This document shows, one piece after another, positions 1 to 35,231 of a DNA stretch of 35,231 nucleotides. The notes beneath the pieces were generated by a model. That model was not told the DNA's origin, ran no database searches, and saw only the letters and a list, made by a program, of their open reading frames with translations. The stretch comes from Bacteroidota bacterium (GTDB taxonomy: Bacteria > Bacteroidota > Bacteroidia > UKL13-3). The translations under genes and the position numbers were made by a program. Where the stretch lies: assembly GCA_947491825.1 (NCBI GenBank), contig CANLLM010000018.1, forward strand, positions 1-35,231, given 5' to 3'. Positions within the stretch are counted from its first letter, which is position 1; each line of letters opens with the position of its first letter.

Positions 1-2
1 TT

Positions 3-200
3 ACAGAAATTATTATGGCTTTAAGTGCTACTATGGAAGGCGACACGACTGTATTTTATTTATCTAAAAAGCTAAAGGATTTACCTGTTAATATCAGTAC
101 CATTTCAAGGGGTATAGCCATAGGTGGGGAGCTAGAGTATGCTGATGAGATTACCTTAGGCAGAAGTATTGCACTGCGTGTTCCTTATGCAGGACACTAG
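3..200 (+). CDS. recR: Recombination protein RecR, C-terminal end (partial)
   Basis: RecR works with RecF and RecO to load RecA at gapped DNA during recombinational repair. Only the last 65 or so residues are visible; the frame is already open at the left window edge, so the gene starts outside. The visible part has the end of the Toprim domain (ATMEGDTT, then a run of short strands) and the conserved RecR ending with [16 protein letters not shown]. The stop TAG is at 198-200. The Met codon at 15 is internal, not the start. No following gene lies on the same strand; the next gene is convergent. Identity is from recognition of the family's C-terminal sequence. Confidence 0.92.
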
Positions 201-204
201 TCTG

Positions 205-230
205 GTTTGAGATTTCGCAAACTAATTTTT
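205..230 (+). terminator. Weak candidate terminator after recR
   Basis: A 5-base inverted repeat, GTTTG at 205-209 and CAAAC at 218-222, is followed by a run of five T at 226-230. The stem is short and AT-rich, so this is only a possible terminator. Confidence 0.25.
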
Positions 231-261
231 GAATTAAATCTGATACAAAAAAGCCGTTTTA

Positions 262-708
262 CTAAAGCAGATATCTTTCATCAAACTCAATTTTATTTTC
301 TTTAAGTAGTTTTACATACTCATCTCTAAAATCAATTTTTTGGTGATGTGTCTCTTGGTTTTTGACATAATCAATTAGCCTGTTCTTTTCTTTAATATTG
401 TATGTAAATGCACCGTAACCTTCTTGCCAGGAGGTAAAATTATGAAACAGTTTTTGGTTTTTGATATGCAGAGCGCTTGATACCTTTATGTCTTTAATTA
501 ATGAAGACAAAGAAACTGTAGGATGAATGTGGGTAAGAATATGTATGTGGTCTTCCACACCATTTATTCGGTATAAATGACAGTTTTTTTTCTCAAGAAT
601 GCCCCAAATAAATCTGAATAACTCCTCTCGGTTTTGCTTTGCTAATGTTGGTTCGCGGTGTTTGGTGCTGAAAACAATTTGATACAGAATTTGTGTATAT
701 GTACCCAT
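262..708 (-). CDS. REP-associated tyrosine transposase (RAYT, IS200-like Y1 family)
   Basis: This is a single-strand DNA transposase of the Y1 HUH superfamily (Transposase_17 type), the group that mobilises REP hairpins. The frame is open from 744, but the family normally begins close to a TYTQ motif, so the Met at 708 is the better start, giving 148 residues. The metal-binding HUH motif is DHIHIL (His54 and His56), and the likely nucleophile is Tyr114 in the conserved YVKNQETHH block. The length is normal for the family and there is no frameshift, so the enzyme could be active. The hairpin-rich stretch at 745-1525 lies directly upstream, as is typical of RAYTs next to their targets. No second transposase and no TnpB gene lie beside it. 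The type of enzyme is sure; its activity on the neighbouring hairpins is inferred. Confidence 0.88.
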   Translation of the reverse strand: MGTYTQILYQIVFSTKHREPTLAKQNREELFRFIWGILEKKNCHLYRINGVEDHIHILTHIHPTVSLSSLIKDIKVSSALHIKNQKLFHNFTSWQEGYGAFTYNIKEKNRLIDYVKNQETHHQKIDFRDEYVKLLKENKIEFDERYLL

Positions 709-787
709 AATTTTAATGGTTAATGGTTGGGTTATCAAATACAATTTATGAATAATTTATAAGAATGGGATATCAAATTTTCACATT

Positions 788-804
788 CAACTCCTACGGA
801 GTTG
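788..804. repeat. REP-like hairpin 1
   Basis: Perfect 7-base stem with a three-base loop: CAACTCC, TAC, GGAGTTG, followed by TTAAATTG. The stem and loop sizes equal those of the hairpin at 857-873, but the stem sequence differs. Confidence 0.7.
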
Positions 805-827
805 TTAAATTGCGTTTGTTTGTATGA

Positions 828-844
828 AGCGGGTGAAACCCGTT
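828..844. repeat. REP-like hairpin 2
   Basis: A 7-base stem (AGCGGGT and ACCCGTT, one G-T pair) around a GAA loop. It is spaced like the neighbouring hairpins but has another stem sequence. Confidence 0.6.
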
Positions 845-856
845 GCTATGCAAATT

Positions 857-873
857 CAAGTCTTACAGACTTG
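857..873. repeat. REP-like hairpin 3, at the left edge of the tandem array
   Basis: Perfect 7-base stem CAAGTCT and AGACTTG with a TAC loop. Its right arm runs into the first 73-base unit. The following units keep a decayed right arm (GACTTG in the second copy, GCCTTG in most others) without the left arm, which suggests that the array grew from a pair of neighbouring hairpins. Confidence 0.65.
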
Positions 874-1452
874 TTGACATCCACGCACGATTAGATCTTT
901 GAAATCGACAAACAACCCCGAATGGGGTTAAATGTTAATAGACTTGTTGACATCCACGCATGATTAGATTTTTGAAATCGACAAACAACCCCGAATGGGG
1001 TTAAATGTTAATAGCCTTGTTGAAGTTCACACACGATTAGATTTTTGAAATTGACAAACAACCCCGAATGGGGTTAAATGTTAATAGCCTTGTTGACATC
1101 CATACACGATTAGATTTTTGAAATTGACAAACAACCCCGAATGGGGTTAAATATTAATAGCCTTGTTGACATCCACATACGATTAGATTTTTGAAATTGA
1201 CAAACAACCCCGAATGGGGTTAAATATTAATAGCCTTGTTGACATCCACGTACGATTAGATTTTTGGAATTGACACAACCTCGAATGGGGTTAAATGTTA
1301 ATAGCCTTGTTGACATCCACGCACGATTAGATTTTTGAAATTGACAAACAACCCCGAATGGGGTTAAATGTTAATAGCCTTGTTGACATCCACGCACGAT
1401 TAGATTTTTGAAATTGACAAACAACCCCGAATGGGGTTAAATGTTAATAGAT
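871..1452. repeat. Tandem array: eight copies of a 73-base unit carrying a REP-like hairpin
   Basis: Units begin at 871, 944, 1017, 1090, 1163, 1236, 1307 and 1380. All are 73 bases except the sixth, which is 71 because two bases are missing just before its hairpin. Each unit carries AACCCC-GAAT-GGGGTT (the sixth with one C changed to T), followed by a tail like AAATGTTAATAG. Units 7 and 8 are almost identical. Units 4 and 5 share ATATTAATAG, and units 1 and 2 share AAATCGAC. Most other differences sit in a stretch of about five bases after the ATCCA near the start of each unit. No open frame crosses the array in a convincing way. Confidence 0.93.
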
Positions 1453-1492
1453 CTAAAAGCAATTTGGGGTATTGTCAAACGACCATGTTCAT

Positions 1493-1507
1493 AACCACAA
1501 CGTGGTT
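1493..1507. repeat. REP-like hairpin next to the 3' end of the ClC gene
   Basis: A 6-base perfect stem AACCAC and GTGGTT around an AAC loop, followed by GAATGTGAATGCG, similar to the tail of the array units. It lies 18 bases past the stop codon of the ClC gene and might help to end or protect that transcript. Confidence 0.6.
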
Positions 1508-1525
1508 GAATGTGAATGCGCTTAC

Positions 1526-3316
1526 CTACAATACCTCTTCGGTTATCAGTTTTTCACGGTACTGATCTAAAACAGAAGTTTTCGAAACAAATCCAAGGTA
1601 AGCTCCTTCTTCATCAACCACCGGGATTTTCCAAATATTGTATTCATCAAATTTCTCAATCAGTTCGTTTACATCTGCATTTGGTAAAACGGTGTAACGT
1701 GGTATACTCATCAACTTTTTTACTCTTACTCGGTTATATTCGGTTTGGTTAAACATTATCTCCCTAATATCATCAAGTGTTATTATGCCTAGTAAATGGT
1801 TTTGTTCATCAAGTACTACAAAAATATTTCGTTTTGATGTGGCGATTATTCCTACTAATTCGCCAAGCGTTTGGTTAGGAGATAGCGTGGTGAAATCGGT
1901 TTGAATAATGCTACGGATATCAACCCTGCTTAATAAATCTTTGTCTTTATCAAACGTAATAAATCCGCGCTCAATTAAATTCTTGGTATAAATAGAATAT
2001 TTTTCGAAATAACGGGTAATAAAGTATGAGCCAGATGAAACCAACATTAATGGTACAATTAGGGCGTAGCCACCAGTAATTTCGGCAATAAGAAATATGG
2101 CTGTTAAAGGTGCGTGCAATACTCCGCTAACTAATCCGGCCATACCTGCAGCTACAAAGTTTTGCATGCGTAAATCAACTATGCCTAATGCACCTAATGT
2201 TTTAACAAATATAAAACCCAACAATGCGCCTACAAAAAGCGATGGCCCAAATATTCCGCCATTACCACCCGAACCAACCGTAATGGCACTTGCAAATACT
2301 TTAATCAATAAAATGGCGGTTGAAAATCCAATCACTACCCATACATTATCGCGGTATGCATAAAATAAACTTCTATCGAACAAGTTTCCTTGGTCCGCGT
2401 TCATTAGTTTATTTATTAACCCATATCCTTCGCCATAAAGTGGTGGAAAAATAAAAATGAGTAAGCCTAATAAAACACCTCCTAAGATGGCTTTAGGAAA
2501 CAAAGCCTTGATGCGCTTAAAAGCACTCTCTGTTCTTATCGTCATTCGCATCATATAAACCGATAATAATCCACAAATCATTGCTAATAAAGTATAGTAA
2601 GGTATACTATGTATGCGCCAACCATCCGTGACTAAATTAAATAATGGTTCGCTGTGGAAGAACTTAGCTACCACAGCCCCCGATGCAGAAGCCATTAACA
2701 AAGGAATAAAAGCAGGAATACTTACTTCTGTTAACAAGACTTCAAAAGCAAAAATTACCCCAGCAATTGGACTATTAAATACAGCTGCAATACCTGCTGC
2801 TGCACCCGCTGCTAACAATAAAGTACGTTCAGCTTTTGTTACCAGTAAATCTTTACCTGCATTTGCACCAATAGCACTTCCTGTAACGGCTACGGGTGCC
2901 TCTAAGCCCACAGAACCACCAAATCCAACAGTAACGGCACTGGTAATAATATGAGAAAAGGTTTTGTGCCTTTCCACATTTGAGCCTTTTTTGTTGATGG
3001 CAAAGATGATGCTGCTTAAGCCTTTATCGAAAACTTTTTTGTAATGAAATAACCGGATATAAATTGCAGACAACACGATACCCACTAGCGGAAAAATGAG
3101 GTACAGGTAGTTTTCAAATTTAACGTCAAAACCACTTTCACAAAAATGCTGTATTACAAGCACCATGGTTTTTAAAATTACTGCAGCAATACCCGCACTT
3201 ATACCAACCAGCAAACTGGCAACAATCAAAAAAGTTTTGTCGTTTATGTACCGATTTCTGTTTTTTAAAAACTGATAAAAGGCAAGCTTACTATTTACGC
3301 GTAGGCGTTTAAACAT
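1526..3316 (-). CDS. ClC-family chloride channel or transporter with C-terminal CBS pair
   Basis: A 596-residue inner-membrane ClC protein with about ten or more hydrophobic segments (roughly residues 28-440), followed by two CBS domains (about 471-525 and 533-590) that usually sense nucleotides. The gating-glutamate motif is seen as GLEAP at 137-141 (Glu139, in place of the usual GREGP or GKEGP), and the GxFxP-type motif as GGIFGP at 353-358. The first selectivity motif (GSGIP in model proteins) is not conserved; the matching stretch reads KGLSSI. By eye, the proton-glutamate position of ClC-ec1 falls on Val193, next to Glu192, which would suit a channel better than an exchanger. That alignment is tentative. 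The gene stands alone, with no operon partner. Confidence 0.9.
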   Translation of the reverse strand: MFKRLRVNSKLAFYQFLKNRNRYINDKTFLIVASLLVGISAGIAAVILKTMVLVIQHFCESGFDVKFENYLYLIFPLVGIVLSAIYIRLFHYKKVFDKGLSSIIFAINKKGSNVERHKTFSHIITSAVTVGFGGSVGLEAPVAVTGSAIGANAGKDLLVTKAERTLLLAAGAAAGIAAVFNSPIAGVIFAFEVLLTEVSIPAFIPLLMASASGAVVAKFFHSEPLFNLVTDGWRIHSIPYYTLLAMICGLLSVYMMRMTIRTESAFKRIKALFPKAILGGVLLGLLIFIFPPLYGEGYGLINKLMNADQGNLFDRSLFYAYRDNVWVVIGFSTAILLIKVFASAITVGSGGNGGIFGPSLFVGALLGFIFVKTLGALGIVDLRMQNFVAAGMAGLVSGVLHAPLTAIFLIAEITGGYALIVPLMLVSSGSYFITRYFEKYSIYTKNLIERGFITFDKDKDLLSRVDIRSIIQTDFTTLSPNQTLGELVGIIATSKRNIFVVLDEQNHLLGIITLDDIREIMFNQTEYNRVRVKKLMSIPRYTVLPNADVNELIEKFDEYNIWKIPVVDEEGAYLGFVSKTSVLDQYREKLITEEVL

Positions 3317-3502
3317 GGACTTTTATTTTTGGTTGAAGCAAACGAAGATACACTTTTTTAAGAAGCGGGTCTTGGTAATACGATAAACGCTTATTAAATC
3401 TCCATCTTTTAGATTACCCTGGCTAACCCTCTTAATTAATTAGGCATTAAATTATTTACTCAATAAATCGTTAGTACAACTATTCATTTTTTATAATCTA
3501 AG

Positions 3503-4270
3503 CTATACCCCATAAATCTTCACCGAATTTTCGGTGGTGATGTTCGCCACTTTTTCAATAGTGGTGCTTTTCAACTCGGCAAGTTTTTCGGCAATATCTA
3601 CTATGTAAGCACTTTCGTTTCGTTTTCCGCGGTATGGCATCGGACTTAAATAAGGCGCATCAGTTTCTAATACCAAATGTTGTAAGTCAATATCAGCAAT
3701 GGCATTAGGTAATTCACTTTTTTTATAGGTAAGCACACCGCCTATACCTAAATAAAAGCCAAGTGCTGTTACTTGTTTAGCTTGTTGGGCATTGCCACTA
3801 AAACAATGAAAAATCCCACGTAAAGCAGGGTGTTTCATTTCTTTTAATATGGTAATTACTTCATCGGTACTGTTGCGCGAGTGTATATTAATAGGTAAAT
3901 TCATTTGTATGGCCCATTGTATTTGTTTCTTAAAGGCCATTATTTGTTGGTCTTTAAAGTCCACACTCCAATAAAAATCTAAACCAATTTCTCCTACCGC
4001 ATAAAACTTACGTTTTTTAAACCATTTTTGTATTTGAAACAAATGTGCCTCCACATGCTCATCAACACTGCAAGGATGCAACCCCATCATTGGAAAACAA
4101 TTATCCGGGAATCTCCAAACTAAATCCAACATGGGCTGGATGCTTTTGATGTCTATATTGGGTAAAAACAAACGTTTAACACGTGATTCAATTGCACGTG
4201 TAACCATCGCTTCGCGGTCTTCACTATATTCTTCGCTGTACAAATGTGTGTGTGTATCTGTAAAAATCAT
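3503..4270 (-). CDS. TatD family metal-dependent hydrolase (DNase)
   Basis: A 255-residue TIM-barrel metalloenzyme of the TatD family, whose members act as 3'-5' nucleases or related hydrolases in the cytoplasm. Metal ligands visible are His7 and His9 in DTHTH, Glu94 in GEIGLDFY, His130, His155 in HCFSG and Asp204 in LETDAPYL, so the active site looks complete. The frame extends upstream to 4414, but those 48 residues lie inside the preceding glycosyltransferase gene and do not resemble the family. The Met at 4270, just before IFTDTHTH, is the correct start. It begins two bases after the stop of the upstream glycosyltransferase, so it is probably translated from the same mRNA as the deacetylase and glycosyltransferase genes. 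Confidence 0.92.
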   Translation of the reverse strand: MIFTDTHTHLYSEEYSEDREAMVTRAIESRVKRLFLPNIDIKSIQPMLDLVWRFPDNCFPMMGLHPCSVDEHVEAHLFQIQKWFKKRKFYAVGEIGLDFYWSVDFKDQQIMAFKKQIQWAIQMNLPINIHSRNSTDEVITILKEMKHPALRGIFHCFSGNAQQAKQVTALGFYLGIGGVLTYKKSELPNAIADIDLQHLVLETDAPYLSPMPYRGKRNESAYIVDIAEKLAELKSTTIEKVANITTENSVKIYGV

Positions 4271-4272
4271 GT

Positions 4273-5373
4273 TTAGTAATATCTGTTTTTCCAATTTAAT
4301 TTTTTCGGGATAAAAAAGTAGAATAGGGTAAGTAAAGTTAATCCTAATGTGTACACTTCGTAACAAAGTAAATTTAATAAATTTGGTTGAATAGCAAGTT
4401 GCTTTTGCTGCCAATAAATGGTTACAATTTGTATTAATAATTTAATGGCTAAAAATACCATAGCAAATTGTGTATTTATAAATAAGCAAATGATAAGTGC
4501 CATCCAAAAGGAGCCATAAATTGCAAAAATAATCCACCAATAATACGGAAGTTCCTTTGCTCCACTTAGCCAGCGTTTACGTTGGTTTAGTAGTGTATTT
4601 ATATCTCCTGCTGGTGCCGAAATATTAATGCTTTCGGGGTTTATCATGTTTATCGTTTGGTAACCTCTTTTGCGCACTTGTTCAAATAATTTATAATCTT
4701 CGGTTACACTAAAATTAATGTTTTCGTAACCGCCAGTACTCAGGTACGCATCTTTTGTAATAGCCATGTTGTTTCCTACTGCTGTACTAGGCATACGTAG
4801 GCGGTTAAAACTTAATAATAAGCCCATAAAGTATAGCCAATCGAGGTGTTGCATGTTAGCTAAAAAACCTTTTCCAATAACTAAAGTAGTTCCACTAACA
4901 ATGCCTACATTGGGTTTAAAAAAGGATATTAACGTTCGTGCCCAAAGATCAGAAACTTGTATGTCAGCATCTGTTATTAGATAATAATCACCTTTTGCAA
5001 CATGTGCTAATTGTGCTAAAACATTGGCTTTTCCCCTTGCCTTTCCCAGCTCATTGGTTATATGGATTTGCTTAATGTTATGGTGTTTGTTTACGAATTC
5101 ATTAATAATTTTTTCAGTATTATCGTTAGATTGATCATTGCCAATAAGTATGTGAAGTTTATGTTTAGGATAGTTTAGTGCTACCAAATGCTTTATACAT
5201 GTGGCAATATTTTTTTCTTCATTACGCGCAGCTACCAATACACTTATTTCAGGTAATGCATCATCAGGTATTACTTGGCTTGGCTGATCAAATCCGGCAC
5301 TAATGGCAACAACTAAATTCATTAATTGGATGCAAATAAATAAAGTCATTAGTCCTGCAGCAAAAAAAATCAT
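4273..5373 (-). CDS. Membrane GT2 glycosyltransferase
   Basis: A 366-residue family 2 glycosyltransferase with an N-terminal membrane helix (about 3-25) and three C-terminal hydrophobic stretches (about 278-297, 303-320 and 335-355). The cytoplasmic GT-A domain shows a nucleotide-binding start (SVLVAARNEE), DAD at 135-137, a catalytic ED at 225-226, and QRKRW at 264-268. This QxxRW motif is found in processive enzymes such as cellulose, chitin or poly-GlcNAc synthases. The start codon overlaps the stop of the deacetylase gene by four bases (ATGA type), and TatD follows after two bases. The pairing with a NodB deacetylase suggests a substrate containing N-acetylhexosamine, but the substrate cannot be told from sequence. 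Confidence 0.88.
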   Translation of the reverse strand: MIFFAAGLMTLFICIQLMNLVVAISAGFDQPSQVIPDDALPEISVLVAARNEEKNIATCIKHLVALNYPKHKLHILIGNDQSNDNTEKIINEFVNKHHNIKQIHITNELGKARGKANVLAQLAHVAKGDYYLITDADIQVSDLWARTLISFFKPNVGIVSGTTLVIGKGFLANMQHLDWLYFMGLLLSFNRLRMPSTAVGNNMAITKDAYLSTGGYENINFSVTEDYKLFEQVRKRGYQTINMINPESINISAPAGDINTLLNQRKRWLSGAKELPYYWWIIFAIYGSFWMALIICLFINTQFAMVFLAIKLLIQIVTIYWQQKQLAIQPNLLNLLCYEVYTLGLTLLTLFYFFIPKKLNWKNRYY

Positions 5374-5978
5374 AGGGCTTTAAATGTGTATTGTAATTGA
5401 TGAAAATGTTGCAATACTCCTTTAAGCATAATCAGCATATTCTGCTGTGCTTTTTCGCTATCATGGTAAACGATTACATCACCTGATTTAATTAATTTAA
5501 TTAATTTATTAAGTGTGTTATGTGGGTTTAACCTCTTATCGTAATCACGTGTTAAAATGCTCCACATTATAATGCGGTAACTATCCTTTAGCAATTTAAT
5601 TTGCGATGGTTTAATACGACCGTATGGTGGACGAAATAAATTTGATGGAATTACTTCAGCAGCTTTTTTAATATTTTCAAGGTAAGCTGCATTTGTGGTT
5701 TGCCATCCTTTTACATGGTTATAAGTATGGTTGCCAACGGCATGTCCTTTATTTATAATTTGATTAAAAATATGAGGGTATTTGGTAACGTTTTCGCCTA
5801 CACAAAAGAAAGTGGCCTTGGCGTTATACTCATCTAGAATATTCAATACCAAAGGGGTAATGGTTGGGTGAGGGCCATCATCAAAAGTTAAATACAATAC
5901 ATTATCGCTTGTTTTCACCTTCCATGTAACATTGGGGGCAATTAACGGAAATATTGAAGGTATTGTGTGTTTAAACAT
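5370..5978 (-). CDS. Polysaccharide deacetylase (NodB/CE4 fold)
   Basis: A 202-residue CE4 family deacetylase that would remove acetyl groups from N-acetylated sugars. The family motifs are present in order: TFDDGP (Asp33 and Asp34), the zinc-binding H-x3-H (His84 and His88), RPPYG at 116-120, and the final histidine in VYHDS (His172). There is no clear signal peptide, so the protein may be cytoplasmic or anchored by its hydrophobic N-terminus. It is the first gene of a translationally coupled set with the GT2 and TatD genes. Its start codon is only 29 bases from the divergent tolC-like start, so the two promoter regions overlap. Confidence 0.9.
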   Translation of the reverse strand: MFKHTIPSIFPLIAPNVTWKVKTSDNVLYLTFDDGPHPTITPLVLNILDEYNAKATFFCVGENVTKYPHIFNQIINKGHAVGNHTYNHVKGWQTTNAAYLENIKKAAEVIPSNLFRPPYGRIKPSQIKLLKDSYRIIMWSILTRDYDKRLNPHNTLNKLIKLIKSGDVIVYHDSEKAQQNMLIMLKGVLQHFHQLQYTFKAL

Positions 5979-5986
5979 TACTTTTG
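5954..5986 (+). promoter_or_regulatory. Candidate Bacteroidota promoter for the tolC-like gene
   Basis: TTG at 5954-5956 and TACTTTTG at 5979-5986, a full match to TAnnTTTG, are 22 bases apart. The element ends 21 bases before the ATG at 6008 and lies over the first codons of the divergent deacetylase gene. No other good candidate lies in this narrow space. Confidence 0.45.
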
Positions 5987-6007
5987 CGTAAATAGCTTTT
6001 GTACTTA

Positions 6008-7450
6008 ATGAAAACCAGTTCCATTGTATTAGGGTACAAATTAACGGTATTCGCGTTAATTTTTAGTTTACAAATACACGCTCAAGGTCAAGGCCAGTTA
6101 TACACACTCCAACAGTGTGTTGATATCGCTTTAAAAAATAATATTAACGTGAAACAGAGAGAGCTTAACTTAAATACTGCACAAGCGGATCAATTTCAGA
6201 GTAAAATGGCAGCATTGCCAAATTTAAATGCACAGGTTAATAATAATTATAATACTGGTTTTGCCATCAATCCAATAACAAATAGTTCACAGCGTGATGT
6301 AACTTTTAGAAGTAATAATTTTAGCTTAAACAGTTCTGTTACGCTGTTTAATGGTTTTCAAACCACTAATAATATTAGGTTACAACAAAAAACCACCAAG
6401 AGTATTGAGTTTGATGTAGCAGCAGCAAAAAACACATTAGGGTTACAAGTGGCTAATGCGTACATGCAAGTATTGTTAAATAAGGAAATTGTGGAAGCTC
6501 GTGTGCTGCAAAGTGCAGCAACTAAGGAGCAATTATACCGTCAACAAAAATTATACGATTTAGGGGCATCCAGTCGGTTAAAGTTTTTACAGGTAAAGTC
6601 TCAATATGCCAACGAAGGGTCTCAATTGGTACAAGCCCAAACACTGCTAGACCAAGCTTATTTAACATTATGGCAGTTGATGAACATGGAGCCTGATACG
6701 GCCAATAAAGTTGTTAAACCAGATAGCTCGCAATTTACTTTTGATAAGGAAAGCCGAACTGCGGCTCAAATTTACGAAGACTTTTTATCTCGTAGCCCTG
6801 AAGTTAAGGCGGCTAAGTTTCGTGCAGAAAGTGCTCGTATTGCTTACACCATGGCTTTGGGCGGTAGAAGTCCGCGTATATTGATGAGCGGTGGTTTAAA
6901 CTCGTTTTACAGTACCCAAAGTACACGCGGGGTAGGCTCGCCAAATACCAGTTTAACCCAAATTGGTGTTGATAGTTTTGGTGTGCCTGTGTATGCACCC
7001 TTTTTACGCTACTCCGAAACCGAGGTAACACCATTTAGCGACCAGTTTGATAGAAATCTTGGTAAATCTATTGGGTTTACTTTAAGCCTGCCCTTGTTTA
7101 ACGCTTGGCAAGTGAATACCAACATTCAAAAACAGCGTATCAACCAAATGAGTGCTGTTCTAAATAAAAAACAAACAGAACTGGATGTTTATAAAAACGT
7201 GAATCAGGCCTATTTAGATTTTCAATCTGCACAAAAACGTTATGCTGCAAGTAATGATAACTTTGATGCCAATAAAGAATCACTCTCCTTGGCCGAAACA
7301 CAATTTACTTTAGGAGCATTAAATACAACCGATTACATAACAGTAAAGAATCAATATTTACAGGCCGAAACAAGTTTATTCCAAGCAAAGTACGAGTTAT
7401 TATTCAGACGTAAAGTGCTTGATTTTTATTTAGGAAAACCGCTATACTAA
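6008..7450 (+). CDS. TolC-type outer membrane efflux protein
   Basis: A 480-residue outer membrane channel protein of the TolC/OEP family, the exit duct of tripartite efflux or secretion systems. It has a signal peptide ending near IHAQ, then the typical two long repeats rich in alpha-helix (roughly residues 30-240 and 255-480) with LxxAxxxNxxL-like segments such as CVDIALKNN near the start. A TTG at 5999 is in frame, but the ATG at 6008 begins directly with the signal sequence MKTSSIVLG and is preferred. The periplasmic adaptor gene follows after four bases, so the two are one unit. No inner-membrane pump gene lies beside them. Confidence 0.9.
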   Translation: MKTSSIVLGYKLTVFALIFSLQIHAQGQGQLYTLQQCVDIALKNNINVKQRELNLNTAQADQFQSKMAALPNLNAQVNNNYNTGFAINPITNSSQRDVTFRSNNFSLNSSVTLFNGFQTTNNIRLQQKTTKSIEFDVAAAKNTLGLQVANAYMQVLLNKEIVEARVLQSAATKEQLYRQQKLYDLGASSRLKFLQVKSQYANEGSQLVQAQTLLDQAYLTLWQLMNMEPDTANKVVKPDSSQFTFDKESRTAAQIYEDFLSRSPEVKAAKFRAESARIAYTMALGGRSPRILMSGGLNSFYSTQSTRGVGSPNTSLTQIGVDSFGVPVYAPFLRYSETEVTPFSDQFDRNLGKSIGFTLSLPLFNAWQVNTNIQKQRINQMSAVLNKKQTELDVYKNVNQAYLDFQSAQKRYAASNDNFDANKESLSLAETQFTLGALNTTDYITVKNQYLQAETSLFQAKYELLFRRKVLDFYLGKPLY

Positions 7451-7454
7451 CTTT

Positions 7455-8843
7455 ATGAGTAAAATAGAAAATCAAAAAAAGAGAAGTAACCGTTTGTTGC
7501 TGTTTTTAGGAATAGCAGTTGTTGTACTTTTATTGTTGCTGGTAATTGGAAAAAAATCAGGATGGATTGGTGGGGATGATTTAGTTAAAGTGGCAACTAC
7601 AAAAGCAGAAAAAGCTTCGATAACCGAAAGTGTAACAGCCAATGGAAAAATACAACCTGAGGTTGAGGTGAAAATTAGCAGTGATGTATCTGGTGAAATT
7701 CGTGAATTGTATATTAAGGAAGGGGATTCAGTTAAGGTTGGACAATTACTCGCTCGTATTGATCCTGAATTGTATCAATCTGCATTGGCAAGAACCGAGG
7801 CTGCTTTAAATAATTCCAAGGCCAATTTAGCAAGTTCTAGAGCACGTTTATTGCAAGCCGAGGCGAAGTTTACAGAGTTAGAAAAACAGTTTCAACGCAA
7901 CACCAAATTGCATCAAGAAAAGTTATTGAGCGAAGCTGAATTTGAAACTGCAAAATCAACTTATGTTAATGCAAGGGCTGAAGTAGAATCTGCAAAACAA
8001 AATATTTTGGCGTCACAATTTACTGTGCAAAGTCAAGAGGCAACTTTAAAAGAATCAACCAAAAATTTATCGCGTACAGAAATATTTGCTCCGGTAAATG
8101 GTGTGGTGTCAAAACTTAGTGTTGAAAAAGGTGAACGTGTGGTTGGTACATCCCAAATGGCAGGAACAGAAATGATGCGCATCGCGAACTTAAATGACAT
8201 GGAAGTTAGTGTTGATGTAAATGAAAACGACATCGTAAAAGTAGCTTTAGGAGATACTACTTTGGTTGAAGTAGACGCTTATGGTATACGCAAGTTTAAA
8301 GGTATGGTTACAGAAATTGCAAATTCCGCTACTACAACATTGGCAACAACCAGTGATCAGGTAACAAATTTTGTGGTAAAAATTCGTATCCTTAGGTCTT
8401 CTTATGCCGATTTATCACTGTTATACGGAAGTAAGCGCAGTGTATTCCGTCCTGGTATGTCGGCTTCGGTCGACATCCAAACACAATCTGTTAATGATGT
8501 GGTTGCCATTCCAATTGAATCGGTTACGATGCGAGACAAATCAGAGTTAGACAGCAGTAAATCAGAAACTATAAAAGTTAAACGTAAAACTTCAAATACA
8601 ACAACCACCAAAAAATCTACTGATGAACAAGAAATGGTTTTTGTATTAAATGATGGTAAAGTTGTTTTACGTCTAGTAAAAACTGGCATTCAAAACGATA
8701 AGTTAATTGAAATTAAAGACGGTTTACAAGTAGGCGATGAAGTTGTATCTGCACCTTTTAGTGCAATAACACGGACCTTAAAAAATAACACGGGAGTTAA
8801 AAAAGTAGCCAAAGATGAGTTGTTTGAAACTAAACCCGAATAG
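7455..8843 (+). CDS. Periplasmic adaptor (membrane fusion protein, HlyD/MacA-like)
   Basis: A 462-residue adaptor that bridges an inner-membrane pump and TolC. It has an N-terminal membrane anchor (about 14-33), a first half of a lipoyl-like domain (VSGEIRELYIKEGDSVKVG), a coiled-coil hairpin (about 105-200), the second lipoyl half (EIFAPVNGVVSKLSVEKGE), and beta-barrel and membrane-proximal regions. A Ser/Thr/Lys-rich insert near residue 360-395 interrupts the last domain. By overall layout it resembles adaptors of MacB-type ABC pumps. The pump itself is not encoded here and is probably elsewhere in the genome. It is co-transcribed with the tolC-like gene. Confidence 0.9.
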   Translation: MSKIENQKKRSNRLLLFLGIAVVVLLLLLVIGKKSGWIGGDDLVKVATTKAEKASITESVTANGKIQPEVEVKISSDVSGEIRELYIKEGDSVKVGQLLARIDPELYQSALARTEAALNNSKANLASSRARLLQAEAKFTELEKQFQRNTKLHQEKLLSEAEFETAKSTYVNARAEVESAKQNILASQFTVQSQEATLKESTKNLSRTEIFAPVNGVVSKLSVEKGERVVGTSQMAGTEMMRIANLNDMEVSVDVNENDIVKVALGDTTLVEVDAYGIRKFKGMVTEIANSATTTLATTSDQVTNFVVKIRILRSSYADLSLLYGSKRSVFRPGMSASVDIQTQSVNDVVAIPIESVTMRDKSELDSSKSETIKVKRKTSNTTTTKKSTDEQEMVFVLNDGKVVLRLVKTGIQNDKLIEIKDGLQVGDEVVSAPFSAITRTLKNNTGVKKVAKDELFETKPE

Positions 8844-8881
8844 GCCAACTACATTAAATTATTTTGTTATCATTGTGCTTC

Positions 8882-9808
8882 ATGTTTAAGCACCTAAATT
8901 TTATAGTTCTATTTTTTTCTTTGATGATGTTATGCATGAAGGGCACTCAAATCCATGCATCAACACCAATTGTGTTGCCCGATAGCTTGAAGGTAGTTAA
9001 GCCTAAACGTGTTGCTATTGTCGGTATTACAACAACTTTTGCCTTGGCAGGTACTTATACATACTTGCAAAACGTATGGTGGAAAGACCAACAATCTTCG
9101 TTTAAAATTGATCATGACATGGATTATCGATACGCTAAAAACATGGACAAAGCGGCTCATTTTATTGGTGGTGCGATGTCGGCCGAGTTATTTGGTGTAG
9201 CATTTGAGTGGTCGGGTGTACAAAGAAAAAATGCACTATTATATGGTGGAATTGCAAGTACAGCTTTACAGGCTTTTATTGAGGTGAAAGATGCCTATGC
9301 ACCTACATATGGTTTTAGTTTTGGTGATTTAGGAGCAGGTGCAATAGGTAGTTTTTGGCCATTGTTGCAATATCATATTCCTGCCACCCGTGCCTTACAA
9401 ATTAAATTAAGTTATTACAAGCATGATAATTACTACTATCAACAATTTCCTTATGCGCAGCTAATTGATGATTATATGAACCAAACGTATTGGGTTTCGG
9501 CAAGTGTCAATGATTGGCTACCTAAAGGAAGTAAAGTAGAAAAGTTATGGCCTGATTTTTTGAGTGTGTGTGGTGGCTGGGGTGTAGCTAATGATTTAAA
9601 CTTGTATTACACGGGTCAAAATTTAGAAGTAAACAAAGGCAAAGGCCATTTTGAATATTATGTAAGTGTGGATATAGATTGGAGAAAAATAATCAAACAA
9701 AATACTGCATTTAAACGGGTTATCACGTTTTCACTTAATCATGTAAAATTACCTTTGCCAACATTACAAATTGGTATGAATACAAGCAGTTACCTGGCAT
9801 TTTGGTAA
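8882..9808 (+). CDS. DUF2279 (YfiM-like) envelope protein
   Basis: A 308-residue protein with an N-terminal signal sequence or anchor, resembling the DUF2279/YfiM family. Visible hallmarks are DKAAHFIGG, with a DK-x-x-HF pattern that recalls VanZ-like proteins, and further on GFSFGDLGAGAIGS. Several hydrophobic stretches follow, then a Tyr/Trp-rich C-terminal half that looks beta-rich. A TTG at 8864 is in frame, but the ATG at 8882 (MFKHLNF) is a better start. It lies 38 bases after the adaptor gene and may be transcribed with it. No function is established; an envelope role is inferred from the signal and the neighbours. Confidence 0.65.
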   Translation: MFKHLNFIVLFFSLMMLCMKGTQIHASTPIVLPDSLKVVKPKRVAIVGITTTFALAGTYTYLQNVWWKDQQSSFKIDHDMDYRYAKNMDKAAHFIGGAMSAELFGVAFEWSGVQRKNALLYGGIASTALQAFIEVKDAYAPTYGFSFGDLGAGAIGSFWPLLQYHIPATRALQIKLSYYKHDNYYYQQFPYAQLIDDYMNQTYWVSASVNDWLPKGSKVEKLWPDFLSVCGGWGVANDLNLYYTGQNLEVNKGKGHFEYYVSVDIDWRKIIKQNTAFKRVITFSLNHVKLPLPTLQIGMNTSSYLAFW

Positions 9809-9813
9809 AACAC

Positions 9814-9843
9814 AAAAAGCGGCCCTGAAAAATTCAAGGCCGC
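9814..9843 (-). terminator. Rho-independent terminator of the His-rich lipoprotein gene
   Basis: Arms GCGGCC at 9819-9824 and GGCCGC at 9838-9843 are extended inward by TGAA and TTCA after one mismatch, with an AAA loop. On the minus strand the hairpin is followed by five T (9818-9814). It may also slow plus-strand transcription from the DUF2279 gene, although there is no T run on that side. Confidence 0.8.
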
Positions 9844-9863
9844 ATGAAGGTATAATTATTTGA

Positions 9864-10109
9864 TTAATGTGAATGACCAGCATGGTCGTGACCTTCATGG
9901 TTTTCTTCAGATGTAGAATCCATTTCGGTACCAATTTGTGCTTTAATTGCAGCTTCTAAAGAATCGCTTGCAGCCTCATCGTTAACAAGAGTGCTATCTA
10001 CTACAGCTTGTTCTTGTGCGTTTAAATCTGTTTTTGGAGCGTCATTACCACATGATGCGAATACTAATGCAGCGCCTGCAATAGTAAGCGTTACTAATAC
10101 TTTTTTCAT
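9864..10109 (-). CDS. Small lipoprotein with histidine-rich tail
   Basis: An 81-residue lipoprotein: signal peptide, lipobox LVFASC with Cys20 as lipidation site, an acidic Asp/Glu/Ser-rich middle part, and a C-terminus with five His in the last 11 residues (positions 71, 74, 76, 79, 81). The tail could bind metal such as zinc, nickel or copper, which is inference only. No known domain is recognised. It has its own promoter and terminator, so it is probably expressed apart from the upstream lptB gene. Confidence 0.8.
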   Translation of the reverse strand: MKKVLVTLTIAGAALVFASCGNDAPKTDLNAQEQAVVDSTLVNDEAASDSLEAAIKAQIGTEMDSTSEENHEGHDHAGHSH

Positions 10110-10139
10110 AGTTGTTCTTTTTTGATTGATTTAAAACAT

Positions 10140-10173
10140 CAAATTTAATAAAATAGCAATTACCTTAACACAA
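10140..10173 (-). promoter_or_regulatory. Bacteroidota-type promoter of the His-rich lipoprotein gene
   Basis: On the minus strand, TTG (10173-10171), a spacer of 23 bases, then TAAATTTG (10147-10140), a full match to TAnnTTTG. The element ends 30 bases before the start codon. The upstream part overlaps the end of lptB. Confidence 0.5.
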
Positions 10174-10882
10174 AGTTTTGCCCAAGGTATACCTTACGTA
10201 CAATTTCATCATCGGCCAATTCGCGAGCGGTTCCCGCTTTTAGTATTTTCCCTTCAAACAGTAAATAAGCTCTATCTACTATACTTAAAGTCTCGTGTAC
10301 ATTGTGGTCGGTAATTAAAATACCAATATTTTTATGTTTTAGTTTGGCTACAATTTGCTGAATATCTTCAACTGCAATTGGATCAATACCTGCAAAAGGC
10401 TCATCCAACAAAACAAATTTGGGATCTACAGCCAATGCGCGTGCAATTTCGCAGCGCCTGCGTTCACCACCACTTAATACATTACCCATACTTCCACGTA
10501 CACGGTTCAATCCAAATTCTTCAAGCAATACTTCCAATTTTGCTTCTTGTTCTATTTTGCTCAGTTTGGTCATTTCCAAAACCGACCTAATATTATCCTC
10601 TACACTAAGTGTTCTGAAAATAGAAGCCTCTTGGGGCAAATAGCCTAACCCTTTTTGTGCACGTTTGTACATGGGTAAAGGTGTAATGTCTTCACCATTA
10701 AGCATCACTGTTCCTTTATCTGGTTTAACCAAACCCACTGTCATATAAAAAGTAGTGGTTTTGCCAGCTCCGTTTGGTCCCAATAAACCCACGCACTCAC
10801 CTTGTTTCACTTCAATAGAAACATCGTTTACTACTGTGCGTTTTTTGTATTTTTTTGCGAGGTTATGTGAGGATAGAATCAT
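10160..10882 (-). CDS. lptB: LPS export ABC transporter ATP-binding protein LptB
   Basis: A 240-residue cytoplasmic ATPase that powers lipopolysaccharide extraction from the inner membrane with LptF, LptG and LptC. It shows Walker A GPNGAGKT (35-42), Q-loop Gln84 in [13 protein letters not shown] signature LSGGE (136-140) with the [10 protein letters not shown] continuation typical of LptB, Walker B FVLLDEP (156-162), FAGIDP, and the switch His193. Length and sequence are standard. It begins ten bases after the stop of the amidophosphoribosyltransferase gene and is probably in the same mRNA. The lptFG genes are not in the window. Confidence 0.93.
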
Positions 10883-10892
10883 GTGTTACTAC

Positions 10893-12788
10893 TTAATATG
10901 CTCTTGCTGTATTGCCTTCCATAAAATTGGTAAAAGCTTTATTTACTACTTTAAAACCTCCTGGTGTTGGGTATTCTCCGCTAAAGTACCAATCGCCTTT
11001 GTGATCTGGACAAGCAATATGCAGGTTTTCTATACTTTGGTAAATAATTTTTACTTCTGCATTTAAGTCATTCGGAGTTAATATTTCAGCAATTTTTTTG
11101 CTGATTTCATCATCTGTAAATTGGTCGTAAAGCTCCTTTACAAAGTTTACCGTTTGTTCCTTAGGCAAGCTTTCTTGTTCCTTACATTTTTGGTAAACCT
11201 CTTGTAACATGCGTTCTTTGTTGTGGTCCTTTAATAAACCTAACATAGCTTGAAAAGCTACAAAGTCTTTAAGCCTACTCATATCTATTCCGTAACAATC
11301 TGGGTAACGAATTTGTGGTGCTGAGGAAACGATAACAATACGTTTGGGATGTAAACGATCTAAAATGCGCAGTATACTGCTACGCAAAGTCGTACCGCGA
11401 ACAATGCTGTCATCAATAACAACCAAAGTATCTACATCATTTTTAACCAATCCGTAAGTAACATCATATACGTGTGCTACCATGTCTTCACGGTGCTCGT
11501 CATCGGTAATAAAGGTGCGAAGTTTAACGTCCTTCACCGCAATTTTCTCCCTGCGCGGTTTCAAACTTAAAATTTCTTTTAGCTTGTTGATATCTGGGTT
11601 GGCTCCTAACTTTAGTATTTCTTGTGCTTTGTAATCTGTTAAGTAATCGTGTATGCCATCAATCATTCCATAAAATGCAGTAGCTGCGGTATTAGGAATA
11701 TAGCTAAACACGGTATTAGGCAAATCGGCATCAATCGCATCAATTACTTTTTTGCTTAATAAATGGCCTAATTTTTTACGCTCTAAATATATATCTCTGT
11801 CGTTACCACGCGAAAAATAAATACGTTCGAACGTGCATGATTTTTTAGGTAACGGGGCTAAAATTTGCTCTTCGCTATACGAGCCATCTTTTTTAATAAT
11901 TAAAGCATAACCAGGTTGTAGTTCTTTTACAGTATTTAAACGTATGTTAAATCCAGTTTGAATAGCAGGGCGTTCGCTGGTGGCAACAATTACTTCATCA
12001 TCTATATAATAAAAACATGGCCGAATTCCTGCAGGGTCTCTTATAATAAATGAATCTCCATTACCAATTAAACCAGTTAACACATAACCTCCGTCAACTT
12101 CGCGCATGGCGCGTGTGAGTATCCGCACAATGTCCAAGTTGCTGCTAATTTTTTCGGTAATTTCAATATTGTTCAATCCCGATTGTTTATATTCATCAAA
12201 TAGGCGCTGGTTTTCTTCATCCAAAAAATGGCCGATTTTTTCGAGCATAGTTACCGTATCAGCCTTTTCGCGAGGATGCTGACCAAGTTCAATCAATAAA
12301 TCAAATAACTCATCAACATTGGTCATGTTAAAGTTACCTGCCAAAAGCAAGTTACGTGTCATCCAATTATTTTGGCGTAAAAACGGATGACATAAGTCGC
12401 TGGAGCTCCTGCCGTAGGTTCCATAACGCAAATGCCCCAAATAAACTTCTCCTACAAAAGGCACATTAGCTTTCATAAAATCAGTATCTTTCAATTGATT
12501 TTTATCGGCTGTTTCGTTTACTTTTTTACCTATTCTACTGAAAATTTCGGCAATGGCATCACTTCCACTCTCTCGTCTCCTGTATATGTATTGGTTGCCC
12601 GGTTTAACATCTAGCTTAATCACCCCAACACCTGCACCGTCCTGGCCTCGGTTATGTTGCTTTTGCATCAGTAAGTTCAGCTTTTTTAAGCCGTAAAGGC
12701 TGCTGCCATACTTTTGTTGGTAAAAATCTAGTGGTTTAAGTAATCGGATAAATGCGATTCCGCATTCGTGTTGTATTGAATCACTCAT
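10893..12788 (-). CDS. Amidophosphoribosyltransferase, long PurF-type
   Basis: A 631-residue enzyme with an N-terminal class II glutamine amidotransferase domain and a C-terminal phosphoribosyltransferase domain. It would make phosphoribosylamine from PRPP and glutamine, the first step of purine synthesis. The nucleophile is Cys9 (ECGIAF), which implies removal of a short propeptide; NRGQDGAG follows at about 46-53. The PRPP-binding motif VVIDDSIVRGTT is at about 456-467. The protein is some 120-150 residues longer than the classical PurF, with extra sequence between the domains and at the C-terminus, so it is probably the larger paralogue found in Bacteroidota, and I leave the gene symbol open. 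lptB follows after ten bases. Confidence 0.85.
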   Translation of the reverse strand: MSDSIQHECGIAFIRLLKPLDFYQQKYGSSLYGLKKLNLLMQKQHNRGQDGAGVGVIKLDVKPGNQYIYRRRESGSDAIAEIFSRIGKKVNETADKNQLKDTDFMKANVPFVGEVYLGHLRYGTYGRSSSDLCHPFLRQNNWMTRNLLLAGNFNMTNVDELFDLLIELGQHPREKADTVTMLEKIGHFLDEENQRLFDEYKQSGLNNIEITEKISSNLDIVRILTRAMREVDGGYVLTGLIGNGDSFIIRDPAGIRPCFYYIDDEVIVATSERPAIQTGFNIRLNTVKELQPGYALIIKKDGSYSEEQILAPLPKKSCTFERIYFSRGNDRDIYLERKKLGHLLSKKVIDAIDADLPNTVFSYIPNTAATAFYGMIDGIHDYLTDYKAQEILKLGANPDINKLKEILSLKPRREKIAVKDVKLRTFITDDEHREDMVAHVYDVTYGLVKNDVDTLVVIDDSIVRGTTLRSSILRILDRLHPKRIVIVSSAPQIRYPDCYGIDMSRLKDFVAFQAMLGLLKDHNKERMLQEVYQKCKEQESLPKEQTVNFVKELYDQFTDDEISKKIAEILTPNDLNAEVKIIYQSIENLHIACPDHKGDWYFSGEYPTPGGFKVVNKAFTNFMEGNTARAY

Positions 12789-12838
12789 ATAAGAAAATGG
12801 AGTGGCGAATTTAGTTTTATAAATTCAGTAAGTGAAAT

Positions 12839-13321
12839 TTACTTTTTACTTTCGGCTATTGCCCCGTCAAGCAGGGTATTAAAACTTACACTGTCTTTGT
12901 AACCAGGCTCCAAAAGCAAACTCATTTTTTTTGTAAAAATAAAGTAGGTAGTAGGATAACCAGTTGCATTGCCGTTGGTTAACATATGATAAAGCTCCTC
13001 TGGCTTAAAGGATTTGTCATCAATATTGTAAGTAACGTCTTTAATTTCAGGATTAAACTTAATGGGTATAAAGTGCTCGTTTATCTTTTTTATAATATCC
13101 AGATTGGTATACGTGTCTCGGTCCATCTTTTTGCACCAACCACACCAATCGGTGTAAGCATCAACCAATACAATTTTTCCTTCTTTAACGGCTTTGGCGT
13201 AGCCTTCATTCCAACTATACCATTTTAACTCAGGCTTCGGTGCTGGATTTTGCGAGGGTGTAAAAGCGCTCATTATCAAAATAGGAAGCGCCAAAAGGGT
13301 CATTAAAAATCGCTTATTCAT
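12839..13321 (-). CDS. Exported thioredoxin-fold protein with CGWC motif
   Basis: A 160-residue thioredoxin-like protein of the Thioredoxin_7/DUF255 type. It has a signal peptide (about 1-20), a WCGWC active site with Cys60 and Cys63, and the cis-proline loop at GYPTTY (Pro123). The motif CGWCKKMDRDT is typical of periplasmic thiol-disulfide proteins of Bacteroidota. It would keep cysteines of envelope proteins reduced or exchange disulfides; the partner is unknown. The amidophosphoribosyltransferase gene follows after 50 bases on the same strand. Confidence 0.85.
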   Translation of the reverse strand: MNKRFLMTLLALPILIMSAFTPSQNPAPKPELKWYSWNEGYAKAVKEGKIVLVDAYTDWCGWCKKMDRDTYTNLDIIKKINEHFIPIKFNPEIKDVTYNIDDKSFKPEELYHMLTNGNATGYPTTYFIFTKKMSLLLEPGYKDSVSFNTLLDGAIAESKK

Positions 13322-13484
13322 AATAAATTTATATGGAATAGAATTACAACAATCGTTTCGAAATTATGCATTAAATAACATATCACAAAATGTATTGTAT
13401 CCGTTATGTTTTAGCGATTTGTGTGATGGGCTTAAAACCATGCGGGTTAATACGGCTATTTTTATAAATTCGCCCTTTACCTAA

Positions 13485-16400
13485 ATGAATAACACAAACT
13501 ATAATCCATTAATAAGCAAGCTTGACGGTTTTGTTCGTAAGCATTACAAAAACCAATTGGTAAGTGGTGCCATATATTTTGCGCTGATTACCTTGTTTAG
13601 TTTTTTATTATTTGTGGTTCTTGAGTATTTTGGTCGTTATAGCAAAGGCGTTCGTGCTTTTATGTTTTACGCATTTGTTTCTGGTACTATCTATTGTTTG
13701 ATTCGATTTTTGATTATACCGATAATGGGTATGTACCGTTTGCGTAAAACCATGAGCTACGAGGATGCTTCGGCAATTATTGGCAAACACTTTCCGGATG
13801 TTAAAGACAGGTTGCTTAATACCCTACAGTTAAAACAAGAGGCTGACAGACAAGCCTCAACAGAATTATTAGTTGCTGCTATCAGTCAGCGTACAGAACA
13901 ACTTAAACCAATTGTTTTTACGGATGCTGTTAACATCAAACAAAATATAAAATATGCAAGATTGGTTTTAATTCCAGTGGCGTTATATGCTATTATATAT
14001 TTACTCGCACCTGGTATTATTACCAATGGTAGCGAGCGTTTGGTAAAGTATAATCAAACATTTGTGCCTCAAGCGCCTTTTAGTTTTGAAATAACTAATA
14101 CCACTTTAAAAACACAACAATTTACAGATTTTGAATTAAACCTTAAACTAACCGGAAACAGTATCCCAGCTGAAGTATATTTAGAAGTTGGTGGACAACA
14201 ATACAAAATGCAAAAGCAGAGTAACAGTGAGTTTAGTTACATGTTTAGAAATGTAAATAAAGACCTTTCATTTGCATTTTGGGCTGCCGACTATTACTCG
14301 CAAGATTACACGTTAAAAGTAGTAGCCAAGCCAACTTTGATCAACTACCAAATAAAATTAACCTATCCAATATACATTGGTAAAGGTGTGGAGGTTATTC
14401 AGAATCCTGGGGATATTACCGTGCCAGTAGGAACCATTGCTGAATGGGTCTTTAATACTGCCCAAACAGAGGAAGTAATTTTAGGTTTTGGCAATGCATC
14501 AACCCATGCCGAAAAGAAAAATGACAACCGATTTGTGTTTAGTAAAAAATTACTAGTAACTACACCTTACTTTATTAAAAGTAAAAACAGCAGTTATGGT
14601 GTTGCCGATAGTTTAGCCTATATAATTAACGTACTAACCGATGCTTTTCCTGCTATTAGTGTTGATGAAAAAGCAGATTCCATAACAGGTAAACAACTCT
14701 ACTTTATTGGAGATATTAGCGATGATCACGGATTAACCAAGCTGGTTTTTGCATATAGATTTTTAAAATCAGAAACCGAAAGTAAAGTTAAGCAAGGCGT
14801 TATTAGCAAGCCAATTGCTGTTCAGCGCGATGAAAAGACGCTACGTTTTTATTTTCAATTTAATATCAATGAAACAGGGGTAAATGCGTCTGATGAGCTA
14901 GCGTATTATTTTGAAGTGTGGGATAATGATGGCGTGCGTGGAGCAAAATCAACCCGTAGTAAAACCATGTCATTTAAGGCGCCTAGCGATAAAGAATTAC
15001 GCAGCGAAATGGATAAAGCAGGTAAGAGTTTGAAAGATGATATGAAAGATGCGATGCGCGAGAGCAAACAACTACAAAAAGAATTAAAAGATTTGCAGTT
15101 AAAAATGCTTGAGAAACGTGAGTTGACCTGGGAAGAGAAAAAGAAAGCACAAGATCTGTTAAATCGACAAAAAGAATTGGTGCAAAAAATAGAAGACATT
15201 AAAAAGCAAAACGGAAAAAATAATTTAAAAGAAAACGAGTATAAAGAATCTAATCCTGAACTATTGGAGAAACAGAAGCAGCTCGAGAAAATGTTTAACG
15301 AGGTGCTTAATGATGAGTTAAAAAAGTTGATGAAAGATATGGAAAAAATGCTTCAACAACAAAATAAAGATGCACTTAAACAAGAGATGGATAAGATGCA
15401 AATGAACAATAAGGATGTGGAGAAAGAGCTGGACAGAATGTTGGAGCAGTTTAAGCAATTGGAGTTAGACAAAAAGATTGTCGAAACGACCAAACAGCTT
15501 GAAAAACTAGCAGATAAACAAAAAGAAATTGCTAAAAAAACCGAACAGGTTGACCAGCAAATGGGATTAAATAAGGAGGAGAAACAGCAGCGACAAGAGC
15601 AATTAAAACAAGAGCAGCAAAAACTGCAACAAGCTTTCAAAGACCTGCAGAAAGAGTTGAAAGATATTGAGCAAAAAAATAAAGAGTTGGAAGAACCGCG
15701 TGATTTAGGGGATACTAAAAAAGAAGAAGAAAAAGCCAATGAGGAAATGCAGAAGGCGCAGGATAATTTAAATAAAAAGGATAATAAAAAAGCCAAAGAA
15801 AACCAAGATAATGCTGCAAAAGAGATGGAGGAAATGGCAGAAAAAATAAAAGAAAAACAAGAGGAGGCAGAGAAAGAACAACACGAAGAAGATGCAGCAA
15901 CTTTGCGCGAGATTCTAGAAAATATCATTCAGTTAAGTAAAGACCAAGAAGGTTTAATTGAAGAAATGAATAAGCTGAATGGCTACAGTCCGCAGTATGT
16001 AGAGTTGGCAAAAAAACAAAAGATAACAAAAGACAATGCTAAAATTATTGAGGATAGCTTGTTAGCCCTAAGTAAACGTGTACCCGAAATTAGTTCGTTT
16101 ATAAACCGAGAAGTAACCAAGCTGAATGATAATTTAGATAAAAGTGTTGCTGGTTTTGGTGTACGTAATTTTATGGAAATACGCACTCGACAGCAGTATG
16201 CTATGACGCATGCAAATAACCTTGCTGTAATGTTAAGTCAAGTGCTTAACCAAATGCAACAACAAAATCAACAAGCTAAAAGTAAAAAAAGTGGCAAAGG
16301 AAAACCTAAGCCAAAGCCGGGTGAAGGAAAGGGAAGCAAACCATTAACCATGAGCCAAATTAAAAAAATGCAAGAAGAGTTGAATAAGCAATTGCGTGAG

Positions 16401-16946
16401 GGCATGAACAAAAAGGGAGAAGCGGGTAAACCACAACCAGGCGGACAAAAACCAGGGCAAATGCCAAATGGGCAGCAACCTAACCCTAATGGCCAACAAG
16501 GCATGGGTAGTGAAGGTTTTGCAAGAATGGCCGCTCAGCAAATGGCCATACGCCAACAGTTGCAAAAAATGATGCAGCAGATGGATTCCAAACAAAAAGA
16601 GGGTGTGGGTGGAGCAAAAATGCTAGAGGAAATGAAACGTATGATGGAGCAAACAGAAAAGGAGCTCTACAATAAAAAATTAACTACAGAAATGTTGCAG
16701 CGTCAGCAAGAAATTTTAACACGTTTGTTAGAGAGCGAAAAAGCTGAACGTAAACAAGAGCAAGAAGAAAAACGTGAAGCTGAACAAGCCAAAGACAAAC
16801 CAAAACCAAGTGCTCCAGCATTTGATCTATACATACAACAAAAAAACAAAGAGAAGGAATTGTTAGAAACTATTCCTACCGATATGCAGCCTTACTACAA
16901 AGAAAAAAGTAAGGAATATTTTAATCGTATTGGTGGAGGTAAATAA
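13485..16946 (+). CDS. Large DUF4175-type membrane protein with long coiled coil
   Basis: A 1153-residue protein matching the layout of the uncharacterised DUF4175 family. It starts with two close membrane helices (about 28-49 and 58-81), a third at about 148-168, then a beta-rich periplasmic part (about 180-490). A very long charged coiled coil full of Lys, Glu and Gln runs from about 500 to 820, and a further helical part is followed by a low-complexity Gly/Pro/Lys/Gln segment (about 930-1020). The C-terminus is again helical and Gln/Glu-rich. There is no enzyme motif. The coiled coil suggests a scaffold or spanning role in the envelope, which is inference. The amidohydrolase lipoprotein gene starts 18 bases downstream and is probably co-expressed. 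The long antisense frames in this region come from its biased codon content. Confidence 0.8.
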   Translation: MNNTNYNPLISKLDGFVRKHYKNQLVSGAIYFALITLFSFLLFVVLEYFGRYSKGVRAFMFYAFVSGTIYCLIRFLIIPIMGMYRLRKTMSYEDASAIIGKHFPDVKDRLLNTLQLKQEADRQASTELLVAAISQRTEQLKPIVFTDAVNIKQNIKYARLVLIPVALYAIIYLLAPGIITNGSERLVKYNQTFVPQAPFSFEITNTTLKTQQFTDFELNLKLTGNSIPAEVYLEVGGQQYKMQKQSNSEFSYMFRNVNKDLSFAFWAADYYSQDYTLKVVAKPTLINYQIKLTYPIYIGKGVEVIQNPGDITVPVGTIAEWVFNTAQTEEVILGFGNASTHAEKKNDNRFVFSKKLLVTTPYFIKSKNSSYGVADSLAYIINVLTDAFPAISVDEKADSITGKQLYFIGDISDDHGLTKLVFAYRFLKSETESKVKQGVISKPIAVQRDEKTLRFYFQFNINETGVNASDELAYYFEVWDNDGVRGAKSTRSKTMSFKAPSDKELRSEMDKAGKSLKDDMKDAMRESKQLQKELKDLQLKMLEKRELTWEEKKKAQDLLNRQKELVQKIEDIKKQNGKNNLKENEYKESNPELLEKQKQLEKMFNEVLNDELKKLMKDMEKMLQQQNKDALKQEMDKMQMNNKDVEKELDRMLEQFKQLELDKKIVETTKQLEKLADKQKEIAKKTEQVDQQMGLNKEEKQQRQEQLKQEQQKLQQAFKDLQKELKDIEQKNKELEEPRDLGDTKKEEEKANEEMQKAQDNLNKKDNKKAKENQDNAAKEMEEMAEKIKEKQEEAEKEQHEEDAATLREILENIIQLSKDQEGLIEEMNKLNGYSPQYVELAKKQKITKDNAKIIEDSLLALSKRVPEISSFINREVTKLNDNLDKSVAGFGVRNFMEIRTRQQYAMTHANNLAVMLSQVLNQMQQQNQQAKSKKSGKGKPKPKPGEGKGSKPLTMSQIKKMQEELNKQLREGMNKKGEAGKPQPGGQKPGQMPNGQQPNPNGQQGMGSEGFARMAAQQMAIRQQLQKMMQQMDSKQKEGVGGAKMLEEMKRMMEQTEKELYNKKLTTEMLQRQQEILTRLLESEKAERKQEQEEKREAEQAKDKPKPSAPAFDLYIQQKNKEKELLETIPTDMQPYYKEKSKEYFNRIGGGK

Positions 16947-16964
16947 CATCAAAACCAAAACCCA

Positions 16965-18590
16965 ATGCAAAACCTTAAACTATGCAGTTGTTTATGCTTA
17001 TTGATTTTAATAGCATGTGGTAAAAGCAATAAGGTCGATTTAATAGTCAAAGGGGCTAAAATTTACACCATTGATTCTATGATGTCAATTGCATCAGTGA
17101 TGGTTATTAATCAAGGTAAAATTGTTGAAGTCGGCACCGAGGAGTTACTCAAAAAGTACCAATCCGATTCGGTTTTAGAGGCTGAAGGTAAGTTTATTTA
17201 TCCAGGATTAATAGATGCCCATGCCCATTTTTATGGTTTGGGTTCTTACATGCAAACAGTTGATCTAGCCAACACCAAAAGTTGGGATGAAGTGATAGCA
17301 AGATGTGAAAATTTTGTATCAAAAAATAAGCCTCAATTTTTAACAGGCCGTGGCTGGGATCAAAACGATTGGGCGGTAAAAAATTTCCCGACCAATGATA
17401 AACTCAATCAGTTGTTTCCTGATATTCCGGTTTTGTTAAAGCGGGTTGATGGACATGCAGCAATAGCCAACAACAAGGCACTTGCATTAGCGCAACTCAA
17501 TACAAATACTAAAATAGATGGCGGTGAGTTGATAAAAAATGCAAATACACTTACCGGAGTTTTAATTGATAATGCGGTTGATTTGGTGCAAGAAAAATAT
17601 CCCAAGCCCAATAGGGTAAGTATTACAAGTTCTTTATTAAAAGCCCAAGAGATTTGTATTGATTTGGGTTTAACGAGCGTGTGCGATGCCGGTCTTGATA
17701 CCGAAGTGATTGAAGTGATTGATTCGTTGCAGAAATGCAAAAAACTATTCATACGTGTGTATGCCATGATTAGCGCTAATGATAAACAAGTTGATGAATG
17801 GTTGAATCGTGCGCCCGTAAAAACAGATGTATTAAATGTATCGTCATTTAAAATGTATGCCGATGGGGCATTAGGTTCAAGAGGTGCGTGTTTGCTTAAA
17901 CCATACCAAGACCAACACGATCATCATGGTTTAATACTTACTCCATTAGTAAAAATGGAAGAATACGTGAAGCGTATCTTTAACTCACCATATCAGTTAA
18001 ACACGCATTGTATTGGCGATTCTGCAAATAGGTATGTAATGGAGTTATATGGAAAATATTTAGGCCAAAACAATGCCCGCAGGTGGCGTATTGAGCATGC
18101 ACAAGTAGTTAATCAAAAGGATTTTTATTTGTTTGGTAAATACAATATAGTTCCATCTGTACAACCCACACACGCTACAAGCGATATGTATTGGGCGCAG
18201 TCAAGGTTAGGTAAAGAAAGGATCAAGGGAGCATATGCACTAAAAACGTTATTAAACCAAAATTTTTGGCTGCCTTTAGGTACTGATTTCCCTGTAGAAC
18301 CACCACAACCTTTTTATACCTACTATGCTGCTGTTGAAAGAAAGGATGCCAATCAGTTTCCTGAAGGCGGATTTCAAATGCAAGATGCTTTAACTAGGGA
18401 GGAAGCATTAAAAGGAGTGACTATTTGGGCAGCTAAAGCTGCTTTTGAAGAGCACATAAAAGGTTCGTTACAAAAAGGTAAACTAGCCGATTTTATTGTT
18501 ATGGATTTGGATTTATTACATGCTAACATGCGCACCATTCGCGATGCTAAACCACATGCAGTTTATGTTGGCGGTAAAAAGAAAAAATAA
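16965..18590 (+). CDS. Amidohydrolase family lipoprotein (Amidohydro_3, YtcJ-like)
   Basis: A 541-residue metal-dependent hydrolase of the amidohydrolase superfamily. It has a lipobox-type N-terminus (LIAC, Cys18), so it is probably attached to a membrane on the outside of the cytoplasm. The metal-binding motif DAHAHF is at 84-89; later hallmarks are DGHAA, a histidine in NTHCIGD, IEHAQ, and the C-terminal GTDFPVE. These fit the YtcJ-like group acting on N-acyl or formyl amides, but the substrate cannot be deduced. It lies 18 bases after the DUF4175 gene and is followed by a 131-base gap before the glycan cluster. Confidence 0.85.
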   Translation: MQNLKLCSCLCLLILIACGKSNKVDLIVKGAKIYTIDSMMSIASVMVINQGKIVEVGTEELLKKYQSDSVLEAEGKFIYPGLIDAHAHFYGLGSYMQTVDLANTKSWDEVIARCENFVSKNKPQFLTGRGWDQNDWAVKNFPTNDKLNQLFPDIPVLLKRVDGHAAIANNKALALAQLNTNTKIDGGELIKNANTLTGVLIDNAVDLVQEKYPKPNRVSITSSLLKAQEICIDLGLTSVCDAGLDTEVIEVIDSLQKCKKLFIRVYAMISANDKQVDEWLNRAPVKTDVLNVSSFKMYADGALGSRGACLLKPYQDQHDHHGLILTPLVKMEEYVKRIFNSPYQLNTHCIGDSANRYVMELYGKYLGQNNARRWRIEHAQVVNQKDFYLFGKYNIVPSVQPTHATSDMYWAQSRLGKERIKGAYALKTLLNQNFWLPLGTDFPVEPPQPFYTYYAAVERKDANQFPEGGFQMQDALTREEALKGVTIWAAKAAFEEHIKGSLQKGKLADFIVMDLDLLHANMRTIRDAKPHAVYVGGKKKK

Positions 18591-18721
18591 TTCTTGAATA
18601 TCTGTTGATTAAATCAGCTCAATATTTAACCTTTAAATGCTTTTATCCCTATATTTTATCCTCATTTTGCTATTAAGAGCCGATTATTTTTATATTGCAG
18701 ACTTTAAGCAAAATAATATAG

Positions 18722-19336
18722 ATGAAATTACTGAAAGACCTACACCATGAATATGTATTCTTAAGACGTATCAAAGTGATCTCTGATGAGATAGCGAGAC
18801 AAATGCCCGACAATGTAAAAATTTTGGATATTGGTTGTGGTGACGGAACCATCAGCAAACTAATCAGCGAAAAAAAGCCTGGTATTAGCTACGAAGGTAT
18901 TGATATCATGGCCCGCCCAACTTGTGCTATTCCATTTAAAGAATTCGATGGGGTGCACATTCCATATCCTGATAACAGTTTTGATGCTGCCCAATACACA
19001 GATGTGATGCACCATGTTCCGGATGATAATTTCAAAAATTTATTGAAAGAAACCATGCGTGTAAGCAAAAAGTACTTGGTTATAAAAGACCATTTATGGG
19101 CTAATGCATTCGATTTTCAAACCTTAAAATTCATGGATTGGGTGGGTAATGCACCTCATGGTGTTAAAGTTATTTACAACTTTAAAACCGAAAAATATTG
19201 GATGGATTTGTTTGATGAGTTGGGATTAGAAGTTGTAACCATGAACAAACGTATTCCTTTATACCCAGGAGTGTTTAACATGGTATTTGGAAGACAATTG
19301 CATTTTATTGCCGTATTAAAAAAGAAAAACAGCTAA
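18722..19336 (+). CDS. SAM-dependent methyltransferase (class I)
   Basis: A 204-residue Methyltransf_11-like enzyme. SAM-binding motif I is ILDIGCGDG (34-42); the acidic end of the second strand is in YEGIDI, and motif II lies near YTDVMHHVP. There is no membrane helix, so it is cytoplasmic. It is the first gene of a plus-strand cluster with a GT2 enzyme (nine bases later) and two large glycosyltransferase-like fusions, so the acceptor may be a sugar, a lipid carrier or a glycan. The substrate is not clear from sequence. No good TAnnTTTG promoter is seen in the 131 bases upstream. Confidence 0.85.
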   Translation: MKLLKDLHHEYVFLRRIKVISDEIARQMPDNVKILDIGCGDGTISKLISEKKPGISYEGIDIMARPTCAIPFKEFDGVHIPYPDNSFDAAQYTDVMHHVPDDNFKNLLKETMRVSKKYLVIKDHLWANAFDFQTLKFMDWVGNAPHGVKVIYNFKTEKYWMDLFDELGLEVVTMNKRIPLYPGVFNMVFGRQLHFIAVLKKKNS

Positions 19337-19345
19337 ACCTTTAAC

Positions 19346-20506
19346 ATGGAAAAGCCAATAGAATTGACCATTGTAATGCCTTGCCTGAACGAAGCAGAAA
19401 CACTAAAAGTCTGCATCGATAAGGCCATGAAATATTTAAACGACAACCACATTAGCGGAGAGGTTGTTATTGGTGACAATGGTAGCACTGATGGTTCGCA
19501 AGATATTGCACGCGGTTGTGGTGCACGTGTTGTTGATATACCTCGTAAAGGTTATGGCAGCGCGCTTATGGGTGCTATACAAGCAGCCAATGGTAAATAT
19601 GTTATTATGGGTGATAGTGACGATAGTTACGATTTTAGTAACCTTAACGCATATTTAGAAAAACTACGTGGTGGTTATGATTTAGTAATGGGAAACAGAT
19701 TTAAAGGTGGTATTGCAAAAGGTGCTATGCCATTTTTACATTACTACCTTGGTAATCCTGTGCTATCATTTATTGGTAAATTATTTTTTGGTGGTGGTGT
19801 TAACGATTTTCATTGTGGATTGCGCGGTTTCCGCCAAGATATTGTAACTGTGCTAAACTTACAAACTACAGGAATGGAGTTTGCAAGCGAAATGGTTGTT
19901 AAGGCTCAAATTAACAAATTAAAAATAATCGAAGTTCCAACCACACTTTCTGTTGATGGGAGAACCCGTCCTCCTCATTTACGTACTTGGCGAGATGGTT
20001 GGAGACACTTGCGCTTCTTGTTATTATACAGTCCTAAGTGGTTATTTTTAATTCCTGGTTTAACCCTGATGATTATTGGTTTAATTTTGTTCGTGCTTAT
20101 TCAGCAAGGTCCAGTTCAATTAATGAATATTCACTTTGATACCAATACATTGCTTTATGCAGGAGCATTCGTTGTAATCGGTTTTCAAGCCGTTAACTTT
20201 GCAGTATTCACTCGTATTTATGCTATACAGCAAGGTTTTTTACCTAAAAATTCAACCCTTGATAAAATCTATAATTTTTTAACCTTAGAAGCAGGTTTAA
20301 TTGTTGGTGTTTTAATTACACTTGCTGGTTTAGGCGGGTCTATTTATTCTCTATATTTGTGGGATCAACAAGATTTTGGGCAGCTTAATTACTCAAGTAT
20401 TTTACGCGTAGTTATTCCATCAGTATTTGCCATTATGATGGGTTTACAAACCATATTTTCTAGTTTTTTCTTGAGCTTCTTAGGCTTGAACCAGAAAAAA
20501 AGCTAA
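19346..20506 (+). CDS. Polyprenyl-phosphate-type GT2 glycosyltransferase
   Basis: A 386-residue family 2 glycosyltransferase like dolichyl-phosphate sugar synthases (DPM1/GtrB group). The GT-A domain (about 6-225) has MPCLNEAETL at the start, GDNGSTDGS, the metal and sugar-nucleotide motif GDSDDSYDF (Asp90, Asp92, Asp93), and NDFHCGLRGF, which is typical of this group. Four membrane segments follow (about 228-250, 270-292, 310-332, 350-378). It would load a sugar on a lipid phosphate at the inner side of the membrane, providing donor for a GT-C enzyme. The next gene encodes such a GT-C domain, which supports the assignment. All catalytic residues are present. Confidence 0.87.
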   Translation: MEKPIELTIVMPCLNEAETLKVCIDKAMKYLNDNHISGEVVIGDNGSTDGSQDIARGCGARVVDIPRKGYGSALMGAIQAANGKYVIMGDSDDSYDFSNLNAYLEKLRGGYDLVMGNRFKGGIAKGAMPFLHYYLGNPVLSFIGKLFFGGGVNDFHCGLRGFRQDIVTVLNLQTTGMEFASEMVVKAQINKLKIIEVPTTLSVDGRTRPPHLRTWRDGWRHLRFLLLYSPKWLFLIPGLTLMIIGLILFVLIQQGPVQLMNIHFDTNTLLYAGAFVVIGFQAVNFAVFTRIYAIQQGFLPKNSTLDKIYNFLTLEAGLIVGVLITLAGLGGSIYSLYLWDQQDFGQLNYSSILRVVIPSVFAIMMGLQTIFSSFFLSFLGLNQKKS

Positions 20507-20529
20507 CCTGTTTTTGAAATCAGTTACTT

Positions 20530-23499
20530 ATGCAAACACCTAAATCAGATAGCCGTTTAAGTATCATCTTGCCAATAAAAGGCAACACTAAACTTGCTTC
20601 GTACGAACAAATTTTGAATTCATTTAGTAAGGGTAAAGCAGATGTTGATTGTGTACTCATTACATCGTTAAACCAAAAATTTGCTGATGAGTTGAAGCAA
20701 AATACTGCATATCAAGATTTAGTTCAAAAGCAAAGATTACATGTTGCAAATAATTATACCGAAGCATTTTCACTTGCTGGAGGAGCAATAAGCTTGGTTG
20801 TAGAAAATACGGATACGGTTAACATATCTGCATTGATTGGTGCGGCTCAAGCCAAACGAAAAAAAATGCGTAACAATGTATTTTATTTCGGTTCTTATTT
20901 CTTAAAGGAGAGTACCAATAAAAATGGGTTAGTGCAAAAAATAAGTAATGCCCTTTACAATAATTTTGTTCGTTTTCTTACTACAAGTAATGTTAATGAT
21001 AACCAAAGCGGAGTAATTATCGTTAATACTGATTTCGCAAAACAAACTTTTGAAACCAAACTTAGTACAGCAAAGAACTATTTTGAAATTGCCAACCAAG
21101 TTGGTGCACATAAAATTAATGCAGAAGATGTTGCGCTAATTGCCGATAAAAATAGTCCTTCAGGCAGCATGCTTAGCCTATTTACATTGCCATTAATATC
21201 ATTATTTTTAAGCTTTAAGTTTTTTGTACTTTCTGCTTTGTATGAAATCAAAACAAATGCCCCAAAGCCTGATAATAAAGGTAATGCCCCAGCTTTTCGT
21301 ATGGTTTTTTATGTACTTGTTCTTGGTTTTTGCGTAGCTTATCCTTTGTTAAGTCAGCAATATGGAATGACTTGGGATGAGAAACAACATGATGAATACA
21401 GTAAGGTAGCCTACAACTGGGTAACGAGTTTTGGTGAAGACACCACCGCATTAAGCGAGCCGGTGGGTAGTCAAGATTATGTGCGCCAAATATTCAGACA
21501 TTATGGGGAGCACATGAATTTAATATCTGCACTTATCTACAACACGTTTGATACCGACCCCTACGATACCCGTCACTTTATTATTTCTTTGTACGGTTTG
21601 TTTGGGTTAATATGTATTGGGTTAACCGTAAAAGCACTTACCAGTTGGCGAGGTGCAATTGTTGCCATGTTATTTGTTGGTCTTAACCCAAGTTGGATGG
21701 GCTTTAGTATGAACAACCCAACGGATATTCCTTTTGCAGTAGGCTTTGCTGTTTCGGGATATTTTATGGTGCGTGTTTTGCAAAATATGCCTAATCCCAA
21801 ACGTAAGCACATTAGCTGGTTGGGTATTGGTGTGGGTATTGGTATTGGTAGTCGTGTGGGTGCAATTTTAATAATTGCTTACATGGCGCTTTTTTTAGGT
21901 GTACAATGGTTGTGGTATTGTATCAAAAACAAAAAGGGAGTTTTTAGTGAAGGGGTATTAACTTACCTAAAAACTTTTTTAAGTATTGCCGGATTGGGTT
22001 ATTTATTTGGCATATCGCTATGGCCTTATGCATTAAGTAATCCGTTTAAAAATGTATACATCGCATTTAAAAAGTCGAGCGAAAACGCATTTTATGCAAA
22101 CAATACCGAGTTGTTTGAAGGAACAAGGATGTACATGCTAACCGAAGCGCCAGGATATTATGTTGTTAAATTTTTAAGCATAGGTAATCCCATTTATTTA
22201 TTAGCAGGCATAGGTTTAACACTGTTGTTGCTAAACTGGATTCGTAAATATGTTAACATTGGCTATGTATTGATGTTTTTATTTATGATGGCATTTCCTG
22301 TGGCTTGGGCCGAGTTTACCGATTTAAATTATTACAATGGATGGAGACATTATTTGTTTGTATTGCCATCAATGGTTGTTCTTTCTGCAATGTCATATGA
22401 GTTTTTGCTTAATGCCCTAAAAAATAAATTTGCGCAAATTGGAGTCGTAATTATTTTGGGCGTTGCATTTGCTAAACCATTGTTTTGGATGGTAAAAAAT
22501 CATCCTAACCAATATGTATATTTTAACGAGTTTGTTGGTGGCATAAATGGTGCATATGCTAATTATGAAACTGATTATTACAGTAACTCTTGTCGCGCAG
22601 CAGCAGAGTGGATTGCTCAGCAAGAGCCAAATAAGAAAGTATTAATTGGTATCAATAATGAGCCTTTAACAGCTTCTTATTATGGTCATCGCATCAACCC
22701 AAATTTAGATTTCTTTTGGGTGCGTGAGTACGAGGAGTTTAAACCTCGTTGGGATTATTTGATTTTAACCAGCCGCTCGTATAGTAAAAATGAACTATTA
22801 AATGGTGCATTTCCTCCAAAGGGAACCGTACATGTTATAAAAGTGGATGATGTGCCCTTGTGTGTAATTGTAAAACGAGAAAATAACTACATGCCTGATG
22901 GTTATGAAGCATTGGCCCGCAGAAGTGCAGATACCGCAATAACGTACTTTAATAAAGCAGTTGCATACGACCCAATGAATGAAGAGGCCCATCGCATGTT
23001 GGGTACTGCATACTTATTTAGTAATCGTTTTGCTGAAGCTGAAAAAGCGCTTAAAAAGTCTATTGAAATTTACCCGGAAAATTACTCAGGATATAGCATG
23101 CTTGGACAGGTTTGGTATACCCAACAAAAACCAGATAGCGCTTTACCTTACTTAGACAAAGCCTTGTTTTATAAACGCAATGTAACCGAAGCATATTTTT
23201 ATGCAGGCCAATGTATGTTGCAAAAAAACAATTTTGCAAAAGCTGCCGAGTACTTTGAAAATGGGGTAAAAAACAATGGTAACATACCGGAAATGTTCGA
23301 AGGTTTAGGGTTGGCCTATCTAAACTTAGCCAATTACTCAATGGCTGAAGGTGCGTTTAACAATGCATTAGCCATGAATCCGAACTATGCGCGTGCTTAT
23401 TATTATTTGTCGCAAGTTTATCAACGTACAAACGAAAAGGCAAAGGCAGATGAGTGTATCAGACGTTATCAGAGCCTGGCAGGCGGGCAACCAATGTAA
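20530..23499 (+). CDS. Three-part protein: degenerate GT2-like domain, GT-C (PMT-like) membrane domain, TPR repeats
   Basis: A 989-residue protein with three parts. Residues 1-205 begin like a GT2 domain (LSIILPIKGNTKLASYEQIL) and contain NDNQSGVIIVNTDF near 156-168, which resembles the QSGFR-type motif of GT2 enzymes, but the Asp-rich catalytic motif is absent (the matching position reads VVENTDTV). Residues 212-645 have about ten membrane segments and look like a PMT_2/ArnT-like GT-C enzyme, with the first-loop acidic pair in TWDEKQH (Asp283, Glu284) and later GWRHYLFVLP. Residues 785-985 hold about five TPR repeats. It follows the lipid-sugar synthase gene by 23 bases, so it may use the lipid-linked sugar made there. 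The sugar acceptor and the role of the first domain are not known. Confidence 0.75.
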   Translation: MQTPKSDSRLSIILPIKGNTKLASYEQILNSFSKGKADVDCVLITSLNQKFADELKQNTAYQDLVQKQRLHVANNYTEAFSLAGGAISLVVENTDTVNISALIGAAQAKRKKMRNNVFYFGSYFLKESTNKNGLVQKISNALYNNFVRFLTTSNVNDNQSGVIIVNTDFAKQTFETKLSTAKNYFEIANQVGAHKINAEDVALIADKNSPSGSMLSLFTLPLISLFLSFKFFVLSALYEIKTNAPKPDNKGNAPAFRMVFYVLVLGFCVAYPLLSQQYGMTWDEKQHDEYSKVAYNWVTSFGEDTTALSEPVGSQDYVRQIFRHYGEHMNLISALIYNTFDTDPYDTRHFIISLYGLFGLICIGLTVKALTSWRGAIVAMLFVGLNPSWMGFSMNNPTDIPFAVGFAVSGYFMVRVLQNMPNPKRKHISWLGIGVGIGIGSRVGAILIIAYMALFLGVQWLWYCIKNKKGVFSEGVLTYLKTFLSIAGLGYLFGISLWPYALSNPFKNVYIAFKKSSENAFYANNTELFEGTRMYMLTEAPGYYVVKFLSIGNPIYLLAGIGLTLLLLNWIRKYVNIGYVLMFLFMMAFPVAWAEFTDLNYYNGWRHYLFVLPSMVVLSAMSYEFLLNALKNKFAQIGVVIILGVAFAKPLFWMVKNHPNQYVYFNEFVGGINGAYANYETDYYSNSCRAAAEWIAQQEPNKKVLIGINNEPLTASYYGHRINPNLDFFWVREYEEFKPRWDYLILTSRSYSKNELLNGAFPPKGTVHVIKVDDVPLCVIVKRENNYMPDGYEALARRSADTAITYFNKAVAYDPMNEEAHRMLGTAYLFSNRFAEAEKALKKSIEIYPENYSGYSMLGQVWYTQQKPDSALPYLDKALFYKRNVTEAYFYAGQCMLQKNNFAKAAEYFENGVKNNGNIPEMFEGLGLAYLNLANYSMAEGAFNNALAMNPNYARAYYYLSQVYQRTNEKAKADECIRRYQSLAGGQPM

Positions 23500-23552
23500 T
23501 AATACCAAATGTTACATATCAACGTTTAAGTTTAATAGTATAAAACACGCAC

Positions 23553-25511
23553 ATGCAGTTATCTGTAATTATTGTTAACTATAACGTAAAGTATTTTCTC
23601 GAACAAGCGTTGCATAGCGTATACAAAGCCATGCACGGTGTTAATGGAGAAGTGTTTGTGGTTGACAACAACTCCGCAGATGGTAGCTGCGAAATGGTTC
23701 TTAGAAAATTTCCCCAAACCGTTGTAATAGAAAATAAATCGAATACGGGTTTTAGTGTGGCTAATAATCAAGCCATAAAACAAGCAACGGGTAAGTATGT
23801 ACTGTTGTTAAATCCCGATACGGTTGTTGAAGAAGATTGCTTTAGACGTTGTATCGATTTTATGGATACACAACAAGATGCAGGCGCTTTAGGTGTTAAG
23901 ATGATTGATGGTAAAGGTAAGTTTTTACCTGAATCAAAACGCAGTTTGCCTACACCAAAGGTCGCATTTTATAAGATGTTTGGATTTGCATCTGTTTTTC
24001 CTAAATCAAAAACGTTTGGAAAATACCACTTGGGTTTTTTAAGCAATGATGATGTGCATGAAGTGGAAGTTTTATCAGGTGCTTTTATGTTTATACGCAA
24101 AGCTACATTAGATAAAATTGGTTTATTAGACGAAGATTACTTTATGTATGGCGAAGACATTGATTTATCTTATCGCATAACACAAGGCGGTTATAAAAAC
24201 TACTATTTTCCAAATACAACCATTATACATTATAAAGGCGAAAGCACAAAAAAAACCAGTGTAAATTATGTATTTGTGTTTTATAGGGCGATGATCATTT
24301 TTGCTCAAAAACACTATAGCAACAAGCATGCAAAGCTTTTTAGTTTCCTGATTAGTTTTGCCATATACATACGTGCAGGAATTTCTTTAGTTGGAAGGTT
24401 TTTTCAAATTGCGCATCTTATGATTATGGATGCCACTTGCATGTATGCAGGTATTTATCTTATAAAGTTATATTGGGAACGTAACCATAAATTTGTAGAA
24501 GGAGGCTCTTACCCCATAGAGTTTATGTTGGTTAATGCGAGCATATATACCATCATCTGGGTGTTTGGTTTATACCTATCGGGCGCGTACGAAAAACCAC
24601 GATCTACAACGGCTGTAGTAAAAGGGATTTTATTTGGTTTAATAGGTATTAGTTTAGTTTATGCTTTTGCGCCATTAAGCTACCGTTTTTCTAGAGCCAT
24701 TATTATGCTGGGGTTTGTTTGGGCTTTAATTGGTGCCTATTTAAATAGGTTAATATTATATGTAGCCAAGTTTAAGAAGATTGATTTGGCAATGGCATAT
24801 GATACGACAACCATAATTGTTGGAGGTAAAAAAGAGGCTTCGCGTGTGCAGGATTTATTAAATAAAACAAAAGCCAACTGTAAGGTTGCTGGTTATGTAG
24901 CCGTTGGTAATGATATTGAACAAGGCGATGATTATTTAGGTGATGTTTCGCGACTACGAGACATCGTACAGGTGTTCAATGCTGAGGAAATTATATTTTG
25001 TTCTAAAGACATTTCTGCCACTCAAATTATTCAATGGATGAGTGGTGTTAACCTTCTTGGTGTGCAATACAAAATTGTTCCCGAAGAAAGCTCATTCATT
25101 ATTGGCTCAAACAGTAAAAACAGTGCAGGCGATTTTTATGCGTTGGATATTAGTATGGCCTTAAGCGAGCCACAGAATCAGCGTAAAAAAAGGATACTAG
25201 ATGTGGTGGTAACTATACTGTTAACAGTAATTAGTCCAATCCTAATATTGGTAATTAAACAGCGAGCTAAGTTTATAAAAAATTTATGGGAAGTGCTGTT
25301 TGGTCAAAAAACTTGGGTTGGATATACCCATTCGTTAAACCAAAACGCGCTGCCTAAAATTAAACGAGGAGTGTTATCTCCTGTAGTTAAATGGAATAAC
25401 CAGGTAGAGCCAGGAACAGCCTATAAACTTAATTTTATGTATGCCAAAAACTACTCTGTAGAAAAGGACTTGTATATTATCCTTATTTCGATCACCAAAT
25501 TAGGCAGTTAG
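23553..25511 (+). CDS. GT2 glycosyltransferase fused to Rossmann and degenerate phosphoglycosyl-transferase regions
   Basis: A 652-residue fusion. Residues 1-250 are a rhamnosyltransferase-type GT2 domain with intact motifs: VIIVNYN, VVDNNSADGS, NPDT (87-90), and GEDIDLSYR (Glu201, Asp202). Residues 260-415 hold several membrane helices. Residues 417-545 look like the Rossmann-type domain found ahead of sugar transferases (start IIVGGKKEASRVQDLL). Residues 553-652 resemble the end of a Bac_transf (WbaP/PglC-like) phosphoglycosyl transferase: a membrane segment RILDVVVTILLTVISPILIL, then NLWEVLFGQKTWVG, similar to QLWNVLKGDMSLVG. The catalytic Asp-Glu pair and the KFRSM segment are missing, so this part is probably not a working enzyme. 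The gene starts 53 bases after the three-part protein and ends seven bases before a convergent gene. Confidence 0.78.
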   Translation: MQLSVIIVNYNVKYFLEQALHSVYKAMHGVNGEVFVVDNNSADGSCEMVLRKFPQTVVIENKSNTGFSVANNQAIKQATGKYVLLLNPDTVVEEDCFRRCIDFMDTQQDAGALGVKMIDGKGKFLPESKRSLPTPKVAFYKMFGFASVFPKSKTFGKYHLGFLSNDDVHEVEVLSGAFMFIRKATLDKIGLLDEDYFMYGEDIDLSYRITQGGYKNYYFPNTTIIHYKGESTKKTSVNYVFVFYRAMIIFAQKHYSNKHAKLFSFLISFAIYIRAGISLVGRFFQIAHLMIMDATCMYAGIYLIKLYWERNHKFVEGGSYPIEFMLVNASIYTIIWVFGLYLSGAYEKPRSTTAVVKGILFGLIGISLVYAFAPLSYRFSRAIIMLGFVWALIGAYLNRLILYVAKFKKIDLAMAYDTTTIIVGGKKEASRVQDLLNKTKANCKVAGYVAVGNDIEQGDDYLGDVSRLRDIVQVFNAEEIIFCSKDISATQIIQWMSGVNLLGVQYKIVPEESSFIIGSNSKNSAGDFYALDISMALSEPQNQRKKRILDVVVTILLTVISPILILVIKQRAKFIKNLWEVLFGQKTWVGYTHSLNQNALPKIKRGVLSPVVKWNNQVEPGTAYKLNFMYAKNYSVEKDLYIILISITKLGS

Positions 25512-25518
25512 ATTAATT

Positions 25519-26517
25519 TTAGTTATCAACCACTGCATAATCAGTAACCAACTGATGTATAATTTTTGCTGTTTGATCTGGGTAGTTTATTACAGTAGGA
25601 CATCCAAAATTAATCCAACTTTTTACACGTCCACTGAAAGTATCATCAATTTTATTGATAACTGTTATACCAATTTGGCTTAGTGCTTCGGCATTACATG
25701 TTTGTTCGTACTGATTAAGCATAGGTATTGATAATACCTTTTTGCGCAAATAAATTGCCTCTGCCGGACTCTCAAATCCACCAGCCGTAACAAAGCCTTC
25801 ACACGAGGCTAAACTTTTTAAAAATTCATCATTTACAATTGGTTTTACATGAATATTACCTTTTGCATAAGATGTTTTGCTGTGCTTACTAAATACATGC
25901 CAATTTGCATCGCTAATCTTCATCAAATATGGAATCAAAACTTCATCAGAATGTGCGGGTAAATAAACTGTAAAATGACCCTCGTTGCTTGGTTCAAGCA
26001 TTCTTACTTCTTTACGAATAATAGGTGTATTAATGAAGGTATCGTAAGGTTTAAAGTGAAACCCTACTTTGTGCGGTGCTGGGGCGTAATGCTTTAAGAT
26101 GCTCTCGCTAATTTTGTTCCTCTTTATTGGTCTTGGTGTGAGCTTTGATAAAAATGCTGCTTGATGACTTAGGGCAACACATGGCTTGTTTTTTAATTTG
26201 CAAGCCCAAGCTGTAATTGGTTCAAAATCGTTTATTATTAAATCGTAATTATCAACAGGAAAAGTCATAATATCAGATAAAAAACTGAATGGTTTTAATT
26301 GCTTAATGCTGTCAATAAAGTCGATACCACCATTTTTCCCAAATGTATAACCAATGCCTTCTTTTTTGTATTTAATTAAATAGGGCAGTTTAACTTCGGC
26401 TTGATGGCCACTTACTAAAACATCAAGTTGTCCATAATTGATTAAATGAGGAATGACCTCTCTTGCTCGGCTAATATGGCCATTGCCTGTACCTTGTATG
26501 GCGTATAATATTTTCAT
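25519..26517 (-). CDS. GT-B glycosyltransferase (Glyco_trans_1_3, MurG-like)
   Basis: A 332-residue soluble or peripheral GT-B enzyme. The N-terminal domain opens with YAIQGTGNGHISRA, the glycine loop of this fold. The C-terminal nucleotide-sugar binding part has FVTAGGFESPAEA (242-254) and IPMLNQYEQTCNA, similar to MurG and UDP-glycosyltransferases. No membrane helix is seen. The acceptor is unknown; a lipid-linked or lipid A-type acceptor is possible because the gene overlaps by one base with an LpxH-like phosphoesterase gene. It faces the glycan cluster with only seven bases between stop codons. Confidence 0.82.
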   Translation of the reverse strand: MKILYAIQGTGNGHISRAREVIPHLINYGQLDVLVSGHQAEVKLPYLIKYKKEGIGYTFGKNGGIDFIDSIKQLKPFSFLSDIMTFPVDNYDLIINDFEPITAWACKLKNKPCVALSHQAAFLSKLTPRPIKRNKISESILKHYAPAPHKVGFHFKPYDTFINTPIIRKEVRMLEPSNEGHFTVYLPAHSDEVLIPYLMKISDANWHVFSKHSKTSYAKGNIHVKPIVNDEFLKSLASCEGFVTAGGFESPAEAIYLRKKVLSIPMLNQYEQTCNAEALSQIGITVINKIDDTFSGRVKSWINFGCPTVINYPDQTAKIIHQLVTDYAVVDN

Positions 26518-27362
26518 TAAACAGAACTTACTGCTGCTTTAATAATATCTTGGTATAGTGATTCCATGTTGGGAAGTTTAACATTTAGTTCGTCCTCTTC
26601 ATAAATGTCTTCGTCACCAAACTCATCCTTGTAGTGGTATAAGCTCCATTTTTTATCGCTGTATTCAAGTGCGGTTAAGTTTTCTACCCAATCGCCACTG
26701 TTTAAATAAAGCGTTTCTCCTTTATCTGTTTTTACACTTCTAATAGCTGGTTGGTGAATGTGTCCGCACAACACGTAATCATATCCATTTTCAATTGCAA
26801 TACTTGTTGCTGTTTCTTCAAAATCATCAATAAACTTAATGGCTTGTTTAACACTATTTTTAACGCGTTTACTAAATGATACTTTTCCTCTACCCAATTT
26901 TTGCGAAACCCAATTTACAATACTGTTTAAAACAATTAGGGTATCATACCCAATGGCACCTAGCTTTGCTAACCACTTGCTGTGTTTCATGCTAATATCA
27001 AAAACATCACCGTGAAAAATCCACGCTTTTTTACCATCTAAATCTAAAACAAGTTTATCAAGTAGTTCAAGTTTACCTATTCGAAAATCAGATAGTTTCC
27101 TTAACATTTCATCATGGTTCCCAGTTAAGTAATACACTTTGGTTCCACTTGTCATCATCTTAAAAATTCGTTGAATTACTTTCATGTGACTATCTGGCCA
27201 ATACCGTTTACTAAATTGCCAAATGTCTATTATATCTCCGTTAAGTATTAAAATTTCGGGATTAATTGATTTTAGGTAGCGGTTAACCGCTTTTGCATGG
27301 CAACCATATGTCCCTAAGTGTATGTCAGAAATTACGGCTACTTTTATGTTGCGTTTATTCAT
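26517..27362 (-). CDS. LpxH-like metallophosphoesterase (UDP-2,3-diacylglucosamine diphosphatase family)
   Basis: A 281-residue calcineurin-like phosphoesterase. Metal ligands are visible as SDIHLG (Asp13, His15), NGDIID (Asp43), GNHDE (Asn82, His83), HGD (His117) and GHIH (200-203). The order fits the LpxH/UshA-like group that cuts UDP-2,3-diacylglucosamine to lipid X in lipid A synthesis, but the sequence has an insert of basic helices (about 125-175) and is longer than classical LpxH. The specific substrate is therefore likely but not proven. The stop codon overlaps the glycosyltransferase start (TAATG type), so both are translated together. Upstream, an inverted repeat GTATG-CATAC lies at 27372-27387, near the start codon. 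Confidence 0.78.
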   Translation of the reverse strand: MNKRNIKVAVISDIHLGTYGCHAKAVNRYLKSINPEILILNGDIIDIWQFSKRYWPDSHMKVIQRIFKMMTSGTKVYYLTGNHDEMLRKLSDFRIGKLELLDKLVLDLDGKKAWIFHGDVFDISMKHSKWLAKLGAIGYDTLIVLNSIVNWVSQKLGRGKVSFSKRVKNSVKQAIKFIDDFEETATSIAIENGYDYVLCGHIHQPAIRSVKTDKGETLYLNSGDWVENLTALEYSDKKWSLYHYKDEFGDEDIYEEDELNVKLPNMESLYQDIIKAAVSSV

Positions 27363-27539
27363 TTACACATTGTATGTTAAGTCATACAAAGTTTAATCAA
27401 CTATGTGATGTGAATGTTAAGTAATAATCAAGTGATTGTGCGCATTTTCCTAAAACTTATGTAAAATAATCAAAGTAATGCATACATAAGTTTGGTTTAG
27501 TCGCAACTTTTTATTAATTCGAATGTTTTAACTACAATT

Positions 27540-27917
27540 ATGCCAACTGCAATAACCAACGATATAAAAATTACGGTAGAGGTTGCCTATCAAGAGAACC
27601 AATCGGACAAAGATCATGTTTTTGCTTACCGTATTAGAATACACAATAAAGGTGATTACACTATAAAATTGTTGCGCAGGCATTGGTTTATTAATGATGT
27701 GAACGTAGCTAAAAACGAAATTGAAGGAGAGGGTGTAATTGGCGTTCAACCTGTACTAGAGCCTAACGAATCGCATCAATATGTTTCGGGCTGTGTAATT
27801 CATTCAGATATAGGAACCATGCATGGCACATATTTAATGGAGCGCCAACTGGATGGTAAACAATTTAAGGTGACCATACCTAAATTTAACCTGATAGCTC
27901 CATGTCGCAACAATTGA
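27540..27917 (+). CDS. apaG: ApaG-domain protein
   Basis: A 125-residue protein covering the whole ApaG (DUF525) fold, a fibronectin-like beta sandwich. The family hallmark is seen as GEGVIGVQPVLEPNESHQY, followed by SGC and a LMERQLDGKQFKVTIPKF ending. ApaG in enterobacteria is linked to Co2+/Mg2+ balance, but its biochemical role is unclear. A TAAGTTTG element at 27487-27494 could be its promoter -7 box, but I see no TTG at the right distance. The end of the gene overlaps the next one by 16 bases. Confidence 0.92.
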   Translation: MPTAITNDIKITVEVAYQENQSDKDHVFAYRIRIHNKGDYTIKLLRRHWFINDVNVAKNEIEGEGVIGVQPVLEPNESHQYVSGCVIHSDIGTMHGTYLMERQLDGKQFKVTIPKFNLIAPCRNN

Positions 27918-28336
27918 TTAAAGTTAAAAATAACCGCTACAAAGCAGTCATTTTTTTTGGTGGGTTGGTGGCCATTTTCGGAACTTACTATCTCATCAAA
28001 ATTCACTACAAAAAAGGTGCGTTAATTACGGAAGGCATCGTAACTACCAATTATTTGCATGGCATTAATAAAAGTGATTTTGGTAGCACGGTTAGTGCAG
28101 AAATTCGATTTTATGCAAACGATAGTATGGTTACTATTCTAGGTCCCGAAGGTCAGCCTATGGATGTTGGTTTAATTGTTCCCATTCTTTATCATGCCGA
28201 TCATCCGGGTAATGCCTTAGTATACACTTTTGAGGGGTTTTGGCTTCACGGTTTAATTTGGTGCATTTTACCAAGTATATTTTGGGTGGCAATAAGTTTA
28301 AGTGTAATTGGAGTAAGGGGAAGTAAATTTGCTTAG
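27902..28336 (+). CDS. Small membrane protein with two helices (DUF3592-like)
   Basis: A 144-residue protein with membrane helices at about 16-33 and 112-136 and an extracytoplasmic beta-rich loop between them. The layout (helix, short domain with a G-x-V pattern, helix) recalls DUF3592 proteins, but the similarity is weak. Its start lies 16 bases inside apaG, in another frame, so it is probably coupled in translation. The function is unknown. Confidence 0.65.
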   Translation: MSQQLIKVKNNRYKAVIFFGGLVAIFGTYYLIKIHYKKGALITEGIVTTNYLHGINKSDFGSTVSAEIRFYANDSMVTILGPEGQPMDVGLIVPILYHADHPGNALVYTFEGFWLHGLIWCILPSIFWVAISLSVIGVRGSKFA

Positions 28337-28400
28337 CACTCTGTTAGCCTAAACATGTCCTTTTCACTAAGGTGGTTTTGCTACATCAACCATTATGAAA

Positions 28401-29030
28401 TCAACTTAATGTAAAAAACGCTACTTTTTCTGTTGTGTGATTTCTAATCACGCCTGCACTAATTAAATTAATAAGCATTTTTTGCGCCCTCCATCGTGAA
28501 ATATTTAACAATTGACAAAGTTGTTTTACCGTTATTCTATCGTTTTTACCCAGGTATTGCATTAGGCCTTCTTCATGTTTAGTGTATTTAACTAAAGTGT
28601 CTCTTGGGTTTGTGGCCCGTTTTAACACATCAACCACCACCTTGCTGGCAAGTAAACTTTTGTCTTTAACCCTTATATGGACCCACCATTTACCATTTTC
28701 ATCTTTTGCATAATAAGGCTTATCGGTTCCTTCAGGTACGATACATTCTATTATTATTTTGTTGCCAAATTCCCACTCAATTAATTCTAATGCTATTTCG
28801 GGTTTGCAAAAAAAGTTAGCAGCCAAATCAAGCATATACTTTTCGTCTTCACTGCGCACTCCGCTTATTGTGCCATTATCATTCACACCAATCAATAGCG
28901 CACCACCCTTATGGTTTGCAAAAGAACTCATGGTTTTCGCAATCTTACTCGCACTAGAGATTGTTTTTTTGAAGTCGAGGGTATCGCTCTCGCCTTTAGC
29001 AATTAGCTGTTGTATATGATTCAATGCCAT
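28401..29030 (-). CDS. AlbA_2 (Schlafen-type) domain protein with winged helix
   Basis: A 209-residue protein with an N-terminal AlbA_2 domain, a putative nucleic-acid or nucleotide-binding fold of the Schlafen group. The family pattern is seen as GESDTLDFK near residue 13-21, then SFANHKGGALLIGVNDNGTISG (about 37-58). The C-terminal part (about 145-205) looks like a winged helix: ITVKQLCQLLNISRWRAQKMLINL. Such proteins are often annotated as regulators, but the target is unknown. It stands alone, convergent with the small membrane protein gene, and its start faces the isocitrate dehydrogenase promoter. Confidence 0.82.
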   Translation of the reverse strand: MALNHIQQLIAKGESDTLDFKKTISSASKIAKTMSSFANHKGGALLIGVNDNGTISGVRSEDEKYMLDLAANFFCKPEIALELIEWEFGNKIIIECIVPEGTDKPYYAKDENGKWWVHIRVKDKSLLASKVVVDVLKRATNPRDTLVKYTKHEEGLMQYLGKNDRITVKQLCQLLNISRWRAQKMLINLISAGVIRNHTTEKVAFFTLS

Positions 29031-29152
29031 GATTATTTTAGCAAACTATACATTTTAACATATTTGTCAAAGTGTTGTTTCATTGTTTATAATAAATAAA
29101 TCCTATATCAATTTGCTAATAAATCTCAGACACTAAATTAGTAATAAAAGGT

Positions 29153-29183
29153 TTGTTTTATTACTTGGTAAAATCAATATTTG
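29153..29183 (+). promoter_or_regulatory. Candidate promoter of the isocitrate dehydrogenase gene
   Basis: TTG at 29153-29155, a 20-base spacer, then AATATTTG at 29176-29183, which differs from TAnnTTTG only in the first base. The element ends 25 bases before the start codon. Confidence 0.4.
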
Positions 29184-29208
29184 CGGCACTTTAAAACCTC
29201 AATAAACA

Positions 29209-30663
29209 ATGACACAACCAATAAAAATATCAGTAGCGAAAGGCGATGGTATCGGTCCGGAAATTATGGACGCTGTATTACGTATTTTTGATGCCGCAAA
29301 AGTTACGCTTGATTATGAGTTTATTGAAATGGGTAAAACCTATTTTGAGCAAGGTTTTGGTACTGGTATGACACCTGCTGCTAAAGAAAGTTTAGAGCAT
29401 AATGGTATTTTGTTTAAAGGCCCTATGGAAACGCCAAAGGGCAAGGGAATGAAAAGTATAAATGTAACTGCACGTAAAACATGGAGTACCTATGCCAATC
29501 GCAGGCACTTTCAAAGTTTACCTGGTGTTGAAACGGTGTTTAGTCGTGCTGGTATTCCTATTGATATTACCATTGTGCGCGAAAACATTGAGGGCACTTA
29601 TGGGGGTATTGAGCATTTAAATACAAATGATGTGGCCATTTGCCGCAGAATTATCTCTAGACCCGGTTCTGAGCAAGTAATTCGTTTTGCTTTTGAGATG
29701 GCACGCAAAGAAGGGTTCTCAAAAGTTACGTGTGCGCACAAAGCCAATATTATGAAACTTACCGATGGGATGTTTTTGGAAACATTCCAACGCATTGCCC
29801 AAGAGTATCCAGAAATTATTTCAAACGATATTATTGTTGATGATTTGGCGATGAGATTGGTTGATCGTCCGCAGGAGTTTGAAGTGGTAGTTCTTACCAA
29901 TCTGCAAGGCGATATCATGAGTGATTTGTGTGCGGGTTTAGTTGGGGGATTAGGTTTTGCACCTTCGGCTAATGTTGGCGATAACATTTCAATTTTTGAA
30001 GCCGTTCATGGTACTGCTCCCGATATTACAGGAAAAGGAATTGCAAATCCAACTTCACTTTTATTAAGTGGGTTGATGATGTTGCGTTTTTTGGGATTTG
30101 TTAAACAGGCAGCAGATATAGAAAATGCATTGCGTTACACGCTAGAGCAAGGTATGCATACCGGAGATTTTGGTGATAAATCTATTCCTTCAATAGGAAC
30201 TGAAGCATTTGCTTCTGCCATAATTGCAAACTTGGGCCAAAAACCACGATTATCCAAACCCCGCGAAGCGGTAGAAGGTGTTGCTTTATTTACCAAGCCT
30301 ATTGCTCCTTTAAAACAAAAAATGATGAAAGCTCCTGATAACGCTGTGAAGAAAATCGTTGGAGTTGATTTCTTTATTGAATCAGAATTGTTAGGTAGCG
30401 AAATTGCAGATAAAATTCAACCACACTTGGCATCAAACCAAAAATTAATTATGATTAGTAACCGTGGTACCATGGTATGGCCTTCAGGATCTTTGTTTAC
30501 CGAGTGCGTTGATCATTATCGCGTTAGGGTAGAAGGTGAAATGTCTCAACCTGAAATCTTTGATTTTTTATCTAAATTGTCGAGTCAGTTCTATATTCCT
30601 TCGCATGAAGTATTAAGAACCTATGACGACCGCGCTGGCTTCTCATTAGCGCAAGGTCAATAA
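29209..30663 (+). CDS. icd: NADP-dependent isocitrate dehydrogenase
   Basis: A 484-residue enzyme of the isocitrate/isopropylmalate dehydrogenase family that converts isocitrate to 2-oxoglutarate in the TCA cycle. It opens with VAKGDGIGPEIMD, carries the substrate loop VRENIEGTYGG, and a metal-binding stretch around NLQGDIMSDLCAGLVGG. The core ends near residue 335; an extra C-terminal domain of about 140 residues (about 345-484, with KKIVGVDFFIES) follows, as in the Thermus-type enzyme rather than the E. coli type. Cofactor choice (NADP) is inferred from that type. It is monocistronic, with a promoter candidate upstream and a strong terminator downstream. Confidence 0.88.
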   Translation: MTQPIKISVAKGDGIGPEIMDAVLRIFDAAKVTLDYEFIEMGKTYFEQGFGTGMTPAAKESLEHNGILFKGPMETPKGKGMKSINVTARKTWSTYANRRHFQSLPGVETVFSRAGIPIDITIVRENIEGTYGGIEHLNTNDVAICRRIISRPGSEQVIRFAFEMARKEGFSKVTCAHKANIMKLTDGMFLETFQRIAQEYPEIISNDIIVDDLAMRLVDRPQEFEVVVLTNLQGDIMSDLCAGLVGGLGFAPSANVGDNISIFEAVHGTAPDITGKGIANPTSLLLSGLMMLRFLGFVKQAADIENALRYTLEQGMHTGDFGDKSIPSIGTEAFASAIIANLGQKPRLSKPREAVEGVALFTKPIAPLKQKMMKAPDNAVKKIVGVDFFIESELLGSEIADKIQPHLASNQKLIMISNRGTMVWPSGSLFTECVDHYRVRVEGEMSQPEIFDFLSKLSSQFYIPSHEVLRTYDDRAGFSLAQGQ

Positions 30664-30687
30664 AACCATTTACATAAGGAATATTAG

Positions 30688-30717
30688 AAAGCCGATTCGC
30701 ATGCGAATCGGCTTTTT
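30688..30717 (+). terminator. Strong terminator of the isocitrate dehydrogenase gene
   Basis: A perfect 28-base palindrome centred on the CATG at 30700-30703, with left half AAAGCCGATTCGCA, followed by a run of T on the plus strand (30713-30718). It lies 24 bases after the stop codon. Confidence 0.93.
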
Positions 30718-30794
30718 TATGAAAATTAAACTGTAAAATTTATTTTTTTTATAAAAAATGAATAGTTTCACGGTACATTAATCTCACCCCAAAA

Positions 30795-31358
30795 ATGAAA
30801 AACTACTTTATACTCACTTTTGCCGTCTTAATGTTGGCTTCCTGTTCGCAACAACAGTTTGCATTTAGGGAAAAAATTGCTGTTAACCACACCGATAAGG
30901 TTACAGTAAAAACGCAACCCCATAATACCAATGATAATTCCATTGATCATACTTCTAATGTTGAGGCCAGTGAGCAAATAACCTATAATGAGCCTCATTC
31001 ATTTATAGCCCAGCATGAGGAATTAGCCTCAATAAACTTATCTGTTTTACCAGACGATACCATCAGGAAAAAGTACAAGTTTGATGAGGAGAAAAAGCCG
31101 AACAACTCAAATTCCCAAAATAATGATTACGAACCAGATAGTAAGGCCGATAAAGACGCCTTAATAGGTTTTATACTTGGACTTGCAGGGTTGTTTATTC
31201 AATTAGCAGCTATTCCTGGTTTAATTTACAGCATACGCGGTTTAAAATCATACAAACGAAAGGGCTTTGCAATCGCTGGGTTAGTTATCAATGTATTGGC
31301 TATTTTAATTTTACTGTTTTTCTTTCTTATAATTATAACCTTTATGTTAAGCTTTTAA
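30795..31358 (+). CDS. Lipoprotein with C-terminal DUF4190-like membrane domain
   Basis: A 187-residue protein with a lipobox (LASC, Cys17), a polar Asn/Lys/Asp-rich linker (about 20-120), and two C-terminal membrane helices (about 123-145 and 155-186) with the pattern IGFILGLAGLF...GLKSYKRKGFAIAGLVINVLAI, which fits DUF4190. The function is unknown. It stands alone between a terminator and gpsA, which starts 94 bases later. Confidence 0.75.
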   Translation: MKNYFILTFAVLMLASCSQQQFAFREKIAVNHTDKVTVKTQPHNTNDNSIDHTSNVEASEQITYNEPHSFIAQHEELASINLSVLPDDTIRKKYKFDEEKKPNNSNSQNNDYEPDSKADKDALIGFILGLAGLFIQLAAIPGLIYSIRGLKSYKRKGFAIAGLVINVLAILILLFFFLIIITFMLSF

Positions 31359-31452
31359 ATTTAAAGCTGTGAGTACTTTTCAAATGACGAATTAAAGTCG
31401 TTAAGGGGAATTATGTTCATTAAAATTAACTGCAATTATTTACTTTCGCTTT

Positions 31453-32478
31453 ATGAATAGTGAGTCGAGAAATATTGCCGTGTTAGGTGGAGGAAGTTGG
31501 GGAACAGCTATTGTTAAAATGCTTACCGAACAGCTCAGAAACAATACGGGCAAAATTAATAAACTGCAATGGTGGTTACGTAAACAAGAAACAGTTGATT
31601 ATGTAAATACCAACCGTCACAATCCAAGTTATATCAGTTCGGTTGAAATACACCCGGAGTTGGTTGAAGTAACCAGCGATATTAAACAGGTAGTTAACAC
31701 TGCAGATATTTTAGTACTGGCTGTGCCCTCGGCATTTTTAAAATATGCATTAAGCCCACTTACACCCCAAGATTTTGAAGGTAAATTTGTAGTGTCTGCT
31801 ATTAAAGGTTTGTTGCCGCATAGCAAACAAATTGTGGCCGATTTTATGATGAATGAATTTAATGTTTCTCACGAAAATTTATTGGTTATCTCTGGTCCAT
31901 GTCATGCAGAAGAAGTTGCAGCAGAAAAGCTATCCTATTTAACCATTGCAGGTAAAAACAAAGCGGTTACCAGTTACTTTGCATCGTTATTGGCTTGCCG
32001 TTATATACGTACCATTATTTCCGAAGATTTAACCGGTACAGAATACGGAGCGGTGCTAAAAAATATTTATGCAGTAGCCAGTGGTATCTGCCATGGAGTT
32101 GGGTATGGCGATAATTTCCAAGCGGTATTAATTAGTAATGCCATTAGAGAAATGGAAGCCTTTTTATACAAAGTGCATGCGCATCCGCGGGAAATAAACC
32201 ACTCGGCTTATTTGGGCGATTTGTTGGTTACATCCTACTCGCAACACAGCCGTAACCGCACGTTTGGTAACATGTTGGGTAAAGGTTATTCGGTTAAATC
32301 TGCCCAATTAGAAATGAACATGATTGCCGAAGGTTATTACGCAACCAAGAGTATGTTTGAGTTAAATGCCGAGCAATTACATATTGAAATGCCGATTGCT
32401 GAGGCGGTGTATAATATCATTTATAAAAACATGCCTGCTAAAGCAGAGATAGAAAAGTTGAGTGCCAAATTAATTTAA
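31453..32478 (+). CDS. gpsA: Glycerol-3-phosphate dehydrogenase [NAD(P)+]
   Basis: A 341-residue enzyme that reduces dihydroxyacetone phosphate to sn-glycerol 3-phosphate for phospholipid synthesis. The NAD-binding loop is GGGSWGTA (12-19); other hallmarks are LAVPSAFL (89-96), SGPCHAEEVA, and the catalytic lysine in GAVLKNIYAVASG (Lys203). It is of normal length. A near match to the -7 element, TACTTTCG, lies shortly before the start, but with no TTG at a suitable distance. The AhpD-like gene follows after six bases and is probably in the same mRNA. Confidence 0.95.
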   Translation: MNSESRNIAVLGGGSWGTAIVKMLTEQLRNNTGKINKLQWWLRKQETVDYVNTNRHNPSYISSVEIHPELVEVTSDIKQVVNTADILVLAVPSAFLKYALSPLTPQDFEGKFVVSAIKGLLPHSKQIVADFMMNEFNVSHENLLVISGPCHAEEVAAEKLSYLTIAGKNKAVTSYFASLLACRYIRTIISEDLTGTEYGAVLKNIYAVASGICHGVGYGDNFQAVLISNAIREMEAFLYKVHAHPREINHSAYLGDLLVTSYSQHSRNRTFGNMLGKGYSVKSAQLEMNMIAEGYYATKSMFELNAEQLHIEMPIAEAVYNIIYKNMPAKAEIEKLSAKLI

Positions 32479-32484
32479 CACATC

Positions 32485-32829
32485 ATGTCCAATCAAGTAG
32501 AAGAATTTAACGCATACAGGGCCAAAATGAATGAGAAAATTTTGGCACAAGACAACTTGGTGTTAAAACGTTTGTTTAACATTGATACCAATACCTACGA
32601 GGAAGGTGCACTATCAACCCAAACCAAAGAAATGTTGGGTTTAGTGGCCAGCATGGTTTTGCGTTGTGATGATTGTATTAAATACCATTTGGGTAAATGT
32701 AAAGAGCAAGGTGTAACTACCGCACAGGTATACGAGATTTTTGCCGTAGCGAATATTGTGGGCGGGACCATTGTAATACCTCATACCCGAAGGGCTGCAG
32801 AGTATTGGGAAGAATTGGATAGGACATAA
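32485..32829 (+). CDS. Carboxymuconolactone decarboxylase family protein (AhpD-like)
   Basis: A 114-residue all-helical protein with the AhpD-like redox motif CDDC at 61-64 followed by His68 (CDDCIKYH). Such proteins act as peroxidase-linked disulfide reductants or as decarboxylases; the CxxC-x3-H pattern favours the redox role. It follows gpsA by six bases and its stop codon touches the bidirectional terminator. Confidence 0.87.
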   Translation: MSNQVEEFNAYRAKMNEKILAQDNLVLKRLFNIDTNTYEEGALSTQTKEMLGLVASMVLRCDDCIKYHLGKCKEQGVTTAQVYEIFAVANIVGGTIVIPHTRRAAEYWEELDRT

Positions 32830-32860
32830 AAAAAGCGATTGAAATTTCAATCGCTTTTTT
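32829..32860. terminator. Bidirectional terminator between convergent genes
   Basis: A perfect palindrome of 32 bases, left arm AAAAAAGCGATTGAAA and right arm TTTCAATCGCTTTTTT. It gives a T run on both strands and so can serve the AhpD-like gene from the left and the Cys-rich protein gene from the right. Confidence 0.93.
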
Positions 32861-32877
32861 ATTAAATAACCTAATTT

Positions 32878-33168
32878 TTAGTTTTGAGGAGCAGGTGTTG
32901 TGGTAGCTTCTTTTTTAGAACTGCAGCAAGATTTTTTCTTGCTTGTACTTGTACCACATTCTTTTTTGTCGCTGGGTGCGCAATGCTTTTTCTCTGCTTT
33001 TTCTGCAGGAAGTGCATCTTCCATCACAACAGGTGTTGTAATTTCGTGCTTAACCTCGTTACTTACCACCTGAGCTTTTGGAGCTTCTTTTTTAGGAGCA
33101 ACAGTTTGTGCATTTACGCCAACATATCCTAAACCTAAAAAGGCTGCTAATACCAATAGTTTTTTCAT
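32878..33168 (-). CDS. Small exported cysteine- and lysine-rich protein
   Basis: A 96-residue protein with a signal peptide (likely cut after Ala20, GVNAQT) and no lipobox. The mature part is rich in Lys, Ala and Thr, with four cysteines near the end (63, 71, 81, 82) and a histidine at 62. Metal binding or disulfide linking is possible, but no known domain is seen. It has its own promoter and shares the terminator at 32829-32860 with the convergent gene. Confidence 0.75.
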   Translation of the reverse strand: MKKLLVLAAFLGLGYVGVNAQTVAPKKEAPKAQVVSNEVKHEITTPVVMEDALPAEKAEKKHCAPSDKKECGTSTSKKKSCCSSKKEATTTPAPQN

Positions 33169-33193
33169 ATTACTTCTGTATTAATGTGTTAAA

Positions 33194-33227
33194 CAAACTT
33201 AACGAATTTTATTTATATAAAGTGCAA
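33194..33227 (-). promoter_or_regulatory. Bacteroidota-type promoter of the Cys-rich protein gene
   Basis: On the minus strand, TTG (33227-33225), a 23-base spacer, then TAAGTTTG (33201-33194), a full TAnnTTTG match. It ends 25 bases before the start codon and lies in the space after the psd stop codon. Confidence 0.55.
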
Positions 33228-33235
33228 GGTAATTC

Positions 33236-33889
33236 TTAAAGTTCAGCTAAAATTGTTTTTCCGCCTTTAACTTTTTGGTTTAGCGCTACACTAACCTTTG
33301 TTCCCACAGGAAGAAAAACATCAACACGTGAGCCAAATTTAATAAAACCCATTTCATTGGTTTGTGCTACGTATTCGCCTTCTTTTACATACCAAACTAT
33401 ACGTTTTGCTAATGCCCCAGCAATTTGTCTGAACAATACTTCTGTTTCATTTTTGTGTTGTATTACCGTTGTGGTTCGCTCATTTTCGGTTGATGATTTT
33501 GGATGCCAAGCTACCAAATACAAACCTTTGTGGTATTTAAAGTATTTTACCAAACCACCAATTGGGTTGCGGTTTACATGCACATTAAAAGGGGACATAA
33601 AAACCGAAATTTGTAAACGCTTACCTTTAAAATACTCCGATTCTTCTACTTCTTCAATGACTACCACTTTACCATCTGCGGGCGAAATAACCAAGTTATC
33701 GCCAATGGTTGGGGTAATGCTTGGGTTGCGGAAAAACTGCAACACAATAACCAATAATACTACCGAAATACCTAAAACAATATTCTGTACAATTACATGT
33801 TCGGGTAATAAAAATTGTATGCCTGCATTAAGTGCAAACAACACCATTAAGGTGATTAAAATTGTGGCTTTGCCTTCCTTGTGTAACAT
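33236..33889 (-). CDS. psd: Phosphatidylserine decarboxylase
   Basis: A 217-residue membrane-bound enzyme of the short (archaeal-like or PSD-B) type that makes phosphatidylethanolamine from phosphatidylserine. Two hydrophobic segments are at about 9-28 and 33-51. Catalytic hallmarks are SPADGKV (69-75), FMSPFNVHVNR (97-107), and the self-cleavage site FGSRVD with Gly186-Ser187, where the pyruvoyl group forms. Length is normal. It lies downstream of the glutamate dehydrogenase gene, separated by a strong hairpin, so transcription of the two is probably partly separate. Confidence 0.93.
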   Translation of the reverse strand: MLHKEGKATILITLMVLFALNAGIQFLLPEHVIVQNIVLGISVVLLVIVLQFFRNPSITPTIGDNLVISPADGKVVVIEEVEESEYFKGKRLQISVFMSPFNVHVNRNPIGGLVKYFKYHKGLYLVAWHPKSSTENERTTTVIQHKNETEVLFRQIAGALAKRIVWYVKEGEYVAQTNEMGFIKFGSRVDVFLPVGTKVSVALNQKVKGGKTILAEL

Positions 33890-33908
33890 AATTTCTTATA
33901 ATAAATAT

Positions 33909-33953
33909 GCCACAATTTGTAAGGATAATGAACATCCAATTACAAATTGTGGC
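33909..33953 (-). terminator. Long hairpin between gdh and psd, terminator or attenuator
   Basis: Perfect 14-base arms GCCACAATTTGTAA (33909-33922) and TTACAAATTGTGGC (33940-33953) enclose a loop in which GGAT and ATCC can also pair. On the minus strand the hairpin is followed by an AT-rich stretch but no clean T run. It lies 16 bases past the gdh stop codon. Confidence 0.65.
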
Positions 33954-33969
33954 CTAGTAAAAATAGCAA

Positions 33970-35231
33970 TTAAATACCAAACTTACCGCGTAGTTTTTCT
34001 ACTTCGGCAACTTTACCAATAGCTACTACATAAGCAGCAATACGCATGCTGATGTTGTGTTTCTGTGAGGCGGCATAAACAGCTTCAAAAGCAGTTTTCA
34101 TTACCCTGTCTGCTCTGCGGTTAACGCGCTCTTCGGTCCAGAAGTAACCTAAACGGTTTTGTACCCACTCAAAGTAACTTACGGTAACACCACCTGCATT
34201 GGCTAAAATATCAGGTACAACCATGATGCCTTTTCTGTTCAAAATTTCATCTGCATTAGCTACTGTAGGTCCGTTAGCACCTTCAACAATTACCTTCGCT
34301 TTAATTCTATCCGCATTATCGGCAGTAATTTGGTTTTCCATGGCAGCAGGAACCAATACAGTTACATCCAATTCAAGTAATTGTTCATTGCTGATGCGTT
34401 CTGCCTTAAAGCCTTCTAATGTTCCTCCGTTGCCATCGCGGTATGCAATTGCAGCTTCTACATCAATACCTTCAGGGGTATAGTAACCTCCGGTAACATC
34501 ACTAATAGCAAGCACTTTCATGCCTTGCATGGCCAGTAATTTAGCAGATATAGAACCCACATTTCCAAATCCTTGTACTGCACAAGTGCATCCTACTGGG
34601 CTAATGCCTAATTTAGATAATGCACTGCGGGTTGATACCATCACTCCACGACCTGTTGCTTCTACGCGTCCTAAAGAACCGCCTAGCACCAAAGGTTTGC
34701 CTGTTACTACAGCAGGAGATGAGTAACCAACTAGTTTAGAATATTCATCCATGATCCAAGCCATTTCTTGTTGGCCCGTACCCATGTCTGGAGCAGGAAT
34801 ATCTTTATCCGGGCCAAACACATCAACCATTAAGTCTGTGTATGCGCGGGTTAATCTTTCTAATTCACCTTTGCTTAATATACGTGGATCACATTTAACA
34901 CCACCTTTACCACCACCATACGGAATACCAACTACGGCACATTTCCATGTCATCCAAGCAGCTAATGCTTTTACCTCATCAAGGTTAACATCCATGCTGT
35001 AACGGATACCACCTTTTGATGGGCCAAGGTTTGCGTTGTGCACCACACGGAATCCTTCAAATACTTGAACGGTTCCGTTATCCATCGTAACTGGTATAGA
35101 TACGATAACAGATTTTTGTGGTGATTTTAATACGTTGTAAGATCCTTCATCTAATCCTAAAATACGTGCGGCTTCGTCAAAGCGTGACATCATCGACTCA
35201 AAAGGATTGTCGTTGCTATGTGTTGCTGTTT
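33970..35231 (-). CDS. gdhA: Glutamate dehydrogenase (Glu/Leu/Phe/Val family), N-terminus beyond window
   Basis: A cytoplasmic hexameric-type enzyme that interconverts glutamate and 2-oxoglutarate plus ammonia. Visible hallmarks are GPSKGGIRY, the catalytic lysine region IPYGGGKGGVK, PAPDMGT, and the NAD(P)-binding loop VQGFGNVGS. The first visible Met codons (35193 and 35190) are probably internal: the frame stays open to the window edge and the 12 codons before them read THSNDNPFES after two residues, joining to MMSRFDEAA. NPFESMM-x-RFD is a familiar beginning for this enzyme group. The true start is therefore just outside the window. The annotated part is 420 codons with the stop at 33970-33972. 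Confidence 0.9.
   Translation of the reverse strand, partial: TATHSNDNPFESMMSRFDEAARILGLDEGSYNVLKSPQKSVIVSIPVTMDNGTVQVFEGFRVVHNANLGPSKGGIRYSMDVNLDEVKALAAWMTWKCAVVGIPYGGGKGGVKCDPRILSKGELERLTRAYTDLMVDVFGPDKDIPAPDMGTGQQEMAWIMDEYSKLVGYSSPAVVTGKPLVLGGSLGRVEATGRGVMVSTRSALSKLGISPVGCTCAVQGFGNVGSISAKLLAMQGMKVLAISDVTGGYYTPEGIDVEAAIAYRDGNGGTLEGFKAERISNEQLLELDVTVLVPAAMENQITADNADRIKAKVIVEGANGPTVANADEILNRKGIMVVPDILANAGGVTVSYFEWVQNRLGYFWTEERVNRRADRVMKTAFEAVYAASQKHNISMRIAAYVVAIGKVAEVEKLRGKFGI

Follow-up and report, generated by a model that had tools for sequence, protein, structure and literature searches.

Y1 proteins have been split by sequence and motif (Quentin et al. 2018, PMC6006769), with class 2 comprising the REP enzymes, which carry Y---NP, and with subclass 1.2 comprising proteins of ~148 aa median length that occur at low copy number in Cyanobacteria and Bacteroidetes; subclass 1.2 is listed there without REP and generally without terminal IS200 secondary structure. 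For the E. coli enzyme TnpAREP, changes in the loop and upper stem are tolerated and the GTAG is crucial (PMC8266576); known behaviour therefore includes a tolerant stem next to a conserved unpaired tag, and the contrast with the REPs of enterobacteria that a first-pass annotation of the present locus had drawn from its variable stems was overstated.

The transposase gene and hairpins of the window

The window (the whole stretch analysed, 35,231 nt) is contig C18 of a 2.52-Mb Bacteroidota draft genome that is 88% complete; among the best 80 of at least 379 relatives kept from a one-genome-per-species scan, the nearest named relative is a pond MAG (L210). The transposase gene lies between the end of a gene that we take to be recR, from its sequence and conserved neighbourhood, and a CLC channel gene. 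Window positions 1-487 (recR to tnpA start) recur at the end of contig C136 (G000:C136, L062, 3242-3727) with 96.7% identity; because recR should be single-copy, this duplication looks like strain variation in the draft genome and not like a second tnpA copy. Apart from this 97% duplicate contig end, the genome has a single tnpA gene, and no near-identical full copy of the gene-bearing element was found in it. Upstream of recR in three congeners (L062:1811-1846, L064:480-515 and L094), at a few hundred to ~2000 bp from that gene, a perfect 14-bp hairpin (ACAGGCGACATGTA, 8-nt loop) is conserved that is independent of the transposase array; an inverted repeat at window positions 33897-33965 (26-nt arms, 81% complementary, 17 nt between) is likewise unrelated to the hairpins described here.

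The gene, first annotated as an intact RAYT, is indeed intact (ATG at 708, stop codon 264-262), and its protein matches Y1_Tnp in Pfam (PF01797, E 8e-23) and transpos_IS200 in NCBIfam. The protein carries the motifs DHIH, WQ and YVKNQETHH; HUH, Y114, Q118, H121 and H122 are invariant across 10 homologues, in which DH[IV]H, WQ and Y---Q--HH are invariant or nearly so. Its AlphaFold model (pLDDT 86.5) has the ISDra2 and IS608 transposases as best fold matches (Foldseek E ~2e-9), with a weaker match to the E. coli RAYT-REP complex 4er8. The traits of subclass 1.2 are all found here (148 aa, low copy number, homologues mostly in Bacteroidota, plus neighbouring phyla), and as judged from motifs, length, copy number and host group the enzyme is a Y1 (HUH) transposase of TnpA-Y1 subclass 1.2 and not a RAYT. 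Two related copies depart from the pattern: the second copy of G012 (L070, G012:C71) has V in place of D before HUH (VHIH versus DHIH; alignment column 53), and the tnpA of congener G004 (L064, G004:C22, ~2172-2616) has one in-frame TGA and looks broken, with its hairpin array kept.

The hairpins form units with a common plan: hairpin a, with 7 bp and a GAA loop, is followed by the 11-nt linker AATNTNAATAR and then by hairpin b, with 8 bp and the same loop; a second hairpin a usually comes next. The features of the locus are listed below; R1 is a covariance model built from 16 founding units, and its E-values are rough.

262..708, minus strand: tnpA, Y1/HUH transposase of 148 aa with the subclass 1.2 signature (Pfam PF01797, NCBIfam transpos_IS200, residues invariant in homologues, fold match)
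788..804, minus strand: gene-proximal hairpin a2 (CAACTCC), the outer hairpin of the reverse unit (R1 match 778-804)
827..845, minus strand: hairpin b of the reverse unit, stem 828-834/838-844, GAA loop (read on the plus strand), one G.T pair, degenerate stem base (R1 match 827-873)
846..856, minus strand: 11-nt linker AATTTGCATAG, joining hairpins a1 and b of the reverse unit
857..873, minus strand: hairpin a1 (CAAGTCT) of the reverse unit
870..1450, plus strand: 73-bp tandem repeat, 8.0 copies (Tandem Repeats Finder; eight R1 matches)
1451..1469, plus strand: degenerate hairpin b of the last forward unit (ATCTAAAA-GCA-ATTTGGGG; R1 match 1422-1469)
1493..1507, plus strand: outer hairpin a2 of the forward unit (AACCAC), followed by GAATGTGAATG

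Each of the five stem types listed in the first-pass annotation is present (CAACTCC at 788-804, AGCGGGT at 828-844, CAAGTCT at 857-873, AACCCC from 914 and AACCAC at 1493-1507), and the hairpin family is real and beyond chance; but eight of the 12 window hairpins belong to the one 73-bp repeat (94% matches), every copy of which contains a forward hairpin a1 (AACCCC-GAAT-GGGGTT, with a T.G pair in one copy) and the linker AATRTTAATAG. Because the AACCCC hairpins are eight copies of this repeat, the repeated flank GTTAAATGTT is mostly one sequence copied in tandem. The array stands only on the upstream side of the gene, the recR side having no unit, and its inner part has expanded eightfold. The flanks of the hairpins at 788-804 and 1493-1507 form an inverted repeat (780-791 / 1505-1516). 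At the equivalent place in congener G004 the 73-bp unit is present as a single copy, and G005 has a ~98-bp tandem form in which a reverse hairpin adjoins the forward one; the window's 73-bp form appears to be without this reverse hairpin. In both congeners hairpin b of the last forward unit is better paired than in the window.

Covarying units beside the genes of one enzyme clade

The hairpins are not peculiar to the window. In 12 loci with close homologues (window included), 2-13 perfect hairpins per locus (stems of at least 7 bp, loops of 3-4 nt) lie within 1 kb, against 0.1-0.55 expected; the low score of the window, 2, is due to its stems, most of which have 6 bp. The best 80 relatives of the one-genome-per-species scan, minus those used before, give a further 74 loci in Bacteroidota, Balneola, Ignavibacteria and other Chlorobiota, Calditrichia, Cloacimonadota and one Candidatus Parabeggiatoa. 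These loci, whose figures describe the nearest part of the enzyme clade and do not extend to its cyanobacterial members, have 394 perfect hairpins within 700 bp of the gene, compared with 19 in block shuffles, and a hairpin density of 3.96 per kb near the gene that falls to 0.61 per kb at 700-1500 bp. Although all 74 lie outside its training set, R1 matches 73 of them (E<=0.001), and the hairpins are in this way tied to the enzyme clade, as had been proposed for the window. Orientation is regular as well: where the nearest unit is within 200 bp, upstream units share the strand of the gene in 49 of 57 loci (49:8), and downstream units are on the other strand in 48 of 56 (48:8). The nearest units are mostly 45-60 bp from the gene, and in 36 loci units face inward on both sides. 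In a record that is named a gammaproteobacterium (L261, Candidatus Parabeggiatoa sp. HSG14), the gene (65%) is accompanied by several units, which points to horizontal transfer or to misbinning of the contig.

The a-linker-b plan is fixed around homologues of 55-89% identity. Units occur in inverted pairs. Hairpin a1 is typically YAANYCC-GAA-GGRNTTR and hairpin b is C-N6-T-GAA-A-N6'-G, with ~25 nt before the second hairpin a2. More distant homologues (39-46%) are accompanied by similarly shaped hairpins with other linkers (CATGTNTATAG, AACATCTGTAAC and others), a pattern suggestive of a linker that differs with enzyme lineage. One 41% homologue (L081, G002:C21, 1073-2977) lies within a tandem array of CGACCTC/CGACCCC hairpins with a period of ~245 bp and the linker CATGTNTATAG.

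The stems covary. In the alignment of the 16 founding units, in which hairpin a was chosen partly for pairing and hairpin b was not, 97.9% of cells are paired versus 74.7% after shuffling, and 11 of 15 pairs change on both sides. Units from the 74 loci outside R1 training contain 506 compensatory cells versus 149 in shuffles, and here all 15 pairs covary. An excess of G-T over A-C mismatches was tried as a guide to the folded strand and dropped, since R1 itself favours such pairs. The same loci supply 115 distinct units with 41 a-stems and 53 b-stems, and in these, with the caveat that R1 matches bias such conservation figures towards the model, fixed and drifting positions can be told apart. 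Fixed are A2-T16 and A3-T15 in hairpin a, mostly the GAA loops, the starting AA and the AATA near the end in the linker, and in hairpin b the outer C-G and inner T-A pairs; these two pairs of b, like A2-T16 and A3-T15 of a, are as conserved as the linker. Drifting with compensation are a1 and a4, less so a5-a7, together with b3-b7 and less so b2, and mean information per column is about equal in stems and linker (1.1 bits). A model-free count of 329 hairpins, 168 of them with a GAA loop, likewise places AA at stem positions -6 and -5 of type-a hairpins and AAT after the stem.

These figures bear on the proposal that the enzyme reads the loop or flank and leaves the stem free to change. The GAA loop and the 3' flank AATNTNAATAR are indeed kept while stems differ; but since particular stem pairs are fixed too, only the others varying with compensation, and stem and linker carry similar information, a flank that is read beside a free stem is the wrong picture. 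The flank is also of little use by itself for finding units, as a genome search with GTTRAATGTNAATR alone gave exact matches in the window only and one-mismatch matches barely above a reversed-pattern control, which makes it too weak a probe.

Dispersed copies and explanations of the locus

The 18 R1 matches (E<=1) in the window's own genome fall into just three intergenic loci, namely the window, C19 and C106; the latter two are inverted unit pairs without a gene and are its only stand-alone copies. Other genomes have up to 43 unit matches (G074). In relatives the commonest stand-alone form reads a2-b-a1 / a1-b-a2 and carries six hairpins, which can all be different from one another (L144 is an example); L147 and L148 have the opposite order, and there are half elements too. 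All 18 examined stand-alone elements lie between genes. A stand-alone element in L143 (G033:C12, ~980-1480) sits inside another repeat (CCGTTGGCTAAAGCCAACGG onward) and has copies of that repeat on either side.

At four intergenic loci congeners differ in whether the element is present, although its ends cannot be read from the empty sites to the base because intergenic sequence drifts. At recR-CLC the window's own genome, G004 and G005 are occupied, and G006 and G002 have an empty site; at C19 the same three genomes are occupied and G006 is empty; at C106 occupation is seen in the own genome and in G005, with empty sites in G004, G006, G002 and G008. The G012:C1 element is present in one of the eight congeners compared, and since it is absent from all seven others that share its flanks, insertion is the simpler reading there.

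Across 64 genomes of the order, all of one family, gene and units are associated. Units occur in all 11 genomes that have the gene at >=50% identity and in 17 of the 53 without a close gene (Fisher p = 3e-5, a value that is only a guide given that the genomes are related and several are incomplete). The link between hairpins and enzyme proposed in the first-pass annotation thus passes the refutation check set there only in part: it is borne out by these 11 genomes and by the copies at C19 and C106, but the 17 genomes that carry units without a close gene show that the two are not strictly coupled. Among these, G068 has 26 matches, G081 23 and G079 22; in G068, which is 81% complete, no gene was found. 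Units without a gene could be explained by loss of the gene once they had spread, by missing contigs or by another enzyme.

Taken together, the window probably holds a REPtron-like locus, in which a subclass 1.2 Y1/HUH gene and its cognate hairpins give rise to gene-less REPIN-like copies, and the hairpin family is most likely a REP/REPIN-like non-autonomous one that is moved by the subclass 1.2 enzyme. In the usual gene-bearing form two units face each other across the gene, and in the stand-alone form two units stand in inverted order with no gene between them. Beyond the partnership of hairpins and enzyme clade the scheme is drawn from homology: the enzyme would bind the folded single-stranded hairpins, as IS608, ISDra2 and RAYTs do, would recognise them by their shape and linker, by the GAA loop and by a small number of fixed stem pairs, and would cut beside them with Y114 and rejoin the ends, so that units may spread in trans as REPIN-like, non-autonomous, gene-less copies. 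Single-stranded DNA would be the folded form, and the conserved unpaired tag would be AATNTNAATAR.

An unlikely alternative is an IS200/IS605-type insertion sequence, with unit-gene-unit as the whole element, the units as its structured ends and the stand-alone copies as deletion derivatives (MITEs); it differs from the REPtron-like reading mainly in the identity of the mobile unit. The inward-facing units on both sides in 36 loci, the outer order that stand-alone L147 and L148 share with the gene-bearing form and the IS transposases among the closest folds would all suit it. However, most examined stand-alone copies have the opposite order (a2-b-a1 / a1-b-a2), near-identical full copies are lacking and the own genome has one gene besides the 97% duplicate contig, the window copy has no unit on one side, and the IS200 motif Y[IV]ENQ is absent from the protein. 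A classical RAYT (class 2 TnpAREP) with GTAG-type REPs would share the REPtron-like layout with inverted hairpins and would explain the E. coli RAYT (4er8) among the fold matches, but the protein has YVKNQETHH in place of the class-2 signature Y---NP and the hairpin feet carry no GTAG/GTGG; class-2 identity was rejected on this motif and on a foot without GT[AG]G, and what the first-pass annotation called a RAYT is extremely unlikely to be one.

Two further explanations dispense with mobility as the main role of the hairpins. They might act as RNA (terminators, attenuators or mRNA stabilisers) and be near the gene for reasons of regulation, their spread being incidental; covariation cannot separate RNA from single-stranded DNA, and all copies are intergenic. 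No terminator-like site was found at the window hairpins, nor any Rfam match for them, and mirror-oriented units on both sides of the gene together with inverted pairs far away are not predicted by a transcript-level role, which leaves this account very unlikely. It is hardly credible, finally, that the enzyme is domesticated and the hairpins are fixed, immobile binding or regulatory sites whose polymorphism reflects deletions: low gene copy number and the array retained in G004 beside a gene with an in-frame stop would agree with this, but dozens of dispersed units are found in several genomes, and the absence of the G012:C1 element from all seven congeners and of C106 from four favours insertion.

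Comparison with known systems

An HUH subclass described without a DNA partner gains a clear candidate substrate, and the units offer a natural record of which bases may change, their fixed and drifting positions predicting what a single-strand transposase reads. Searches keyed to GTAG-type tags miss this widespread family of intergenic hairpin elements. There is about an even chance that subclass 1.2 Y1 enzymes form a third hairpin-mobilising type beside IS200/IS605 and RAYT/REP, with a two- or three-hairpin module (a-linker-b-a) in each DNA half that would be read through its shape, GAA loops, few fixed pairs and linker, with most stem pairs drifting in concert and six different stems possible per element, and with a range spanning Bacteroidota, Chlorobiota/Ignavibacteria, Calditrichota and their neighbours.

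Like subclass 1.2 as described (PMC6006769), the present enzymes have DH[IV]H, WQ and Y---Q--HH, ~148 aa, low copy number and hosts in Bacteroidetes; unlike that description, which lists no REP, covarying units stand beside the gene at 73 of 74 loci. Compared with IS608 and ISDra2 (IS200/IS605, subclass 1.1), the fold, the HUH with a single tyrosine and the structured ends are similar, whereas Y-KNQ--HH stands in place of Y[IV]ENQ, IS-like near-identical copies are lacking, several hairpins occur per side and gene-less copies are common. With the RAYT/REPtron (Nunvar et al. 2010, PMC2817692; PMC8266576) the present system shares inverted hairpins flanking a Y1 gene, a conserved unpaired tag, dispersed intergenic copies, tandem clusters and, in 36 loci, a gene between two inverted units (on one side only in the window itself). 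It differs in a protein without Y---NP and NP(L/V)(R/K)xG, in the tag AATNTNAATAR instead of GTAG, in a module of two or three hairpins, in many stems within one element and in the low copy number in the window's genome.

The stand-alone copies resemble the REPIN (Bertels and Rainey 2011, PMC3116915) in consisting of two inverted hairpin sets and a spacer, gene-less and intergenic, but each half is a-linker-b-a in place of one REP, and the halves may differ in stem sequence. The GTAG/CGTC repeats (Di Nocera et al. 2013, PMC3733652) are already known to have stems that vary next to a conserved tag and to form inverted dimers, heterodimers and tandem clusters; there the tag is another one and stems define families within a genome, whereas here they differ within one element. 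As far as the literature outside subscription papers shows, the new features are that subclass 1.2 has a hairpin partner, that the hairpins form an a-linker-b-a module and that stems are so diverse within a single element.
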